From Micromonospora terminaliae (lineage in GTDB: Bacteria; Actinomycetota; Actinomycetes; Mycobacteriales; Micromonosporaceae), in the NCBI RefSeq assembly GCF_009671205.1, contig NZ_CP045309.1:1426001-1490000 (forward strand): a DNA stretch of 64,000 nt. Direction: 5' to 3'. Of the stretch, positions 1 through 64,000 are shown in pieces. The position numbers and the translations under genes are program-made. Each line of letters begins with the position of its first letter. The first letter of the stretch is position 1. The notes below the pieces were generated by a model. That model was given only the letters and a program-made list of their open reading frames with translations, ran no database searches and was not told the origin of the DNA.

Positions 1-1
1 C

Positions 2-508
2 GGCCGCTACGCCCGGATCGCCGCCCGCCACGCCGATCACGTGGTCGCCGTCGAGCAGGACCCGGCGGTGGTCGACGCCCTCTACCGCGCGCTGCGCGAC
101 GAGGGGGAGGGACGGGTCCTGCCGCTGGTCATGGACCTGGCCGACCCGTCGCCCGGCGGTGGCTGGCGGGGCGTCGAGCGGGCGGCCTTCGCCGACCGGG
201 CGCGGGCCGACGTGGTGCTCGCCCTGGCCGTGGTGCACCACCTGGCGATCGGCCGGAACGTGCCGCTGCCCGAGGTGCTGGACCACCTCGCCGCGCTGAC
301 CGTGGCCGGCGGCAGCCTCGTGGTCGAGTTCGTGCATCCGGAGGATCCGATGGCTCGCCGGCTGCTGGCCAACAAGCCGGACGGGCTGTTCCCGGACTAC
401 CGCCGGGAGGCGTTCGAGTCGCTGCTCGCGGCGCGCGGGCGGGTCGTCGGCCGGACCGAGCTGCCGTCGGGCACCCGCACCCTCTACCAGGTGGTGGTGG
501 GTGGCTGA
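2..508 (+). CDS. SAM-dependent methyltransferase, C-terminal part (cut by window edge)
   Basis: The reading frame is open from base 2, so the start lies before the window; 168 residues are visible. The remaining part shows a class I Rossmann methyltransferase: VVAVEQDP is the strand-2 acidic motif that holds the SAM ribose, VLPLVMDLADP follows, and ADVVLALAVVHHL looks like motif IV. GGSLVVEFVHPED and a C-terminal strand complete the fold. The SAM-binding glycine loop is missing because it is outside the window. The stop overlaps the GTG start of the next gene by 8 bp, so the two are probably co-translated. The substrate cannot be told from the sequence. Confidence 0.75.
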   Translation, partial: GRYARIAARHADHVVAVEQDPAVVDALYRALRDEGEGRVLPLVMDLADPSPGGGWRGVERAAFADRARADVVLALAVVHHLAIGRNVPLPEVLDHLAALTVAGGSLVVEFVHPEDPMARRLLANKPDGLFPDYRREAFESLLAARGRVVGRTELPSGTRTLYQVVVGG

Positions 509-2540
509 GGGCACGCTCGCGCCACCGCAGGCCCCGCCCGCGCCCCCCGAACCGCCCCGGGCCCGCTGGCGGGGCGAGGTGGGCCGGCTGCTGGAGGTGG
601 TGGCGCTGGTCGGGCTGGTGGTGACCCAGCCGCTGCTGGACGTGCTCGGCCGCAGCCCGGACTTCTTCCTGTTCCACCGCGCCTCCCGGACCGACGTGCT
701 GCTCCTGGTGGCCCTCATCGCGATCGCGCCGACCGTGCCGTTCGCCCTGCTCGGCGCCGCCGGCCTGGTCGCCGGCCGGCCCGCCCGGGCGGCCCTGCAC
801 ACCCTGATCGTGGGGCTGCTGCTGGCCGCGCTCGCGGTCCAGGTCGGCCGGCACCTCACGCCGCTGCGGGGCGTACCCCTGCTGCTCGTGGCGGGCCTGG
901 CCGGCGCCGCCGGCGCGGCCGCCCGCCGGCGGTGGCGGGCCCTGGCCCGGGTGCTGCGGGTGGCCGCGGTGGGTCCGCTCGTCTTCGTCGGCCTGTTCGT
1001 CTTCGCCTCGCCGGCCTCGGCGGTGGTGCTGCCCCGGGGGCACGGCGGCGCGGCCGGGGTGGCCGGCGCGGGCGCCCACCCGCCGGTCGTCATGATCGTC
1101 CTGGACGAGCTGCCGCTGGTCTCGCTGCTGGGCCCGGACGGGAAGATCGACGCGGCCCGGTACCCGCACTTCGCGGAGCTGGCCGGCGGCTCGACCTGGT
1201 ACCGCAACGCCACCGGTGTCAGCGGCTGGACCCCCTACGCGCTGCCGGCCATGCTCACGGGGCGCTACCCGGCGGAGCCGGTCGCGCCGCACTACTCGCG
1301 GTACCCGGACAACCTGTTCACCGCTCTCGGCGGCCTCTACGACATCAAGGCCGAGGAGAGCATCACCCGGCTCTGCCCGCCCAGCCGCTGCGAACAGCCG
1401 GCCAGCCCCGAGCAGGGGCTCGGCGTGCTGACCCGGGAGAGCGGGAAGCTGCTGCGCCAGGTCACCGCCCCGGTGGACAGCCGGATCGACCCGGAGGACT
1501 CCTACCGGGAGCAGACCCGCGCCGAGGCGGGGCTGGACGCCGCCGAGCCCGTGCCGGACGACCCGAAGTTCCGCTGGGACACCCTCGATGACAGCCAGCC
1601 CGCCCGGTTCACCACCTTCCTGGCCGGGCTGCGCCCCGCGAACCGGCCCACCCTGCACTTCCTGCACCTGCTGATGCCGCACTCGCCCTGGGTCTACCTG
1701 CCGTCCGGGGCGCACTACACCGCTCCGGACGACCTGCGCAGCGACGGGACCGGGTGGGTGGACCTGGCCCGGGCCCGGCACCTCGCCCAGCTCGGCTACA
1801 CCGACCGGCTGATCGGCGAGACGCTGCGCACCCTGCGCGCCACCGGCCTCTACGACCAGGCGCTCGTGCTGGTCACCGCCGACCACGGGGTGAGCTTCCG
1901 GAAGGACTGGCAGGGCCGGGGGCTGGACGCCATCACCCACGCGGCCGACCAGGTCTCCTGGGTGCCGATGTTCGTCAAGGAACCGGGCCAGCGGGCCGGC
2001 CGGATCGACGACCGGAACTGGGAGCACGTGGACCTGCTGCCGACGATCGCCGACGAGACGCACGTGCGGATCCCGTGGCGGATGGACGGCCGCCCGGCCA
2101 GTCAGGCCCCGCGCGAGCGGGCCGACAAGCGCTTCTACGACACCCCCGGCCAGCCGCTGACGATCACCGGCGGAGTGCCGTCGCCGCCCGCGTCACCCGC
2201 GCCCGACCCGCTGGTCGGCACCCACGTCGGGGACCGGCCAGCCGGGGGTACGGCGACCGTGGCCAACCTCGCCGCGTTCCGCGACGTCGACGCCGCGCAC
2301 GGCGAGCTGCCCGCGCTGGTCTGGGGGACCGTGCCCGCCTCGGTGCCGGACGGGACACGGCTCGCCGTGGCGGTCAACGGCACGGTCGGCGCTGTCGTCG
2401 CGGTGGTCCCGCCGGACTCCGCCGGCCGGCGGTTCGCCGCACTCCTTCCCGACGACCGGCTCTTCGCCGCCGGGGCCAACCGCCTCGACCTCTACCGGAT
2501 CGGCGGCGACGGGACGCTGACCAGGCTCACCCTCTCGTGA
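501..2540 (+). CDS. Membrane-anchored sulfatase/phosphoethanolamine-transferase-fold protein
   Basis: This 679-residue protein starts at GTG 501, inside the 3' end of the methyltransferase gene. About 180 N-terminal residues hold four or five hydrophobic segments. The rest is an alkaline-phosphatase/sulfatase fold: VVMIVLDELP carries the first metal-binding Asp, SGWTPYALPAMLTGRYP is where the catalytic Ser/Thr sits, LLMPHSPW follows, and LVTADHGVSF carries the paired Asp-His metal ligands. Proteins of this layout act outside the membrane on sulfate or phospho-alcohol esters, for example in polyol-phosphate transfer. The true substrate is unknown. Coupling to a methyltransferase suggests modification of a cell-surface compound; that is inference. 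Confidence 0.75.
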   Translation: MAEGTLAPPQAPPAPPEPPRARWRGEVGRLLEVVALVGLVVTQPLLDVLGRSPDFFLFHRASRTDVLLLVALIAIAPTVPFALLGAAGLVAGRPARAALHTLIVGLLLAALAVQVGRHLTPLRGVPLLLVAGLAGAAGAAARRRWRALARVLRVAAVGPLVFVGLFVFASPASAVVLPRGHGGAAGVAGAGAHPPVVMIVLDELPLVSLLGPDGKIDAARYPHFAELAGGSTWYRNATGVSGWTPYALPAMLTGRYPAEPVAPHYSRYPDNLFTALGGLYDIKAEESITRLCPPSRCEQPASPEQGLGVLTRESGKLLRQVTAPVDSRIDPEDSYREQTRAEAGLDAAEPVPDDPKFRWDTLDDSQPARFTTFLAGLRPANRPTLHFLHLLMPHSPWVYLPSGAHYTAPDDLRSDGTGWVDLARARHLAQLGYTDRLIGETLRTLRATGLYDQALVLVTADHGVSFRKDWQGRGLDAITHAADQVSWVPMFVKEPGQRAGRIDDRNWEHVDLLPTIADETHVRIPWRMDGRPASQAPRERADKRFYDTPGQPLTITGGVPSPPASPAPDPLVGTHVGDRPAGGTATVANLAAFRDVDAAHGELPALVWGTVPASVPDGTRLAVAVNGTVGAVVAVVPPDSAGRRFAALLPDDRLFAAGANRLDLYRIGGDGTLTRLTLS

Positions 2541-2734
2541 TCATCTGCCGGATCGCCGGGTAGCCTTCCCAGCCCGGGGTGGTCGCGCTTCCACCGGGTT
2601 TCCGAGTCGGCAAGTCGGGAATCGGGTGACGCATACCTCACCACGGAACCATGACGAGCGGTGTCCTCCCCACCGTGATTACGGTAAAAGCGAAGGCAAT
2701 TCAACGAAGATCTTGCCGGCGAAGCGAGGAACAG

Positions 2735-4018
<1,284 letters not shown>

Positions 4019-4035
4019 GCCCGGTCCCGAACGGC

Positions 4036-4071
4036 GAAGGCCGCCGACCCCGCGCGGGGTCGGCGGCCTTC
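4036..4071. terminator. Rho-independent-type terminator between gltA and the M14 peptidase gene
   Basis: A perfect 16-bp inverted repeat (4036-4051 and 4056-4071) with a GCGC loop lies 17 bp after the gltA stop and just before the stop of the convergent peptidase gene. There is no long T-run, as is usual in actinomycetes. The symmetry would let it end transcription from both sides. Confidence 0.85.
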
Positions 4072-4082
4072 GTGTCGGTGCG

Positions 4083-6902
4083 TCAGCCCACCAGGGACCG
4101 CAGCGGGATCCCCGACTCCCGCAGGGCGCCCACCAGGTCACGCAGGAACGGGTGCTCGTCGGCCTGCAGGCCGGCCGGGTTCGGGATCACCACGTAGGCC
4201 GACCCGCCCGCCTCGGAGACCCGGGCCGTGCCGGTGTACCGGGCCACGACCGCTTCGGCACGCGCGCGGTCACCGGCGGCCACCTCGACGGTGATCGGGC
4301 GCCACTCGCCGCCCAGGTCGTCCGCCACCGGCTGGGCCGCCGCGGCCGCCCGGGCGGGGTCGACACCGGGCGTACGGCGCGCGGTGCCGCGGTCCGCCGC
4401 ACCCGACGGGTAGAGCAGGGCGTTGGCCACGAGGTGCAACCCGTTCTCGTTGTACGCCCGGAAGAGCGGGTTGAACGCGAACAGCACGGCCCGGCCGGCG
4501 CCGGTCGGCTCGTCCACCAGCGCGACCGTGCCCTTCAACACCTCGCTGCGGGTGGTGTAGCCGTTCGCCCAGAAGGTGTCGTCGGACGGGTAGGTGAGGA
4601 CGTTCGTGCCGGTGCTGCTCGGGGTCAGGATCGAGTCGCTGTTGTTGAACTCGAAGTCCTCGGCCGGGCGGCCCAGCGCCACCGGGCTGCGGCCGTCGAC
4701 GTCGACCCGCAGGTGCGAGCCGATCATCCGGTAGTCCGCCGGCTTCGTCTTCTCCGTGGTGGAGGTGAGGCCGGCGGCCCGGGCCATCCGGGTGCCCTCG
4801 TTGCGCAGGCCGAGGTAGGTGTGGCCCTGGGCGATCCAGTTCCGCAGGTTCGCCTGCCCGGCGGCGGTGAGCCCGCCGGTCGCGCTGCTGCCGTCCGGCA
4901 CGAGCAGCACGGTCCGCTCGGTGAACGCCGGGGTGTTGTCGTTGATGTCGGCGGTGGTCACCGGCGTGAGGTCGAGCCCCCACCGCTTCCCGAGGACGTA
5001 CCGGGCCTCGCCGTGCGAGCCGGAGGTGGTGGAGATGCCGGTGCCCTGGAACAGCCCGACGTCCGGCAGGTCCACGGGGCTCCCGCCGGCCGCCGCGTCG
5101 CTCGGGCTCAGCGTCACCCCGAGCGACCGGGCCAGCCGGTCGATCTCCCGGGTCAGGCTCTTCGCGGGGAAGCCCACCACGGCGGTGTCGAGGTCACGGA
5201 CGAGCGGCACGCCCTGGCCGAGCAGCCGGAAGGTGAGTTCGGCCGCCGCCGCCGAGTCCAGCGGGTACGCGTACGACCCCTTGGCCCCGGCCGCCGCGGC
5301 CGTGCCGCCGGTGATCTCCCGGACCAGCCGGGCGTGCGGCCGCACGTCGTCGCCGGTGTAGAGGGTGTCCACGCCCATGAGCAGCGGGTTGCTCCAGGAC
5401 GACACGTCGTAGAAGTAGGGGAACGGGACGTACGGGTCCTCGCCCATGATCGCCTGGATCCAGTGCTTCTGCGGCTGGTCCATCGGGATCCAGTACGCAC
5501 CGACCGGCACCGTCACGTCGGTGGCGGTGCGCCCGCCGAAGACCCGGGCCGTGGGCACCTTCGTCGGCTTGGTCACCTCGTAGACCTCGACGTCCATCCG
5601 GCGCAGCCGCTCGACCAGCTGCCGCACGTCGGCGAGCTGCCGGTCGGGCAGCAGGAAGTACGAGCGGATCTTGACGTCCGGCACCGGGAACTGGACGGTG
5701 TTGGTCGGCTGGACGACCTCGTTCGGCTCCAGCGCCCCAGCCCGGCCCTCGGCGAGCGCGTCCGTCCAGATCTTGAAGTAGCTGGTCAGCACCTCGTGCT
5801 TGTTCGCGGCGGCCCACCCGAGGGTGGACCACTGGGTGTGGAACTGCTGCTGGACCCGGTCGGCCACCGCCGAGGCGCTGCCCTTCTCGAAGGTCATGCC
5901 GGCCGCGCCGAAACCGGCGGCCGGGACGGTGTCGCCGTAGCCCATGAAGAACAGGTCGTAGGTCGCGTAGTTGAAGTAGCACTCGGTGGTGACGGCGCCG
6001 CCGCAGGCGCCGTTGAAGCCGAAGCCGGCCTTGTTGGCCTCGCCGATGCGGTTGATCCAGTCGACGTTCTCGCTGGCGATCTCGTGGTGGATCGGATCGG
6101 CGTTGGGCGGGAAGAAGTACTGCCGGCCGCCCATCTCGTGCGCGTCGATGAAGACCTGCGGCGGGTACTGCCGCAGGAGCTCGATCTTGCCGTCGGTCTC
6201 CTGCTGGGTGCGGGCGAACCAGTCCCGGTTCATGTCGAAGCCGTACTCGTTCTGCCGCCGGTTGGCGTCGCGACCGTCCGGGTTCTGGGTCGGCACGATG
6301 ACGGTGACCAGGTTGTCGTTCCGCTCGGCGACGGCGCAGGACAGCCCGGACGCCAGCTCGTACAGGGTCTTGAGCGCGGCGTCCGTGCCGCTCTTCTCCC
6401 CGCCGTGCACGTTCCCGGCCACCCAGACGATGGCCGGGCGGTCGGCCGCGGTCTCGGCGGCCTTCTTCGGCTTCGTCCGGCGCGGGTCCCGCAGGTCGCG
6501 GATGTCGTCGGCGATCTGCCGCAGCGCGCCCGGCCGGACGTGCCGTTCGTTGGAGACGATGGCGTACGGCAGCGGCTGGCCGAGCACGCTCGTCGCCATG
6601 ACGCCGGTGACCACACGGTCGGAGGCGGCGTCGACGGCCGCCAGGTAGCCACGGACCTCGTCGTTGGTGACGACCCGCTCCTGGCCCGTCCCGAGCGGGA
6701 AGCCCAGCGCGGACTCGGGGCTGGGCACGGTGGACAGCCGGGCGGCAGGGTCGTTGCTGCAGGTGGGGGGAGTGGGGGCGGCGCCGGCCGGCGTGCCCTG
6801 GAGCAACGGTGTCAGACCCGTGAGCAGGAGCAGCGCGGCGGCGCCGGCCGTTCTTCTCGCGCGGACCGCCCTGAGTGGACGCTTGGACAGGCGCATCGGC
6901 AT
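4083..6902 (-). CDS. Secreted M14-family zinc carboxypeptidase
   Basis: This 939-residue protein starts at ATG 6902, with GAGG just upstream. Residues 1-42 are an arginine-rich signal peptide with hydrophobic core and an AGA-AP cleavage region. The M14 domain follows: VHGGEKSG (His166, Glu169) and DAHEMGG (His255) are the zinc ligands, and FDMNRDWF carries the Asn-Arg substrate clamp. The last roughly 500 residues contain a putative glutamine-amidotransferase-like or beta-rich region often found behind this M14 subgroup. It should cleave C-terminal residues of extracellular peptides. It is the last gene of a minus-strand run with a fasciclin lipoprotein and a second M14 enzyme, which suggests extracellular protein or peptide turnover. 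Confidence 0.85.
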   Translation of the reverse strand: MPMRLSKRPLRAVRARRTAGAAALLLLTGLTPLLQGTPAGAAPTPPTCSNDPAARLSTVPSPESALGFPLGTGQERVVTNDEVRGYLAAVDAASDRVVTGVMATSVLGQPLPYAIVSNERHVRPGALRQIADDIRDLRDPRRTKPKKAAETAADRPAIVWVAGNVHGGEKSGTDAALKTLYELASGLSCAVAERNDNLVTVIVPTQNPDGRDANRRQNEYGFDMNRDWFARTQQETDGKIELLRQYPPQVFIDAHEMGGRQYFFPPNADPIHHEIASENVDWINRIGEANKAGFGFNGACGGAVTTECYFNYATYDLFFMGYGDTVPAAGFGAAGMTFEKGSASAVADRVQQQFHTQWSTLGWAAANKHEVLTSYFKIWTDALAEGRAGALEPNEVVQPTNTVQFPVPDVKIRSYFLLPDRQLADVRQLVERLRRMDVEVYEVTKPTKVPTARVFGGRTATDVTVPVGAYWIPMDQPQKHWIQAIMGEDPYVPFPYFYDVSSWSNPLLMGVDTLYTGDDVRPHARLVREITGGTAAAAGAKGSYAYPLDSAAAAELTFRLLGQGVPLVRDLDTAVVGFPAKSLTREIDRLARSLGVTLSPSDAAAGGSPVDLPDVGLFQGTGISTTSGSHGEARYVLGKRWGLDLTPVTTADINDNTPAFTERTVLLVPDGSSATGGLTAAGQANLRNWIAQGHTYLGLRNEGTRMARAAGLTSTTEKTKPADYRMIGSHLRVDVDGRSPVALGRPAEDFEFNNSDSILTPSSTGTNVLTYPSDDTFWANGYTTRSEVLKGTVALVDEPTGAGRAVLFAFNPLFRAYNENGLHLVANALLYPSGAADRGTARRTPGVDPARAAAAAQPVADDLGGEWRPITVEVAAGDRARAEAVVARYTGTARVSEAGGSAYVVIPNPAGLQADEHPFLRDLVGALRESGIPLRSLVG

Positions 6903-6923
6903 GCCTCGTTTCCCTCGGCAGTA

Positions 6924-6941
6924 GATCCAGTGACCTGGATC
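6924..6941. promoter_or_regulatory. Short palindrome upstream of the M14 peptidase gene
   Basis: GATCCAG and CTGGATC are perfect 7-bp inverted repeats with a TGAC centre, 22 bp before the peptidase start. This size and place fit an operator or a small RNA hairpin. No regulator can be assigned. Confidence 0.35.
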
Positions 6942-6988
6942 GAAACGTATGACCCGCGGTTTCCCGGGGCAAGGCTCGGTTCGTGCGG

Positions 6989-7690
6989 TCAGTGGGCGCG
7001 GTGCCCGTTCTCGCCGCCCGTGGTGGGCAGGCTGCCGAGCACGCGGTTGATGATGTGGATCCGCGCTCCGGCGACCCGGTAGTCGGCGCACACGGTGTCG
7101 GCCTGGCCGGCCAGGCGGGCGGTCGCCCCGCCACCGGTGACCGTCACCCTGGTGCCGCCGAGCGTGGTGACCGTGCCGGCGGCCACCAGGTCGGCCAGCG
7201 ACAGCGACCCGGCGACGAGGTGTTCGCGGAGCAGGCCGCGCAGCTTGTCCCGGTCGGCCACGAGCAAATGGTCCAGGTCGTCCTCGGAGAACTTGGCGGC
7301 GAAGGCGTCGTCGGTCGGGGCCAGGATGGTCACCCCCGCGCCGCCCCGCAGGTCGGCGGACATGCCGGACGCCCGCACGGCCGCGTCGAACGTGGTGAGG
7401 ACGGGCAGCCACTGCAGGGCCACCTCGGCCGGTTGACCGGCCAGCGCGGCCGGGTTGCCCGGGTCGCTGCCGGAGGGCAGCAGGTCGCACAGCGGGCCGG
7501 TCACCACGGGTGCGGCCTTCGGTGCGGCGCCGGCCGTGGTCGATGAGGCGCTGCCGGCGCCGGAGCAGCCCGTGCCGGTGAGCACCAGGGACAGCGCGGC
7601 CGCGGCGAGGGCAGTCGTCCGTCGCCGGCCGGCCGGCCGCCGGAGCCGGGGGAGGGATCGGGATCGCGGGGGGATGACGGGCCGTTCCAC
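6989..7690 (-). CDS. Fasciclin (FAS1) domain lipoprotein
   Basis: This protein has 233 residues. GTG 7690 is supported by GGAG 6 bp upstream. A twin-arginine-rich N-terminus is followed by ALSLVLTGTGCSGAGS, a lipobox-like site whose Cys would be lipidated and anchored to the outer face of the membrane. One FAS1 domain fills the rest: VTILAPTDDAFAAKF and the C-terminal YRVAGARIHIINRVLGSLP are the conserved H1 and H2 boxes. FAS1 domains mediate adhesion. Homologues in actinomycetes resemble the secreted MPT70/MPB83 antigens. It lies 86 bp upstream of the M14 peptidase gene on the same strand. Confidence 0.85.
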   Translation of the reverse strand: MERPVIPPRSRSLPRLRRPAGRRRTTALAAAALSLVLTGTGCSGAGSASSTTAGAAPKAAPVVTGPLCDLLPSGSDPGNPAALAGQPAEVALQWLPVLTTFDAAVRASGMSADLRGGAGVTILAPTDDAFAAKFSEDDLDHLLVADRDKLRGLLREHLVAGSLSLADLVAAGTVTTLGGTRVTVTGGGATARLAGQADTVCADYRVAGARIHIINRVLGSLPTTGGENGHRAH

Positions 7691-7710
7691 GGCGTTCTCC
7701 GGTCGGTCGG

Positions 7711-7752
7711 GTCGTACCGGCAGGCCCGGGAGGCCGGACCTGCCGGTACGAC
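7711..7752. terminator. Strong hairpin between second M14 gene and FAS1 gene
   Basis: A perfect 14-bp inverted repeat (7711-7724 and 7739-7752) lies between the stop of the upstream M14 gene at 7764 and the FAS1 start at 7690. It probably ends the upstream transcript. Its 3' foot is only 20 bp from the FAS1 start, so it could instead sit in the FAS1 leader. Confidence 0.65.
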
Positions 7753-7763
7753 GGTCAACGGGG

Positions 7764-9866
7764 TCAGAGGCTCGCGCACTGGCCGCTCTTCGGGCCCTCC
7801 ACCGAGTTGCTCACCCCGAGGTTGTCCGGCGCCTGGGCGTTGCCGCCGCAGCTCAGCGGACCGGTCACGGTGTTCGCCGCCACCAGCGGCGCGTCACCGC
7901 GGTTGCCCGACACGTCGACCGGGCCGGTGACCTTCGCGTCGACGATCACCACCGGGCCGCTGGACTGCGCGACCCGCACCGGGCCCTCGACCGTGGTGTC
8001 GGTGAGGAAGACCCCGGCCGCGCCGCTGGCGTCCACCGGGCCGGTGATCGTCGAGCCGGTGGCGATCAGCGTGCCGCCGGCCCGGACCCGGACCGGGCCG
8101 GTCACGGTGGCGTCCCGCAGGCAGGTGACGCCGGAGACCACCAGCGCCCCGGAGCGCGGGCCGGTCACCGTCGGGTACACCCGCTCGCCGGCGACCAGTT
8201 CCTCCGTCGCCTGTCCGTCGAGCAGCAGCGGGATCAGGCCCCGCTCGGGCTGAGCGAGGGGCACCAGGTACCCGTCCGCGACCTTGACCACCTTCCAGCC
8301 GTGCGCGGCGAGCCGCTCCGCCACGGTGGTCCGCTGGCCGGCCGGGCCGTCGGTGCGCTCGCCGTGGTACTGCTCCTCGGTGAGCCGGTAGGCGCACGGC
8401 ACGTCGGTGAGGATCTGGTCCTCGCGCGGGGCGTCCAGCGGCGGCGGGGCCTCGCCCGGGTGCGGCGAGGGGTACGCCGCGATCGGCCGGGAGCCGCGGA
8501 AGACGATCCGGCCGGTGTTCGACACCTGGAACGTGATCCCCTCGGCCCGCGCCGAGGTGATCTCCTTGAGGTTCGCCCGGTGGTAGTCGAGGAACTGCTG
8601 GAACGTCCAGAGCGCCGAGAACGTCTTGCGCCGCCGGTTGTTCGCCGTGTTGCCCTCGTCCGGCCGGGTCGTGCCGCCTGAGCTGCGCAGCTCCAGCAGG
8701 GAGTTCACCACGTTCTTGAGGCCCAGCGTGTTGCGCAGGATGGTCTCCTCGCTGAGCCCCACGTTCCCGCCGCCGTTGCAGCCGTACGGGCAGGGCCACC
8801 AGCCGTCCTTCGCGCCCTGCGTGTACATGTGACCCTCGATCATGTGCTGCGACTCGTCGAAGATCGGCTGGGCGACGTTCTGGTGCCGCGGCGGCAGCAT
8901 CGGCAGGTCGCCGGCGCTGGAGTTGCCGAACTCGTGCCCGTCGTAGCCGGCCACCGGCCGGTAGTCGCGCAGCATGCGCATCAGCGCGAAGGTCTCCGGC
9001 TGGCGGATCAGCGAGTAGTCCCGGTTGAGGTCCTGGCCGGTGGAGTTGCCGCGCGTGTTGGCCGCCCGGCCGTCCCCGTTGATGGTCGGCACGATCAGGA
9101 CGGTGGTGTGCGACAGCAGGTCCAGCGTCCGCGGGTCGTCGCTGAAGGCCAGCTGGCGCGCCATGATCAGGCAGGCTTCCCGGTCACCGGGCTCGTTGCC
9201 GTGCACGTTGCAGTTGACCATCAGCGGCGAGGTCGCGGCCACCGCCGCCGGGGTGGCCGGCGGGGTGGGGTAGCCGATGACGAACATGTTGATCGGGCGG
9301 CCCAGCGCGGTCCGGCCGATCTCGGTCACCCGGACGCGGTCGCTCAGCTCGTCGACCGCCGCGGTGTACGCGTACTCGTTGACGTCGCTGGTGTACTGCG
9401 CCGCGAGGGTGGTCTCCCACTGGGTCCGGAGGTTCTGGCCCGGCACGGCGGGGTCCCCCCAGGGTGCCCGGGTGGTGCCGGTCACCGGCGCCGAGTACGC
9501 CTCGGCGGTGGTGCCGAAGCGGGCCCGGACCCGCCACTGGAACCGGGTGCCGGGGTTGAACCCGGCGTCGGCGAAGGTGGGCGAGGAGTTGTTGATCTGA
9601 CGGTTCGGCCGCCATACGCCGGTGATCACCGCCGGTCCGGTCGCCGTGTCGTCGGCGGCGACCGGGGTACGTTCGATCTGGTAGTCGGTGGCGCCGTCGA
9701 CCGGCGTCCAGGCGAGGGTGGCGTAGCCGTCGCCCTGCGCGACCGTCAGGCCCTGGACCTGGTTCGGCTCGGTCGGGTCGGCCTGTGCGGGCACCGGCCC
9801 GGCGAACGCCGCCAGGCTGGCGGCGAGCAGGGCGGAGAGGATGGCCGTCGTCCGTCTGTCTCTCAT
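7764..9866 (-). CDS. Secreted M14 zinc carboxypeptidase with N-terminal FN3 and C-terminal beta-repeat domain
   Basis: This protein has 700 residues. ATG 9866 is chosen because GGAG lies 8 bp upstream and a signal peptide (residues 1-28, cut after AQA) follows directly. Residues 32-133 form a fibronectin type III domain (VQGLTVAQGDGYATLAWTPV). The M14 domain has zinc ligands His222 and Glu225 (VHGNEPGDRE) and His311 (YDGHEFGN), with NRDY at 281. The last about 130 residues repeat short TGPV-type strands of roughly 20 residues each, as in beta-solenoid folds. This differs from the usual end of M14 enzymes. It follows a response regulator gene on the same strand with 109 bp between them. Confidence 0.85.
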   Translation of the reverse strand: MRDRRTTAILSALLAASLAAFAGPVPAQADPTEPNQVQGLTVAQGDGYATLAWTPVDGATDYQIERTPVAADDTATGPAVITGVWRPNRQINNSSPTFADAGFNPGTRFQWRVRARFGTTAEAYSAPVTGTTRAPWGDPAVPGQNLRTQWETTLAAQYTSDVNEYAYTAAVDELSDRVRVTEIGRTALGRPINMFVIGYPTPPATPAAVAATSPLMVNCNVHGNEPGDREACLIMARQLAFSDDPRTLDLLSHTTVLIVPTINGDGRAANTRGNSTGQDLNRDYSLIRQPETFALMRMLRDYRPVAGYDGHEFGNSSAGDLPMLPPRHQNVAQPIFDESQHMIEGHMYTQGAKDGWWPCPYGCNGGGNVGLSEETILRNTLGLKNVVNSLLELRSSGGTTRPDEGNTANNRRRKTFSALWTFQQFLDYHRANLKEITSARAEGITFQVSNTGRIVFRGSRPIAAYPSPHPGEAPPPLDAPREDQILTDVPCAYRLTEEQYHGERTDGPAGQRTTVAERLAAHGWKVVKVADGYLVPLAQPERGLIPLLLDGQATEELVAGERVYPTVTGPRSGALVVSGVTCLRDATVTGPVRVRAGGTLIATGSTITGPVDASGAAGVFLTDTTVEGPVRVAQSSGPVVIVDAKVTGPVDVSGNRGDAPLVAANTVTGPLSCGGNAQAPDNLGVSNSVEGPKSGQCASL

Positions 9867-9975
9867 GGAAGCTCCAGAACAGGTGGGATGACTTCGGTCC
9901 GGACAGCACACGTGAGTCAGCCCGTCCCTGGTCGACGGTCGACGATTTCTTGAGATTGATCTGAGGATCGACGGC

Positions 9976-10632
9976 TCAGGCCGGCCGGAGCCGGTAGCCC
10001 ACCCCGCGTACGGTCTCCACGAGGCCGGCCTCGTCGAGCTTGCCCCGCAGGGCCGCGACGTGGACGTCGAGGGTGTGGCCGCCGCCCCAGGTGGTCTGCC
10101 AGACGTCCATGAGCAGCCGTTCCCGGGGCACCACGGTCCCGGCCTGCCGGGCCAGCGCCATCAGCAGCGCGAACTCCTTGCGGGTCAGGACCACCTCCCG
10201 GTCGCCGAGCCAGACCCGCCGGGCGTTGAGGTCCAGCCGCAGGTCGCCGACCTCCAGCTCCGACTCGGTCCGGGAGGTACGCGAGGCGCGGCGCATCACC
10301 GCCTCGATCCGGGCCTGCAACTCCGCCATCGAGAACGGCTTCACCACGTAGTCGTCGGCGCCGGCGCGCAGCCCCGCCACCCGGTCCCGCTCGTCGCCGC
10401 GGGCGGTCACCGCGATGATCGCGATGTCCTCGTTGTGCCGGCGGATCTCCCGGCACAACGCGAGGCCGTCCCGGTCGGGAAGGTTGAGGTCGAGCAGCAT
10501 GAGGTCCACGGGCCCCGCCTCGACCGCCTCCGACGCGGTGGTGGCCGTGATGACCAGGTTGCCGCGGCGGCGCAGCGCGGCGGCGAGCGCGGACGCGACT
10601 CGCAGGTCGTCCTCCACCAGAAGCACCCGCAC
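9976..10632 (-). CDS. OmpR/PhoB-family response regulator, orphan
   Basis: This 218-residue protein is read from GTG 10632, which has GGGAG 6 bp upstream; an earlier in-frame GTG at 10659 has no ribosome site. The receiver domain shows acidic pair Asp8/Asp9 (LLVEDD), phosphoacceptor Asp48 (LMLLDLNLPD), and Lys98 (DDYVVKPFS). The C-terminal winged helix has the OmpR wing motif TLDVHVAALRGKL and ends VRGVGYRLRPA. No histidine kinase gene lies on either side, so its partner is elsewhere. Genes downstream encode extracellular peptidases, which it may control. Confidence 0.92.
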   Translation of the reverse strand: MRVLLVEDDLRVASALAAALRRRGNLVITATTASEAVEAGPVDLMLLDLNLPDRDGLALCREIRRHNEDIAIIAVTARGDERDRVAGLRAGADDYVVKPFSMAELQARIEAVMRRASRTSRTESELEVGDLRLDLNARRVWLGDREVVLTRKEFALLMALARQAGTVVPRERLLMDVWQTTWGGGHTLDVHVAALRGKLDEAGLVETVRGVGYRLRPA

Positions 10633-10833
10633 CGCGTCTCCCTCGGACCTCGTCGTCACCGGTTCAGGCGAGTCTGTCCGATCCGCACGGCCCGCGACCA
10701 GCCCGAACTTCAGATCACGACCGGACGATCATTCACGTCGACCCGTCGGGCGGATTCCGCGAACCGTCGCGTTGCGATCTTGGCGAGCCGCCGTTCGTCG
10801 CGGACGGTGAGCCGCCACGATTCGCGTCACCCC

Positions 10834-11274
10834 TCAGGAGTCCATCGGGGGTAGGACAAACGCCGTGGAGACCGCCAGCTCCCGGTCGAGCACCTCGGCG
10901 CGGGGGACGAAGACCATCGCCCGGCCCTCGCCGAGCACCACGTCCTCCTGGGTGGCGTCGGTGGTGCCGTGGAAGGCGTGCACCGTGACCGTGTGCGGGA
11001 AGCCCTCCTCGTACGGCCGCGGGCCGCTCCACAGAGGGCGCAGCTCGCCGGCGGTCAGGCCGGTCTCCTCCAGCAGTTCCCGGCGGGCGGCCTCCTCCGG
11101 CGTCTCGCCGGGCTCGATGCGGCCCCCGGGCAGACTCCACTGGTTCGGGGAGACGGGCGCGTGCTCGTCCCGGTGCTGCAGAAGGATCGCGCCGGAGGTG
11201 TTCACGAGCAGGACGATCGCCACTTCGTAGGAGGCCATTTGTGGATCATGCCATGCGGCATTCGCGTGGGGCAT
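10834..11274 (-). CDS. Nudix hydrolase
   Basis: This protein has 146 residues from ATG 11274, which has GGAG about 9 bp upstream. The full Nudix box is residues 51-73: [18 protein letters not shown] then LEETGL, with the REXXEE metal-binding core. The fold is a single Nudix domain; proteins of this size remove nucleoside diphosphates linked to another group, or clean up oxidised nucleotides. The exact substrate is not predictable. A 12-bp inverted repeat covers the chosen start codon, and an alternative start at ATG 11238 (MASYEV) lies just beyond that hairpin but has no clear ribosome site. Confidence 0.88.
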
Positions 11275-11281
11275 GATCCAC
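11241..11281. promoter_or_regulatory. Inverted repeat over the Nudix gene start codon
   Basis: Two perfect 12-bp arms (11241-11252 and 11270-11281) are separated by 17 bases. In the transcript one arm contains the ATG at 11274 and touches the GGAG ribosome site, so folding would hide the start. As DNA it could also be an operator. Confidence 0.55.
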
Positions 11282-11294
11282 TCCAGCTCCCCGT

Positions 11295-11329
11295 GGTGGC
11301 GGTGTCCGAACGTGTCGGACGCCGCCACC
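11295..11329. terminator. Long hairpin between GT4 gene and Nudix gene
   Basis: Arms 11295-11309 and 11315-11329 match at 14 of 15 positions around a 5-base loop. Further pairing of flanking CCAGCTCC and AGCTGG is possible. It lies 40 bp after the GT4 stop on the minus strand and probably ends that transcript. Confidence 0.65.
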
Positions 11330-11368
11330 TCGGCGAGCTGGAGCTGGAGCCGATCAGCCCCGGCGGGG

Positions 11369-12766
11369 TCAGCGCAGGCCGGCGGCGGCCAGCAGGTTGC
11401 CCTCGGGCCGGGCGGGCAGGGTCCGGCCCGCGGTCATCCGCTGCTCGGCGCGGGCGGCCGTGAACGCCGGGTCGCCCGCGATGGCCGCAGCGTACGCGGC
11501 GGCGGTGCGGGACGCGATGGCCGACCAGCCGTACTGCTCGTGGACCATGGTGCGGGCGCGCCGGGCGAGCAGCCGCGCCCGGTCCCGGTCCGACAGCAGC
11601 GTGTGCACCGCCTCGGCGAGCCCCTCCGGGTCCTGCGGCGCGAAGGTCAGCCCGGTCACGCCCGGCTCGACGATCTCGGCCAGCCCGCCGGTGCGGGCCA
11701 CCGCGAGCGGCGCGCCGGCGGCCGCGCCCTCCAGGGCCACCATGCCGAACGGCTCGTAGATGCTGGGCACCGCGAAGCAGTCCGAGGCGGCCATCACGGC
11801 GGGCAGGTCGGTGCCGCCGAGGAAGCCCGGCATGCTCACCGTGCCGCCCAGCCCGAGCCGGCGCACCTCGTCCTCCAGGGTCGCCCGGTACGGCCCGTCG
11901 CCGACGATCACGGCGCGCAGCCCCGGGTGCCGGTCGCGGAGCCGGGGCAGCCCGGCGAGGAGGTGCTGCACGCCCTTCTCGTAGACGAGTCGGCCGGCGA
12001 AGGTGACCAGCGGGCCGTCCCCGGCGAACCGGGCCCGGGCGGCGGCGACGGCCGGGCCGGGCACCCGCCAGCGGTGCGGCTCCACCCCGTTGGGGACCAC
12101 GTCGACCCGGGCGGGGTCCACCCCGAACAGCGCGCCCACCTCGTCGCGCATGTAGCCGGAGCAGACGATCACCCGGCCCGACTCGGTGGCCAGCCAGTGC
12201 TCGACGCCGTGGATGGTGCGGTTCATCTCCTCGGGCAGCCAGCCCTGGTGCCGGCCGGCCTCGGTGGCGTGGATGGTGCTGACCAGCGGCACGTCCAGGT
12301 GCTCGCGCAGGGTCATGGCGGTGTGCGCGACCAGCCAGTCGTGGGCGTGGATGACGTCGTACGCGCCGGACTCGGCGGCGCGCAGGGCGGCCCGGGTGAG
12401 GGTGTGGTTGAAGGCCATGGTCCAGGCGAGCAGCGAACCGGTGGCGAGCGGGAAGGTGACCGGGTCCTCGGCGGCGCGGACGATGCGCACGCCGTCGGCG
12501 TACTCCTCCAGCGGCGCGCCGTCGGCGTGCCGGGTGACGACGGTGACCTCGTGGCCGGCGGCGGCCAGGGCGACGGAGAGGGCGTGCACGTGGCGGCCGA
12601 GGCCACCGACGAGCACCGGCGGGTACTCCCACGACAGCATGAGGATTCGCCGAGTCCGCGGCGGCACACCGGGCTGCGGCGGGATGGTGGGGCGGGAGGT
12701 GAGGGTGGGCCGGTGGGTCCGGTCCGTCGCGGTGGCGGGCTGGGCGCCGACCCGCAGGGTGGTCAC
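11369..12766 (-). CDS. GT4-family glycosyltransferase, probable alpha-glucan or surface sugar synthesis
   Basis: The 465-residue protein starts at GTG 12766 with GGAG 9 bp upstream. A flexible N-terminus (about 40 residues) precedes the GT-B fold: [20 protein letters not shown] is the glycogen-synthase-like donor-loop region of GT4. The C-terminal half has the GT4 EX7E-type motif in [16 protein letters not shown] and VGDGPY before it. It is divergent from glgX-treY-treZ, so a role in glycogen or other alpha-glucan metabolism is a fair inference. Capsule or glycolipid synthesis cannot be excluded. Confidence 0.82.
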
Positions 12767-13085
12767 ATCGATCTCCGTCCATGCATGCTGCTACGCGCCG
12801 GCGTCAGTGGCGGCGTGGGGAGCGTGGTGGGTCGGCCGAACGGCCGAGGCGGACCCGCGCGGGCACGCGCGTCCGTTATCCAGGAAAGGCCATCCCGCCC
12901 GAACCCGCATCCGGAAAAGGGCGATCGTGACGGACAACACCTGAAGGTTCAGCCGGTCTCAGGTCGGCGGATTTCGGTTACCGTCCGAACGGGTGGATTG
13001 GCGGAGCGTGCCGCGGGGCATAAGCGGCGTGCGCACCGGCGGCCCGCCCGTCCGGTGCGCTCATGATCATGGCCGAAGGAGCGAC
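12767..13085. other. Divergent promoter region between GT4 and glgX
   Basis: This 319-bp stretch holds no gene that I can support. It must contain the promoters of both flanking genes. AAGGAG at 13074-13079 is the ribosome site of glgX. I see no clear operator or riboswitch. Confidence 0.5.
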
Positions 13086-15206
<2,121 letters not shown>

Positions 15207-15208
15207 CC

Positions 15209-17515
15209 ATGCCCGACACCCCTCACCCCCGCAGCACCTACCGCGTCCAGGTCCGCCCCGGCTTCGACCTCGACGCCACCGCCGGTCTCGCCGGCTACCT
15301 GGCCGACCTCGGCGTCACCCACCTCTACAGCGCGCCCCTGCTCACGGCCACCCCCGGCTCGCAGCACGGCTACGACGTGGTGGACCATCGCGCCGTCAAC
15401 CCGGAACTCGGCGGCGAGGGCGGCCGGCAGCGCCTCGTCCGGGCGCTGCGCGCGGCCGGGCTCGGCCTGGTCGTGGACATCGTGCCCAACCACGCCGGGG
15501 TGGCCCGGCCGGCGGCCAACCCCGCCTGGTGGGACGTGCTGCGCCGGGGCCGGTCCTCAGCGTACGCGGACTGGTTCGACATCGACTGGGACCGCGGCCG
15601 GCTGCTCCTGCCGGTGCTCGCCGACACCCCCGACGCGCTCGACGACCTCAAGGTGGTCGACGGGGAGCTCCGCTACCACGAGCACCGCTTCCCGATCGCC
15701 GACGGCACCGGCGACGGGACGCCCCAGGAGGTGCACGACCGGCAGCACTACGAGCTGGTCGACTGGCGGCGCGGCGACACCGAGCTGACGTACCGCCGGT
15801 TCTTCGCCGTGTCCGACCTGGCCGGGCTGCGGGTGGAGGACCCGGAGGTCTTCCAGGCCACCCACGCCGAGATCCTGCGCTGGGCCGCCGCCGGCGACCT
15901 CGACGGCATCCGGGTCGACCACCCGGACGGGCTGCGCGACCCCGCCGGCTACCTGGCCCGGCTGCGCGCCGCCGCGCCCGGCGTGTGGCTGATCGTGGAG
16001 AAGATCCTCGAGTACGGCGAGGAGCTGCCGGACTGGCCGGTCGACGGCACCACCGGCTATGACGCCCTGGCCGCGGCGGGCGGGCTCTTCGTCGACCCGG
16101 ACGCCGAGGCGGACTTCACTGCGCTGGACGGCCGGCTCACCGGCCGGCACACCTCGTGGCAGGACCTCACCCACGACACCAAGCTGGCGGCCGCCACGCG
16201 GCTGCTCGCCGCCGAGCTGACCCGGCTGGCCGCCCTCGTCCCCGAGCTGCCCGCCGAGCAGGCCCGGGCGGCCCTCGCCGAGCTGGCCGCGGCCTTCCCG
16301 GTCTACCGCGGCTACCCGCCGGAGGGCACCCGGCACCTGGCCGCCGCCCGCGCCGAGGCGGGCCGCCGCCGCCCCGACCTGACGACCGTGCTGGACGCGG
16401 TCACCGCCCGGCTCCGCGACCCCGGGCACGAGCTGGCCGCCCGCTTCCCGCAGCTCTCCGGCGCGGTCATGGCCAAGGGCGTGGAGGACACCGCCTACTA
16501 CCGGTGGAGCCGGTTCGTGGCCCTCAACGAGGTGGGCGGCAGCCCCGCCCACTTCGGCGTGCCGCCGGCCGAGTTCCACCGCTTCGCCGCCGCCCGGCAG
16601 GTGCGGTGGCCGGCGAGCATGACCACGCTCTCCACCCACGACACCAAGCGCGGCGAGGACGTCCGGGCCCGGCTCGCCGTCCTGTCCGAGCTGCCCGGGC
16701 GCTGGGCCGAGCGGGTCGCCGACTGGATGTCTCGCGCCCCGCTGGCCGACCCGGCCCTCGCCCACCTGCTGTGGCAGACCGCCGTCGGCGCCTGGCCCGT
16801 CGAGCGCGAGCGCCTGCACGGGTACGCGGAGAAGGCCGCCCGCGAGGCGTCCGTGTCGACGAGCTGGGCCGACCCGGACCCGGCGTTCGAGCACGAGCTG
16901 CACGCCCTGGTCGACCGGATGTACGACGACCCGGAGCTGCACGCCCAGCTCACCGCGTTCGCCGCCGAGATCACCCCGGCCGGCTGGTCCAACTCGCTCG
17001 GTCAGAAGCTGGTCCAGCTCGCCATGCCCGGGGTGCCGGACACCTACCAGGGCACCGAGCTGTGGGAGAACTCCCTGGTCGACCCGGACAACCGCCGCCC
17101 GGTCGACTTCGCCGTACGCCGGGAGCTGCTGGCCCGGCTCGACGCCGGCTGGCAGCCGGCGGTGGCCGCCGACGGCGCGGCCAAGCTGCTCGTGGTCTCG
17201 CGGACCCTGCGGCTGCGCCGGGCCCACCCTGAGCTGTTCACCGGCTACCGGCCGGTGCCGGCGCACGGGCCGGCCGGGGCACACGCGGTGGCCTTCGACC
17301 GGGGCGGCGCGATCGCGGTGGCCACCCGCCTGCCGCTGCGGCTGGCCCACGACGGCGGATGGCGCGACACGACGCTGGCGATTTCCGGCAACAGTGTTAC
17401 CGACGTGTTCACCGGTCGGGTCTACAGTGGGTCTGAGCTGCTGATGCACGATCTGCTGAGCACCTATCCCGTCGCCCTCCTCGCTCCCACCGACTCCGTG
17501 GAGGCTGCCGCATGA
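15209..17515 (+). CDS. treY: Maltooligosyltrehalose synthase TreY
   Basis: This 768-residue GH13 enzyme turns the reducing-end alpha-1,4 bond of a maltooligosaccharide into an alpha,alpha-1,1 bond. RVQVRPGFDLDATAGLAGYL and VTHLYSAPLLTATPGSQHGY are the N-terminal signature. DIVPNHAG, LDGIRVDHPDGL (nucleophile Asp), WLIVEKIL (acid Glu) and TLSTHDTKRGEDVRARL (third Asp) are the catalytic regions. It starts 2 bp after the glgX stop, and its own stop overlaps the treZ start as ATGA, so the three enzymes are translationally coupled. Confidence 0.96.
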   Translation: MPDTPHPRSTYRVQVRPGFDLDATAGLAGYLADLGVTHLYSAPLLTATPGSQHGYDVVDHRAVNPELGGEGGRQRLVRALRAAGLGLVVDIVPNHAGVARPAANPAWWDVLRRGRSSAYADWFDIDWDRGRLLLPVLADTPDALDDLKVVDGELRYHEHRFPIADGTGDGTPQEVHDRQHYELVDWRRGDTELTYRRFFAVSDLAGLRVEDPEVFQATHAEILRWAAAGDLDGIRVDHPDGLRDPAGYLARLRAAAPGVWLIVEKILEYGEELPDWPVDGTTGYDALAAAGGLFVDPDAEADFTALDGRLTGRHTSWQDLTHDTKLAAATRLLAAELTRLAALVPELPAEQARAALAELAAAFPVYRGYPPEGTRHLAAARAEAGRRRPDLTTVLDAVTARLRDPGHELAARFPQLSGAVMAKGVEDTAYYRWSRFVALNEVGGSPAHFGVPPAEFHRFAAARQVRWPASMTTLSTHDTKRGEDVRARLAVLSELPGRWAERVADWMSRAPLADPALAHLLWQTAVGAWPVERERLHGYAEKAAREASVSTSWADPDPAFEHELHALVDRMYDDPELHAQLTAFAAEITPAGWSNSLGQKLVQLAMPGVPDTYQGTELWENSLVDPDNRRPVDFAVRRELLARLDAGWQPAVAADGAAKLLVVSRTLRLRRAHPELFTGYRPVPAHGPAGAHAVAFDRGGAIAVATRLPLRLAHDGGWRDTTLAISGNSVTDVFTGRVYSGSELLMHDLLSTYPVALLAPTDSVEAAA

Positions 17516-19245
17516 CCGAGTTCACCGTGTGGGCGCCCGCAGCCGCCCGGGTGCGGCTGCGGCTGCCCGGCGTCGCCGACCACGAGATGCGCTCCGGTGC
17601 GGGCGGCTGGTGGCGGGTCGAGGTGCCCGGCGCCGGAACGGGCACCGACTACGCCTTCCTGCTGGACGACGACGACCAGGCCCTGCCCGACCCCCGCTCG
17701 GCGTGGCAGCCGCAGGGCGTGCACGGGCCGAGCCGCCGCTACGACCACGCGGCGTTCGACTGGACCGACCAGGGCTGGACCGGCCGGCAGCTGCCCGGCA
17801 GCGTCCTCTACGAGCTGCACATCGGCACCTTCACCCCCGAGGGCACCTTCGACGCGGCGATCGGCCGTCTCGACCACCTGGTCGACCTCGGCGTCGACCT
17901 CGTCGAGCTGCTGCCGGTCAACGCCTTCAACGGCGAGCACAACTGGGGCTACGACGGCGTCTGCTGGTACGCGCCGCACGAACCCTACGGCGGGCCGGAC
18001 GGGCTCAAGCGCTTCGTCGACGCGGCGCACGCCAAGGGGCTGGGGGTGATCCTCGACGTCGTCTACAACCATTTCGGGCCCTCCGGGGCCTACGCGCCGC
18101 GCTTCGCGCCGTACCTCACCGAGCAGAGCAACACCTGGGGCCGCACCGTCAACCTGGACGGGCCGCACTCCGACGGGGTGCGCCGCTACATCGTCGACAG
18201 CGTGCTCATGTGGCTGCGCGACTACCACGTCGACGGGCTGCGGCTCGACGCCGTACACGCCATGCCGGACTCCCGGGCCACCCACCTCCTCGAGGAGGTG
18301 GCGACCGAGGTGGAGGCCCTGTCCACCCACCTGGGCCGGCCACTGTCGCTGATCGCCGAGAGCGACCTCAACGACCCGAAGCTGATCACCCCGCGGGAGG
18401 GCGGCGGCTACGGGCTGCACGCCCAGTGGAACGACGACGCCCACCACGCGCTGCACACCCTGCTCACCGGGGAACGGCAGGGCTACTACGGCGACTTCGG
18501 CTCCCTGGAGTGCCTCACCGAGGTGCTCACCGGCGCGTTCTTCCACGCCGGCACCTGGTCCAGCTTCCGCAACCGCAGCCACGGCCGGCCCGTCGACCGG
18601 CAGCGCACGCCGGGGCACCGCTTCGTGGCGTACCTGCAGAACCACGACCAGATCGGCAACCGGGCCACCGGCGACCGGATCTCCCAGACCCTCTCCGCCG
18701 GGCTGCTGCGCGTCGGCGCCACCCTCCTGATGACCGCGCCCTTCACGCCGATGCTGTTCATGGGGGAGGAGTGGGCGGCCAGCACGCCGTGGCAGTTCTT
18801 CACCAGCCACCCCGAGCCGGAGCTGGCCACCGCCGTGGCGGCCGGGCGGCGGCGGGAGTTCGCGGCGCACGGCTGGCCGCCGGGCGACGTGCCCGACCCG
18901 CAGGACCCGCAGACCTTCGTGCGGTCCCGGCTCGACTGGGCCGAGCTGGACAAGCCCGAGCACCGGGAGATGTACGACTTCTACCGGCGGCTCATCGCGC
19001 TGCGCAAGCGCCGCCCCGACCTCTCCGACCCCCGGCTCCACCAGGTCGACGTCCGCCACGGCGACCAGTTCCTGCTGATGCGGCGGGGCGGCACCCTCGT
19101 GGTGGCGAACCTGGCCGGCAAGCCGCAGCGGATCAACCTGCCCGGTGTGGTGCGCCGGGTGCTGCTCGCCACCTCCGAGGGCGTCACCGTGATGCGCGAC
19201 GGGATCGAGCTGCCACCGGAGTCCGCCGCCGTCGTGGCGCTTTGA
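17512..19245 (+). CDS. treZ: Maltooligosyltrehalose trehalohydrolase TreZ
   Basis: The 577-residue enzyme releases trehalose from the product of TreY. An N-terminal domain (EFTVWAPAAARVRLRLPG) precedes a GH13 barrel: VLYELHIGTFTPEGTF, VILDVVYNHFGPSG, VDGLRLDAVHAMPD (nucleophile Asp), LIAESDLNDP (acid Glu) and YLQNHDQIGNRATG (third Asp). FTPMLFMGEEWAASTPWQFF is typical of TreZ. Together with GlgX and TreY it completes trehalose formation from glycogen, which serves stress protection or carbon storage. It ends 3 bp before the convergent SARP gene, without a visible terminator. Confidence 0.96.
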   Translation: MTEFTVWAPAAARVRLRLPGVADHEMRSGAGGWWRVEVPGAGTGTDYAFLLDDDDQALPDPRSAWQPQGVHGPSRRYDHAAFDWTDQGWTGRQLPGSVLYELHIGTFTPEGTFDAAIGRLDHLVDLGVDLVELLPVNAFNGEHNWGYDGVCWYAPHEPYGGPDGLKRFVDAAHAKGLGVILDVVYNHFGPSGAYAPRFAPYLTEQSNTWGRTVNLDGPHSDGVRRYIVDSVLMWLRDYHVDGLRLDAVHAMPDSRATHLLEEVATEVEALSTHLGRPLSLIAESDLNDPKLITPREGGGYGLHAQWNDDAHHALHTLLTGERQGYYGDFGSLECLTEVLTGAFFHAGTWSSFRNRSHGRPVDRQRTPGHRFVAYLQNHDQIGNRATGDRISQTLSAGLLRVGATLLMTAPFTPMLFMGEEWAASTPWQFFTSHPEPELATAVAAGRRREFAAHGWPPGDVPDPQDPQTFVRSRLDWAELDKPEHREMYDFYRRLIALRKRRPDLSDPRLHQVDVRHGDQFLLMRRGGTLVVANLAGKPQRINLPGVVRRVLLATSEGVTVMRDGIELPPESAAVVAL

Positions 19246-19248
19246 TCC

Positions 19249-22098
19249 TCACCGTTCGGGGCACGCGGTCAGCTTCCGCCGTACCGCCTCGGAGTCGGTG
19301 TGGCCGAGCTCCTCGAACAGCGCGAGGGACCGCCGCCAGGAGTCCCGGGCGGCGTCCGGCCGGCCGGCGGCGGCCCACGTGTCGCCGAGATGGTCCAGCA
19401 CGATGCCTTCGGCGTGCCGGTCACCCATCTCGGCGAAGAGGCGCAGCGCCTCCTGGAAGCAGTCGACGGCCTGCTCGTACTCGCCCAGGTGGTGGTGGGC
19501 GAAGCCGATGCTGTCCCACGTGTTGGCCTGCCCGTAGGCGCTGCCGACCTGCTGGGACAGGGCGAGCGCCTGGCGGCAGAAGGTGATCGCCTCGTGGTGC
19601 TCGCCGAGCTGGGAGTGGTACCAGCCGATCGCGTTGAGCGCGACCGCCTGCTTGAGCGGGCTACCGACCCGCTCGTAGAGGGCGAGGCTGCGCCGCGCGT
19701 GCGGGAGGGCCTCGCGGGGCTGCCGCTGCCGGTCCTGGAGCATGCTGAGGTCGAAGTGGGTGTGCGCCCGCCCCTCGTCGTCACCCAGCGCGGCGAACAG
19801 GTCCAGTGCCGCGAGCAGGTTGGTCTGCGCCTCGGCGTACCAGCCGAGGTTGGAGCACGCCCCGGCCAGGAGCCGGTGCGCCTGGGCCTGTGCCGGGCGG
19901 TCACCCAGCCGCCGGGTCGACTCGACCGCCCGGCGGGCCACCGTGGCCCAGTCGTGCCAGTGGCCCTGCCGGTCGAAGTAGGTGGCCAGGGTCCACGAGA
20001 GCTGCCCGGTCGGGGCGTCGAGACCGTTGCCGCCGGCGTACTCGATGGTCGCGAGAAGCACCTGGTGCTCGCGGGTGAACCAGGCCAGCGCCGCCGCGAG
20101 GTCCTCGAGCCGCTCGGCGGCCACCCCGGGTCCGGCGGGGGGCAGGGTCAGCGGATCGCGCTGCGGGGACAGCAGCAGCGCCGCCGCGTGCGCGGTGTGC
20201 AGGTGGTGGTCGACCAGCCGGCACAGCGCGGCGCGGGAACCGGCCGGGTCCCCGGCTGTCCGTTCGACCGCGAACACCCGGACCAGGTCGTGCATGCGGT
20301 ACCGACCCGCGACGTGCTCCTGGACGAGGTGCGCGTCGACGAGCTCGCGCAGCAGCGGGCGCAGCTCGTCCGGCGTACGGGCGGTCAGGCTGGCCGCGGC
20401 GGCGCGACTGATGTCCGGGCCCGGGGCCAGGCCGAGCAGCGTGAAGACCTCCGCCGCCGCGGGTGTCAGCGCCCGCACCGAGCTGGACAGCACCACCCGC
20501 AGGTTCGTTGTCACCTCGTCGCCGTCGAGCACGTCCAGCGGGCTGGCTCCGGTGGTCAGCTCCGCCGCGATCGATGACAGGGCGAGGTCGGGGCGGAGCG
20601 CGGCGCGGGCCGCCACGATCCCGAGAGCCAGCGGCAGGCCGCCGCAGAACCGCAGGATGTCGGCGACGGCGTCCGGCTGCCGCGCCACCCGCGCGGCACC
20701 GACCTGCCGGACGATCAGCTCGTGTGCCTCGCCGTCGGGCAGCACGTCCAGCGGCAGCGGTCGTGCGCCGTGGGTGGTGACGAGGCTGGCCAACTGCCGG
20801 CGGCTGGTCACCAGGACCGCGCTTGTGGGGGTGCCGGGCAGCAGCGGGATCACGGTGGCGGCGTCGCGGGCGTCGTCGAGGACGACGAGCATCCGGCGGC
20901 CGGCGACGAGCGTGCGGTACAGCGACGCCTGGGCCTCCGGCTCGGGCGGGACGCGTGCCGGTTCGACACCGAGCGCTTCGAGGAAGCCGCGCACCACCGC
21001 CGGCCATTCCACGGGGTGCGCGGTCGGGTCGAAGCCGCGCAGGTTGGCGTAGAGCTGCCCGTCGGGAAAGCGGTCGGCGTTGGCGTGCGCCCACCGCAGG
21101 GCGAGCCAGGTCTTGCCGACCCCGCCGCCGCCACCGATGGACGAGATCACCACCGGTGACCCGCCGTCCGGGTGCGCCGCGTCGCCGAGTTGTTCGTCGA
21201 GGCGCGCGAGCTGGGCGGTCCGGCCGGCGAAGACCCCGGGCGATGCCGGTAGCTGCCGGGGCACGGTGCCCGCATGCTGTGCCGCGCTGGGCTGGCCAGG
21301 CGGCGGGCCGGTAGCCGCGGCCGGTTCGGCGCCACCCGCCACGCGGATGTCCGGCGCCGCGAGCACCGGGTCGGCGGTGAGGATCTGCTGGTAGAGCAGT
21401 GCCAGGGGCGGGCTGGGATCCGTGCCGACCTCGGCAGCCAGCCGGCGGCGCATCTGGTGGAACTGCTCGAGCGCGTCGGCCTGCCGCCCGCACCGGTACA
21501 AGGCGAGCATCGCCTGCGCCGCGAGGCGCTCGTCCCACGGGTACCGGCTGCTCAGCGCCAGGACGTCGGGGAGCAGGCGCCCGTGCTGGCCGTGGCGCAG
21601 CGCCAGGTCGTTGCGGTCCAGCGCGGCCGCGAGTCGCTGCCGGTCGAGGGTCTGCCGGTAGGCCACCAACCACGGTGTGGCCAGCCCGTCGAACGCTTCG
21701 CCGCGCCAGAGCCCCAGCGCCTGCTCCAGGCAGCTGATCGCGGTGGCGTCGTCGTCAGTGCGCCCGGCCTGCTCGGTCAGCTCGCGGAAGCGGTGCAGGT
21801 CGACGCGGTCCGGGTCGACCGCGAGCAGGTAGCCGGGATGGCGCCGGACGATGCGGACGTCCTCCGCGCCGGCCAGCGCCTGGCGGAGCCGGGACAGGTA
21901 GCCGCGCACGGTGACCGCGGCGCCGTCCGGAACCTCGTCGCCCCAGACCCGGCTGATGAGCTGTCCGGTCGCGACCGCACGGTTGGGCTCGACCAGCAGG
22001 GCGGCGAGGACGTACTGCTGACGGGCGTGACCGATCCCGACCGCCCGGCCGTCGATCCGGACGTCCAGGTCGCCGAGTACCCGGAACTCCACCGCCAC
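19249..22098 (-). CDS. SARP/AfsR-type transcriptional regulator with NB-ARC and TPR domains
   Basis: This protein has 949 residues. Residues 1-95 form an OmpR-like winged helix (EFRVLGDLDVRIDGRAVGIG, VTVRGYLSRLRQAL) and 100-245 the bacterial transcriptional activation domain, which together define SARP regulators. The NB-ARC ATPase follows: GGGGGVGKTWLALRWA is Walker A (one Gly more than the usual GMGGVGKT) and RMLVVLDDARD is Walker B. The C-terminal 300 residues are TPR helices (ALNAIGWYHSQLGEHHEAI, ANTWDSIGFAHHHLGEYEQA). AfsR-type proteins switch on secondary metabolism or stress genes in response to bound ligands and phosphorylation. No biosynthetic gene cluster lies next to it here. Confidence 0.93.
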   Translation of the reverse strand: MAVEFRVLGDLDVRIDGRAVGIGHARQQYVLAALLVEPNRAVATGQLISRVWGDEVPDGAAVTVRGYLSRLRQALAGAEDVRIVRRHPGYLLAVDPDRVDLHRFRELTEQAGRTDDDATAISCLEQALGLWRGEAFDGLATPWLVAYRQTLDRQRLAAALDRNDLALRHGQHGRLLPDVLALSSRYPWDERLAAQAMLALYRCGRQADALEQFHQMRRRLAAEVGTDPSPPLALLYQQILTADPVLAAPDIRVAGGAEPAAATGPPPGQPSAAQHAGTVPRQLPASPGVFAGRTAQLARLDEQLGDAAHPDGGSPVVISSIGGGGGVGKTWLALRWAHANADRFPDGQLYANLRGFDPTAHPVEWPAVVRGFLEALGVEPARVPPEPEAQASLYRTLVAGRRMLVVLDDARDAATVIPLLPGTPTSAVLVTSRRQLASLVTTHGARPLPLDVLPDGEAHELIVRQVGAARVARQPDAVADILRFCGGLPLALGIVAARAALRPDLALSSIAAELTTGASPLDVLDGDEVTTNLRVVLSSSVRALTPAAAEVFTLLGLAPGPDISRAAAASLTARTPDELRPLLRELVDAHLVQEHVAGRYRMHDLVRVFAVERTAGDPAGSRAALCRLVDHHLHTAHAAALLLSPQRDPLTLPPAGPGVAAERLEDLAAALAWFTREHQVLLATIEYAGGNGLDAPTGQLSWTLATYFDRQGHWHDWATVARRAVESTRRLGDRPAQAQAHRLLAGACSNLGWYAEAQTNLLAALDLFAALGDDEGRAHTHFDLSMLQDRQRQPREALPHARRSLALYERVGSPLKQAVALNAIGWYHSQLGEHHEAITFCRQALALSQQVGSAYGQANTWDSIGFAHHHLGEYEQAVDCFQEALRLFAEMGDRHAEGIVLDHLGDTWAAAGRPDAARDSWRRSLALFEELGHTDSEAVRRKLTACPER

Positions 22099-22208
22099 GG
22101 CCTGTCACGCTATCCGCCGTCGGTGGTGGTGGGAGCGGGCCTGACGAGGATCCGACAGGCGGCCCGCAGGTCTCCATAGCCGACCCGCGGACCGCCGTGC
22201 CGGCCCGA

Positions 22209-22847
22209 TCAGGGGCAGTTGACGGGGATGTCCACGGTGGGCCGGCAGTCGTCGAACACGGCGTCCGGGCCGCCGTCACCGTCGTCGAGGAGACCCGGAC
22301 CGCCGACCAGGGTGTCCCCGCCCTGGTCACCGAAGAGGTGGTCGTCGTTGCTCCCGCCGTCCACGCGGTCGTTGCCGTCCAGGGCGCTCGGCCCGATGAA
22401 CCGGTCCCCGTGGATGGTGTCGGCGCCGCCGTCGCCGTGGAGGTTGTCGTCACCGAGGTCACCCCAGATGCTGTCGCCGACCGCCCCGCCGTAGACGATG
22501 TCGTCGCCGCTGTTCGCCTGGATATCGTCGTTCCCGTCGCGCCCGCAGATGATGTCGTCGTTGACGCTCCCGACGATGACGTCGCGACCGGTCGTGCCGA
22601 TGATGAACTCCCGGCCGTTGTTGTTGCTGCTGGTGTAGAGCCCGCCGGCGGGAACGAACTGCGTGCTGTATCCGGCCGGCACCGGCGCCCCCGAGTACGG
22701 GCCGCAGTCGGCGGGGACCACCACGGCGGCCGCGGACGCCGGCGGTGCGGCGACGCCGGTCAGCCCCGCGGCGGCCAGGACGAGCGTCCCGACCGCCGGG
22801 GTGAGCCGGCGGCCGGTACGCGGTGTGGAGAGGAAACGGTGTCGCAT
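22209..22847 (-). CDS. Secreted calcium-binding RTX-like repeat protein
   Basis: The 212-residue protein starts at ATG 22847, with a perfect AAGGAG site 7 bp upstream. Residues 1-45 are a signal peptide with hydrophobic core ending in ASA. From residue 90 there are several imperfect nonapeptides of the GGxGxD type: TGRDVIVGS, RDGNDDIQA, NSGDDIVYGG, LGDDNLHGDGGADTIHGD, LDGNDRVDGG. Such repeats fold into a parallel beta-roll that binds calcium. There is no catalytic domain, and a Cys pair lies near both ends. Its job outside the cell is unknown. Confidence 0.82.
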   Translation of the reverse strand: MRHRFLSTPRTGRRLTPAVGTLVLAAAGLTGVAAPPASAAAVVVPADCGPYSGAPVPAGYSTQFVPAGGLYTSSNNNGREFIIGTTGRDVIVGSVNDDIICGRDGNDDIQANSGDDIVYGGAVGDSIWGDLGDDNLHGDGGADTIHGDRFIGPSALDGNDRVDGGSNDDHLFGDQGGDTLVGGPGLLDDGDGGPDAVFDDCRPTVDIPVNCP

Positions 22848-22986
22848 GACGCTTCTCCTTCTGCTGCTGGTGTGTGCGAGAAGCGTCGCCAACGGGCGTT
22901 GAGGGGATGTGCAGCAAACGTTGAGCTCCGACGGTGCACGCCCGCGGGGGCAGCGGCGCGCGGCGTCCGCGGCTAGCCTTCCGGGC

Positions 22987-23556
22987 ATGGATGAGGCCGT
23001 GCCGGCGCTCGCCGGCATCGCGCACGAGACGGGCGGGAGCACCGTCCGACTGCGCCCGGTCGCCGACCCGGACCTGGCGATGTTCCGCCGGTTCCTCACC
23101 GAGCCGGGCCTGGTCGGGCTGGACTGGGCCGGCTTCCGGGACCCGGGCGCGCCCGCCCGCCGGCACGCCGAGGACGGCCACCTGGGTGAGCGGGACGGCC
23201 GGCTGATCGTCCAGGTCGACCCCGAGGAGTCCGCCGCCGGCCTCGTGAGCTACCTGTCGGGCAGCTACGGCGGACGCGCGCCGTACTGGGAGATCGGCAT
23301 CGCCCTGCTGCCCGAGTGGCGCGGTCGGGGGATCGGCTGGCGGGCCCAGGCGCTGCTCTGCGACTACCTGTTCGCGCACACCCCGGCGCAGCGGATCCAG
23401 GCCGGCACCCACGCGGAAAACGTCGCCGAGCAGCGGTCGCTGGAGAAGGCCGGCTTCCAGCTGGAAGGGATCGTCCGGGCCTGCGAGTTCCGTGCCGGCG
23501 CCTGGCGCGACGGCTGGCTCTACAGCCGGCTGCGCGACGACCCGTCCCCGCTCTGA
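22987..23556 (+). CDS. GNAT-family N-acetyltransferase
   Basis: This protein has 189 residues, read from ATG 22987. It has the fold of RimJ/RimL-type acetyltransferases: TVRLRPVADPDLAMFRRFL at the N-terminus, YWEIGIALLPEWRGRGIGWR with the acetyl-CoA-binding R-x-x-G-x-G/A loop, and THAENVAEQRSLEKAGFQLEG as motif B. The acceptor could be an N-terminal amine, an antibiotic or a small metabolite. Its last 37 bp overlap the convergent gene on the other strand. Confidence 0.88.
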   Translation: MDEAVPALAGIAHETGGSTVRLRPVADPDLAMFRRFLTEPGLVGLDWAGFRDPGAPARRHAEDGHLGERDGRLIVQVDPEESAAGLVSYLSGSYGGRAPYWEIGIALLPEWRGRGIGWRAQALLCDYLFAHTPAQRIQAGTHAENVAEQRSLEKAGFQLEGIVRACEFRAGAWRDGWLYSRLRDDPSPL

Positions 23557-24122
23557 TCCCGCTCCGCCCGCGCGTGGCGTTCCCGCTCGGCCGCTTCCTC
23601 CGGCACCGGTGGCAGGGAGCGCGCATAGTCGTGCCAGTATGCGGCGGCGGTGGTGGTCTGCCGGAGCACGACGTCCGGGCGGGCCGGGTCGTCCGGCCAG
23701 AACTGGAGCAGGTAACGGTCGGGGGTCGGCTCGCCGAAGCGGGTGTGCGGGGCCTCCATCAGGCCGGTGGCGCAGTAGCGGACCCGGTAGCCCCCGCCCT
23801 CCCCGCCCAGTTCCAGCGGCCGGGACCGTTCGCCGGCCCACTCGGTGAGGTGCACGGTGGGGGTGGACGGCGCGTAGGACACCTCCACGACCTCCTCCCA
23901 GGCGTCGCCCGGCGCTGGCGGCTCATGGTCGTGCCACTCGACGCGCAGGTCCACCGTGCCGGTGTGCGTGCCGGTCAGCAGGAAGAGGGTTCCCGGAACG
24001 CCGGCGCCGCAGAGGCCGTTCGACTGACCGGCGAACGCCTCGGTCATCTCCGCCAGGTCGTCGGTCGTGACGTAGAACTGTCCGTAGTGCACGCCGACGC
24101 CGCCGTCGAACAGGGTGCGCAC
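23520..24122 (-). CDS. Uncharacterised protein, 200 residues
   Basis: GTG 24122 is taken as start because TGGAGG lies 5-10 bp upstream, a very good ribosome site; the frame is open further upstream without such a site. The protein begins TLFDGGVGVHYGQFYVTTDD, is soluble, mostly beta-like and acidic in its first half, and contains WHDHEPPAPGDAWEEVVEVS and RYLLQFWPDDPARPDVVLRQ. I recognise the FDGG-HYGQ opening as recurring in actinomycete hypothetical proteins but cannot assign a function. The charged C-terminal tail overlaps the GNAT gene by 37 bp in antisense. Confidence 0.72.
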   Translation of the reverse strand: MRTLFDGGVGVHYGQFYVTTDDLAEMTEAFAGQSNGLCGAGVPGTLFLLTGTHTGTVDLRVEWHDHEPPAPGDAWEEVVEVSYAPSTPTVHLTEWAGERSRPLELGGEGGGYRVRYCATGLMEAPHTRFGEPTPDRYLLQFWPDDPARPDVVLRQTTTAAAYWHDYARSLPPVPEEAAERERHARAERDQSGDGSSRSRL

Positions 24123-24239
24123 GTCGCCTCCAGAGTCGACCGGGCGCCGAACGCGCCGTACCGCTGCCGGGCCGGCCGCCGGCGTGGAGATCGCGGCCGA
24201 CGCTAGCACCGGCCCCCGCGCGTCGGCTGCCCGCGACGG

Positions 24240-25718
24240 TCACGGGATCGGCCACTCGTGGACCGGGCGGTTGCTGTGCATGAGGTCGACGTAGTGGCGG
24301 ACCACCTCACGCAGCGCCTCCGGCCGGTCGAGGTGGTCGGCGGACTCCAGCCGGTGCAGCGTCTCCACCTGCCAGGTCGCGCCGTTGCGCCCGGTCAGGC
24401 AGCGCTGCTCGATGATGCCGAGCAGCCGGTCCCGCTCGGCCGGGTCGAGCCCCCACCGGTCCAGCCCGTGGTGGGCCAGCGGCAGCAGGCGGCGGAGCAC
24501 CAGCTCGGTCACCGGCAGGTAGCCGAGCCCCGGCCAGAACACCTGCGCGTCGATGCCGTGCCGGGCGCAGTTGGTGAAGTTCTCCTCGGCCGCGCTGAAC
24601 GACATCTGCGACCAGAGCGGCCGGTCGGACTCGGCGAGGGCGCGGACCAGGCCGAAGTAGAAGGCGCCGTTGGCGACGGTGTCCAGCACCGTCGGCCCGG
24701 CGGGCAGCACCCGGTTCTCCACCCGCAGGTGCGGGCGCCCCTTCAGCACGTCGTAGACCGGGCGGTTCCACCGGTAGATCGTGCCGTTGTGCAGCCGCAG
24801 CTCGGCGAGCTTCGGCACGCCGCCGCCGGCCAGCGTCTCCGCCGGGTCCTCCGGGTCGCAGACCGGCAGCAGCGCCGGGAAGTAGCGCACGTTCTCCTCG
24901 AAGAGGTCGAACACGCTGGTGATCCAGCGTTCCCCGAACCACACCCGCGGGCGTACCCCCTGGGCCTTGATCTCCTCGGCGCGGGTGTCGGTGGCCTGCT
25001 GGAACAGCGGCACCCGGGTCTCCCGCCACAACTCCCGGCCGAACAGCAGCGGCGAGTTCGCGCCGAGCGCCACCTGGACGCCGGCGATCGCCTGTGCGGC
25101 GTTCCAGTAGTCGGCGAACTGCGCCGGGCCGACCTGGAGGTGGAACTGGGTGCTCGTGCAGGCGGCCTCCGGTGTGATGGTGTCCGCCGTGGTGGCCAGC
25201 CGCTCCACCCCGCTGATCGAGATCCGCAGGTCCTCGCCGCGGGCGGCGAAGATCTGCTCGTTGAGCAGGGCGTAGCGGGGGTTGGCCGAGAGGGCCTCGG
25301 CGGTGAGGTGCTCCGGGCGCAGGGTGGGCAGGATGCCGATCATCACCATGTGCGCGCCGACCGTGCGGGCCTTCTCCTCGGCGGCGTTGAGACTGGCGCG
25401 GACGTGCTCCTCGAACTGGGCCGTGCCGGTGCCGGCCAGCCGGCGGGGCGCGACGTTGATCTCCACGTTGAACTGCCCCAGCTCGGTCTGGAAGCTGGGG
25501 TCCGCGATCGCCTCCAGGGCGTCGGCGTTGCGCATGGCCGGCTCGGAGGACTCGTCGACCAGGTTCAGCTCGATCTCCAGCCCGGTCATCGGCCGCTCCA
25601 CGTCGAAGCGGGACTCGCGCAGCATCTCGGCGAACACGTCCAGGCAACGCCGCACCTTGTCGCGGTAGCGGGCCCGGTCCTCCCGGCTGAAGGTGCGAAC
25701 GCCGACGTCCTCGCCCAT
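24240..25718 (-). CDS. Glutamate-cysteine ligase-like carboxylate-amine ligase (GCS2 family)
   Basis: This protein has 492 residues from ATG 25718. It belongs to the GCS2 ATP-grasp-like family that joins a carboxylate and an amine using ATP. Landmarks are MTGLEIELNLVDESSEPAM with metal-binding Glu residues, TELGQFNVEINVAPRRL, PEAACTSTQFHLQVGP, VALGANSPLLFGREL, and LHNGTIYRWNRPVYDV with RVENRVLPAGPTVLDTVAN. In organisms that use mycothiol, such enzymes may make gamma-glutamyl compounds other than glutathione. It is monocistronic; the substrate is not fixed by sequence. Confidence 0.83.
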   Translation of the reverse strand: MGEDVGVRTFSREDRARYRDKVRRCLDVFAEMLRESRFDVERPMTGLEIELNLVDESSEPAMRNADALEAIADPSFQTELGQFNVEINVAPRRLAGTGTAQFEEHVRASLNAAEEKARTVGAHMVMIGILPTLRPEHLTAEALSANPRYALLNEQIFAARGEDLRISISGVERLATTADTITPEAACTSTQFHLQVGPAQFADYWNAAQAIAGVQVALGANSPLLFGRELWRETRVPLFQQATDTRAEEIKAQGVRPRVWFGERWITSVFDLFEENVRYFPALLPVCDPEDPAETLAGGGVPKLAELRLHNGTIYRWNRPVYDVLKGRPHLRVENRVLPAGPTVLDTVANGAFYFGLVRALAESDRPLWSQMSFSAAEENFTNCARHGIDAQVFWPGLGYLPVTELVLRRLLPLAHHGLDRWGLDPAERDRLLGIIEQRCLTGRNGATWQVETLHRLESADHLDRPEALREVVRHYVDLMHSNRPVHEWPIP

Positions 25719-25882
25719 GGTCACCACCCTGTCACCGTTGGTCCCCTCTAACCTCGCACGCCACGGCGGCGGCGGGAAAGAGCCGGGGGACCCATTACTA
25801 CCCAGCTGTCCCGCCGGTGATCCCTGTCGCGTCGCACGGTGTCCCGGCCGCTCCGGCCGGTACGGCTGGCTAGCATGGCCCG

Positions 25883-26221
25883 ATGCGCGAGATGACCATC
25901 CGGCTGTTCGTGGCGGCGGCGATCGCCGAGGCGTGCTCGTGGGCCGCCCTGCTGGCCGGCATGGCCGTCAAGTACGGGCCGCCGCGCAACGAGGTCGGCG
26001 TCCACGTCTTCGGCCCGGTGCACGGCGCGCTCTTCGTGGCGTACGGGCTGCTCGTGCTCGTGGTGGCACGGCAGCGGCGCTGGTCGCTGTGGCACACCGG
26101 GATCGCGCTGGCCTGCGCCGTGCCGCCGTTCGCCACGGTGCTCTTCGAGCGCTGGGCCCGCCGCCGCGGCCTCCTCGCCGCACCGGCCGCCACCGAGCAC
26201 CCGCTCACCCCGGTCGGCTGA
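25883..26221 (+). CDS. DUF3817 small integral membrane protein
   Basis: This protein has 112 residues and three hydrophobic segments: MTIRLFVAAAIAEACSWAAL, VFGPVHGALFVAYGLLVLVV and WHTGIALACAVPPFATVLF. The E-A-x-S-W-A and GPVHGALFVAYG motifs are those of the DUF3817 family, whose role is unknown. It ends 10 bp before the convergent hydrolase stop. Confidence 0.8.
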   Translation: MREMTIRLFVAAAIAEACSWAALLAGMAVKYGPPRNEVGVHVFGPVHGALFVAYGLLVLVVARQRRWSLWHTGIALACAVPPFATVLFERWARRRGLLAAPAATEHPLTPVG

Positions 26222-26231
26222 CCGCCGGGGC

Positions 26232-27095
26232 TCACCCGGTCAGGAAGCCGGCGAGCAGGGCGGCCAGTTCCTCCGGAGCCTCCTCGGCCATGTGGTGCCC
26301 GGACGGGATCGACGCCGCGCGCACGTCGTCGGCCCAGTCGCGCCAGATCGCCGCGGGGTCGCCGTACAGGTCGACCATGTCGTCCCGCTCCGACCAGGCG
26401 AAGAGCACCGGGCAGTGGATCCGGCGGCCGGCGGCCCGGTCCGCGTCGTCCGCCGCCCGGTCCGGGCCGAGCCCCGCCCGGTAGTCCTCGCACATGGCGT
26501 GCACCGTGGCCGGGTCGTGGATGGCCCGGCGGTAGTCGGCGTACGCCTCCGCGCCCATCGCCTCCGGCGAGCCGCCGTACCAGGCGTCCGGGTCGGCGTT
26601 GATCACCCGCTCGGCCGGCTTGGCCAGCTGGCCCAGGAAGAACCAGTGCCACCAGCGGGCCGCGAACCGGGCGTCGCAGCGGGCCAGGGCCTCGCCGATC
26701 GGCACCCCGTCGAGCACGGCGAGCCGGCTCACCCGGTCCGGGTGGTCCAGCGCGGTCCGCATGGCCACGTAGCAGCCCCGGTCGTGGCCGACGACCGCCG
26801 CGCGGGGATGCCCGAGCGCGTCGAGCAGCGCCACGACGTCGCCGGCCATCGCCCGCTTCGAGTAGACGGTGTGCGCCGGGTCGCTCGGCGGTTTCGACGA
26901 GCCGCCGTACCCGCGCAGGTCCGGGCAGATGACGGTGTGCCCGGCGGCGGCGAGCAGCGGCGCGACCCGGTGCCACGTGGCGTGGGTGCGCGGATGCCCG
27001 TGCAGCAGCACCACCGGCGGCCCGGACCCGCCGTGCCGGACCCGCAGGCGGGCCGGGCCGACGTCGATCTGCTCCAGGGTGAATCCGGGAAACAT
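26232..27095 (-). CDS. Alpha/beta hydrolase of the haloacetate dehalogenase/epoxide hydrolase type
   Basis: This protein has 287 residues. VVLLHGHPRTHATWHRVAP is the oxyanion HG motif, VVGHDRGCYVAM is the nucleophile elbow with Asp in place of Ser, and SIPSGHHMAEEAPEEL carries the catalytic His. Asp as nucleophile points to dehalogenases or epoxide hydrolases, which work through an alkyl-enzyme ester. The GHDRG elbow and HGHPR motif are closest to fluoroacetate dehalogenase. The cap domain contains WHWFFLGQ, whose Trp could bind halide. The substrate remains unproven. Confidence 0.85.
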   Translation of the reverse strand: MFPGFTLEQIDVGPARLRVRHGGSGPPVVLLHGHPRTHATWHRVAPLLAAAGHTVICPDLRGYGGSSKPPSDPAHTVYSKRAMAGDVVALLDALGHPRAAVVGHDRGCYVAMRTALDHPDRVSRLAVLDGVPIGEALARCDARFAARWWHWFFLGQLAKPAERVINADPDAWYGGSPEAMGAEAYADYRRAIHDPATVHAMCEDYRAGLGPDRAADDADRAAGRRIHCPVLFAWSERDDMVDLYGDPAAIWRDWADDVRAASIPSGHHMAEEAPEELAALLAGFLTG

Positions 27096-27132
27096 GAGTG
27101 AGCCGGTGCCCCGGCCGTCGCGCGCGGAAACC

Positions 27133-27672
27133 TCAGCCGAGCGCCGAGCAGGCGGCGACGGCCGCCACCAGCAGCACGCCGAGCGCCGCCTGGAGCAGCA
27201 GCGCCGGCCCCAGGTGCGACCAGAGCGTCGCGGTACGCGGGGTCAGCAACTGGCCGGTGGTCAGGTTGACGATGCGCTCGATCCGGGGCGGCAGGTCGGG
27301 GTCGCGCTGCGGTCGCAGGGTCAGCTGCACGTGGTCGCCGGGGTGCAGGGCGCTCTGCGGCAGGTGGCCGTGCAGCTCGACCTCCACCAGCCGGTCGGCG
27401 GCGTCGCGCACCCGGACCGGGGTGACCAGGTACTCGGGCCCCTTCTTCAACTCCTTGAAGCTGCGCCGCGCGCCCCCGCCGCCGCTGCTGAGCAGCGCCC
27501 GCACCACCCGCAGCAGCAGGCCCACCACGCCCGCCGCGGTCAGGACCCCGACCAGCACCGGCTGCCCCACCCGCACCTCGCGGGCGTAGCCCTCCAGGAG
27601 ACGGACCAACCGGCCGGTGAGGATCCGTTCCGTCGGGTGACCGGCGCGGCGGATGTGCAGCTCCGTGTTCAT
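27133..27672 (-). CDS. Uncharacterised membrane protein
   Basis: The 179-residue protein is read from ATG 27672; starts 10-30 bp upstream are possible. It has one hydrophobic segment near residues 44-60 (VLVGVLTAAGVVGLLLRVV), a soluble middle with the beta-rich stretch EYLVTPVRVRDAADRLVEVE, and a C-terminal membrane segment (GPALLLQAALGVLLVAAVAA). No family is recognised. The layout suggests a small membrane protein with one cytoplasmic or outer domain of OB-like strands. Confidence 0.6.
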   Translation of the reverse strand: MNTELHIRRAGHPTERILTGRLVRLLEGYAREVRVGQPVLVGVLTAAGVVGLLLRVVRALLSSGGGGARRSFKELKKGPEYLVTPVRVRDAADRLVEVELHGHLPQSALHPGDHVQLTLRPQRDPDLPPRIERIVNLTTGQLLTPRTATLWSHLGPALLLQAALGVLLVAAVAACSALG

Positions 27673-27821
27673 GTTCACCACCGAGAGTCCCGTTGTGTTC
27701 ACTGATGGTATCGATTCCCGGAGTTGAACGACGTGAATGAACGCCGGTCACGGGGCCGCGCCGAAGGTGACATCCCGGGTCGCGCGGGTATGCGTGCGGC
27801 CGAGCTGGAAAGGGGTCGAGC

Positions 27822-28949
27822 ATGCAGCTGTCCTTCCTGCGCCCGCTCTACGACCGTCCCGGGCCCTGGTGCTCGGTGTACCTGGACGCCTCCCGGGACA
27901 CCCACGACTCACGTCCGCAGGTCGACCTGCGCTGGCGCGCGCTCAAGGGGGACCTGATCGGGCAGGGCGCCGACCAGGCGACCGTCGAGGCGGTCGAGGA
28001 GGTGGTCCGCCGCCACACCCCGATGCCCGGCGACTACGGCATCGCGGTCTTCGCCAACCGGGGGCGGGTGGTGCTCACCGAGTACCTCTCCGCGCCGCCG
28101 CTGCGCGACCTGGCCACCTGGTCCGTACTGCCGCACACCATGCCGCTGGTCGCCCAGCGCGGCGAGCAGGTCGCCTGGGTGCGGGTGCTGGCCGACCGCA
28201 CCGGCGCGGACGCCGTCGCGGTCAGCGCCGGCGGGGTGCCCCGCCGGGCCACCGTGAAGGGGCGGGAGAGCTGGCAGCTGCGGCGGGTGCAGCCGGGCGG
28301 CTGGTCGCAGTCCCGCTACCAGCGGGCGGCCATGGAGGCCTGGCATCACAACGCCGGTGACGCCGCCGCGGCCACCGCCGAGCTGGCCGACCGGGTCGGG
28401 GCGGACGTCGTGGTGGTGGCCGGGGACATCCGGGCCACCGGGATGATCGCGGCCCAGCTGCCGGAGCGCTGGCAGGACGTGCTGGTCCGCACCGACGCCG
28501 GCTCCCGCGAGAGGGTGGGCTCCGACGACATGCTGATGGACGACATCACCGTGCAGACCATCGCCGAGGTCGCCGACCAGCGGATCGCCACCGCGCTGGA
28601 CCGCTTCGGCGTGCAGGAGGACGTCGGCGCCGGGCTGGACGCGGTGGTCGCCGCCCTGCAACGCAACCAGGTCGACACCATGCTCATCGTCGACGACCCG
28701 TCCGCCGACGGCGAGCTGTGGGTCGGGCCGGAACCCACCGAGATCGCCACCGACCCGGCGCAGCTGCGGGACATGTCCGTGGCCGACCCGCAGAAGGTAC
28801 GCGCCGACGCCGCGCTGCTGCGCGCCCTCATCGGCACCGACGCCGAGCTGACCGTGCTCGCGCCGGAGGAGGCGCCGGAACTCACCGACGGGGTCGGCGC
28901 CGTGCTGCGCTACGTCGACGCCGGCACGCCCGGGCGCGGCAATGGCTGA
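27822..28949 (+). CDS. Vms1/eRF1-like protein (baeRF family, Rv2629-like)
   Basis: The 375-residue protein begins QLSFLRPLYDRPGPWCSVYL, the start typical of actinobacterial Rv2629-like proteins. The fold is related to archaeal release factor eRF1 and to Vms1/ANKZF1 peptidyl-tRNA hydrolases; DVVVVAGDIRATGMIAAQLP and LIVDDPSADGELWVGPEP mark the central and C-terminal domains. I see no GGQ motif. In mycobacteria such genes respond to hypoxia and latency; a role at stalled ribosomes is likely by homology only. ATG 27822 follows GGGGTCG. The stop overlaps the next start by 8 bp. Confidence 0.75.
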   Translation: MQLSFLRPLYDRPGPWCSVYLDASRDTHDSRPQVDLRWRALKGDLIGQGADQATVEAVEEVVRRHTPMPGDYGIAVFANRGRVVLTEYLSAPPLRDLATWSVLPHTMPLVAQRGEQVAWVRVLADRTGADAVAVSAGGVPRRATVKGRESWQLRRVQPGGWSQSRYQRAAMEAWHHNAGDAAAATAELADRVGADVVVVAGDIRATGMIAAQLPERWQDVLVRTDAGSRERVGSDDMLMDDITVQTIAEVADQRIATALDRFGVQEDVGAGLDAVVAALQRNQVDTMLIVDDPSADGELWVGPEPTEIATDPAQLRDMSVADPQKVRADAALLRALIGTDAELTVLAPEEAPELTDGVGAVLRYVDAGTPGRGNG

Positions 28950-30702
28950 CCGTACGGTGGCCGACCTGGTCGTCGAACGGCTGCGGGCATGGCGGGTGCC
29001 CCGGGCGTTCGGCTACCCGGGGGCGGCGATCGCCCCCCTGGTCAGCGCGCTGGACGCAGCGGGCGGAGACCCGGAGTTCATCCCGGCCCGGCACGAGGAG
29101 ACGGCCGCGTTCATGGCGACCGGGCACGCCAAGTTCACCGGCGAGATCGGGGTGTGCCTGGCCACCCAGGGGCCGGCCGCGGTGCACCTGCTCAACGGCC
29201 TCTACGACGCCAAGCTGGACAGCAAGCCGGTGGTCGCGATCGTCGGCGAGGACGTGACGGGGCCGCTGGGCGGGGCGCACGAGGAGATCGGGCTGAGCCG
29301 GCTCTTCGGCGACGTCTGCAACCAGTTCGTCCGCTACGGCCGCACCCCCGACCAGGTGCCGGGCCTGCTGGACCAGGCGTTCCGCACCGCGGCGGCCACC
29401 CGCAGCCCGACCTGTGTGGTGCTGCCGCACGCGTTGCAGCTCGCCGCCGTCCCGGACCTGCTGCCGCAGACCGCCGGTGTGGTGTCGGCGACGCCGGGCG
29501 AGCCGCTGGCCCGGGTGCTGCCGCACGACGCCGACCTGGAGGCCGCCGCCTCGCTGCTCCGCGTCGGCCAACGTTTGGCGATCCTGGTCGGCCAGGGCGC
29601 CCACGGGGCGGCCGACGAGGTGGTCGCGCTCGCCGACCGGCTCGGCGCGGGCGTGGCCACCTCGCTGCTGGGCAAGCCCGTCCTCGACGAGCGGCTGCCC
29701 TTCCACACCGGCGTGCTCGGTGAGGTGGGCACGACCGCCGCCGCGCAGCTCATGGGCGGTTGCGACACCCTGCTGATGGTCGGCACCAACGACCCGTGGA
29801 CCGACTGGTTCCCGATGCCGGGCCAGGTCCGCACGATCCAGATCGACATCGACGGCCGGCGCATCGGCGGCCGCTACCCCGTGGAGGTGCCGCTGGTCGG
29901 CGACGCCGCCGAGACGCTGCGCGCGCTGCTGGCCCGGGTGCCCGACCGGCCCAACACCCAGTGGCGGGACGTGGTGCAGAGCTCGGTCGACCGGTGGCGC
30001 GAGGCCGCCGCCGAGCGCGCCGCCGCGCCGGCCGAGCCGGTCAACCCGCAGCTCGTGCTCCAGGAGCTGTCCGCGCGGCTGCCGCGCCGCGGCTCCGTGG
30101 CGGTGGACGTCGGGTCGGTCGTCTACTGGTACGCCCGGCACCTGGAACTACCTCCGGGCGTCCGCGCCCAGCTCTGCGGCACGCTCGGCTCGATGGGCTG
30201 CGCCCTGCCGTACGCGGTCGCGGCCAAGCTGGCCCGGCCGGACGAGCCGGTGGTCGCACTGCTCGGCGACGGCGCCATGCAGCTCAACGGGCTCGCCGAG
30301 CTGATCACCGTGGCGCACCACTGGCAGGAGTGGCGGGATCCGCGCCTCGTGGTCCTGGTGCTGAACAACCGGGACCAGTCCGGGATGGGCGAGGGCCGCC
30401 CGCCCGGCGCGTTCGCCGCCCGGCGGCCCGACGTGCCGTACGCCGGCTGGGCCCGGTTGCTCGGCCTGCACGGGGTGCGGGTGGACCGCCCCGACCTGGT
30501 GGGCCCGGCCTGGGACGAGGTGCTCGCCGCCGACCGGCCCAGCGTGCTCGAGGCCGTGGTCGATCCGGCGGTGGCGCTGGACCCGCCCGAGCCGGCCCTG
30601 GCCGACCTGCGCGGCCTGTTCGCCGACGGGGACGCGGCCCGGCGGGTGCGGGAGCGGGTGCTGGAGACCGGAACCACCGTGGAGGCGGAGGACCTCGTGT
30701 AA
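28942..30702 (+). CDS. Thiamine-pyrophosphate-dependent enzyme (pyruvate oxidase/acetolactate synthase type)
   Basis: This protein has 586 residues with the three domains of the POX/ALS family. The N-terminal PYR domain has FIPARHEETAAFMATGHAKF, where Glu of HEE activates the cofactor. The middle domain carries LLMVGTNDPWTDWFPMPGQV. The C-terminal PP domain has the cofactor motif GDGAMQLNGLAELITVAHHW, ending with VLVLNN about 30 residues later. Decarboxylation of pyruvate or another 2-oxo acid is expected, with acetate, acetoin precursor or acetyl phosphate as possible product. It is coupled to the Vms1-like gene by an 8-bp overlap. Confidence 0.87.
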   Translation: MADRTVADLVVERLRAWRVPRAFGYPGAAIAPLVSALDAAGGDPEFIPARHEETAAFMATGHAKFTGEIGVCLATQGPAAVHLLNGLYDAKLDSKPVVAIVGEDVTGPLGGAHEEIGLSRLFGDVCNQFVRYGRTPDQVPGLLDQAFRTAAATRSPTCVVLPHALQLAAVPDLLPQTAGVVSATPGEPLARVLPHDADLEAAASLLRVGQRLAILVGQGAHGAADEVVALADRLGAGVATSLLGKPVLDERLPFHTGVLGEVGTTAAAQLMGGCDTLLMVGTNDPWTDWFPMPGQVRTIQIDIDGRRIGGRYPVEVPLVGDAAETLRALLARVPDRPNTQWRDVVQSSVDRWREAAAERAAAPAEPVNPQLVLQELSARLPRRGSVAVDVGSVVYWYARHLELPPGVRAQLCGTLGSMGCALPYAVAAKLARPDEPVVALLGDGAMQLNGLAELITVAHHWQEWRDPRLVVLVLNNRDQSGMGEGRPPGAFAARRPDVPYAGWARLLGLHGVRVDRPDLVGPAWDEVLAADRPSVLEAVVDPAVALDPPEPALADLRGLFADGDAARRVRERVLETGTTVEAEDLV

Positions 30703-30718
30703 CGCGGAACCACCCGTG

Positions 30719-30756
30719 CGGCCGGCACCGCCCTCAGCCGAGGGAGGTGCCGGCCG
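30719..30756. terminator. Terminator after the ThDP enzyme gene
   Basis: An 11-bp perfect outer stem (30719-30729 with 30746-30756), one mismatch, then 5 more pairs around an AGCC loop, 17 bp after the stop codon. This is a strong GC hairpin without a T-run. Confidence 0.8.
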
Positions 30757-30962
30757 TCGTGGTCGCCCGGCGACGGGCGCGCTGCTTTCGCCCCCGTTCC
30801 GCCCCCGACGGCGCGGCACGGCGGAACGGCGCCGGTGCGTGCCGCGCGCGGTGCCGGTGCCCGCCCGCTGATTGGTCCGGCCCGTGGGGGGATGCCCCGT
30901 TTAGACCCCAGAGGGACGGGAAGCCGGGCCGCGTGGTGAGCGATCGAGGCAAGGTGGGGCCG

Positions 30963-32375
30963 GTGCGCAAGGTGCCGGTGGGGCCGACGACGGCCGGCGC
31001 CGGGCTGACCGGTGACCGGGTGGTGGCGGCGGGCAGCGCCGCCCGCACCCTGGTCGCGGTGACGGCCCGGGCGCTGCGCGGCGACGACTGCGGCGACCTC
31101 GGCCACCCGGGGCCGCTGTCGCGCTTCACCGGGGCCCCGGAGCCGGTGCGCAGCGCCGCCGCGGCGCGGGCCGCCGGGCGGGCCGCGCTCAGCCCCGGCC
31201 AGGTCGCCGACGTGGACGCCGAGGGCGTCGCGGGCTGGTTCGTCGACCAGTACCCGGCCCGCCGCTGGCCCGGGGCGGTGCTCGGCTCGCCGCACGGCGC
31301 CGCGGCGCACCTGGCGGTGGCGCTCGGGGTGCCCTGGCTGCCCGCCGGGTTCGAGGTGGCCGCGCACTGGGCCCGGGGCGCGGTGGACCGCCCGGACGCC
31401 GCGCTCGACCACGGGGCCGCGCTCGCCGGCCGGCTGCTCGCCGGCAACGCCCGCGTGCACGTCCGGCAGGTGCACTGCCCGGCCAGCCGCGGCGCGTCGG
31501 CGGGCGCCACCGTCTCCCTCGCCGTGCGCTGGCGGTCGCTGCCCACCGCGTACGCCCGGTTCCTGGCCGAGGGGCTCGAGCCCGGCGCGCCGGTGCTGCT
31601 CCTGCACGACGCGCGCACCTGGCCGGTGCGGGACGAGGGGAGCGGGCACAGCTTCCAGGTCGGCTGCCCGGCCAGCGGGCTCGACCCGGTCGACTTCCAC
31701 CCGGACGCGCACGCGCTGCGCCAGGTGCTCCGCTCGGCCGGCGGCGACGGGGCGCGCTGGACGCCGGCCGACGTCACCTCCCCGGCGGCGTTCGCCGAGA
31801 ACGGCGTGGAGTCCGGTTTCGAACACGACGCCCGGGAATGGGGCGGCCGGCACGGGCACCCGCTGCACCGGGTCGTCGTCCCGCAGCCGGACGCGCTGAG
31901 CGCGGCCACCGCCGACCTGTACCGGCGCTGGCTGCGGCGGGCCGGCAAGACCGGTGACCGCCTGGTGGTCGAGTGCGGCCGGCTGCTGGACCCGTGGCAG
32001 GTGCTGCGGGCGGGCCTGGTGCCCTACTGGTGCGAGAACGCGACCCGCCGGCGGGTGCAGGGGGTCGAGTGGTGGCTCGCCGGCAGCGAGCCGTTCAGCT
32101 CGGTGGACGTGCTGCCGGAGCCACCGGGGGTCCGCTCGCCGGCCCTCGCGGGCCTGCCGCAGTGGCTCGCCGTGGCCGGGTTCGGCCGCCGCCGGCGCGC
32201 CCTGGACCGGGGCTCGGCGCGCGGCTACCCGGTCACCGCGGTCCCGACCCGGCGTGCCACGGAGGTGTTGCGCAACCAGCCGTACGACCTGCCCGTGCCG
32301 CCGCCCCTACGGATGGCCGAGGCCCTCGCCGCGTTGCGCGACGCGGGCGCCCACCAGGGGTTGCTGGTCTCCTGA
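30963..32375 (+). CDS. Uncharacterised protein, 470 residues
   Basis: GTG 30963 is preferred over GTG 30933/30936 because AAGGTGG lies about 7 bp upstream. No signal peptide or membrane span is evident. Visible stretches include WFVDQYPARRWPGAVLGSPH, GVPWLPAGFEVAAHWA, HVRQVHCPASRGASAG, DARTWPVRDEGSGHSFQVGC and PQWLAVAGFGRRRRALDRGS. The pattern of buried Trp, Pro and Cys looks like a globular enzyme but I do not recognise a family. It is preceded by about 200 bp of spacer and stands alone, after a strong terminator. Codon use is like that of the neighbours. Confidence 0.7.
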   Translation: MRKVPVGPTTAGAGLTGDRVVAAGSAARTLVAVTARALRGDDCGDLGHPGPLSRFTGAPEPVRSAAAARAAGRAALSPGQVADVDAEGVAGWFVDQYPARRWPGAVLGSPHGAAAHLAVALGVPWLPAGFEVAAHWARGAVDRPDAALDHGAALAGRLLAGNARVHVRQVHCPASRGASAGATVSLAVRWRSLPTAYARFLAEGLEPGAPVLLLHDARTWPVRDEGSGHSFQVGCPASGLDPVDFHPDAHALRQVLRSAGGDGARWTPADVTSPAAFAENGVESGFEHDAREWGGRHGHPLHRVVVPQPDALSAATADLYRRWLRRAGKTGDRLVVECGRLLDPWQVLRAGLVPYWCENATRRRVQGVEWWLAGSEPFSSVDVLPEPPGVRSPALAGLPQWLAVAGFGRRRRALDRGSARGYPVTAVPTRRATEVLRNQPYDLPVPPPLRMAEALAALRDAGAHQGLLVS

Positions 32376-32617
32376 GGCCGGCGGTCGGCGGGTCGCCGAC
32401 CAACCTGGCGAAACATCCTCGCGATCCTGCGGTCCGTGATTGAGTACCTACGGAGCGGGGACACCGCTCGCCGCGGAACGGCCCACGACGCCGTGCGGCG
32501 GGCGGCCGCCGCTTCCGGCGTTCCGTCACGTAACCCAACTTCCGGCCCGGTGCGTGGCCCGACCACGCGCACGACCGGTTCCGATCCGGGCGGGGGACCT
32601 TCCTGAGGGAGGCGCGG

Positions 32618-33751
32618 ATGTTCGGACAGACCACCACACCCACACCACCACCCACCGAACGGGGCCTGGAGGACCTCGACGCGGCGGCGCTGGCGTACGC
32701 GGCACGCATCGCCGGCCTGCCACCCGAGCGGCGGCAGGAGGCGCGGGACGATCTGGTCCGCTTCGCGCTGCCCTTCGCCGGGCGGCTGGCCCGCCGTTAC
32801 CGTGGCCGCGGGGAACCACTGGAGGACCTGGAGCAGGTGGCCCGCCTCGGCCTGGTCAACGCCGTCGACCGGTACGACCCGGAGCGCGGCTCGTTCACCG
32901 CGTACGCGGCGATCACCATCGTCGGCGAGATCAAACGGCACTTCCGGGACCGCACCTGGGGTGTGCACGTGCCCCGCCGGCTGCGCGACCTGATCCTGGA
33001 GGTCGGGCAGGCGACGGCGGCGCTGACCAGCGAGCTGTCCCGGGCGCCCACGGTGGCCGAGCTGGCCGAGCGGCTGGAGACGCCGGAGGAGGAGATCCTC
33101 GCGGCGCTGGAGTCGGCCGCCGGGTACAGCCCGGCCTCGCTCAACGCGCCCGTCGGCGGGGAGAGTTCCGCCGAGTTCGGCGACCTGGTCGGCGAGTCGG
33201 ACAACGCCCTGGAGTCGGTCGACGACCGGGTCACGGTGAGCGGCCTGCTGCACCGGCTGCCCTGGCGCGAGCGGCGGATCCTCGCCATGCGCTTCTACGG
33301 CAACCAGACCCAGGCGGAGATCGCAGCCCGGTTCGGCATCTCGCAGATGCACGTGTCCCGGCTGCTCTCCCGGGCGCTGACGTGGCTGCGCCAGGCGATG
33401 CTCGCCGACGCGCCGCCACCCTGGCAGAACGGCGCGGCCGAGTCCGAGCCGGCCCGGGCGCGGATCTCCGTCAAGCAGAACGGTGACCGGGTGGTCGTCG
33501 AGGTCGGGGGAGAGGTGGACCGCGACGGCGCCGACCAGCTCCGCAGGGCCATGCTGGAGGCGGTCACCGGGCAGCCCCGCGAGGTGGTGGTCGACCTGGT
33601 GGGTGCGGGCGGCTTCGACGCGGGCGGGATCGCCGCGCTGATGGCCGGCCGGGACGCGGCCGCCCGTACCGGGGTGCCGCTGCGGCTCACCCGGGTGCAG
33701 CCCGCGGTGCGCCGCTCACTCGCCGCGGCCGGCCTGCCCGCCGCCGACTGA
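32618..33751 (+). CDS. Sigma-B/F-type RNA polymerase sigma factor fused to a C-terminal STAS domain
   Basis: This protein has 377 residues; ATG 32618 follows GAGGGAGG. Region 2 (45-115) has EDLEQVARLGLVNAVDRYDP and AYAAITIVGEIKRHFRD; region 3 lies at 120-195 (APTVAELAERLETPEEEI); region 4 at 205-262 has LPWRERRILAMRFYGNQTQ and the helix-turn-helix ARFGISQMHVSRLLSRAL. Normal SigB/F factors end here at about 260. The extra residues 282-377 form a STAS domain like that of anti-anti-sigma factors. The canonical phosphorylated Ser of DSSG is replaced: residues 334-337 read DAGG. The fused domain would therefore not be switched by an anti-sigma kinase in the usual way. Confidence 0.9.
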   Translation: MFGQTTTPTPPPTERGLEDLDAAALAYAARIAGLPPERRQEARDDLVRFALPFAGRLARRYRGRGEPLEDLEQVARLGLVNAVDRYDPERGSFTAYAAITIVGEIKRHFRDRTWGVHVPRRLRDLILEVGQATAALTSELSRAPTVAELAERLETPEEEILAALESAAGYSPASLNAPVGGESSAEFGDLVGESDNALESVDDRVTVSGLLHRLPWRERRILAMRFYGNQTQAEIAARFGISQMHVSRLLSRALTWLRQAMLADAPPPWQNGAAESEPARARISVKQNGDRVVVEVGGEVDRDGADQLRRAMLEAVTGQPREVVVDLVGAGGFDAGGIAALMAGRDAAARTGVPLRLTRVQPAVRRSLAAAGLPAAD

Positions 33752-33766
33752 CCGAACGTGAGGAAT

Positions 33767-33790
33767 GGCCCCCTGCGTTAACAGGGGGCC
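33767..33790. terminator. Terminator after the sigma-STAS gene
   Basis: A perfect 9-bp stem (33767-33775 with 33782-33790) with loop CGTTAA starts 16 bp after the stop and is followed by TCTCTCATT. Confidence 0.75.
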
Positions 33791-33830
33791 TCTCTCATTG
33801 CGCGCCGGCAGGGTGGACGGCGTACCGAGC

Positions 33831-33864
33831 GGAAGGGCCGGCGCCCGACGGCGCCGGCCCTTCC
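33831..33864. terminator. Terminator after ctaD (minus strand)
   Basis: A perfect 15-bp stem (33831-33845 with 33850-33864) with loop CGAC lies 23 bp beyond the ctaD stop. It probably serves the minus strand, while the 33767 hairpin serves the plus strand. Confidence 0.8.
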
Positions 33865-33886
33865 CCCTGCTGCTGTCCCGGCCCGC

Positions 33887-35887
33887 TCAGCGCTGCTGTT
33901 CTTCCCCGTGCCCCGGGGGGTGTTCCCAGCGCGGGTTCGACTTCGTGGTGCGCTGCGGACCCAACTGGGTCTCGTCCGGCTCGATCGTCTCCTCGAAGCT
34001 GGGCCGGCGCACCTCCTCCGGCTCCGGCACCTCGACCGGGCGGGCGCCGGACTGCGGCGCGGGCTGGTACTCGACCGCCTCGCGGGCGCCGTGCGCGCCC
34101 TCGGCGGCCGGCGACTCCGGTGTGTACGGCACGTGGCGCAACTCCTCCATGAAGTGCTGCGGCGGCTTGGTGGTGCGCTGCGGCAGGTCGCGGCCCAGGT
34201 CGGCGACGAGCGGGCCGTACTTGGCGTCGAAGGCCGGCCGCTCGGAGCGGATCCGCGGCATCCGGTCGAAGTTGCGCAGCGGCGGCGGGCAGGTGGTGGC
34301 CCACTCGAGGGAGTTGCCGAAGCCCCAGGGGTCGTCCACGGTCACCATGGCGCCGTAGCGCCAGGACTTCCAGATGTTGTAGATGACGAACAGGGTGGAC
34401 GCGCCGAGCAGGAAGGAGCCGAGGGTGGAGATCACGTTCAGCGTGGTGAAGCCGTCGCTGGGCAGGTAGTCGGCGTACCGGCGGGGCATGCCCTCGGCGC
34501 CGAGCCAGTGCTGCACGAGGAAGGTGGCGTGGAACCCGATGAACATGGTCCAGAAGTGCATCTTGCCCAGGCGCTCGTCGAGCATCCGCCCGGTCATCTT
34601 CGGGAACCAGAAGTAGAGCCCGCCGAACGCGGCGAAGACGATGGTGCCGAAGAGCACGTAGTGGAAGTGCGCCACCACGAAGTAGGTGTCGTGCAGGTGG
34701 AAGTCGGCCGGCGGGCTGGCCAGCAGCACTCCGGTGAGGCCACCGAACAGGAAGGTGACCAGGAAGCCGATGGCGAAGAGCATCGGCGTCTCGAAGGTGA
34801 TCTGCCCCTTCCACATGGTGCCGATCCAGTTGAAGAACTTCACGCCCGTCGGCACCGCGATGAGATAGCTCAGGATGCTGAAGAACGGCAGCAGCACTTG
34901 ACCGGTGGCGAACATGTGGTGCGCCCAGACGGTCATCGACAGCACGGTGATCGCGATGGTGGCGAGCACCAGACCGGTGTAGCCGAAGATCGGCTTGCGG
35001 GAGAAGACCGGGATGATCTCGGTGATGATGCCGAAGAACGGCAGCGCCACGATGTAGACCTCGGGATGGCCGAAGAACCAGAACAGGTGCTGCCACAGCA
35101 TCGGCCCCGCGGTGGTCGGGTCGTAGACGTGCGCGTGCAGGATCCGGTCCGCGGCGAGCGCGAACAGGGCGGCGGCCAGCAGCGGGAAGACCAGGATCAC
35201 CAGGACGCTGGTGAGCAGCAGGTTCCAGGTGAAGATCGGCATCCGGAACAGCGTCATGCCGGGCGCGCGCAGCGTGATGATCGTGGTGATCAGGTTGACC
35301 GCGCCGAGGATGGTGCCCAGGCCGGAGAGCGCCAGACCGACCACCCACAGGTTCCCGCCGACGCCCGGGCTGTGCTGCGCGGTGCTGAGGGGGGTGTACG
35401 CCGTCCAGCCGAAGTCCGCCGCGCCCTGCGGGGTGATGAACCCAGCGAGGACGATCAGGCCCCCGAAGAAGTAGAGCCAGTACGCGAAGGCGTTGAGCCG
35501 GGGAAAGGCCACGTCCGGCGCGCCGATCTGCAGCGGCACGATGTAGTTGCCGAACCCGAACACCATGGGCGTCGCGAACAGCAGCAGCATGATCGTGCCG
35601 TGCATGGTAAACAGCTGGTTGTACTGCTCCGGGGACAGGAACTGCATCCCGGGCTGGCCCAGCTCCGCCCGCATGAGCATCGCCATGAACCCGCCGACGA
35701 CGAACCACGCGAAAGCCGTGCCCAGGTAGAGCAGGCCGATGAGCTTCGCGTCCGTGGTGCGCAGCAGCCGCCACAGCGAGTTGCCCTTGATCGCCTCCTG
35801 GACCGGGCCGGGAAAGCCGCCGAACCGGGCCGGCGCGAGGATCGCCGGCCCCCGGTCTCGTGGCTCCGTGACTACCCGCTTAGGCAT
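33887..35887 (-). CDS. ctaD: Cytochrome c oxidase subunit I
   Basis: This 666-residue subunit of the aa3 terminal oxidase has about twelve membrane helices. It carries haem a, haem a3 and CuB and reduces oxygen to water while pumping protons. Ligands are visible: [12 protein letters not shown] (haem a His), [10 protein letters not shown] (CuB His, cross-linked Tyr), WAHHMFATG (CuB His pair), and [14 protein letters not shown] (haem a3 and haem a His). The last about 95 residues (after [17 protein letters not shown]) form a Pro/Glu-rich hydrophilic tail usual in actinobacteria. It stands apart from the other cta genes and lies between two partner-switch genes. Confidence 0.97.
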
Positions 35888-35974
35888 GGCTTCTCACCCC
35901 GTGTGACGACAGACAGGACGGGCACGCGTACCCGACCCTCTGCCCATCAAACCAGGCGGGAGCGGAGAATTCGG

Positions 35975-36706
35975 TCAGTTCGCGGGCAGCATGGCCCAGA
36001 CCACCTTGCCCGCGCCCGCCGGGGTGCTGCCCCAGCGCTGGGTCAGCTCGCGCACCAGCATGAGCCCGCGCCCGCCCTCGGCGCGCAGGTCGCGGTCGAT
36101 CGCCGCCCGCGGGTCGTCCGGGCTGCCGTCCATGACGGCCACCCGCAGGTACGGCCGGCGCAGGGTCAGCGTCACCTGCATCGGGGTGCCGGCGTGCCGG
36201 ACGACGTTGCCGACCAGCTCGCTGAGGACCAGCGAGGCCGGGCCGGCCAGCTCCGGGATGTTCCACCGGCCGCACGCCTCGGTGACCAGCTCGCGGGCCC
36301 GCCGGCAGGCGCCCGCCACCGGCTCGAGCCGGGCCCGCAGCCGCGGGGCCGCCACCGCACCGGCCAGCGCCGTCGCCTCCGCGCAGTCCCGGCGGACGGG
36401 CACCACCCGGCAGGCGGTGATCCCGGCGAGCCAGGTCGCGGCGACCGGCGGAGGGGCGGACAGCACCATCGGCACGGCCGGCCAGTCCGCGGCCCGGCGG
36501 GCCGCGGCGGCGAAGACGGACAGGGCGAGCGGCTCGGTCACGTCGAGGTTCTCCAGGTCGACCACGAGCGCGTCCGGCTGCGCGGTGAGGCACCGGTCCA
36601 GGACCGTGTGCACCGAGCGCATCGTGCCCAGGTCGAGCGCGCCGGCCAGCCGCACGACGGTGACCGGCGTCTCGTCGCGGACCTCGCACCTGATCCGGGT
36701 CGACAT
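35975..36706 (-). CDS. STAS-HATPase fusion (anti-sigma factor kinase-like protein)
   Basis: This protein has 243 residues from ATG 36706, which has GAGGG upstream. Residues 5-110 form a STAS domain (VVRLAGALDLGTMRSVHTVL, ALVVDLENLDVTEPLALSVF) without a DSSG phosphorylation site. Residues 125-243 form a GHKL ATPase of the SpoIIAB/RsbW type: N box LSELVGNVVRHAG (Glu163, Asn167), DGSP (Asp193) and GGRGLMLVRELTQRWG (G2 box). RsbW-type proteins bind a sigma factor or phosphorylate an antagonist. Here both parts sit in one chain. It is separated from the sigma-STAS gene only by ctaD, so it is a candidate regulator of that sigma factor. Confidence 0.87.
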   Translation of the reverse strand: MSTRIRCEVRDETPVTVVRLAGALDLGTMRSVHTVLDRCLTAQPDALVVDLENLDVTEPLALSVFAAAARRAADWPAVPMVLSAPPPVAATWLAGITACRVVPVRRDCAEATALAGAVAAPRLRARLEPVAGACRRARELVTEACGRWNIPELAGPASLVLSELVGNVVRHAGTPMQVTLTLRRPYLRVAVMDGSPDDPRAAIDRDLRAEGGRGLMLVRELTQRWGSTPAGAGKVVWAMLPAN

Positions 36707-36794
36707 CCCAGGCCCTCGTTTCCATCTCGGAGGACCTGGGAGATACCCGCGCCCGGGGCGGGTGAAACCGGACATCCACCCGGGCGGTACCTGC

Positions 36795-37259
36795 TCAGCG
36801 GCGCTTCCCACCCCGGGTGGTGAGCAGCCCCAGCGCGATCATGCCGACCCCGAGCAGGAAGTGCAGCCAGTTGTCCGCGCCGTTGAGCGGGATGAAGTTC
36901 GCGCCGCTGTTGTGGTCGACCACGATGCCGTAGAGCCAGAGCACGAGGTAGATCGCACCGCCGGCGATCAGGAACGTCCGGGCCCCGGAGACCGTCCGGG
37001 CCAGCAGCAGGCCGGCCACGCCGAACAGCAGGTGCACGATGTTGTGCAGGACCGAGGTCTGGAACAGGCCCAGCAGCTTCGCGTCGGAGTCGTGCCCGGC
37101 GAACTTCAGGTCGCTGAAGTGGGTGGTGATGCCGGGGATGAACCCCAGCACACCGATCACCAGGAAGATCACGCCGACGGTCGCCGCGGCCCGGCGTACC
37201 GGCGCCTTGCCGTCGGCCGGGTTGCGTCGCCCACGGGAGTGGGCCATCGAGTTCGTCAT
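36795..37259 (-). CDS. DUF4383 membrane protein
   Basis: This protein has 154 residues from ATG 37259 with GAGGAGG 6 bp upstream. Four hydrophobic segments: VGVIFLVIGVLGFIPGITTH, LHNIVHLLFGVAGLLLA, FLIAGGAIYLVLWLYGIVV and WLHFLLGVGMIALGLLTT. The His-containing HNIVHLLFG and NWLHFLLG motifs are those of DUF4383. Family members are often near stress sigma factors; the function is unknown. Confidence 0.8.
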   Translation of the reverse strand: MTNSMAHSRGRRNPADGKAPVRRAAATVGVIFLVIGVLGFIPGITTHFSDLKFAGHDSDAKLLGLFQTSVLHNIVHLLFGVAGLLLARTVSGARTFLIAGGAIYLVLWLYGIVVDHNSGANFIPLNGADNWLHFLLGVGMIALGLLTTRGGKRR

Positions 37260-37342
37260 GCCGGCCTCCTCGCCAGACAAGGGACCGGGAGGCATTCCCG
37301 GGCACACCGGGGGCAAACGCCGGCCGCCGCGAACCGTCCGGC

Positions 37343-38497
37343 TCAGGCGGGCTGCAACGATGGCGCGGCGAGCTCGCGGACCCGCTCGTACAGCTCCACG
37401 TACCGCTGGGCCATCAGCTCCGGGGTGAACCGGGCGGCCGCCTCCCGCCGGCACTCGTCCTCCTCGAGCAGGCCGGCGGCCAGGACCAGCTCGCCCAGCT
37501 CCTCCTCGTCGCCGGTGAGCAGCCCGGTGCGCCCGTGCTCGACGAGCTCCGGCAGGCAGCCCCGGGCGGTGGCCACCACCGGCGTGCCGAGCGCCAGCGA
37601 CTCGACCACCGCGGTGCCGCCGGGCTCCTCCCAGCGCAGCGGGAACAGCGAGGCCCGCGCGCCGGCCACCAGGTCGTCGCGCTCCTGCCCGGCGACCGTG
37701 CCGACCCAGCGCACCAGGTCCCCGTCGACGTGCGGGGCCACGTGGTCGTAGAAGAACCGCACGTCCGGGTTCTGCCGGGCCTCGTCGCCCGCCGCGGCCA
37801 GGTCCTCGGGCCGGTGGTACGGGCCGACCGGGCCGGCCAGGACCAGCGGGAAGCCGACCTGCCGGGCCAGCCGCGCCCCCAGGTCCTGCCCCTTGCCCGG
37901 GTTGATCCGGCCCAGGATGACGACGTGCTCGCCCTTCGCCACCGGCGGCCGGCGGTCGGCGCCGACCGCGAGGGGCGTGGACAGGTGCACGTGGCCGACC
38001 GAGTGCTCCTGGAGGGCCCGCGGCGCCCGGGCGAGCTGCGCGGCGGAGACGCCGTTCACCCGTACCCGGTCGCCGCCGTCGAGATTGCCGTACAGCTCGG
38101 GGTGCTTGGCCAGGTCCCAGTGCAGGGTGTGCAGCGCCGGCGGGGCGTCCGGGCCCATCGCGGCCAGGGTGGCGAGCCCGGCCGCCTCCACATGGTCGTG
38201 CACCAGGTCGATGTCGTCGCGGCCGTGCAGCGCGCGGACCACCCCGTGCAGGTGCGCCTGGGCCACCCCGCAGACCTCGTTGTACGGCCGTTGCAGCGCG
38301 TGGAACTGCCCGTCCGGGAAGACCGAGATCCGTTCGTCGACCGGCAGGGTGCTGCTCTCCACCGAGGCGAGCACCACCCGCACGCCGAGCCGCCGCAGCT
38401 CCGGCACCAGGGTGGCGACCACGTTCTCGATCCCGCCGTAGCCGGGTGGCGGCACGGACAACCAGGGACCGGCGTTCATCAGGACGGTGAGTGTCAT
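37343..38497 (-). CDS. GT4-family glycosyltransferase
   Basis: This 384-residue GT-B protein begins with WLSVPPPGYGGIENVVATLV, the acceptor-loop region of GT4 enzymes. HVVILGRINPGKGQDLGARL starts the C-terminal nucleotide-sugar domain, and FPLRWEEPGGTAVVESLALG carries the EX7E motif. GT4 enzymes keep the anomeric configuration of the donor. It lies directly downstream of gpgS on the same strand (87 bp apart), so it could act on a glucosylglycerate-derived or other cytoplasmic sugar acceptor. The true substrate is open. Confidence 0.85.
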   Translation of the reverse strand: MTLTVLMNAGPWLSVPPPGYGGIENVVATLVPELRRLGVRVVLASVESSTLPVDERISVFPDGQFHALQRPYNEVCGVAQAHLHGVVRALHGRDDIDLVHDHVEAAGLATLAAMGPDAPPALHTLHWDLAKHPELYGNLDGGDRVRVNGVSAAQLARAPRALQEHSVGHVHLSTPLAVGADRRPPVAKGEHVVILGRINPGKGQDLGARLARQVGFPLVLAGPVGPYHRPEDLAAAGDEARQNPDVRFFYDHVAPHVDGDLVRWVGTVAGQERDDLVAGARASLFPLRWEEPGGTAVVESLALGTPVVATARGCLPELVEHGRTGLLTGDEEELGELVLAAGLLEEDECRREAAARFTPELMAQRYVELYERVRELAAPSLQPA

Positions 38498-38585
38498 CGT
38501 GCGCGGTCCCTTCCTCGGACGATCGTCACAGCGTTGGTCTCGGTTCGCGACTGCGGGGCTCGCAGACCCGGCTCACTCCTCGCGC

Positions 38586-39674
38586 TCACGCTGCGACCCG
38601 GCGGCGCGGCACCCGGTGCCGCAGCTGCGCCAGCGGGGGGCGTTCCTCGATCGAGACGTCGCTGACGACGATCTCGCGGTCCAGGTTGGGCAGGGCGTCG
38701 GAGCCGCCCCGCCGGAACTGGGTGAGCAGGGCGGTCGGCTCCACACCCGGCACCGCCCAGCCGCGCCGCTGCAACCGGGACCAGACGGTCAGCAGGATCT
38801 GCGCGGACATCCGGCCCAGCGCCGCGGTGTCCTGGTGCCGGTGCTTGCGCTCGCCCAGGTCGACCTGGGCCAGCGAGTCCAGTCCCACCAGCTCCAGCAG
38901 GTCGATGAGCATGGCCGTCTCGACGCCGTAGCCGGACACGAACGGCACCTGCGCCAGCACGTCGCGGCGGCCCGCGTACTCGCCGGCGAGCGGCTGCACG
39001 AAGCCGGCCAGCTCCGGCCAGAACAGGTTCAGCAGCGGGCGGGCCGTCAGCTCGGTCACCCGGCCGCCGCCGTCGGCCTCGACCCCCGTGGCGCCGACCA
39101 GCGGACGGTGGTAGAAGCCCTTCACGAAGTCGACCGACGGGTCGGTGAGCAGCGGCCCGACCAGCCCGGTGACGAAGTGCGGCCGGAACTCCCGCAGGTC
39201 GGCGTCGACGAACGCGACGACGTCGCCCTCCGCCGCCGCGAGCCCGGCCCAGAGCGCGTCCCCCTTGCCGGTGAGCCGGGGCAGACCGCGCGTCATCGCG
39301 TCCTGGCTGACCACCTCGGCGCCGGCCGCCCGCGCCACCTGGGCGGTCCGGTCGGTGGACCGCGAGTCCACCACGATCAGCTCGTCCACCAGCGGCACCC
39401 GGTCCATCAGGTGCCGGCGGATCGTCGAGACGATCGCCCCGACGGTCGCCTCCTCGTTGCGCGCCGGCAGCACCACGCTGACCCGGCTCGCCCCCTTGGC
39501 CCGCACGAGGCGCCGGGCCGGCCAGTCGTCGGCGGACGTGGTGCGGTACGTGGCCCAGGCCTCCACCACGGGTGAGACGATCGACTCTGTATCCCGCACA
39601 GGCACACTCCCTGGTTGTGGCGGTACCACGGGCTTCTGGTTTGCCCAGTCGACCGCCCCTGCTAACCGGATCAT
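38586..39674 (-). CDS. gpgS: Glucosyl-3-phosphoglycerate synthase
   Basis: The 362-residue GT81-type enzyme transfers glucose from a nucleotide donor to 3-phosphoglycerate. This is the first step of glucosylglycerate and, in mycobacteria, of methylglucose lipopolysaccharides. ATG 39674 is the first good start; the open frame further upstream is unlikely to be translated. Match to GpgS is strong: SVVLPARNEEATVGAIVSTI, DELIVVDSRSTDRT, GKGDALWAGLAAAEGDVVAF, VDADL as the metal-binding DXD site, GGGRVTELTARPLLNLFWPE, and QPLAGEYAGRRDVLAQVPF. The product is a compatible solute under nitrogen or salt stress, which fits the trehalose genes elsewhere in the window. Confidence 0.9.
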   Translation of the reverse strand: MIRLAGAVDWANQKPVVPPQPGSVPVRDTESIVSPVVEAWATYRTTSADDWPARRLVRAKGASRVSVVLPARNEEATVGAIVSTIRRHLMDRVPLVDELIVVDSRSTDRTAQVARAAGAEVVSQDAMTRGLPRLTGKGDALWAGLAAAEGDVVAFVDADLREFRPHFVTGLVGPLLTDPSVDFVKGFYHRPLVGATGVEADGGGRVTELTARPLLNLFWPELAGFVQPLAGEYAGRRDVLAQVPFVSGYGVETAMLIDLLELVGLDSLAQVDLGERKHRHQDTAALGRMSAQILLTVWSRLQRRGWAVPGVEPTALLTQFRRGGSDALPNLDREIVVSDVSIEERPPLAQLRHRVPRRRVAA

Positions 39675-39811
39675 GCCGAACACCTGATCACCAGTCCGGT
39701 ACCGGCCGGTTCCCGCGCCGTGAACGTCTGATTGCGCGTCCCTCCGCGTTTGGCGACCCGGTCGCCCGGGGAGAGCTGTCGGCAGTCCGTCGTCGTGGGA
39801 GGGTCGGGAGT

Positions 39812-40852
39812 ATGCGCGCGTGCCGGGTGGGACTGGTCGGAGCCGGCGGGGTGGCACAGCGCCATGCCCGCGTGTTGACCGGCTTCGAGGACGTGGAACT
39901 GCTCGGGGTGACCGATGTCGCCCCGGAAGCGGCGGAGGCGCTCGCCGGCACACACGGCGCCCGGGCCTTCCGCGACGTGGACGACCTGCTGGCCGCCGGC
40001 CCGGACGCCGTGTACGTCTGCGTGCCGCCGTTCGCGCACGGACCGGTCGAGGAGGCGGTGATCGCCGCCGGTGTCCCGATGTTCGTGGAAAAGCCGGTGG
40101 CGCTGGACCTGGAGACGGCCGAGCGGGTCGCCGGGCTGGTCGAGGGGCGTGGCCTGCTCACCGGCGTCGGTCACCACTGGCGCTACCTGCACGTGGTCGA
40201 GGAGGCCCGGCGGCTGCTGGCCGACCGTCCGGTGCGGATGGTCAACGGGGCCTGGTTGGACAAGGTGCCACCGGTCGCCTGGTGGACCCGGCGCGACCGG
40301 TCCGGCGGGCCGGTCGTCGAGCAGGCCGCGCACGTGCTGGACCTGGTCCGGTTGCTGGTGGGCGAGGTGACCGAGGTGACCGCGTACGGCGACGGCACCC
40401 CGCCGCCGGTCGACGGCGCGGACATCGACTCGGTCACGGCGGCCACCCTGCGCTTCGCCTCCGGCGCGGTCGGCACCCTCGCGGCGGCCTGCGTGCTCGG
40501 CTGGAAGCACCGGGCCGGCCTGGAGATCCTCGCCGACGGGCTGGCCCTGTCGCTGGCCGAGGACGGCCTGACCGTCTGCGACGGCGACGGCGAGCGGCAC
40601 CTGCCCGCCGACCCGGACGGCGCCCGGGTGGCCGTCGACCGGGCCTTCGTCGACGCGGTCCGGGGGGTGGGCGACGACGTCCGGGTCCCGTACGCCGAGG
40701 CGCTGCGCACCCACCGGCTCGCCGTGGCGCTGGCCGAGTCGGCGCGTACCGGGCGGGCGGTGGCGCTGCCCACCGGGCCGGCCGCGCGGCTCACCGCCGC
40801 GGTCGCGGACGCCACGCCCGCCGGGCCGACGGGGGTGACCGTCGATGCGTGA
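39812..40852 (+). CDS. Gfo/Idh/MocA-family oxidoreductase
   Basis: The 346-residue protein starts at ATG 39812. The NAD(P)-binding Rossmann domain begins VGLVGAGGVAQRHARVL (GxGxxA-like), and VPMFVEKPVALDLETAERVA holds the EKP motif with the catalytic Lys. The second domain has VVEQAAHVLDLVRLLVG with the conserved His. Family members oxidise sugar or inositol hydroxyls. The stop overlaps the start of the next gene by 8 bp, so the pair likely act on one substrate. Confidence 0.87.
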   Translation: MRACRVGLVGAGGVAQRHARVLTGFEDVELLGVTDVAPEAAEALAGTHGARAFRDVDDLLAAGPDAVYVCVPPFAHGPVEEAVIAAGVPMFVEKPVALDLETAERVAGLVEGRGLLTGVGHHWRYLHVVEEARRLLADRPVRMVNGAWLDKVPPVAWWTRRDRSGGPVVEQAAHVLDLVRLLVGEVTEVTAYGDGTPPPVDGADIDSVTAATLRFASGAVGTLAAACVLGWKHRAGLEILADGLALSLAEDGLTVCDGDGERHLPADPDGARVAVDRAFVDAVRGVGDDVRVPYAEALRTHRLAVALAESARTGRAVALPTGPAARLTAAVADATPAGPTGVTVDA

Positions 40853-41933
40853 CCGGGTGGTGGTGGTCAGCGGGCCGGGCCGGGTCGAGCTGGTCGAGCA
40901 GGACGCGGCCGAGCTGCGCGAGGGCACCTTCCGGGTGGAGACCCTCTTCAGCGGGGTCTCGGCCGGCACCGAGCTGAGCTACGTCAAGGGCACGAACCCC
41001 TACCTCCACGTCACGTGGAACGCCGACCTCGGGCTGTTCCAGCCCGGCGACGCGGGCACGCCGTACCCGGTCACCCGGCTCGGCTACATGCAGGTCGGCC
41101 GGGTGGTGGAGAGCCGCACGCCGGCGGTCGCCGTGGGCACCGTCGGCGCCATGACCTACGGCCACCGCAGCGGCCACGTCGCCGACCCGGTCGCCGAACG
41201 CTTCGTGCCCCTGCCCGACGACCTCGACCCGCTGCTCGGCGTCTACGTCGCGCACATGGGCCCGATCTGTGCCAACGGCCTGCTGCACGCCGCCGCCGAC
41301 CTGTGCGGCACGGACGTCCGCTTGCTCGGCGACGGGGTGCGCGGGCGGCGGGTGGCGGTGGTCGGCAGCGGGGTGGTGGCGCTGCTCACCGCGCTGTTCG
41401 CCCGGCGGCACGGCGCGGCCTCCGTGGTGGTCCTGGACCCCACCCCGGCCCGCCGGGAGGCGGCCGAGGCGCTCGGTCTGGAGACCCTCGACCCCGGCGC
41501 GGACGATCCGGCCGTGGTGCTGAAGACCCGCTGGAACCACGCCGCCGGCGACCGGGGCGCGGACGTGGTCTTCCAGTGCCGCGGCCAGGACTGGGCGCTC
41601 CAGCTCGCGCTGCGCCTGCTACGCCCCCAGGGCACGGTGATCGACCTGGCGTTCTACCAGGCCGGCGCGGACGCCGTCCGGTTGGGCGAGGAGTTCCACC
41701 ACAACGGCCTGTCGCTGCGCTGCGCCCAGATCGGCCGGGTGCCGCGCGGGCTCACCCCCACGTGGGACCGGGAGCGGCTCTCCGCGGAGACCGTCGAACT
41801 GCTGCGCCAGTACGGCGACCTGATCCGCAAGCACCTCGTCTCCGCCGTGGTGCCGCTGGAGGAGGCGCCGGCGGTGCTCACCGACCTGGCCGAGCGGCGC
41901 CGCTCGGACCTGCAGGTGGTGCTCACCGGCTGA
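40845..41933 (+). CDS. Medium-chain (zinc-type) dehydrogenase-like protein
   Basis: The 362-residue protein belongs to the MDR superfamily: TLFSGVSAGTELSYVKGTNP at the N-terminus, RLGYMQVGRVVE in the GroES-like part, and VAVVGSGVVALLTALFARRH as the nucleotide-binding fold. The usual zinc-binding Cys/His (GHE) motif is not evident; this variant resembles MDR proteins paired with Gfo/Idh oxidoreductases in sugar or branched-polyol pathways. It is translationally coupled to the preceding oxidoreductase. Confidence 0.82.
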   Translation: MRDRVVVVSGPGRVELVEQDAAELREGTFRVETLFSGVSAGTELSYVKGTNPYLHVTWNADLGLFQPGDAGTPYPVTRLGYMQVGRVVESRTPAVAVGTVGAMTYGHRSGHVADPVAERFVPLPDDLDPLLGVYVAHMGPICANGLLHAAADLCGTDVRLLGDGVRGRRVAVVGSGVVALLTALFARRHGAASVVVLDPTPARREAAEALGLETLDPGADDPAVVLKTRWNHAAGDRGADVVFQCRGQDWALQLALRLLRPQGTVIDLAFYQAGADAVRLGEEFHHNGLSLRCAQIGRVPRGLTPTWDRERLSAETVELLRQYGDLIRKHLVSAVVPLEEAPAVLTDLAERRRSDLQVVLTG

Positions 41934-41962
41934 GCCTGGGCCGGCCCGGCTACCGTGCTGCC

Positions 41963-43727
41963 ATGAGCACCGACGCCGGCCGCCCGCCCGGGCTCGCGGC
42001 CCTGCTGCCGTACCTGCGCGCCCACCGCGGCACCCTCGTGGCGGTGGGCGTGCTGTCGTTCACCGGCGCGGGGGCGGCGCTGGCCCAGCCCCTGCTCACC
42101 CGGGCCGTGCTCGACCGGATCACCGCCGGCCGCCCGGCGCTCACCCTGGTGGCCGTGCTGGTGGCCCTGGTCGTGGTGGGCGCGCTGCTCGGCGGGCTCC
42201 GCGACTACCTGCTCCAGCGCACCGCCGAGGGGCTCGTGCTGGGCACCCGGCGGCGGCTCGCCGGGCACGTGCTGCGGCTGCCGATCGCCGAGTACGACCG
42301 GCGCCGCACCGGCGACCTGCTCTCCCGGGTCGGCGCGGATACCACGCTGCTGCGGGCCGTGGTCACCTCCGGCCTCTTCGAGACCGTCACGGGCGCGGTC
42401 ATGGTGCTCGGCGCGGGCACCGCCATGCTGCTGCTGGACCCGCTGCTGTTCGGGGTGACCCTCGCCGCTGTCGCGGTCGGCGTCGGCTTCGCCCTCACGG
42501 TCGCCCGGCGGGTCCGCGGGCTGGCCCGGAAGGCCCAGGAACGGGTCGGCGAGATGACCTCGGCCGTCGAGCGGGCCATCTCCGCGGCGCGGACCATCCG
42601 GGCCAGCCGGGCCGAGCGGCGGGAGACGGCCACCGTCGTGGCGAGCGCGACCGACGCGTACGCGGCGGGGCTGCGCGTGGCCCGGGCGCAGGCGGTGGTG
42701 GGCCCGGCCAGCACGGTCACCGTCCAGGGCGCGTTCCTGCTGGTGCTGGCCGTGGGCGGGGCCCGGGTGGCGGCCGGCGCCATCGGCGTGGGCGACCTCG
42801 TGGCCTTCGTGATGTTCCTGTTCTTCCTGGTGCTGCCGCTCGGGCAGGCGGTGCACGCGTACACCCAGTTGCAGAGCGGGCTCGGCGCGCTGGCCCGGAT
42901 CGAGGAGATCCTGGCCGTGCCGGGGGAGGGCGCGGACGAGCGGCGCGCCGCTCACGGCCCGGCCCGGGGCGGCCGGACCGGCGGCGCTGGAGTTCGACCG
43001 GGTCGGCTTCGGCTACCCGGGTGGCCCGCCGGTGCTGCACGAGGTGAGCTTCACCGTGCCGGCCGGCACCCGCACCGCCCTGGTCGGCCCGTCGGGCGCC
43101 GGCAAGTCCACCCTGCTGGCGCTGGTCGAGCGCTTCTACGAGGTGACCGATGGCGCGCTGCGCCTGGACGGGGTCGACGTGCGCGACCTGCCCCGGGACG
43201 CGCTGCGGGCCCGGCTGGGCTACGTCGAGCAGGAAGCCCCCGTGCTCGCCGGCACCCTCCGCGACAACCTGCTGATCACCGCCCCGGACGCCACCGACGA
43301 CCGGCTGCGCGCGGTGCTCGACGAGGTCAACCTCGGGCACCTGGCGGAGCGGACGGCCGACGGGCTGGACGTGCAGGTCGGCGAGGGCGGTGTGCTGCTC
43401 TCCGGCGGGGAGCGGCAGCGGCTGGCCATCGCCCGGGCGCTGCTGGCCGGGCCGCCGGTGCTGCTGCTCGACGAGCCGACCAGCAACCTGGACGCCCGCA
43501 ACGAGGCCGCGCTGCGCCGGGCCATCGACGCCGTCGCGGTGCGCCGGACCCTGCTGATCGTGGCGCACCGCCTCTCCACGGTGGTCGACGCCGACCAGAT
43601 CGTGGTGCTGGACGCCGGCCGGGTGGTCGCCGTCGGCACCCACGACGAGCTGACCTCGACCAGCCCGCTCTACCACGAGCTGGCCACCCACCAGCTCCTC
43701 GTCGGCTCACCGGCGAGAACCGCCTGA
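41963..43727 (+). pseudogene. ABC exporter (membrane domain plus ATPase) interrupted by a frameshift near 42,920-42,965
   Basis: From ATG 41963 the first frame gives a six-helix ABC exporter membrane domain (RAVLDRITAGRPALTLVAVL, FVMFLFFLVLPLGQAVHAYT, then LGALARIEEILAVPGEGADE). The ATPase domain continues one base further on in another frame: AALEFDRVGFGYPGGPPVLH can be read from about 42,980. Walker A is VGPSGAGKSTLL, signature LLSGGERQRLAIARAL, Walker B VLLLDEPTSNLD, H-loop IVAHRLST. Together they would make one normal exporter of about 590 residues. The change of frame equals one extra base (or two missing) in the G/C-rich linker. It may be a real mutation, a sequencing error in a G-run, or ribosomal frameshifting. 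Confidence 0.8.
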
Positions 43728-43818
43728 ACTGCGGGAACAGGCGGAAATCCGGACACCGCCCGGGGGCGGCCCGGCGTGGGTGTCACAATCGGCTCCGATT
43801 CGCGTACCGTTGCCGCTC

Positions 43819-46113
43819 ATGGGTGTGTCGCAACGTCTGAAGACCAGGTTCCGGCGGTTCCTCCAGCGCCCGGGAACGACGGTCGACCTGGCCCCGCTCG
43901 AGAAGCTGCTGCCGGCGATCGAGGCCCGCGAGGCGGAGCTGGAGAAGCTCTCCGACGCGGAGCTGACCGAGGCGGCCGGGCAGGCCACGGGCTACGAGGA
44001 GATCTGCGCGATCGGCCGGGAGGCCGCCCGCCGCGGCCTCGACCAGCGCCCGTACGACGTCCAGCTGCTCGGCGCCATGGCGCTGCTCTCCGGCAAGGTC
44101 GCCGAGATGGCCACCGGTGAGGGCAAGACGCTGACCGCGACCATCGCCGCCTACGGGCACGTCCGGTTGGGCAACGGCCCGGTGCACGTGCTCACCGTCA
44201 ACGACTACCTGGCCCGCCGCGACGCCGAGTGGATGGGCCCGGTCTACGCCCTGCTCGGGCTCAGCGTCGGCTGGGTCAACGAGGCGTCCACCCCCGAGGA
44301 GCGGCGCGCCGCCTACGCCTGCGACGTCACCTACGTGGCGGTCAGCGAGGCCGGCTTCGACTTCCTCCGCGACCAGCTCGTGACCGACCTGGCCGACCGG
44401 GTCCAGCCGCCCATGGGGACCGCGATCGTCGACGAGGCCGACTCGATCCTGATCGACGAGGCCCGGGTGCCCATGGTCCTCGCCGGCGCGGTCCCCGGCG
44501 AGCAGGACCCGGTGCACGCCGCCGCCGCGCTGGTGCGCGGCCTGCGCAAGGGCAGGCACTACACGATCGCCGAGGACGGCCGCAGCGTCGCCTTCACGTC
44601 GGCCGGCCTGGCCACCGTCGAGGCCAAGATGGGTGGCATCGACCTCTACGACGAGGAGCACGTCGCGCAGCTCTCCGCGGTCAACGTGGCGCTGCACGCC
44701 CACGCCCTGCTGCACCGCGACGTCGACTACATCGTGCGGGAGTCCTCGGTCGAGCTGATCGACGAGATGCGCGGCCGGGTGGCCCAGCGCCGCCGCTGGC
44801 CGGACGGGCTCCAGGCGGCGGTCGAGGCCAAGGAGGGCCTGGACGCCACCGCCGAGGGCGAGGTGCTGGGCACCATCACCGTGCAGGCGTACATCGCGCT
44901 CTACCCGAAGGTCTGCGGGATGACCGCGACGGCGGTCCTCGTCGGCGACCAGCTCCGCGAGTTCTTCGGCCTCGAGGTGGCGGTGATCCCGCCGAACACC
45001 CCGTGCGTCCGCGAGGACGAGGCCGACCGGATCTACGCGACCCGGGCCGAGAAGGAGGAGGCGCTGATCGACGAGATCCGGCGCTGCCACGAGGCCGGCC
45101 GCCCGGTGCTCGTCGGCACCCTCGACGTGAAGGAGTCCGAGGGCCTCGCCGCCGGCCTCCACGCGGCCGGGGTCCCCTGCGTGGTGCTCAACGCCAAGAA
45201 CGACGACGAGGAGGCGGAGATCATCGCCGAGGCCGGCGCGTACGGCGCGGTGACCGTCTCCACCCAGATGGCCGGCCGGGGCGTGGACATCCGGCTCGGC
45301 GGCAGCGACCAGGCCGACCGGGAGCGCGTCGCCGAGCTGGGCGGCCTCTACGTGATCGGCAGCGGCCGGCACGACAGCCGCCGGGTCGACGACCAGCTCC
45401 GCGGCCGGGCCGGCCGGCAGGGCGACCCCGGCGGGTCGGTCTTCTTCGTGAGCCTGGAGGACGACCTGGTCGTGCGGCACGCCGGCGACACCGTCCCGGC
45501 GTCCCCGCGGATGAACGCCGACGGCCTGGTCACCGACCCGCAGGTCGACTACGCCGTGGAGCACGCCCAGCGCGTCGCCGAGGGCGTCAACCACGAGATC
45601 CACCGCAACACCTGGCGCTACAGCGTGGTCATCGAGCAGCAGCGCAAGGCGCTCGCCGAGCGCCGGGAGCGGCTGCTGACCAGCGACATCGCGGCCCTCA
45701 TGCTGCTGGAGCGGGTGCCGGAGAAGGCCGGCGAGATGGACGAGGACCTGCTCGCCGAGGTGGCCCGCACGATCGCCCTCTACCACCTCGACCGGCTCTG
45801 GGCCGACCACCTGGCCGAGCTGTCCGAGGTCCGCGAGGGCGTGCACCTGCGGGCGCTGGGCCGGCTCGACCCGCTCGACGAGTTCCACCGCAGCGCGGTC
45901 CCGGCGTTCAACGCGCTGATCCCCGAGATCGAGACGCGGACCATCGCCACGTTCGAGGAGACCGAGTTCTCCGACGGGTGGGAGCCGGACGCCTCGAAGC
46001 TGGTGCGGCCGACCGCCACCTGGACGTACCTGGTGCACGACAACCCGTTCGGCTCGGAGCTGGACCGGCTGATCGCCTCGGTCGGGCGCCGGCTCATCTC
46101 CGGGTCCCGCTGA
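43819..46113 (+). CDS. secA2: Accessory Sec ATPase SecA2
   Basis: The 764-residue motor protein is shorter than housekeeping SecA (about 900) and lacks the C-terminal zinc-binding tail, as usual for actinobacterial SecA2. Walker A is MATGEGKTLTATIAA (residues 98-104), then VHVLTVNDYLARRDAEWMGP, and VDEADSILIDEARVPMVLAG is Walker B. The second motor domain has STQMAGRGVDIRLGGSDQ and the arginine finger region DDQLRGRAGRQGDPGGSVFF. It powers export of a limited set of proteins through SecYEG. ATG 43819 is preferred to an earlier in-frame start at 43780. Confidence 0.93.
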   Translation: MGVSQRLKTRFRRFLQRPGTTVDLAPLEKLLPAIEAREAELEKLSDAELTEAAGQATGYEEICAIGREAARRGLDQRPYDVQLLGAMALLSGKVAEMATGEGKTLTATIAAYGHVRLGNGPVHVLTVNDYLARRDAEWMGPVYALLGLSVGWVNEASTPEERRAAYACDVTYVAVSEAGFDFLRDQLVTDLADRVQPPMGTAIVDEADSILIDEARVPMVLAGAVPGEQDPVHAAAALVRGLRKGRHYTIAEDGRSVAFTSAGLATVEAKMGGIDLYDEEHVAQLSAVNVALHAHALLHRDVDYIVRESSVELIDEMRGRVAQRRRWPDGLQAAVEAKEGLDATAEGEVLGTITVQAYIALYPKVCGMTATAVLVGDQLREFFGLEVAVIPPNTPCVREDEADRIYATRAEKEEALIDEIRRCHEAGRPVLVGTLDVKESEGLAAGLHAAGVPCVVLNAKNDDEEAEIIAEAGAYGAVTVSTQMAGRGVDIRLGGSDQADRERVAELGGLYVIGSGRHDSRRVDDQLRGRAGRQGDPGGSVFFVSLEDDLVVRHAGDTVPASPRMNADGLVTDPQVDYAVEHAQRVAEGVNHEIHRNTWRYSVVIEQQRKALAERRERLLTSDIAALMLLERVPEKAGEMDEDLLAEVARTIALYHLDRLWADHLAELSEVREGVHLRALGRLDPLDEFHRSAVPAFNALIPEIETRTIATFEETEFSDGWEPDASKLVRPTATWTYLVHDNPFGSELDRLIASVGRRLISGSR

Positions 46114-46122
46114 CCGTCCGCG

Positions 46123-46166
46123 AGGGGTCCCTTCCGCCGGCTACCGCGCCGGAAGGGACCCCTTTT
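46123..46166. terminator. Terminator after secA2
   Basis: A perfect 13-bp stem (46123-46135 with 46151-46163), a 15-base loop and a TTTT tail start 10 bp beyond the secA2 stop. This is one of the few terminators here with a T-run. Confidence 0.85.
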
Positions 46167-46232
46167 GCGCGGTTTCGATGCCCATCTGGGAGGGTAGTAG
46201 GCCGGGGCTTCGAGTCAGGGAGAGTAGCGACC

Positions 46233-46307
46233 ATGGGACAGGCAACGGCGCCGGACGGGTACACCGCGTGGACGGACGCGGAGGTGGCGGAGGCCGTGGC
46301 CCGGTGA
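46233..46307 (+). CDS. 24-residue leader ORF coupled to the GAF-ANTAR gene
   Basis: ATG 46233 follows GGGAGAGTAG and encodes 24 residues (MGQATAPDGYTAWTDAEVAE then AVAR). Its TGA at 46305-46307 overlaps the GTG start at 46304 as GTGA. The coupling would make translation of the regulator depend on this short ORF. No homologue is recognised; it may be only a translational lead-in. Confidence 0.5.
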   Translation: MGQATAPDGYTAWTDAEVAEAVAR

Positions 46308-47044
46308 ACCTCGACACGCGGGACCCCATGACCGACACGCTCGAGGTGCTGGAGACCGCCGCGCTGCTGCGCGAGCTGACCGCCGGCCTCATCACCGCTG
46401 CCGGCTTCGACGAGGCGCTGGCCCGGCTGGTCCGGATCGCCCGGGACGCCGTACCCGGGGTGGACTGCTGCGGGTTCACGGCCCTGCGCGCCGGCGAGCC
46501 CGCCGGGGTGGCCGCCTCCGACCCGGAGCGGGCCGAGCTGGACGACCTGCGGCACGGCCCCGACACGCCGGCCATGACCGCCATCCGGCGGCGCGAGATG
46601 ATCACCGCGGCCGACCTGGCCGCGGAGACGCGCTGGCCGGCCTGGGCGGAGCGCGCCCGCGGGCTGGGCGTGCACGGGGTGATCTCCGCGCCGGTGGACG
46701 TGGACGAGCAGGTGATCGGCGCCATCAACCTCTACGCCGAGTCGGCCGCGGCGCTCACCCCCCGGCACCAGCTCACCGCCATGCTCATCGCCGAGCACGC
46801 CGGGCTGTTGCTGGCCGCCACCCGGGACCGGGAGCGGCAGGCGGCCCGGGCCGGCCAGCTCGACACCGCGTCGCTGGCCGACGGTGTCGTGGGGCAGGCC
46901 GTCGGCGTGATCATGACGCAGCGCGGCTGCCCCGCCCCGGAGGCGCTGGACGTGCTCCGCAGCGCGGCTTCCTCGTTGGACATTCCGCTGCGCGAGGTGG
47001 CCGAGCGGCTCGTGCTCACCGTCTCCCGGCCCCGGGACAGTTGA
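46304..47044 (+). CDS. GAF-ANTAR domain regulator
   Basis: The 246-residue protein is read from GTG 46304, 10 bp behind a GGAGG site; ATG 46328 is possible but has no ribosome site. Residues about 20-165 form a GAF domain (RLVRIARDAVPGVDCCGFTA, IGAINLYAESAAALTPRHQ). The C-terminal ANTAR domain (AARAGQLDTASLADGVVGQA, VGVIMTQRGCPAPEALDVLR) is an RNA-binding antitermination module that recognises paired hairpins in leader RNAs. It likely senses a small ligand or redox signal through GAF. Its target leader is not obvious in this window. Confidence 0.87.
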   Translation: MNLDTRDPMTDTLEVLETAALLRELTAGLITAAGFDEALARLVRIARDAVPGVDCCGFTALRAGEPAGVAASDPERAELDDLRHGPDTPAMTAIRRREMITAADLAAETRWPAWAERARGLGVHGVISAPVDVDEQVIGAINLYAESAAALTPRHQLTAMLIAEHAGLLLAATRDRERQAARAGQLDTASLADGVVGQAVGVIMTQRGCPAPEALDVLRSAASSLDIPLREVAERLVLTVSRPRDS

Positions 47045-47120
47045 GCGACATTCGTTTCGTCCCGATGGGCCTCGGGTAGCACCCTGGACTGGTGAGCTGC
47101 TCCGACCTGGGGAGGAACCG

Positions 47121-47624
47121 ATGGAGAGCCGGCTGCGGGTGCAGGGACACCCGATCCAACCGATGCTGGTGACGTTCCCGTTCGGACTGTTCGTCAGCGC
47201 CACGGTCTTCGACCTGGCCGACGTTGCCGGCGGCCCGGCCTTCCTGGGCGAGGTGGGTTACTGGACGGCCGTGGCCGCCCTGGTCGCGGCCGCGCTCGCG
47301 ACGGTCGCCGGGATGGTCGACCTCTGGGACGTGCGGGCCGGCCGGACCCACCGGACCGCGATCACGTTCAACCTGGTCAACGCCGCCATGGCGGCGTTGT
47401 TCCTGCTCACCTGCCTGATCCGGGCCCACGCGCCGCAGCGCGGCGCCACCGGCGTCCAGGTGGCCACCGAACTGCTCGCGCTGGCCGTCGGGTCGGTGGG
47501 GGTGTGGCTGGGTGCCCGGCTCATGCGCCAGTTCGACCGGGGCCGGGCCGCCGAGCCGAGCGGCTTCGAGTCGCTGCCCGACATCCCCGGCGCCACCGTG
47601 GAGATCACCCGGCCCAGGGCCTGA
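47121..47624 (+). CDS. DUF2231 membrane protein
   Basis: This protein has 167 residues; ATG 47121 has GGGGAGG 7 bp upstream. The start QGHPIQPMLVTFPFGLFVSA is the DUF2231 signature, and four hydrophobic segments follow (e.g. YWTAVAALVAAALATVAGMV, LVNAAMAALFLLTCLIRAHA). The conserved His-Pro pair lies in a membrane-spanning region. The function of the family is unknown; members often sit beside redox or haem proteins. Confidence 0.85.
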   Translation: MESRLRVQGHPIQPMLVTFPFGLFVSATVFDLADVAGGPAFLGEVGYWTAVAALVAAALATVAGMVDLWDVRAGRTHRTAITFNLVNAAMAALFLLTCLIRAHAPQRGATGVQVATELLALAVGSVGVWLGARLMRQFDRGRAAEPSGFESLPDIPGATVEITRPRA

Positions 47625-47665
47625 AAACGCTCGTCGAGGCCCGCCGCCCCTGACCCGGCCCGGCG

Positions 47666-48613
47666 TCAGTGCGCGGCGGCGCGGTGGGCGGCCAGCACGT
47701 CGGCGCCGAAGTCGCTGGCCGGGCGGCGCAGCACGGTGTGCGCGTGGTTGCCGTCCTCGGTGGTGTTGTCGTACTCGATCAGCAGGTCGTCGCCCTGGAT
47801 CCGGTAGTAGTGCCGCTGCCCCGGCCCGGCCGGGCCGGCCCAGGCGAAGTGCAGCTCGCCGCCGCCGAGCCGGCCCGCCTCCCGGGCCGCCAGCTCGGGC
47901 GGGAGCCGGTCGAGGTAGAGAGCCACGAGCCGGTCGAGCAGCGCCCGGCCCGTCGGGGTGAGCCGGCCCCGGGGCACGCCGAGCGGGTCGAGCCGCCCCG
48001 GCGCCGTGGGCCGGGTGGCGCTGATGATGTCGGCCGGCGCGTCGTCGGCGACGACCGCGGCGGCCCGGCCGGCCGGCCCCAGCGCGTCGAGCAGTTCCCG
48101 GGCCAGGTCCTCCTCCGGGCCGAGCGGCCGGGAGACCGGCCGGCCGGCGTGCCGGACGGTGGCCGGGTTCGCGCCGAGGAAGATCGGGGCGGGGGAGACC
48201 TGGTCGTCGACCACGGTCATGCTGACCGACAGGTGGTGCCCCTCGAACCGCCACGCCCACCGGTCGTCGCGCACCGGGTCGCCGAAGACGGCCACCCAGT
48301 AGTCGCCGCTGTGCCGGCCGCGCCGCCAGCCTTCCGCCCGGTCGAGCACCTCCTCGAGCGCCACCACGGCCATGGCCTGGGCGTACGCGGCCGGGCTCAG
48401 CGCGGTGGCGAGCAGCCGGTGCGCGGCCTTGCGGGCCGTGCCGTCCAGGTCGGCGAGACTGACGCCGGGGCGGGGCCGGGGCCGGTACTCCAGCCACCGG
48501 CGCGCCGGTTCGTCGTCGAAGTCGTGCCGGGCCCGCTGCCGGGCCGGCTCGTCGAGCGCCGTCAGCAGCGCGCCGGCCGCCGCGCGCATCTGCTCGGGTA
48601 CGGGATCCTCCAC
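47666..48613 (-). CDS. DUF3500 protein
   Basis: The 315-residue protein is read from GTG 48613 with AGGGG 4 bp upstream. Family landmarks are DYWVAVFGDPVRDDRWAWRF, EGHHLSVSMTVVDD, PIFLGANPATVRHAGR, LHFAWAGPAGPGQRHYYRIQ and LLIEYDNTTEDGNHAHTVLR. The frequent His and Asp at conserved places suggest a metal-binding enzyme, but the activity is unknown. It lies 49 bp after the ankyrin-repeat gene on the same strand. Confidence 0.8.
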   Translation of the reverse strand: MEDPVPEQMRAAAGALLTALDEPARQRARHDFDDEPARRWLEYRPRPRPGVSLADLDGTARKAAHRLLATALSPAAYAQAMAVVALEEVLDRAEGWRRGRHSGDYWVAVFGDPVRDDRWAWRFEGHHLSVSMTVVDDQVSPAPIFLGANPATVRHAGRPVSRPLGPEEDLARELLDALGPAGRAAAVVADDAPADIISATRPTAPGRLDPLGVPRGRLTPTGRALLDRLVALYLDRLPPELAAREAGRLGGGELHFAWAGPAGPGQRHYYRIQGDDLLIEYDNTTEDGNHAHTVLRRPASDFGADVLAAHRAAAH

Positions 48614-48662
48614 CGCCCCTGTATACCGCCCCGCCGCCGGCCGCGCCCCGCCACCCGCCCGG

Positions 48663-49058
48663 TCAGCTCCGGCCGCCGAGGAGGGCGAGCATCTCGGGGA
48701 GGTCGAAGAAGCGGGCGGTCTCGACCGCCGACGGGTCGCCGTGTGCGGGGTCGGCGCCGGCGTCCAGCAGGGCCCGGACCGCGTCGGTGTCGCGGCGGAA
48801 CACGGCCGCGGCGAGCGCGGTCTGCCCCCGGTCGTTGGTGCGGGCGGGGTCGGCGCCCCGGGCGAGCAGCGCGCCCACGGTCTCCGCGTGCGCGTGGTAC
48901 GCGGCCAGGATGAGCAGCGTGTCGCCCTTGGCGTTGGTGAGGTTGACCGGCAGCCCCGCGTCCACGTTCGCCGCCAGCTCGTCGGTCGCCCCGGCACGCG
49001 CGAGGTCGAACATCCGGTGGGCGAAGGCGAGCGTCTCGGCGTCGAGTTCCTGGGACAT
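48663..49058 (-). CDS. Ankyrin-repeat protein
   Basis: The 131-residue protein consists mostly of about three ankyrin repeats: KGDTLLILAAYHAHAETVGA, RGQTALAAAVFRRDTDAVRA with LLDAGADPAH, and a partial third at the C-terminus. Such proteins bind other proteins. It is probably co-transcribed with the DUF3500 gene downstream. Confidence 0.88.
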   Translation of the reverse strand: MSQELDAETLAFAHRMFDLARAGATDELAANVDAGLPVNLTNAKGDTLLILAAYHAHAETVGALLARGADPARTNDRGQTALAAAVFRRDTDAVRALLDAGADPAHGDPSAVETARFFDLPEMLALLGGRS

Positions 49059-49125
49059 CCGTCCAGGCTAGTGTGCTCCCACCGCGGCCGCCTGGTAGCT
49101 TGCGCAGCCGGCACGGGGGGCGCGA

Positions 49126-49503
49126 ATGGACGATCGGGTGTACGTCGGCAACGCGGCGGTGGACGGGGCGACCGACGCGGGCTGGTTGCTGGGCCACTTC
49201 AAGCCGCCCGGCGACGTCCGGCACAGCACCGAGGTCGAGGTGAAGTGGGGCGTGCACCCGGCGGGGGAGACCCGCTCGCGGTGGGCCACCGGCGAGCGGC
49301 GCACCGCGCTCCTGGTGCTGATCAGCGGGGCGTTCCGGGTCGAGCTGGCGGACCGCACCGTGGTGCTGCGCGCACCCGGCGACTACGTGGTCTGGGGCCG
49401 GGGCGTGGACCATTCCTGGTACGCCGAGCGCGAGTCGGTGGTGCTGACCGTGCGCTGGCCGTCGGTACCGGGCTACCGGGTGGGCCCCCCGATCCTCCGC
49501 TGA
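49126..49503 (+). CDS. Cupin-like small protein
   Basis: This protein has 125 residues. The predicted fold is a single cupin barrel: VEVKWGVHPAGETRSRWATG, ALLVLISGAFRVELADRTVV and LRAPGDYVVWGRGVDHSWYA are the two cupin boxes, with only some of the usual His/Glu metal ligands (His of VHPAG and DHSW). The function is unknown. Confidence 0.75.
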   Translation: MDDRVYVGNAAVDGATDAGWLLGHFKPPGDVRHSTEVEVKWGVHPAGETRSRWATGERRTALLVLISGAFRVELADRTVVLRAPGDYVVWGRGVDHSWYAERESVVLTVRWPSVPGYRVGPPILR

Positions 49504-49550
49504 CCTCCCGGCCCGCGGGCCGGACCGTCCCAGCATCCGGTATTACCTAC

Positions 49551-49567
49551 TAAACCCATAGGGTTTA
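49551..49567. promoter_or_regulatory. AT-rich palindromic operator candidate before the cysteine dioxygenase gene
   Basis: TAAACCCATAGGGTTTA is a perfect 7-bp palindrome with an ATA centre, 52 bp before the cysteine dioxygenase start. The surrounding 40 bp are the most AT-rich stretch in the neighbourhood, which fits a promoter with an overlapping repressor site. The regulator is unknown. Confidence 0.6.
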
Positions 49568-49618
49568 AAGACTATGCTGAGGCGGCACGTCACCCCCGTA
49601 CCGTGAGGACGCCCGCCG

Positions 49619-50071
49619 ATGACCAGCTCCGACCCGTCCGACCTCCTCGCCGTCGCCGCCCGCTGGGCCGACCCGACCCGCTGGCCGGTGCCGCTGCGCT
49701 TCGACCGCGCCGAGCGGTGGTACGCGCGGCTCGCCGCCGGCGCCGAGCACGAGGTCTGGGCACTGAGCTGGCTGCCCGGGCAGGGCACCGACCTGCACGA
49801 CCACGGCGGCTCCGCGGGCGCCTTCCTGGTCGTCGCCGGCACCCTCACCGAGGAGACGGTCGGCGGCGGCCGCTTGCACCCGCACCGGCTCGCCCCCGGT
49901 GCCGGCCGGCGCTTCGGCCCCCGGCACGTCCACGTGGTCACCAACCGGAGTGCCGAGCCGGCGGTCAGCGTGCACGTCTACCGGCCCGCGCTGCGCCGGA
50001 TGACCCGCTACCGCCTCGACGCCGGGCGGCTCCGCGTCGCCGAGGTGGCCGAGGCCGGGGTCGCCTGGTGA
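49619..50071 (+). CDS. Cysteine dioxygenase, type I cupin
   Basis: The 150-residue cupin uses iron and oxygen to oxidise cysteine to cysteine sulfinate. LHDHGGSAGAFLVVAGTLTE carries the two iron His of HxH, and GPRHVHVVTN carries the third His. The Arg and Tyr that hold the substrate also appear (ERWYARL). The rhodanese gene follows 50 bp later. Together they suggest turnover of cysteine sulfur and sulfite or sulfane detoxification. Confidence 0.85.
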   Translation: MTSSDPSDLLAVAARWADPTRWPVPLRFDRAERWYARLAAGAEHEVWALSWLPGQGTDLHDHGGSAGAFLVVAGTLTEETVGGGRLHPHRLAPGAGRRFGPRHVHVVTNRSAEPAVSVHVYRPALRRMTRYRLDAGRLRVAEVAEAGVAW

Positions 50072-50121
50072 ACCGGCCCGCACTCCCACCCCCGACCCCC
50101 GCACCCGGAAAGGACGCCCCG

Positions 50122-50613
50122 ATGGCGCAGACCCCCACCCGCACCGAGAGCTGTCCGGTCCCGCCACCCGGCTCCCGGGGCATCGACCAGATCCTCGCCG
50201 CCGCCCGCGCCCGGCTGCGCCGGCTCGACCCCGAGCAGGCCCACCTGGCGGTCCGGGGCGGGGCGCTGCTGGTGGACATCCGGCCGGCCGGCCAGCGCGC
50301 CGCCCACGGCACCGTGCCAGGTGCCCTCGCCGTCGAGCGCAACGTCCTCGAGTGGCGCTTCGACCCCCGCTGCGCGGCCCGCCTGCCGCAGGCCACCGGC
50401 TACGACGTGCCGGTGATCGTCCTCTGCCAGGAGGGCTACACCTCCTCGCTGGCCGCCGCCGCCCTCCAGGACCTCGGCCTGCACCGGGCCACCGACGTGG
50501 CGGGCGGCTTCGCCGCCTGGCGCATCGCCGGCCTGCCCACCCTCGGCCCCACTCCGCCGCTCCGACCCTCGTCCACCGCGCCCCCGGTCACCGCCGGCCG
50601 GGCGCCCCGCTGA
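50122..50613 (+). CDS. Rhodanese-like sulfurtransferase
   Basis: The 163-residue single-domain rhodanese is read from ATG 50122 with AAAGGA upstream. LLVDIRPAGQRAAHGTVPGA is the N-terminal CH2A motif, and IVLCQEGYTS is the active-site loop with the catalytic Cys that carries a persulfide. ATDVAGGFAAWRIAGLPT is the C-terminal CH2B motif. A Pro-rich tail of about 25 residues follows. It most likely forms an operon with the cysteine dioxygenase gene. Confidence 0.88.
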   Translation: MAQTPTRTESCPVPPPGSRGIDQILAAARARLRRLDPEQAHLAVRGGALLVDIRPAGQRAAHGTVPGALAVERNVLEWRFDPRCAARLPQATGYDVPVIVLCQEGYTSSLAAAALQDLGLHRATDVAGGFAAWRIAGLPTLGPTPPLRPSSTAPPVTAGRAPR

Positions 50614-50668
50614 ACCGCCCCGCCGCACCCCGGGTGGGGCGGGGCGACCGCCCGCACAGGAGGCTCCC

Positions 50669-51256
50669 ATGTCCGTCGTCGCCATCTCCTCCCGCCCGGC
50701 CCGGCCGGGCCGCCCCGACCGCGCGCCGCACCGGCCGCGTACCGCGCCGACCCTCACCATCACCCTCGACCTGGGCGCGGGCGCGCTGACGCCCGGCCTG
50801 GCCCGCCTGGTCGACCTGCTGGACGAACTCGCCGCCTCCGGCGAGGGCCTGCTCCGGCCCGAGGAGCACCGGGCCGCCCGCGCCGTGCTCGACCTCCGCC
50901 GCGCGGCAGCGCCGCCGGAGCCGCCCGCGCCGCCCGCCGCGGCCGAGGAGCCCGGCACCGTACGCATCCTGACCGGCACCCGCCGGGTCCGCCACGACGG
51001 CGCCGAGGTGACGCTCACCCGGATCGAGTACGACCTGCTGCTCTTCCTCGCCGAACATCCCCGGCGGGTGTTCACGCGGTTGCAACTGCTCGCCAACGTC
51101 TGGGGCTACGAGCACGCGGTGGCCCGCACCGTCGACGTCCACGTGCGCCGGCTGCGGGCCAAGCTCGGCGACGACACGCCCCTGGTGACCACCGTGTACG
51201 GCATCGGCTACCGGCTCGCCGACGAGGCCCGGATCGTGGTGGACCGCGAGCGCTGA
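50669..51256 (+). CDS. Winged-helix (OmpR-type) DNA-binding protein without receiver domain, copy 1
   Basis: This protein has 195 residues; ATG 50669 follows AGGAGG 6 bp upstream. The first about 95 residues are Pro/Ala-rich and contain a short acidic, helix-prone part (ARLVDLLDELAASGEGLL). The C-terminal 95 residues are a winged helix of the OmpR/PhoB type: RIEYDLLLFLAEHPRRVFTR, VWGYEHAVARTVDVHVRRLR and VTTVYGIGYRLADEARI. It has no Asp-containing receiver domain, so it is not a classic response regulator. A close relative lies 290 bp downstream. Confidence 0.82.
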   Translation: MSVVAISSRPARPGRPDRAPHRPRTAPTLTITLDLGAGALTPGLARLVDLLDELAASGEGLLRPEEHRAARAVLDLRRAAAPPEPPAPPAAAEEPGTVRILTGTRRVRHDGAEVTLTRIEYDLLLFLAEHPRRVFTRLQLLANVWGYEHAVARTVDVHVRRLRAKLGDDTPLVTTVYGIGYRLADEARIVVDRER

Positions 51257-51546
51257 GGCCCGCTGGCCGGCGCGCGGCGTACCCGGTTCCCGGGTGCGCC
51301 GCGTTCACGTTTGCGCGCGCACCGGCCATTGTGAACCGGGCAGGGACCCCCCGTAACGGGTCAACTCGTCGCTCTGCTGTAATCAACGGGCCTCGTACGC
51401 AGAGCGAGCATTCGGCTCCGATGTGTTCGTCAATTGTCACATTCATGCAACGCAGCCGCCCCTTGACCCTCGCACAGGCGCCGGGAAGCATCGATGAAGC
51501 GGCGTCCCGGGCCGTGGGGAGATACCCGGACCAGCCAAGGAGGACC
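51257..51546. other. Spacer between the two winged-helix genes
   Basis: This 290-bp stretch holds the promoter of the second winged-helix gene and an AT-richer part near 51,420-51,455. I see no second gene or clear repeat in it. The second gene's frame is open back to 51331, so a longer N-terminus is possible, but AAGGAGG before ATG 51547 argues against that. Confidence 0.4.
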
Positions 51547-52155
51547 ATGTCGGTCAGCCCCGCCTCGTCGCGCGCCGGATGGCATACGTCCCAACCCGCG
51601 GTTCCGGGTCGTCCCCCCGGCGGCCAGCGCCGCCCCGCCAGCACCCCGGCGCCCGTGCTCACGGTGACCCTGAACATCCCGCTGGCCGGCGAGGAGTCGC
51701 TCACCCCGGCCGCCCGCCGGCTGCTCGACGCGGCCCGTGAGCTGCTCGAACGCGGCGACGCCGTGATCAGCACCGGCACCGCGCCGGCCGAGCGGCGCCC
51801 CGACCCGGTGCCCGCCGGCCGCGCACCCGGGCGCCCCCTCGCGCCGACCATCCCGACCCTGCACATCCTGGCCGCGTCCCGGTCGGTGCTCCGCGACGGC
51901 GAGCCACTGCCGCTGACCCGGCTGGAGTTCGACCTGCTGCTGCACCTCGTCGCCCACCCTCGCCGGGTGTTCACCCGCCTGCAACTTCTGAATGCCGTCT
52001 GGGGGTACGAGCACGCCGGCGTCCGCACCGTCGACGTGCACGTGCGCCGGCTGCGCGGCAAGGTCGGGGTGGACGTCCCGCTGGTCACCACCGTCTACGG
52101 GGTCGGCTACCGGCTCGCCGACGACGCCCGGGTCACCATCGACCGCACCGGCTGA
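51547..52155 (+). CDS. Winged-helix (OmpR-type) DNA-binding protein without receiver domain, copy 2
   Basis: The 202-residue protein starts at ATG 51547 with AAGGAGG 6 bp upstream. It has the same layout as copy 1: a Pro-rich half with ARRLLDAARELLERGDAVIS, then a winged helix (RLEFDLLLHLVAHPRRVFTR, VWGYEHAGVRTVDVHVRRLR, VTTVYGVGYRLADDARVTI). The winged helices of the two proteins are about 75 percent identical by eye, while the N-terminal halves differ. Tandem duplication is likely. Confidence 0.82.
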   Translation: MSVSPASSRAGWHTSQPAVPGRPPGGQRRPASTPAPVLTVTLNIPLAGEESLTPAARRLLDAARELLERGDAVISTGTAPAERRPDPVPAGRAPGRPLAPTIPTLHILAASRSVLRDGEPLPLTRLEFDLLLHLVAHPRRVFTRLQLLNAVWGYEHAGVRTVDVHVRRLRGKVGVDVPLVTTVYGVGYRLADDARVTIDRTG

Positions 52156-52275
52156 CGCCCGGGCCCCACGTGCCGATCACCCTCCGGACGGAGCCCCGAC
52201 CGCCTGGCCGATCGCACCGTGACCCGCCCCCCGGCCGATCGCACGGCGCGCCGATCCGCCGGGCAGGATGGTCGG

Positions 52276-52905
52276 ATGCGCGTCCGTCCCATCACGCCCG
52301 AGCTGCTCGTCGCCGAGCTGGCCGACCGCCTCGCCGGCGTCGCCGTACCGGGCCGGCTGCGGGTGGCCGTGGACGGTCCGCCCGCCGCCGAGCCGGACGC
52401 CCTCGCCGCCGCCCTGGTCGACCCGCTGCGTGCCGCCGGCCGCCCGGTGCTGCACGTACGGGCCGCCGACTTCCTCCGGCCCGCCTCGACCCGTCTGGAG
52501 CACGGGCGGACCAACCCGGACGCGTACTACGAGGGCTGGGTCGACGAGGCCGGCCTGCGCCGCGAGGTGCTCGACCCGGCCGGCCCGGACGGCTCGGGGC
52601 GGCTGCTCCCGTCGCTCTGGGACGCCGCCGCCGACCGGGCCAGCCGCGCCCCGTACGTCGACCTGCCGCCCGGCGGGGTGGTGCTGGTCAGCGGCGCGCT
52701 GCTGCTCGGTGGTGGGCTGCCCTTCGACGTCACCGTCCACCTGGTGCTCTCCCCGGCGGCGCTGGGCCGGCGGACCGACCCCGAGCTGCGCTGGACCCTG
52801 CCGGCCTTCGCCCGCTACGCCGACGAGGTCGACCCGGCCTCCTTCGCCGACGTGGTGGTCCGCGCCGACGACCCGCGGCACCCCGCTCTCGTCGAGGCGG
52901 CCTGA
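52276..52905 (+). CDS. Uridine kinase-like protein with degraded P-loop
   Basis: The 209-residue protein has the layout of actinobacterial uridine kinase-like proteins: VRPITPELLVAELADRLAGV, RLRVAVDGPPAAEPDALAAA, FLRPASTRLEHGRTNPDAYY and VDLPPGGVVLVSGALLLGGG. At the usual Walker A place the sequence reads GPPAAEPDA and has no GK[ST]. The ATP-binding Lys is therefore missing and the protein is likely not a classic kinase. This appears to be a known feature of this subgroup. Confidence 0.7.
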   Translation: MRVRPITPELLVAELADRLAGVAVPGRLRVAVDGPPAAEPDALAAALVDPLRAAGRPVLHVRAADFLRPASTRLEHGRTNPDAYYEGWVDEAGLRREVLDPAGPDGSGRLLPSLWDAAADRASRAPYVDLPPGGVVLVSGALLLGGGLPFDVTVHLVLSPAALGRRTDPELRWTLPAFARYADEVDPASFADVVVRADDPRHPALVEAA

Positions 52906-53150
52906 CCTGGGCGGACGGCCGGAATCCGGGCGTCCGGCACCCGAGCGGCCGGGACCGGGACGGTCCGGGCGGCGCAACTGCGCACGAACGGCGATGAAGA
53001 ACGCGGAAATCCCCGGTTTGATCGGCGGAGCGGACGGGTAATCGCCCGGCTCACAGAGCACGGGTGATCGCACCCGTGCATCCATCGGACCACGTTCCGG
53101 GGCGCTCGCGCCCCGGTGACGTTATGAGGCCCCAGGAAAGGCAGGCAGCG

Positions 53151-53549
53151 ATGCTCGTCCACGACACGACAGCCACGGGCCGCTCCCAGGCGGAGGTCGA
53201 CCAGATCCGGCAGTCCCTGACGTCGCGGTACGACGAGCTGACCGCGGAGTACGAGCAGGCCGTGCTGCAGAGCCAGGTGCTCCGGCTGGTCGAGGTCGGC
53301 GACACCGCCGGTGACGACCAGGCCGACAGCGGCACCAAGACCGCCGAGCGGGACACGGCCCAGTCCCTGCTGCGCACGATCCTCGACCGGCGCGCCCAGT
53401 TCGAGCACGCGCTCGCCCGGCTCGACGAGGGCACCTACGGCTTCTGCGAGGGCTGCTCCGCGCCGATCCCCGTGGAGCGGCTGGAGATCTTCCCGTCCGC
53501 CACGTCCTGCGTGTCCTGCAAGCAGACCCGGGAGCGGCGGGCGGCCTGA
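53151..53549 (+). CDS. DksA/TraR-type zinc-finger protein
   Basis: The 132-residue protein is read from ATG 53151. A coiled-coil of two helices (residues 10-90, DQIRQSLTSRYDELTAEYEQ, LLRTILDRRAQFEHALARLD) is followed by a zinc finger: YGFCEGCSAPIP with CX2C, then SATSCVSCKQTRER with the second CX2C. DksA-like proteins enter the RNA polymerase secondary channel and tune transcription. Actinobacterial members often lack the acidic tip. Its function here is inferred. Confidence 0.85.
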   Translation: MLVHDTTATGRSQAEVDQIRQSLTSRYDELTAEYEQAVLQSQVLRLVEVGDTAGDDQADSGTKTAERDTAQSLLRTILDRRAQFEHALARLDEGTYGFCEGCSAPIPVERLEIFPSATSCVSCKQTRERRAA

Positions 53550-53596
53550 GCGCCGCCCGGGTTGCCGGCCGGTCCCGGTAGCGGTGGACTCACGTG

Positions 53597-54472
53597 ATGG
53601 GTGACATCCTCGTGGGCACCGCCTCCTGGACCGACCGGACCCTGCTCGACTCCGGCTGGTACCCGGCGAGCGCCGACACCCCGGAGAAGCGGCTCTCCTA
53701 CTACGCGCGGCAGTTCCCGCTGGTCGAGGTGGACGCCACCTACTACTCGCCGCCGGCCGAGCGGACCGCGCGGCTCTGGGCGGAACGCACCCCGCCCGGC
53801 TTCACCTTCAACGTCAAGGCGTTCAGCATGCTGACCGGGCATCCGACCCGGGTCTCGGCGCTCTACAAGGACCTGCGTCCGGACACGGACAAGAAGAACC
53901 TCTACCCGGACGACCTGCCGCCGCAGGCGTACGAGGAGGTCTGGAGCCGGTTCCTGTCCGCCCTGGACCCGCTGGTCGAGGCCGGCAAGCTGGGCGCCGT
54001 CCTGTTCCAGTTCCCGCCCTGGTTCACCATCCGGCGGGACAACAAGCAGTACCTCGTCGAGGTGGCCCGGCGGTGCGCGCCGCTGCGGCCGGTCTTCGAG
54101 TTCCGGCACGCCTCCTGGTTCGACGGCGACAACGCCGAGGAGACGCTGGGCTTCCTGCGCCAGCACGAGCTGCCGTTCGTGTGCGTGGACATGCCGCAGG
54201 GGCACAAATCGTCCGTACCCCCGGTGCTGGCGGCCACCGCGGACCTCGCGGTGGTCCGCTTCCACGGGCACAGCGACAAGTGGACCAGCAAGGACATCCA
54301 CGAGAAGTTCGGCTACGACTACTCGAAGCGGGAGCTGCGCGACTGGGCGCCGAAGCTGCGCGAGCTGGCCGGCGAGGCCGAGCAGACCCATGTGCTCATG
54401 AACAACTGCTATCGGGACTATGCGCAGCGGAATGGGCAGCAGCTACAGGCCCTTCTAGCTGGGCAAACGTAG
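53597..54472 (+). CDS. DUF72 protein; 3' end replaced by the integrated element
   Basis: This 291-residue TIM-barrel-like protein is of the DUF72 family: ILVGTASWTDRTLLDSGWYP, FPLVEVDATYYSPPAERTA, GFTFNVKAFSMLTGHPTRVS, VLFQFPPWFTIRRDN and VVRFHGHSDKWTSKDIHEKF. Function is unknown; a nuclease or sugar-related role has been proposed for the fold. From about 54,412 on, the gene is read from element DNA, which gives CYRDYAQRNGQQLQALLAGQT. The native end (CYRDYAQRNATTLAGLLDAG) is stranded at 63,869-63,934. The element's version uses TAT, AAT, CTA and CTT codons that are rare in the host, so it is foreign. The protein is kept almost whole. Confidence 0.9.
   Translation: MGDILVGTASWTDRTLLDSGWYPASADTPEKRLSYYARQFPLVEVDATYYSPPAERTARLWAERTPPGFTFNVKAFSMLTGHPTRVSALYKDLRPDTDKKNLYPDDLPPQAYEEVWSRFLSALDPLVEAGKLGAVLFQFPPWFTIRRDNKQYLVEVARRCAPLRPVFEFRHASWFDGDNAEETLGFLRQHELPFVCVDMPQGHKSSVPPVLAATADLAVVRFHGHSDKWTSKDIHEKFGYDYSKRELRDWAPKLRELAGEAEQTHVLMNNCYRDYAQRNGQQLQALLAGQT
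54402..54411. repeat. attL core
   Basis: ACAACTGCTA is shared with 63867-63876. To its right the two copies still match at about three of four bases over 30 bp, with changes at third codon positions, so the reading frame of the DUF72 gene is preserved on both sides. Confidence 0.8.
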
Positions 54473-54518
54473 CCGCAGCCTGCGCCGCGCCTTTGGTACA
54501 GCGGTGCTAGTGCCGATA
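54441..54518. repeat. Left integrase arm-site candidates
   Basis: Four short words occur here and again next to attR: AGCTACAG (54441-54448 and 63842-63849), GTAGCCG (54469-54475 and 63852-63858), TACAGCGGT (54497-54505 and 63845-63853) and GCTAGTGCCGATA (54506-54518 and 63785-63797). In the circular form they would lie on both sides of the attP core, the usual place of arm-type integrase sites. The last one sits 11 bp before the integrase start and may also control it. Confidence 0.55.
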
Positions 54519-54529
54519 GCTTGGCCCGC

Positions 54530-55441
54530 ATGGCACACGATGAATTCGCCGACCTGGGCGATTCCTGGGAGCTGGCGCTACGCGCCGACGGCTACTCCGA
54601 CAACACGATCACGTCGTACCGGCGGGCGCTGCGCAGCCTGGCCGCATGGCTGCCCCCCGACACCACCCCCGACCAGATCACCCGCGATCACATCCGGGGA
54701 TGGATCGTCGCCACCCGCAACGCCACCAGCAGCGGCACCGCCCGATCCTGGTTCGCAGGCGTCCGCCACTTCTGCCGCTTCCTGCTGGCCGAAGGGGAGG
54801 CCGCCACCGATCCCACCGACGGCATCCGGACGCCACCGCCCAACGCCCCTGTGACGCCTGTGCTGGACGAGGACGCCCTGCGGGCGCTGCTGGCCACCGC
54901 CACCGCCACCACGTTCCAGGATCGGCGCGACGCCGCGATCCTGTACCTGCTGATCGACGGCGGGCTGCGGCTGGCCGAGATCACCGCGCTGCGGGTAGAC
55001 GATGTGGACGTGCGCAGCCGCACCGTGACGATCACCGCCGGGAAGGGGTCGGGCCGATCGGGGGCGCGGCGGCGGGTCATCGCCGTCGGGGTGAAGGCGG
55101 CGCGGGCGCTAGATCGGTACCTGCGGGAACGGCGGCGGCACCCGTACGCCGAGCTACCCGCGCTGTGGCTGGGCGGCAGGGGGCGCGCCACCCTGACGGA
55201 CAGCGGCATCAAGGCCATGGTCCAGCGGCGCGCCGCGCAGGCAGGGATCGGCCACGTCCACCCGCACATGTTCCGCCACTCCTGGGCGGCGGCCTTCCAG
55301 GCAGCCGGGGGCAGCGACGGGGACCTGATGACGCTGGGCGGCTGGCGCAGCCGGACGATGCTGGACAGATACGGGGCGGCTACTGCTGCTGATCGGGCAC
55401 GCCGCGCCGCTTCCCGGCTGTCGCTCGGCGATCGGCTGTGA
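54530..55441 (+). CDS. int: Tyrosine recombinase (integrase)
   Basis: This protein has 303 residues. The N-terminal SAM-like core-binding domain (residues 8-95, WELALRADGYSDNTITSYRR) has no additional arm-binding domain of lambda type visible. The catalytic domain shows all conserved residues: Arg147 (GGLRLAEI), Lys172 (GKGSGRSGARRR), His246 and Arg249 (HPHMFRHSW), Trp272 (GGWRS) and nucleophile Tyr281 (MLDRYG). It should integrate and excise the element at the DUF72 site; it lies 118 bp inside attL and points inwards. ATG 54530 has no ribosome site, and TTG 54521 is an option. Leaderless translation is possible. Confidence 0.93.
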   Translation: MAHDEFADLGDSWELALRADGYSDNTITSYRRALRSLAAWLPPDTTPDQITRDHIRGWIVATRNATSSGTARSWFAGVRHFCRFLLAEGEAATDPTDGIRTPPPNAPVTPVLDEDALRALLATATATTFQDRRDAAILYLLIDGGLRLAEITALRVDDVDVRSRTVTITAGKGSGRSGARRRVIAVGVKAARALDRYLRERRRHPYAELPALWLGGRGRATLTDSGIKAMVQRRAAQAGIGHVHPHMFRHSWAAAFQAAGGSDGDLMTLGGWRSRTMLDRYGAATAADRARRAASRLSLGDRL

Positions 55442-55535
55442 CCGCTATAGCATCGCGGGCAGTAGGCGCGAGGGATGCCCCGACGTACGGAACCGTGATC
55501 CCCGCCTGTTGGCGAAATCCGACAGGGAGTGGATC

Positions 55536-55850
55536 ATGGCAGCGAAAGATCCCGACGTGCGCAGGATGGCGGGCCGCATAGGCGGCCACATGTCCTGGGC
55601 GAACACCCCCGATCGGGCGGCGCGTACCGCCCCCGGTCGTCAGGCAGCCCTCGATCGTTTCGAGCGCGAAATCGACCCCGACGGCACGATGGACCCCGTC
55701 GAGCGGGCGCGGCGGGCCGATTGCCTGCGCCGCGCCCACATGGCGCGGCTGTCCCTGAAGGCGGCGCAGGCGCGGAAGGCGGCAGCCGCTGGGCGGCAGC
55801 AGCACCCCCAGGGGCGCAGGGCGACGCCGCCGAAGGACGACGCTGCGTGA
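55536..55850 (+). CDS. Small element protein, basic C-terminus
   Basis: This protein has 104 residues from ATG 55536, with AGGGAG 6 bp upstream. The stretch RMAGRIGGHMSWANTPDRAA and FEREIDPDGTMDPVERARRA recurs in small proteins of actinobacterial mobile elements, as I recall, but their role is unknown. The C-terminus is Ala/Arg/Lys-rich and may bind nucleic acid. It is the first of four genes with overlapping ends (55536-56813). Confidence 0.7.
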   Translation: MAAKDPDVRRMAGRIGGHMSWANTPDRAARTAPGRQAALDRFEREIDPDGTMDPVERARRADCLRRAHMARLSLKAAQARKAAAAGRQQHPQGRRATPPKDDAA

Positions 55851-56122
55851 ACACCCAGGAGGCCGCCACCGCCGACACCCTGCGCGATGCCGCGTACCGG
55901 GTCGGCCGCGCCGTCAGGGTCGCCGCTGACGTGGTGGCCGCGCAGGCGGGCCGCAAACACCTGCCGTCGGATGTGCAGGCGTGGCAGGACCTGCGCGACG
56001 CATCCGGGCGGCTGTCGGCGCTGGTGGCGCAGTACGACCCCGGCGACATCGAGCCGCCTCCGCCTGGCCCGTCGGGTGGCGCGCCCCCTGCGGCCATCAG
56101 CCGGAAGCGGGTGATCGTGTGA
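55847..56122 (+). CDS. Small element protein, tandem paralogue A
   Basis: This protein has 91 residues from GTG 55847, which overlaps the previous stop as GTGA. Residues 12-60 are helical (LRDAAYRVGRAVRVAADVVA, WQDLRDASGRLSALVAQY). The next protein has the same pattern in its first 60 residues, so the two genes look like a duplication. A Pro-rich tail ends it. No function recognised. Confidence 0.65.
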   Translation: MNTQEAATADTLRDAAYRVGRAVRVAADVVAAQAGRKHLPSDVQAWQDLRDASGRLSALVAQYDPGDIEPPPPGPSGGAPPAAISRKRVIV

Positions 56123-56574
56123 CCGACGTACAGCCGCCAGGCGTGGACGAGGTGCGGAAGGCCGCCTACCGGGTGGCCGACGCTGTGCGGGCCGTCGAGG
56201 ACGCCCTGGCGTACACACCCGCCAACCAGGCGTCGTGGGACGACCTGCGGTGGTCGGCCAAGCGCCTGTCGTCGCTGCTGCGGCTGGCACCCGAGCGGCT
56301 CGACGACGCGGAGCCGGTGCGGCTGGCCGACAGCGATCGGCCACGGGTGCGGCGCGCTGCGCCCGCTGTGCTGCCCGACGGCGGGGCGCACGGCAACTAC
56401 CGGCGGGCCGATCGGGAGCGGCTGCTGGCCGCAGGCTGGCGGCGGGTGGACATCCTGGGCGACTCGCGGTGCTGGGTGCCGCCCGGCTGCGACGGCGGCG
56501 TGCGATCCGAGCGGCGCAGCCTGGCGGCGGCGCTGGCGGCGCTGGACGCCGAACAGCAGGAGCTGCCGGTATGA
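56119..56574 (+). CDS. Small element protein, tandem paralogue B with extra domain
   Basis: This protein has 151 residues from GTG 56119, 4-bp overlap with the previous gene. Residues 10-60 (VRKAAYRVADAVRAVEDALA, WDDLRWSAKRLSSLLRL) align with the whole helical part of the preceding protein. The second half, GNYRRADRERLLAAGWRRVD and SRCWVPPGCDGGVRSERR, is additional, with a Cys pair. The function is unknown. Confidence 0.65.
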   Translation: MTDVQPPGVDEVRKAAYRVADAVRAVEDALAYTPANQASWDDLRWSAKRLSSLLRLAPERLDDAEPVRLADSDRPRVRRAAPAVLPDGGAHGNYRRADRERLLAAGWRRVDILGDSRCWVPPGCDGGVRSERRSLAAALAALDAEQQELPV

Positions 56575-56813
56575 GCGACGACGGCCAGGAGTCGCGCGCC
56601 GAGAGGTTTCAGCGGCGGGCCGAACAGCGGGCCGAACGGCGTCAGCGACCGGCGGTGGTGGACCCCCGAGATCGCGCGGCGGTGGACCGGCTGATGGTGC
56701 ACGCCATCCTCGGCACCTGGCGGGCGCTAGAGGCGCTGTATGGCCACGAACCGCGGTTCTGGGACGTGGTGCGGCAGGCGCTGGCCCGCCACGACCGATC
56801 GGGGGCGGGGTGA
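56571..56813 (+). CDS. Small charged element protein
   Basis: This 80-residue protein starts at ATG 56571, overlapping the previous stop as ATGA. The first 35 residues are very Arg/Gln/Glu-rich (ERFQRRAEQRAERRQRPAVV), and the rest is a helical segment LMVHAILGTWRALEALYG. It is the last of the operon and is followed by a hairpin. No function recognised. Confidence 0.6.
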   Translation: MSDDGQESRAERFQRRAEQRAERRQRPAVVDPRDRAAVDRLMVHAILGTWRALEALYGHEPRFWDVVRQALARHDRSGAG

Positions 56814-56822
56814 GACGTGAAC

Positions 56823-56850
56823 GCCCGCCCGGTCACCACTCCGGGCGGGC
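56823..56850. terminator. Terminator after the small-gene operon
   Basis: A perfect 10-bp stem (56823-56832 with 56841-56850) with an 8-base loop starts 10 bp beyond the operon's last stop. Confidence 0.75.
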
Positions 56851-56902
56851 ATCCAGCAGATCACCAACGTCACCAGCAGCAGCCACACACCACGAGGCAC
56901 AA

Positions 56903-56925
56903 ACCGCAGGCACTACCGCAGGCAC
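56903..56925. repeat. Tandem direct repeat upstream of the replication ATPase
   Basis: ACCGCAGGCAC occurs twice with a 12-bp period (56903-56913 and 56915-56925), in a stretch of repeated CAG/CAC words. It is iteron-like in placement, but two copies are few. Confidence 0.45.
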
Positions 56926-56953
56926 CTCCCAGCGTACCGGGGTCGCCTGCGGG

Positions 56954-56999
56954 ACCAGGGAACCCGACGGTGCGCGCGCAGGATGGGGGGTTCCCTGGT
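56954..56999. repeat. 12-bp inverted repeat around the start of the replication ATPase gene
   Basis: ACCAGGGAACCC (56954-56965) is the exact reverse complement of GGGTTCCCTGGT (56988-56999), with 22 bp between. The right arm lies inside the first codons. It could be an operator for autoregulation or part of an origin. Confidence 0.6.
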
Positions 57000-58344
57000 G
57001 GGCTACGTGGACGATGAAGACCGGCGGTACGCCGACGAGCTGGACTGGGGGGTTGATCAGAACGCCGGCGTCGTCGTGATCGAGCCGCCGACGGTGGTGG
57101 TGAACGGCACCCGTGTGCTGGGGTACGCACCCGACACCGTGGCACCGCCCCCGCCCGACCTGGAGGCCGAACAGGCGGCGCGCAGCCTGGCCGCCGACAC
57201 CCGGTACGAGGTGCAGCGGATCAAGGCGCGGCAGGCGGCGCAGGCGATCATCCGGGCCGAGGGACGCCCGCCTATGCCTGCGCTGCGCAGCCTGGCCGAC
57301 GCCCTGGCCGAACCCGACGACCCCGTGCTGTACCGGATCGACGGGCTGTGGCCGCGACACGGGCGGGTGGTGCTGGTGGCGCAGGCGAAGGCCGGGAAGA
57401 CGACGGTGCGCGACAACCTAGTGCGATCACTGGTCGACGCCGATCCCTTCCTAGATCACTTCCAGGTCATCGAGCCTGTGCGCGACGGCTGCGTGACGAT
57501 CATCGACGCTGAGTTGTACCCAGCAACCGGGCGGCGGTGGCTGCGCGACCAGCGGATCAGACACCCGAAGCTGATCAACGTCGTGTGGCTGAAGGGCCAC
57601 CGGGGCGGCGTCGCCGCCTTCGACCTGCTGGACGCCGAACGGCGGGCCGAGTGGGCGGCGGTGCTGCGCGCCGCAGGCACCCGCGTGCTGATCATCGACT
57701 GCCTGGGGCCGCTGCTGGCCGCAGCCGGGGCGGACGAGAACAGCGGGCTGGACGTGGGGCGGTGGCTGGGCGCGCTGGACGCCCTGCTGGACGAGGCCGG
57801 GATCACCGAGGCCGTCGTGATTCACCACATGGGGCACGCAGCCGATCGGGCGCGCGGGGCGTCGCGGCTGCGTGACTGGCCCGACGCCGAGTGGCGGCTG
57901 ATCAAGGGGCGCGACGCCGATCAGGACGACCCCACCGCCCCCCGCTACCTGGCGGCGCAGGGGCGCGACGTGGCGCAGCCCGAGGCGGCGCTGGCGTACG
58001 ACCACGACGGGCGGCGGCTGGCGCTGGTGGGCGGCACCAGGGCGCAGTCGCGGGCGACGAAGGCCGATCAGGACGCCGAGGCATGGCTGCCGACACTGGC
58101 CGAAGTAGTGCGCCGTCACCCAGGGCTGTCAGCGTCCGAAATCGACGAGCGCGCCGCTTCGGTCGGGATCGGCCGCAATGAATGGCGCAGGGTCCGGAAC
58201 CTGGCAGTGCGCCGTCAGATGATCTGCCAGCACAAAGCCGGGACCACCAGGCAAAACCACTACCTGGCCAGCGAGTGCGCCGAGCACGCCGAAGCGCGCC
58301 ACCGCGCACCCGGCGCACTGCCAGGCGGGCTGGCGGGGGTGTAG
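56983..58344 (+). CDS. RecA-fold replication ATPase (RepA/AAA_25-like) with C-terminal winged helix
   Basis: This protein has 453 residues. An N-terminal part of about 115 residues precedes a RecA-like ATPase: Walker A AQAKAGKTT (residues 133-141), VTIIDAELYP, Walker B RVLIIDCLGPLL (Asp239), and VVIHHMGHAADRARGASRLR as the sensor-like motif. Such proteins are hexameric helicases for plasmid or phage replication. The last 90 residues form a helix-turn-helix (EVVRRHPGLSASEIDERAAS, WRRVRNLAVRRQ). ATG 56983 is used; GTG 56998 has a G-rich site ahead and is an alternative. It would replicate the excised circle. No primase or separate initiator is seen. Confidence 0.8.
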   Translation: MGGSLVGYVDDEDRRYADELDWGVDQNAGVVVIEPPTVVVNGTRVLGYAPDTVAPPPPDLEAEQAARSLAADTRYEVQRIKARQAAQAIIRAEGRPPMPALRSLADALAEPDDPVLYRIDGLWPRHGRVVLVAQAKAGKTTVRDNLVRSLVDADPFLDHFQVIEPVRDGCVTIIDAELYPATGRRWLRDQRIRHPKLINVVWLKGHRGGVAAFDLLDAERRAEWAAVLRAAGTRVLIIDCLGPLLAAAGADENSGLDVGRWLGALDALLDEAGITEAVVIHHMGHAADRARGASRLRDWPDAEWRLIKGRDADQDDPTAPRYLAAQGRDVAQPEAALAYDHDGRRLALVGGTRAQSRATKADQDAEAWLPTLAEVVRRHPGLSASEIDERAASVGIGRNEWRRVRNLAVRRQMICQHKAGTTRQNHYLASECAEHAEARHRAPGALPGGLAGV

Positions 58345-58392
58345 TGCGCCAGTGCGCCGGGGGGTTTATAACCCCGGCGCGGTGGCGCACTA
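58342..58392. terminator. Nested hairpin terminator after the replication ATPase
   Basis: Outer arms TAGTGCGCC/GGCGCACTA (58342-58350, 58384-58392) enclose inner arms GCGCCGGGG/CCCCGGCGC (58354-58362, 58372-58380). It includes the stop codon itself. Confidence 0.75.
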
Positions 58393-58485
58393 CCCACCGC
58401 CCCGCCCCCACACCTGGGGTGCAGGGGTTAGGCCAGCCCACAGGTGATCTAGGAAATATCCACGACCATCGAAATGGAAATGATC

Positions 58486-58668
58486 ATGAACATCGCAGCA
58501 CTAGACGGCCTCACCCTCCAAGGAGGGTGCGATCACTGCGACGCAGTGCAAACGATCAACGCACACCGACACGGGCCGAACATCCACGCGATCACCGTCC
58601 ACCACGACGACCGATGCCCCTGGCTGCGCCGCCAGCGCCGCCGCGCCAAGCGGCAGCGCCGCCGATGA
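58486..58668 (+). CDS. Small zinc-ribbon-like protein
   Basis: This protein has 60 residues; ATG 58486 (or 58474) is the start. CDHCDAVQTINAHRHG has a CX2C pair, and HHDDRCPWLRRQ supplies His and another Cys, which would bind one zinc. The last 12 residues are almost all Arg/Lys/Gln, which fits nucleic-acid binding. Similar small CxxC proteins occur in actinobacterial phages and integrative elements, by recollection only. Confidence 0.65.
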   Translation: MNIAALDGLTLQGGCDHCDAVQTINAHRHGPNIHAITVHHDDRCPWLRRQRRRAKRQRRR

Positions 58669-58779
58669 TCACGTTTTTTAAGTCCAGCGGCCAGATCAGG
58701 CCACGGATCGCCTGGGCGCTTTATCTGCCGCCGTCTATGTGTGTGCGCACGCCCCATGCCTGTCGATGAAAGGATGATC

Positions 58780-59226
58780 ATGCCGAGTTCAACGATCACT
58801 GTGCGGCTGCCCGATGAGGTGCGGCAGCGGCTGGACGAGGAGGCGCGGCGTCTGCGGGTGCCGCCGGGCACCCTGGCGGCCCGTCTGGTGGCCGAGGGCG
58901 TCGATGATCCGCCCCCGGCGTTGGCTGGCGACGCCGAGCCGCCGGTGTCGGCCTTGGAGGCGTCGGTGTTGGCGTCGTTCGCGGGCACCAGCGGCCCGCT
59001 GGTGGGCGTTCAGCGCGAGCTGGCACTCACCCTTGCCCGGCAGGCGGAGCAGGGGGGCAGCGGGGCGGCTGGGGCGGCGGCGCGGCTGCGGGATGTGCTG
59101 GCGCAGGCGCACGCGCACACACCGCCGGATGTGGACGCCCTGGCGGCGTTGCTGGCGACGCCTGTGGTGACGGAGTGCCCGCAGTGCGGATTCGCGTGTG
59201 GTGCGGGGGTGGCGTTCGGTGTCTGA
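58780..59226 (+). CDS. Ribbon-helix-helix protein with C-terminal Cys knuckle
   Basis: This protein has 148 residues from ATG 58780, with AAAGG 7 bp upstream. The N-terminus STITVRLPDEVRQRLDEEAR is a CopG/Arc-type ribbon-helix-helix and could bind operator DNA as a dimer. A linker and a helical part (VGVQRELALTLARQAEQ) follow, and the C-terminus ECPQCGFACGAG has three Cys of a knuckle. It overlaps the next gene by 8 bp. It is a candidate transcription or excision controller of the element. Confidence 0.7.
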   Translation: MPSSTITVRLPDEVRQRLDEEARRLRVPPGTLAARLVAEGVDDPPPALAGDAEPPVSALEASVLASFAGTSGPLVGVQRELALTLARQAEQGGSGAAGAAARLRDVLAQAHAHTPPDVDALAALLATPVVTECPQCGFACGAGVAFGV

Positions 59227-59458
59227 TCAGGGCGCGGGCGGCCAGGTGCCGGATGAGGCGACGGTGGTGTCGCTGCTGCTGGCCTTTCTACGCGGCGACA
59301 TGGAAGGCGCCCAGGTGATCATGGCGGATACGTCGCTGCCGCTGCTGCTGGCCGCTGCGTTGGGCTGGTTCAACGCGCTGGGGATCAAGGAGTTCGGGGC
59401 GGATGCCTGGGCGGATCAGTTGCAGCGCTTCCTCGCCGATGCGGCCCGACGGGGATAG
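59219..59458 (+). CDS. Small hydrophobic-core element protein
   Basis: This protein has 79 residues from GTG 59219. The middle, SLPLLLAAALGWFNALG, is hydrophobic, and AWADQLQRFLADAARRG forms an amphipathic helix. It may be a small membrane-associated or all-helical protein. There is no known homologue by eye. Confidence 0.55.
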   Translation: MSDQGAGGQVPDEATVVSLLLAFLRGDMEGAQVIMADTSLPLLLAAALGWFNALGIKEFGADAWADQLQRFLADAARRG

Positions 59459-59771
59459 CTTGATCTCGTTCGGTTCCTCCGGGACTACCGGGGGTGATCG
59501 GGCAGCCCAAGGGACGGGGCTTGTACCTGGTCGGGGCGGCGGCTGATCACCGCCCCCCGACACCCCAGGGCACCAGTGCTAGGGGCACCGCCACAGGCAG
59601 ATGACCGAAGCGGCCCTCGTTGAGCACCGACGCCGCAGGCACCCGACAGATGCGCGGGGCGGGCTGCGGCAGGCGCGGGCACCACAGGTGTGGGTGCACT
59701 CCGGCCGGTCGGGGGCTCCGGGTAGCCGCCAGCACATCCCTAGATCACGACGACACAGGGGTGTGTTACCG
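59459..59771. other. Spacer before the major capsid gene
   Basis: This 313-bp stretch has no gene I can support. An imperfect GC hairpin lies at about 59531-59560 (TCGGGGCG with CCCCCCGA around a TGATCA) and may end the upstream operon. The capsid gene's frame is open back to 59601, but there is no convincing ribosome site before ATG 59772. A late promoter is expected here. Confidence 0.4.
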
Positions 59772-61187
59772 ATGCCAACCATTGACGATCTTGTGGCTGC
59801 GCTGGAACTCGAGCGCAGTGATCTTGTACGGAAGCGCGACGGGGTGATGGAGGCCGCCAAGGCGCTGCTGGAGGCGTCGCAGCGGGCGGGGCGGGCCAAC
59901 CTGGCCCCCGATGAGGACCGCGAGCTGACGGTGTTGTTCACCCAGCGCGACAGCCTGCGCGGGCAGATCGAGCGGGTAGACGCCCGGCTGGCGCACGCAC
60001 GCGAGGCGCAGGCCGACGAGGGGCGGGTGACGCGGGCGCAGGAGCAGCGGGTGCCCACCGGGCGCAGCGGCGGCGCGCCCGTCGACGCCCAGGGTGAGGC
60101 GCAGGACGGCGCGCGGTGGGTGCGCCGCAACGACGGGCGGCCCGCTGCGGTGGAGCGCGGCCAGCGATTCGCCGACCACGCGGTGGTCGCGGATCACGCC
60201 CGGCTGCGGGCGGCGTCCGATCAGCACATCGTCGGCACCCACGGCAGCCTCGGCCAGTACGTCCGCGCCCTGTCCACCACCTCCGGCTCGGCGCTGGTGC
60301 CTACCGTGTGGGCGGGCGACATCATCGACCGGGCGCGCAACGCCGCCCGCGTCCTTCAGGCTGGCGCGACGATCGTGCCCATGGACGCCAAGACCGTCCA
60401 GATCGGGCGGCTGACGACCGACCCGGTAGCGGCGTTCCGCACGGAGGGCTCGCTGATCACCGCCACCGACCCGGCGTTCGACAACGTCACCCTCGACGCC
60501 AAGACCATGTCGGCGCTGGTGGTGATGAACATGGAGTTCGTCCAGGACGCCCCCAACGCCGACGAGGTGGTGTCCAACGCGATCGCGCGGGCCATGGCGA
60601 CGGAGCTGGACAAGCAGGCCCTGTTCGGCGGTGTGACGACCGGCGGTGAGGTCGGCGCTACCGGCTTCAACACCACCTTCCCGACGCCGCCGAACCCGCG
60701 CGGTGTGCTGGCCACCCTGCTGGCCGTCGCGTCCTCGTCGGTGCTGGGATCGGGCGCGAACGGCACCGCGCTGACGGCGACGACCCCGTGGAACGAAGTG
60801 CTGGACACGATCTTCACCGTGCGCCAGAACAACGAGGAGCCCAACGCGATCCTGTGGAACGCGAAGATGGCGCAGAAGCTGGCGAAGACGTACGACACCA
60901 CCGGGCAGCCGCTGACGATGGCACCGGATGTGGCTGGCCTGGAGCGGTACGTCACCAACCAGATCCCGTCGTTCACGCAGGGCACCGCCACCGGCACCGC
61001 CACGGATGTGTTCGTGGGTGACTGGACGCAGCTCCTGATCGGGCAGCGCCTCGACGTCACCATCCAAGTCCTGACGGAGCGCTACGCCGAGTTCGGCCAG
61101 GTCGGCATCGTCGCGCACTGGCGCGGTGATGTGGCGCTGGCCCGCCCGCGTGCCTTCGCCGTCTACCGTTACCTGATCGGGGCGTGA
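59772..61187 (+). CDS. Major capsid protein, HK97 fold
   Basis: This protein has 471 residues. Residues 1-85 are a coiled-coil (LVAALELERSDLVRKRDGVM, DRELTVLFTQRDSLRGQIER) like the delta domain that acts as built-in scaffold. A polar linker follows to about residue 155. The HK97-fold part starts at SGSALVPTVWAGDIIDRARN, with VLQAGATIVPMDAKTVQIGR, KTMSALVVMNMEFVQDAP, IARAMATELDKQALFG and ERYAEFGQVGIVAHWRGDVA as typical strands. Length and motifs fit the Phage_capsid family. Mature capsids of this group usually lose the delta domain by a protease, and no protease is encoded nearby. It is the only recognisable virion gene in the element. Confidence 0.93.
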   Translation: MPTIDDLVAALELERSDLVRKRDGVMEAAKALLEASQRAGRANLAPDEDRELTVLFTQRDSLRGQIERVDARLAHAREAQADEGRVTRAQEQRVPTGRSGGAPVDAQGEAQDGARWVRRNDGRPAAVERGQRFADHAVVADHARLRAASDQHIVGTHGSLGQYVRALSTTSGSALVPTVWAGDIIDRARNAARVLQAGATIVPMDAKTVQIGRLTTDPVAAFRTEGSLITATDPAFDNVTLDAKTMSALVVMNMEFVQDAPNADEVVSNAIARAMATELDKQALFGGVTTGGEVGATGFNTTFPTPPNPRGVLATLLAVASSSVLGSGANGTALTATTPWNEVLDTIFTVRQNNEEPNAILWNAKMAQKLAKTYDTTGQPLTMAPDVAGLERYVTNQIPSFTQGTATGTATDVFVGDWTQLLIGQRLDVTIQVLTERYAEFGQVGIVAHWRGDVALARPRAFAVYRYLIGA

Positions 61188-61192
61188 TCATC

Positions 61193-61537
61193 ATGGCTAC
61201 GAACGACAAGGCCGGGCAGAAGGCCGTCGGCGGCCCTTCCCGCGACTGGGCGGATGGGCCAGCCGAGGTCATCGAGGACAAGCGCGGCGACGAGCTGCGG
61301 AAGATGGCCCAGGACCTGCACGACGCCACCACGCGGCGGCGGCGTGGTGGCGTCGTGGTCGCCCCCGCCCACGTCTACGCGGTGCACCCCGACACCGGCG
61401 ACGAGGTGGTGTTCGTGCCGGGTGAGGCCCTGCCCGATTGGGCGGTGGAGGCCGCCGTCGCCGGCGTCGGCGGCCAGTGGGTGCGCGGCGACGATGGGCT
61501 GCTGCGGGTGTACATGGGCGGCAGGAAGCCGTCGTGA
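61193..61537 (+). CDS. Small protein downstream of the capsid gene
   Basis: This protein has 114 residues from ATG 61193, 5 bp after the capsid stop. The N-terminal half is charged; the C-terminal half (HVYAVHPDTGDEVVFVPGEA, LPDWAVEAAVAG) is a small beta-rich motif of the kind seen in short phage proteins next to capsid genes. It could be a capsid decoration or head-completion protein. This is inference from position and motif. Confidence 0.65.
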   Translation: MATNDKAGQKAVGGPSRDWADGPAEVIEDKRGDELRKMAQDLHDATTRRRRGGVVVAPAHVYAVHPDTGDEVVFVPGEALPDWAVEAAVAGVGGQWVRGDDGLLRVYMGGRKPS

Positions 61538-61791
61538 TCAACCCGTGGCGGCTGGTCGACAAGATCCGCACCAACGCCAAGACCGGGCTCGCCCAGGGCA
61601 GCGGCCTGGGGCGCACCGAGCGGGTGGCAGGGGCAGGGCGGTGGCGGCCCCGCCGCGACCCCGGCGGCGTCGTAGTCGACGGGGTGGTGTGGCCGCTGGA
61701 GGGTGAACCCCCGGTGGCGCAGGGCGGCAACTGGTGGGGCGACAGCGGCAGCGGCGGCGGCCCGCGCACCGCACCCGAAACCACCAAGTAG
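61534..61791 (+). CDS. Small protein, 85 residues, at the end of the capsid operon
   Basis: It starts at GTG 61534, which overlaps the previous stop as GTGA. The first 30 residues are basic (MINPWRLVDKIRTNAKTGL), the middle contains GGVVVDGVVWPLEGEPPVAQ, and the tail is Gly/Ser-rich. No family is recognised. It is the last plus-strand gene of the element and lies before a bidirectional hairpin. Confidence 0.6.
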   Translation: MINPWRLVDKIRTNAKTGLAQGSGLGRTERVAGAGRWRPRRDPGGVVVDGVVWPLEGEPPVAQGGNWWGDSGSGGGPRTAPETTK

Positions 61792-61876
61792 ACGGGCGCA
61801 GCCAGGCACCCCCCCCCGTCGCTACTTCCTCGGGGCGGCGGGGGGGTTGCCTTCCCTCCTGGGGCTGCGCGCAGGG

Positions 61877-61915
61877 CTGCGGCCCGCCCCTATCTGCATG
61901 GGGGGCGGGCCGCAG
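61877..61915. terminator. Bidirectional terminator between converging operons
   Basis: A perfect 14-bp stem (61877-61890 with 61902-61915) with an 11-base loop lies between the last plus-strand gene and the last minus-strand gene. Confidence 0.8.
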
Positions 61916-61931
61916 CTCGTTGTACGGGGGG

Positions 61932-62051
61932 TCAGAATCCGATCATGCGCAGCACCTCGGCCAGCCCCAGGACGGCCAGGGTGGCGATCACGGCCCGGCC
62001 CAGCAGGGCAGCCAGATCAGCCAACCGCCGACGCAGGCAGGCGCGGTTCAT
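61932..62051 (-). CDS. 39-residue single-span membrane peptide
   Basis: ATG 62051 overlaps the stop of the preceding gene (ATGA). The peptide has a basic head (MNRACLRRR) and one hydrophobic span (AALLGRAVIATLAVLGLAEV), so it should insert into the membrane once. A holin-like, toxin-like or regulatory role is possible but unproven. It is the last gene of the minus-strand operon. Confidence 0.55.
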   Translation of the reverse strand: MNRACLRRRLADLAALLGRAVIATLAVLGLAEVLRMIGF

Positions 62052-62359
62052 GATCCATCACCGCCCAGCAGATCATCAGGGATCGTGTCGGGCGGGCCGT
62101 CGGTCGTCCACTCCTCCTCGTCGTAGCCCAGCCGCTGCACCAGGCTGCGGCACATATCAGCCGCCCGATCGGCGGTGCGCTGGTGCACCAAATCGTCGGC
62201 GGTGCGCCCGTTGGCCGTCAGCAGATCAGCCGCCCGCAGGTACTCGTCGCGGGCCGTCAGCAGCGCATCGATGATCAGCTCCACCTCGTCGCCGGACATC
62301 GCGATCAGCCCTGGCCGCCGGGGCGGCGGGGTGGCGTCGCCCCAGTCGCGCTCAAACAT
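62048..62359 (-). CDS. Small acidic element protein
   Basis: This protein has 103 residues from ATG 62359 with GGAGG 7 bp upstream. The sequence LIAMSGDEVELIIDALLTAR, AADMCRSLVQRLGYDEEEW and an acidic tail indicate a mostly helical, acidic protein. No family is recognised. It overlaps its neighbours on both sides. Confidence 0.65.
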   Translation of the reverse strand: MFERDWGDATPPPRRPGLIAMSGDEVELIIDALLTARDEYLRAADLLTANGRTADDLVHQRTADRAADMCRSLVQRLGYDEEEWTTDGPPDTIPDDLLGGDGS

Positions 62360-62681
62360 CACCCGGCCTCCGCCCCTGCTCGTTGGCGGTGGCGCTGCGG
62401 TACAGGCTGCCCCCGATCCGGCGCTGGTTGATCGGGTGGCGCGGGCGGCGCGGCGGCGGGTAGCCGATCGGATCGGCGCTGTCGAACATGAACCAGGCCA
62501 GGGCATCCCGCAGCGCTGGCAGGTCGCGGCCCTGCGCCTGCGGCCACCCGTAGTAGTTCAGGCACGCGGCCACAGCGCGCACCAGCCCATCCGTCAGCCG
62601 GGGCAGATCATCGGGGGCGGGGCGGGGCACCGGGAAGGCACGGGGTGTCGGCCCGACCTGCGGTGGCATATCGTGATCCAT
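62352..62681 (-). CDS. Small element protein, 109 residues
   Basis: ATG 62681 follows AAGGAGG at a good distance. The protein is Pro/Arg-rich at both ends, with a helical middle LVRAVAACLNYYGWPQAQGR and ALRDALAWFMFDSADPIGYP. No family recognised. It is 77 bp downstream of the CPxCG protein gene. Confidence 0.65.
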   Translation of the reverse strand: MDHDMPPQVGPTPRAFPVPRPAPDDLPRLTDGLVRAVAACLNYYGWPQAQGRDLPALRDALAWFMFDSADPIGYPPPRRPRHPINQRRIGGSLYRSATANEQGRRPGDV

Positions 62682-62758
62682 TGGGTCGCCTCCTTCGTAG
62701 GCGATCAAGGGCGTTCGGCTGGTCTTCGCAGGGCAGCCGGACGCCCGCCTTGTTGGGG

Positions 62759-62968
62759 CTACGACGCCGCCTGTGGGCGTCGTGGTGCCGGGGCGGCGGG
62801 TGCCCCCCGGTCGCATCGCACGACGTGCGCATCCGGGGTGCCAGCACCCTGCACGTCGAACCACTCGTGATCTTCGAGCAGATCACCGCAGGCGGGGCAC
62901 GGCCGGTCGGCCAGCAGCCGCGCCACCGCCCCCCGCAGGCGATCGTTCAAGATCAGGCGTTGGGCCAT
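62759..62968 (-). CDS. Small CPxCG zinc-finger-like protein
   Basis: This 69-residue protein starts at ATG 62968 with AAGGGGG upstream. LLADRPCPACGDLLEDHEWF has CPxCG and nearby His/Glu, and one more Cys follows in HVVRCDRG, which is enough for a small zinc site. The tail is Ala/Pro/Arg-rich. Role unknown. Confidence 0.65.
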   Translation of the reverse strand: MAQRLILNDRLRGAVARLLADRPCPACGDLLEDHEWFDVQGAGTPDAHVVRCDRGAPAAPAPRRPQAAS

Positions 62969-62994
62969 CTCGATCAGCCCCCTTCATGATCAGC

Positions 62995-63020
62995 GGGGGT
63001 GCCCCTGGGCGGGCACCCCC
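62995..63020. terminator. Hairpin after the winged-helix protein gene
   Basis: A perfect 10-bp stem (62995-63004 with 63011-63020) with a 6-base loop lies 12 bp beyond that gene's stop on the minus strand. It may partly separate this gene from the four that follow. Confidence 0.7.
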
Positions 63021-63032
63021 TGCGCTGGGTGA

Positions 63033-63596
63033 TCAGTTGGCGGCAGCGGCCTTGCGGGTGCGCCGCGCGGCGGGCTTCGGGGCAGCGGCCAGCCGGTAGC
63101 GGCGCGGCTTGTCGCTGGTCTGCGCGATCTTGTCGGCGGCGGCCAGGCGGGCGCAGCAGTCGCGCACACCCAGCGGCTTACGTCCCTCGGGGGTGATCGC
63201 CCGGCTGATCGCGTACGGGCTGAACTCCTCGTTCGGGTGCGCCGCCAGGTAGGCCAGCACCATCTCGTCCTGGTTCAGCCGGGGCGTCGGCGCGGGCTTG
63301 GCGTCGGCGGGCTGTGCGGGCTGCTGCGGCTGCGGCTGCGCCGGGGCGGCCTTGCCCTTGCCCTTCGCGGCCTTCGGGGCGGCTGCGGGCTGCTGGGCGG
63401 GCTGCGCGGCGGCATCCTGGGCGGCGGCCTTGGTGCTGCGGCGGCGCGGCGCAGGCGCGGCCTTCGCCTCGCGGGCGGCCAGCTCGTCGGCCATCCGCTG
63501 CCCGTCGGCGATCACATCGGACTCGTCCAGATCACGGGGCAGCCCCTTGGGGGCGGTGTCGGCGGCGGCGGTGCGGGTGCGGGTGGTGGTGGCCAT
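63033..63596 (-). CDS. Winged-helix-like protein with Ala/Pro/Lys-rich linker
   Basis: This protein has 187 residues from ATG 63596, with AGGGAG upstream. Residues 50-105 are low complexity (Ala, Gln, Pro, Lys repeats such as APKAAKGKGKAAPAQPQ). The C-terminal part, EMVLAYLAAHPNEEFSPYAI and VRDCCARLAAADKIAQTSD, then RRYRLAA, reads as a winged helix. The end is basic (ARRTRKAAAAN). Next to attR and divergent from the rest of the operon, it is a candidate regulator, excision factor or DNA-packing protein. Confidence 0.65.
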   Translation of the reverse strand: MATTTRTRTAAADTAPKGLPRDLDESDVIADGQRMADELAAREAKAAPAPRRRSTKAAAQDAAAQPAQQPAAAPKAAKGKGKAAPAQPQPQQPAQPADAKPAPTPRLNQDEMVLAYLAAHPNEEFSPYAISRAITPEGRKPLGVRDCCARLAAADKIAQTSDKPRRYRLAAAPKPAARRTRKAAAAN

Positions 63597-63784
63597 TGTG
63601 ATCACTCCCTGGTCGGGCGGGCTGTGCTGCTGCCCTGCTAGGTGCCCCGGAGCGGGGCAAGGCGAGCTTCGGCGTGTCCGATTGCGACCAGGAAGCGAGT
63701 GACGCCCGGACTCGCGCCATCTGAATTACTGCGGCATAGCCCGCGCCGCGCGACGTGCCGCTACGCTGCGTAGTGCCCCGCAGG

Positions 63785-63858
63785 GCTAGTGCCGATAAAT
63801 GGCGCGGCCTCGGTAGACGCCCCAGCGCTGAAATGCCTGGTAGCTACAGCGGTAGCCG
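63785..63858. repeat. Right integrase arm-site candidates
   Basis: GCTAGTGCCGATA at 63785-63797, AGCTACAG at 63842-63849, TACAGCGGT at 63845-63853 and GTAGCCG at 63852-63858 are the partners of the words near attL. The rest of 63597-63866 holds no gene I can support. TAGTGCC-type words recur here several times, for example near 63,638 and 63,769. Confidence 0.55.
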
Positions 63859-63866
63859 GGGCATAC

Positions 63867-63876
63867 ACAACTGCTA
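63867..63876. repeat. attR core
   Basis: ACAACTGCTA, identical to the attL core at 54402-54411. To its right runs the native 3' end of the DUF72 gene. Confidence 0.8.
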
Positions 63877-63934
63877 CCGCGACTACGCCCAGCGCAACGC
63901 GACCACCCTGGCGGGCCTGCTCGACGCCGGCTGA
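63869..63934 (+). pseudogene. Displaced native 3' end of the DUF72 gene
   Basis: Twenty-one codons and a stop, reading NCYRDYAQRNATTLAGLLDA then G, in host-like codons. They continue exactly where the intact part of DUF72 reads NNCYRDYAQRN. It is no longer translated as part of a gene. Sequence to the right, up to 64,000, shows no gene start. Confidence 0.85.
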
Positions 63935-64000
63935 CGAGTTCACCCGCTCCGGGTGAGGCCGCCTCATCCGGAGCACCGGCAGCCTGGACGGTGTGCGCGG

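Follow-up and report, generated by a model that had tools for sequence, protein, structure and literature searches.

A 9.46-kb island of Micromonospora terminaliae with a single recognised virion gene, for an HK97-type capsid protein, is most likely a phage satellite

Satellites with a capsid gene of their own have been described in several bacterial groups. In SaPIbov5 the capsid homologue is Ccm, a protein of HK97 fold that has a delta domain and is 24% identical to the helper capsid protein (CP); Ccm is reported to be the only SaPI protein needed, forming the pentamers of SaPIbov5 particles while helper CP forms the hexamers, and the same account describes SaPIbov5 as encoding no TerS (PMC8569155). 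EcCICFT073 and PmCI172 are also reported to encode capsid homologues, with a head decoration gene besides in the former; small heads arise with PmCI172, and deletion of the EcCICFT073 capsid gene is said to have left island transfer unaffected (PMC6092414). Mycobacterium islands with an integrase and a major capsid protein (MCP), including the phiRv1/phiRv2 elements, have been presented as candidate PICIs (PMC10654092).

The locus described here lies in a 64,000-nucleotide stretch (the window) of the Micromonospora terminaliae chromosome, where a 9.46-kb island has inserted into a DUF72 gene at its 3' end. Its limits are marked by an imperfect 36-nt direct repeat, 81% identical between the two island ends, of which the left copy (attL, 54397–54432) coincides with the DUF72 3' end and the right copy (attR) occupies 63862–63897. 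The best 36-nt match between the ends amounts to 29 positions, against at most 24 with a shuffled end (100 shuffles). Joining the flanks in silico leaves the end of the DUF72 gene uninterrupted in a 326-nt stretch, and a search of 31 genomes recovered this empty site from congeners G009 (the whole joined stretch, 92% over 1–326), G017 (82% over 1–326) and G018 (86% over 10–306). The bounded insert of about 9.5 kb proposed in a preliminary description is hence borne out by the repeats, the shuffle control and the empty site. The island is complete, with both boundaries present, and is no fragment of a larger prophage.

Seventeen called genes make up 85% of the insert. On the plus strand, a 303-aa tyrosine integrase (54530–55441; PF00589, 1.5e-23; phrog_1, 4e-41) is followed by p2 (104 aa, 55536–55850), which matches a PHROG of unknown function (phrog_2842, 8.9e-7), and by p3 (91 aa, 55847–56122), with an overlapping start and no family at E<0.1. 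The gene caller then places p4 (151 aa, 56119–56574), with no family match, and p5 (80 aa, 56571–56813), with no meaningful one. An AAA_25 ATPase, RecA-fold and RepA-like (453 aa, 56983–58344; PF13481, 3e-18; phrog_906, polymerase/primase, 2.8e-5), is probably a replication protein, and the ORF p8 (64 aa, 58474–58668) has no convincing family. Beyond the capsid region, four genes lie on the minus strand: p14 (104 aa, 62048–62362), with no family at E<0.1; p15 (111 aa, 62352–62687), with no family match; p16 (69 aa, 62759–62968), possibly a zinc ribbon judging by its CPACG motif (PF21957 at E=0.28 only); and the Ala/Lys-rich p17 (190 aa, 63033–63605), a possible regulator (phrog_2440, transcriptional regulator, E=0.017). 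PICIs have a divergent regulator pair with a master repressor; no repressor was recognised here when the 17 proteins were compared with PHROGs and Pfam, and genes resembling helix-turn-helix proteins and excisionases are present in sister islands. Profile matches thus uphold the full tyrosine integrase, RecA-fold ATPase and intact 471-residue HK97-type MCP of the preliminary description, which was also right that small genes accompany them, but its figure of about ten was too low.

The MCP (471 aa, 59772–61187, plus strand) matches PF05065 at 2e-33, over positions 1–279 of the 280 in the profile, and TIGR01554 at 6.7e-35. Its predicted structure retrieves HK97 prohead I in Foldseek (5e-7, with low TM-scores), and of its 78 matches at E<=0.001 the best 50 are all capsids, either of phages or of gene transfer agents, such that the protein combines a profile match over the whole core with the HK97 fold. 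A helical N-domain (about 1–92), modelled with high confidence as two long helices, precedes a conserved core that starts at about 116. Across 22 sequences, mean pairwise identity is 69% in the core (116–471), and 19–24% in the first 110 residues; this pairing of variable N-terminus and conserved core is the pattern expected of a delta domain. The core of the model is weak (mean pLDDT 65.5, with much of 287–413 below 50) and permits no argument from packing. Close relatives were absent from 50,697 phage records, of which six match at 26–35% identity, none over 80% of the query; more distant relatives were found at loci L028 (36%) and L029 (31%). A further search gave 418 MCP homologues, some of them on metagenome contigs of 8–11 kb. 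In each of 10 host genomes PF05065 occurs once, and every time inside the island, so that a resident prophage of that type is not the source of the MCP gene.

Directly 3' of the MCP gene lies p12 (117 aa, 61184–61537, plus), and then p13 (85 aa, 61534–61791, plus), which has profile matches in five loci. In 10 of the 14 loci with this MCP family p12 follows the MCP, always directly, and a profile search found it nowhere else among the searched loci: p12 is tied to the island MCP. It matches a head-tail-connector PHROG at E=0.02 and no sequence of a solved structure, and its own model (mean pLDDT 61.8) is too weak for a fold search. Upstream of the MCP, p9 (148 aa, 58780–59226, plus) has a possible ribbon-helix-helix N-terminus (RHH_5, E=0.015, below the Pfam cut-off), and calling it a small terminase (TerS) would be a guess. 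Its weak similarity to L013:12481-12852, in a sister island, reaches a score matched by 1 of 2000 shuffles; that stretch has neither a terminase nor a phage match, and in a large protein search p9 matched itself alone. The next gene, p10 (79 aa, 59219–59458, plus), was aligned by eye with L129:6575-6835, and the resulting two-sequence profile matches its own members and, at E=0.67 only, L026. As a conserved gene p10 was rejected, since four small upstream genes of sister islands do no better than shuffled sequence (361, 621, 884 and 817 of 1000 shuffles reach the score); that of L106 is marginal, with 43 of 1000 shuffles reaching its score.

As the preliminary description had stated, terminase, portal, protease, tail and lysis genes are not recognisable. 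The 17 proteins, a set that leaves out a 39-aa ORF at 61932–62051 (minus), searched against PHROGs and Pfam, have no hit to any of these at E<=1, save that of p12 to the connector PHROG. Portal and terminase families were also sought across 12 genomes or records. PF04860 was found in none, and PF05133 and phrog_9 in one each, the control L020, in which that same PHROG library picks up terminase, portal, scaffold and MCP; phrog_2 had some match in seven, at 12 listed places, none on or near an island. Of the 92 ORFs called in the islands, 82 are covered by a Pfam list that contains neither gene, and L129, in which the integrase and ATPase were identified by eye, stood outside these family searches. 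Hence hidden portal or terminase genes, for which the preliminary description had proposed a profile search, can be rejected as far as profiles reach. No portal-bearing prophage that might act as helper was recognised in the host genome.

The same design recurs in other actinomycetes. Including this island, eight islands of 7.6–10.0 kb from several genera are bounded by direct repeats and inserted at tRNA genes (five) or gene 3' ends (three); every one of them carries a single, intact member of this MCP family. Such recurrence, for which the preliminary description had suggested a search, speaks against the truncated prophage that it had named as the alternative. Next to its MCP, the sister island L013 carries an S78 prohead protease of its own (PF04586, 1.6e-18), as would suit an MCP that forms a genuine shell. 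At L107, MCP, p12 and p13 stand alone beside metH with no integrase called. No circular contigs came to light: the first 104 loci lack a terminal repeat, as does L129. A literature search found no account of this particular actinomycete lineage or of its MCP-p12-p13 cassette.

The island is most likely a phage satellite that contributes a head protein of its own and takes portal, terminase and tail from another phage. In the fullest version of this reading, which is plausible though tentative, it is an integrated PICI-like element whose MCP assembles a whole small shell, with a helper supplying the rest. Upon infection by a helper phage the island would excise and replicate; the MCP would assemble around the helper portal, with the delta-like helices at its N-terminus acting as the scaffold; p12 and p13 would adapt the shell to helper parts; and helper protease, terminase and tail would complete the particle. 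One genome of 7.6–10 kb per head would then correspond to about T=2.3 to T=3; the predictions of Luque et al. are 8.14 kb at T~2.33, 8.94 kb at T~2.49 and 11.78 kb at T=3 (PMC7762592). The more specific proposal, of an actinomycete lineage with an MCP not known from sequenced phages, whose heads, assembled round a borrowed portal, would be the smallest of the tailed-phage type (under T=4, perhaps even under T=3), with p12 and p13 as dedicated adaptors for foreign portal and terminase, is rather doubtful. Counted against assembly of a whole shell were the absence of any observed helper, induction or particle, the pentamer-only role of Ccm, the dispensable EcCICFT073 capsid gene, the weak model of the MCP core, and the lack of a recognised helper prophage.

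The preliminary description had likewise proposed an own shell with borrowed parts; the borrowing is the likeliest explanation, and the own shell is unproven, as on the example of Ccm such a protein may fill pentamers only. It is possible, if on balance unlikely, that the island MCP similarly co-assembles with the helper capsid protein, filling pentamers and shrinking the head to a size that takes the island but shuts out the helper genome, with all else coming from the helper. Ccm is reported as a direct precedent (PMC8569155), as is PmCI172, in which an MCP homologue accompanies small heads (PMC6092414), and the gene set of this island fits equally well; however, L013 has its own prohead protease, and the MCP cores of different genera are highly conserved even though their helpers must differ. 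That the islands instead descend from phages by gene loss, the MCP being kept by chance or without a role in transfer, is improbable: despite the residual cassette of L107, the reported dispensability of the EcCICFT073 capsid gene (PMC6092414), and neighbours on the L028 and L029 contigs that by eye resemble terminase, protease and portal, eight bounded islands in several genera share one small size and an intact MCP, the MCP homologues are full-length with a conserved core, and this island is densely coding. Least of all should the island be seen as an unpackaged element whose MCP poisons helper heads in defence or forms a nanocompartment, as, although PICI capsid genes reportedly can block helpers (PMC8569155) and the L107 cassette persists without an integrase, PADLOC matched none of 10 island proteins, the best 50 of the 78 Foldseek matches are phage or gene-transfer-agent capsids, and the genes for integration and replication indicate a mobile element.

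If the satellite reading is true, capsid-gene satellites would reach soil actinomycetes of many kinds, carrying the shortest gene set encountered in this analysis. The islands would offer a natural test of whether tailed-phage shells can form below T=4, and of how a shell comes to fit another phage's portal, with p12 and p13 as concrete small candidates for the adaptor role. Nor need a lone integrase and capsid gene in an actinomycete genome be a broken prophage; such sequences are classed by one survey as intact prophages (PMC10023795).

As with PICIs generally, the island combines an integrase with a specific attachment site. It differs from them in size, at 9.5 kb (7.6–10.0 kb in its sisters) rather than around 15 kb, and from Gram-positive PICIs, which are stated to lack phage structural genes, in having an MCP, a rule that SaPIbov5 itself reportedly breaks (PMC8569155). 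The cf-PICIs and the Streptomyces satellites MulchRoom and MiniFlayer also have their own MCP but are described as encoding portal, terminases, and scaffold or protease, needing only tails or little more (PMC10690885); from the cf-PICI set of MCP, protease, portal, connectors, terminases and HNH, only the MCP was recognised in this island. The pCD630-like plasmids of Clostridioides difficile (about 7.9 kb) carry an MCP, a small gene, an HNH gene and a helicase, with no other virion gene annotated, yet they are not integrated, belong to a different phylum, and have an MCP about 25% identical over 64%. EcCICFT073 and PmCI172, as reported, share an island and a capsid homologue with this locus, in gammaproteobacterial hosts, whereas the Mycobacterium candidate PICIs are also actinomycete, with integrase and MCP, though some are described with terminase or scaffold genes. 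The cos-type SaPIs (SaPIbov5/SaPIbov4), as described, are similarly integrated and helper-dependent, with an HK97-fold capsid homologue bearing an N-terminal delta domain and no TerS; this island has the same type of homologue and no recognised TerS, portal or TerL, a TerS role for p9 being no more than a guess, but differs in its actinomycete host, its size and its MCP-p12-p13 cassette, and Ccm is likened to its MCP by description, not by sequence. Hence the suggestion that this might be an undescribed satellite type does not hold as to kind, as a capsid gene in a satellite has precedents in the reports of SaPIbov5, PmCI172, EcCICFT073 and the Mycobacterium candidate PICIs.

An imperfect direct repeat bounds the island at the 3' end of a DUF72 gene (54397-54432 on the left, 63862-63897 on the right), and the joined flanks are uninterrupted across the full 326 nt in two congeners, bearing out the bounded insert of the preliminary description. 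GATC reaches 12.09/kb within the island (54436-63861), against 5.35/kb in the host part of the window and 7.98/kb in the highest host stretch of 9.4 kb, while CTAG stands at 1.27/kb against 0.07/kb; this excess is a foreign-DNA signature, and is absent from the sister islands carrying a major capsid protein (MCP) of the same family.

The plus strand encodes, in order, the integrase, small proteins p2-p5, an AAA_25 ATPase, p8-p10, the MCP (59772..61187), p12 (61184..61537) and p13 (61534..61791), with p14-p17 and a 39-aa ORF on the minus strand. The MCP, p12 and p13 genes each overlap their neighbour by a few bases, and approximately 300 bp upstream contain no called gene, hence the three may form one transcription unit. 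Family assignments among the 17 island proteins scanned comprised the integrase, AAA_25 and the MCP; none matched packaging, portal, protease or tail families, in agreement with the earlier view that these functions, terminase included, are not recognisable. NCBIfam and PADLOC added nothing further for ten island proteins.

The PF05065 match spans the whole profile in the island MCP. Among 22 aligned homologues, identity is 19-24% over the N-terminal 110 residues and averages 69% over residues 116-471, with 93-151 residues preceding a conserved W/F-V/I-R motif. The predicted model places two long high-confidence helices at residues 4-38 and 46-92, ahead of a weaker core (mean pLDDT 65.5, pTM 0.50). 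The best Foldseek match was HK97 prohead I (E 5e-7), and the best 50 of 78 matches were all phage or gene-transfer-agent capsids, with low TM-scores. Sequence and model together fit an HK97 MCP with a putative delta-type scaffold domain.

The genes following the MCP recur with it. A p12 profile built from four islands was searched against 25,991 segments from six-frame translation of the fetched loci, with five duplicates omitted, and matched ten distinct places at E<=1.1e-6, all directly after an MCP of the same family and six outside the building set, with no further match up to E=1; p12 was absent from L014, L108, L027 and L002. A p13 profile from three islands also matched L027 (5.2e-9) and L106 (4e-4). 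No phage record matched p12 up to E=10, and a large protein database held eight p12 proteins, the named ones all from Micromonospora. In one congener (L107:9149-11029), MCP, p12 and a third, small gene are found on their own next to a metH-like gene with no integrase called nearby, and a remnant or domesticated cassette is proposed.

Fourteen loci were followed: the window, L002, L129, and those with the MCP at E<=2.1e-60 (L106-L108, L009-L014, L026 and L027). L015 and L108 are one contig. L016, which matched only in part, was excluded, as were L028 (E 9.6e-44) and L029 (E 2.2e-30); these last two are more distant, and their neighbouring genes resemble terminase, protease and portal when judged by eye. 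This cut-off is not clean, the best tblastn segment being 34% identical in L015 and 36% in L028. The search for a recurring design proposed in the preliminary description yielded eight islands with direct repeats at both ends, all carrying an MCP of this family: the window (9465 bp), L106 (7628 bp), L108 (10,020 bp), L009 (9050 bp), L010 (8296 bp), L012 (8383 bp), L013 (8925 bp) and L014 (8296 bp). Five are inserted at tRNA genes (Val, Ser, Ser, Leu, Lys), the other three at the 3' ends of genes. In L009 the repeat measures just 15 bp and was chosen over a second of that length because it falls where a ychF-like gene ends, next to the integrase. In ten of ten host genomes PF05065 has a single occurrence, inside the island. 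The M. parastrephiae island (L108:14729-17596) also encodes a HerA-like (DUF87) ATPase and a DUF2637 protein, types seen in conjugative elements and defence loci.

Eight relatives (L106, L108, L009, L010, L012, L013, L014 and L026) provided 82 of 92 called ORFs for scanning. The best 25 of 29 Pfam families at E<=0.001 comprised 12 integrases, eight MCPs, HTH and replication genes, with single instances of an S78 protease (L013), tape measure protein (L026) and HNH (L014); they included no portal or terminase, and the remaining four had E >1e-4. The PHROG results cover 25 of 69 families. When genomes were searched in six frames with two families each for portal and large terminase, no match lay in or beside an island. 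In the positive control, Mycolicibacterium iranicum L020, the same PHROG library recovered terminase (6.3e-71), portal (1.9e-100), scaffold (5.2e-8) and MCP (2.2e-42). L026, whose integrase closely resembles that of the window (8.9e-126), follows MCP-p12-p13 with a short 576-aa tape measure protein (L026:6710-8440; PF20155, 1.7e-32) and no other tail gene within 9.1 kb; this protein might determine how long a borrowed tail becomes.

The parsimonious reading is that the island is a satellite: it would supply integrase, replication gene and head cassette, and a helper would supply the rest. Several points count against this reading. Neither a helper, a circle nor a particle came to light. Two portal families gave no match in the genome that holds the window, so a helper would come from outside or carry another portal family. 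The L107 cassette has no called integrase beside it. As in SaPIbov5, the MCP comes without portal or terminase; there, according to PMC8569155, the HK97-fold homologue Ccm builds a T=4 shell jointly with the helper capsid protein, Ccm supplying no more than the pentamers and the helper protein the hexamers, and both lose their delta domains. However, L013 pairs its MCP with a prohead protease, which leans towards a real shell. Hence we tentatively favour, at slightly under an even chance, an island MCP that makes the whole head, and consider it rather unlikely that it fills only the pentamers of a helper shell. With one genome in each head, 7.6-10 kb would correspond to about T=2.3-3 in the published size model (PMC7762592), whose intervals are broad and overlap; PMC6092414 gives PmCI172 heads of 37-39 nm and, as a point against, an EcCICFT073 capsid gene deletable without loss of transfer.

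A protein search that scored 8000 candidates gave 418 homologues of the capsid protein, those named among 120 listed coming from Micromonospora, Nocardioides, Terrabacter, Streptosporangium, Actinoplanes and others; among the genomes searched the capsid protein was rare, found at E<=1e-20 in three of 160 of the genus, two of 298 of the order and one of 394 of the class, the last being the window's own. By tblastn, six of 50,697 phage records matched (26-35% identity, partial cover), none an actinophage. Plasmid matches numbered 17 of 72,556, 16 from C. difficile, where plasmids of approximately 7.9 kb (L119, pCD630) carry an MCP together with one small and one HNH gene, and nothing else annotated as a virion gene; they may be a parallel from a different phylum.

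Unlike the cf-PICIs, which make the whole head and also bring portal and terminase, as told in PMC10690885, the island's MCP is unaccompanied by either. The closest published match is the Mycobacterium candidate PICIs, defined in a prophage survey (PMC10654092) by integrase plus MCP, as found here. We found no published account of this actinomycete lineage or of p12/p13 in a search largely outside subscription journals. The capsid-gene island is therefore a variant of an existing kind.
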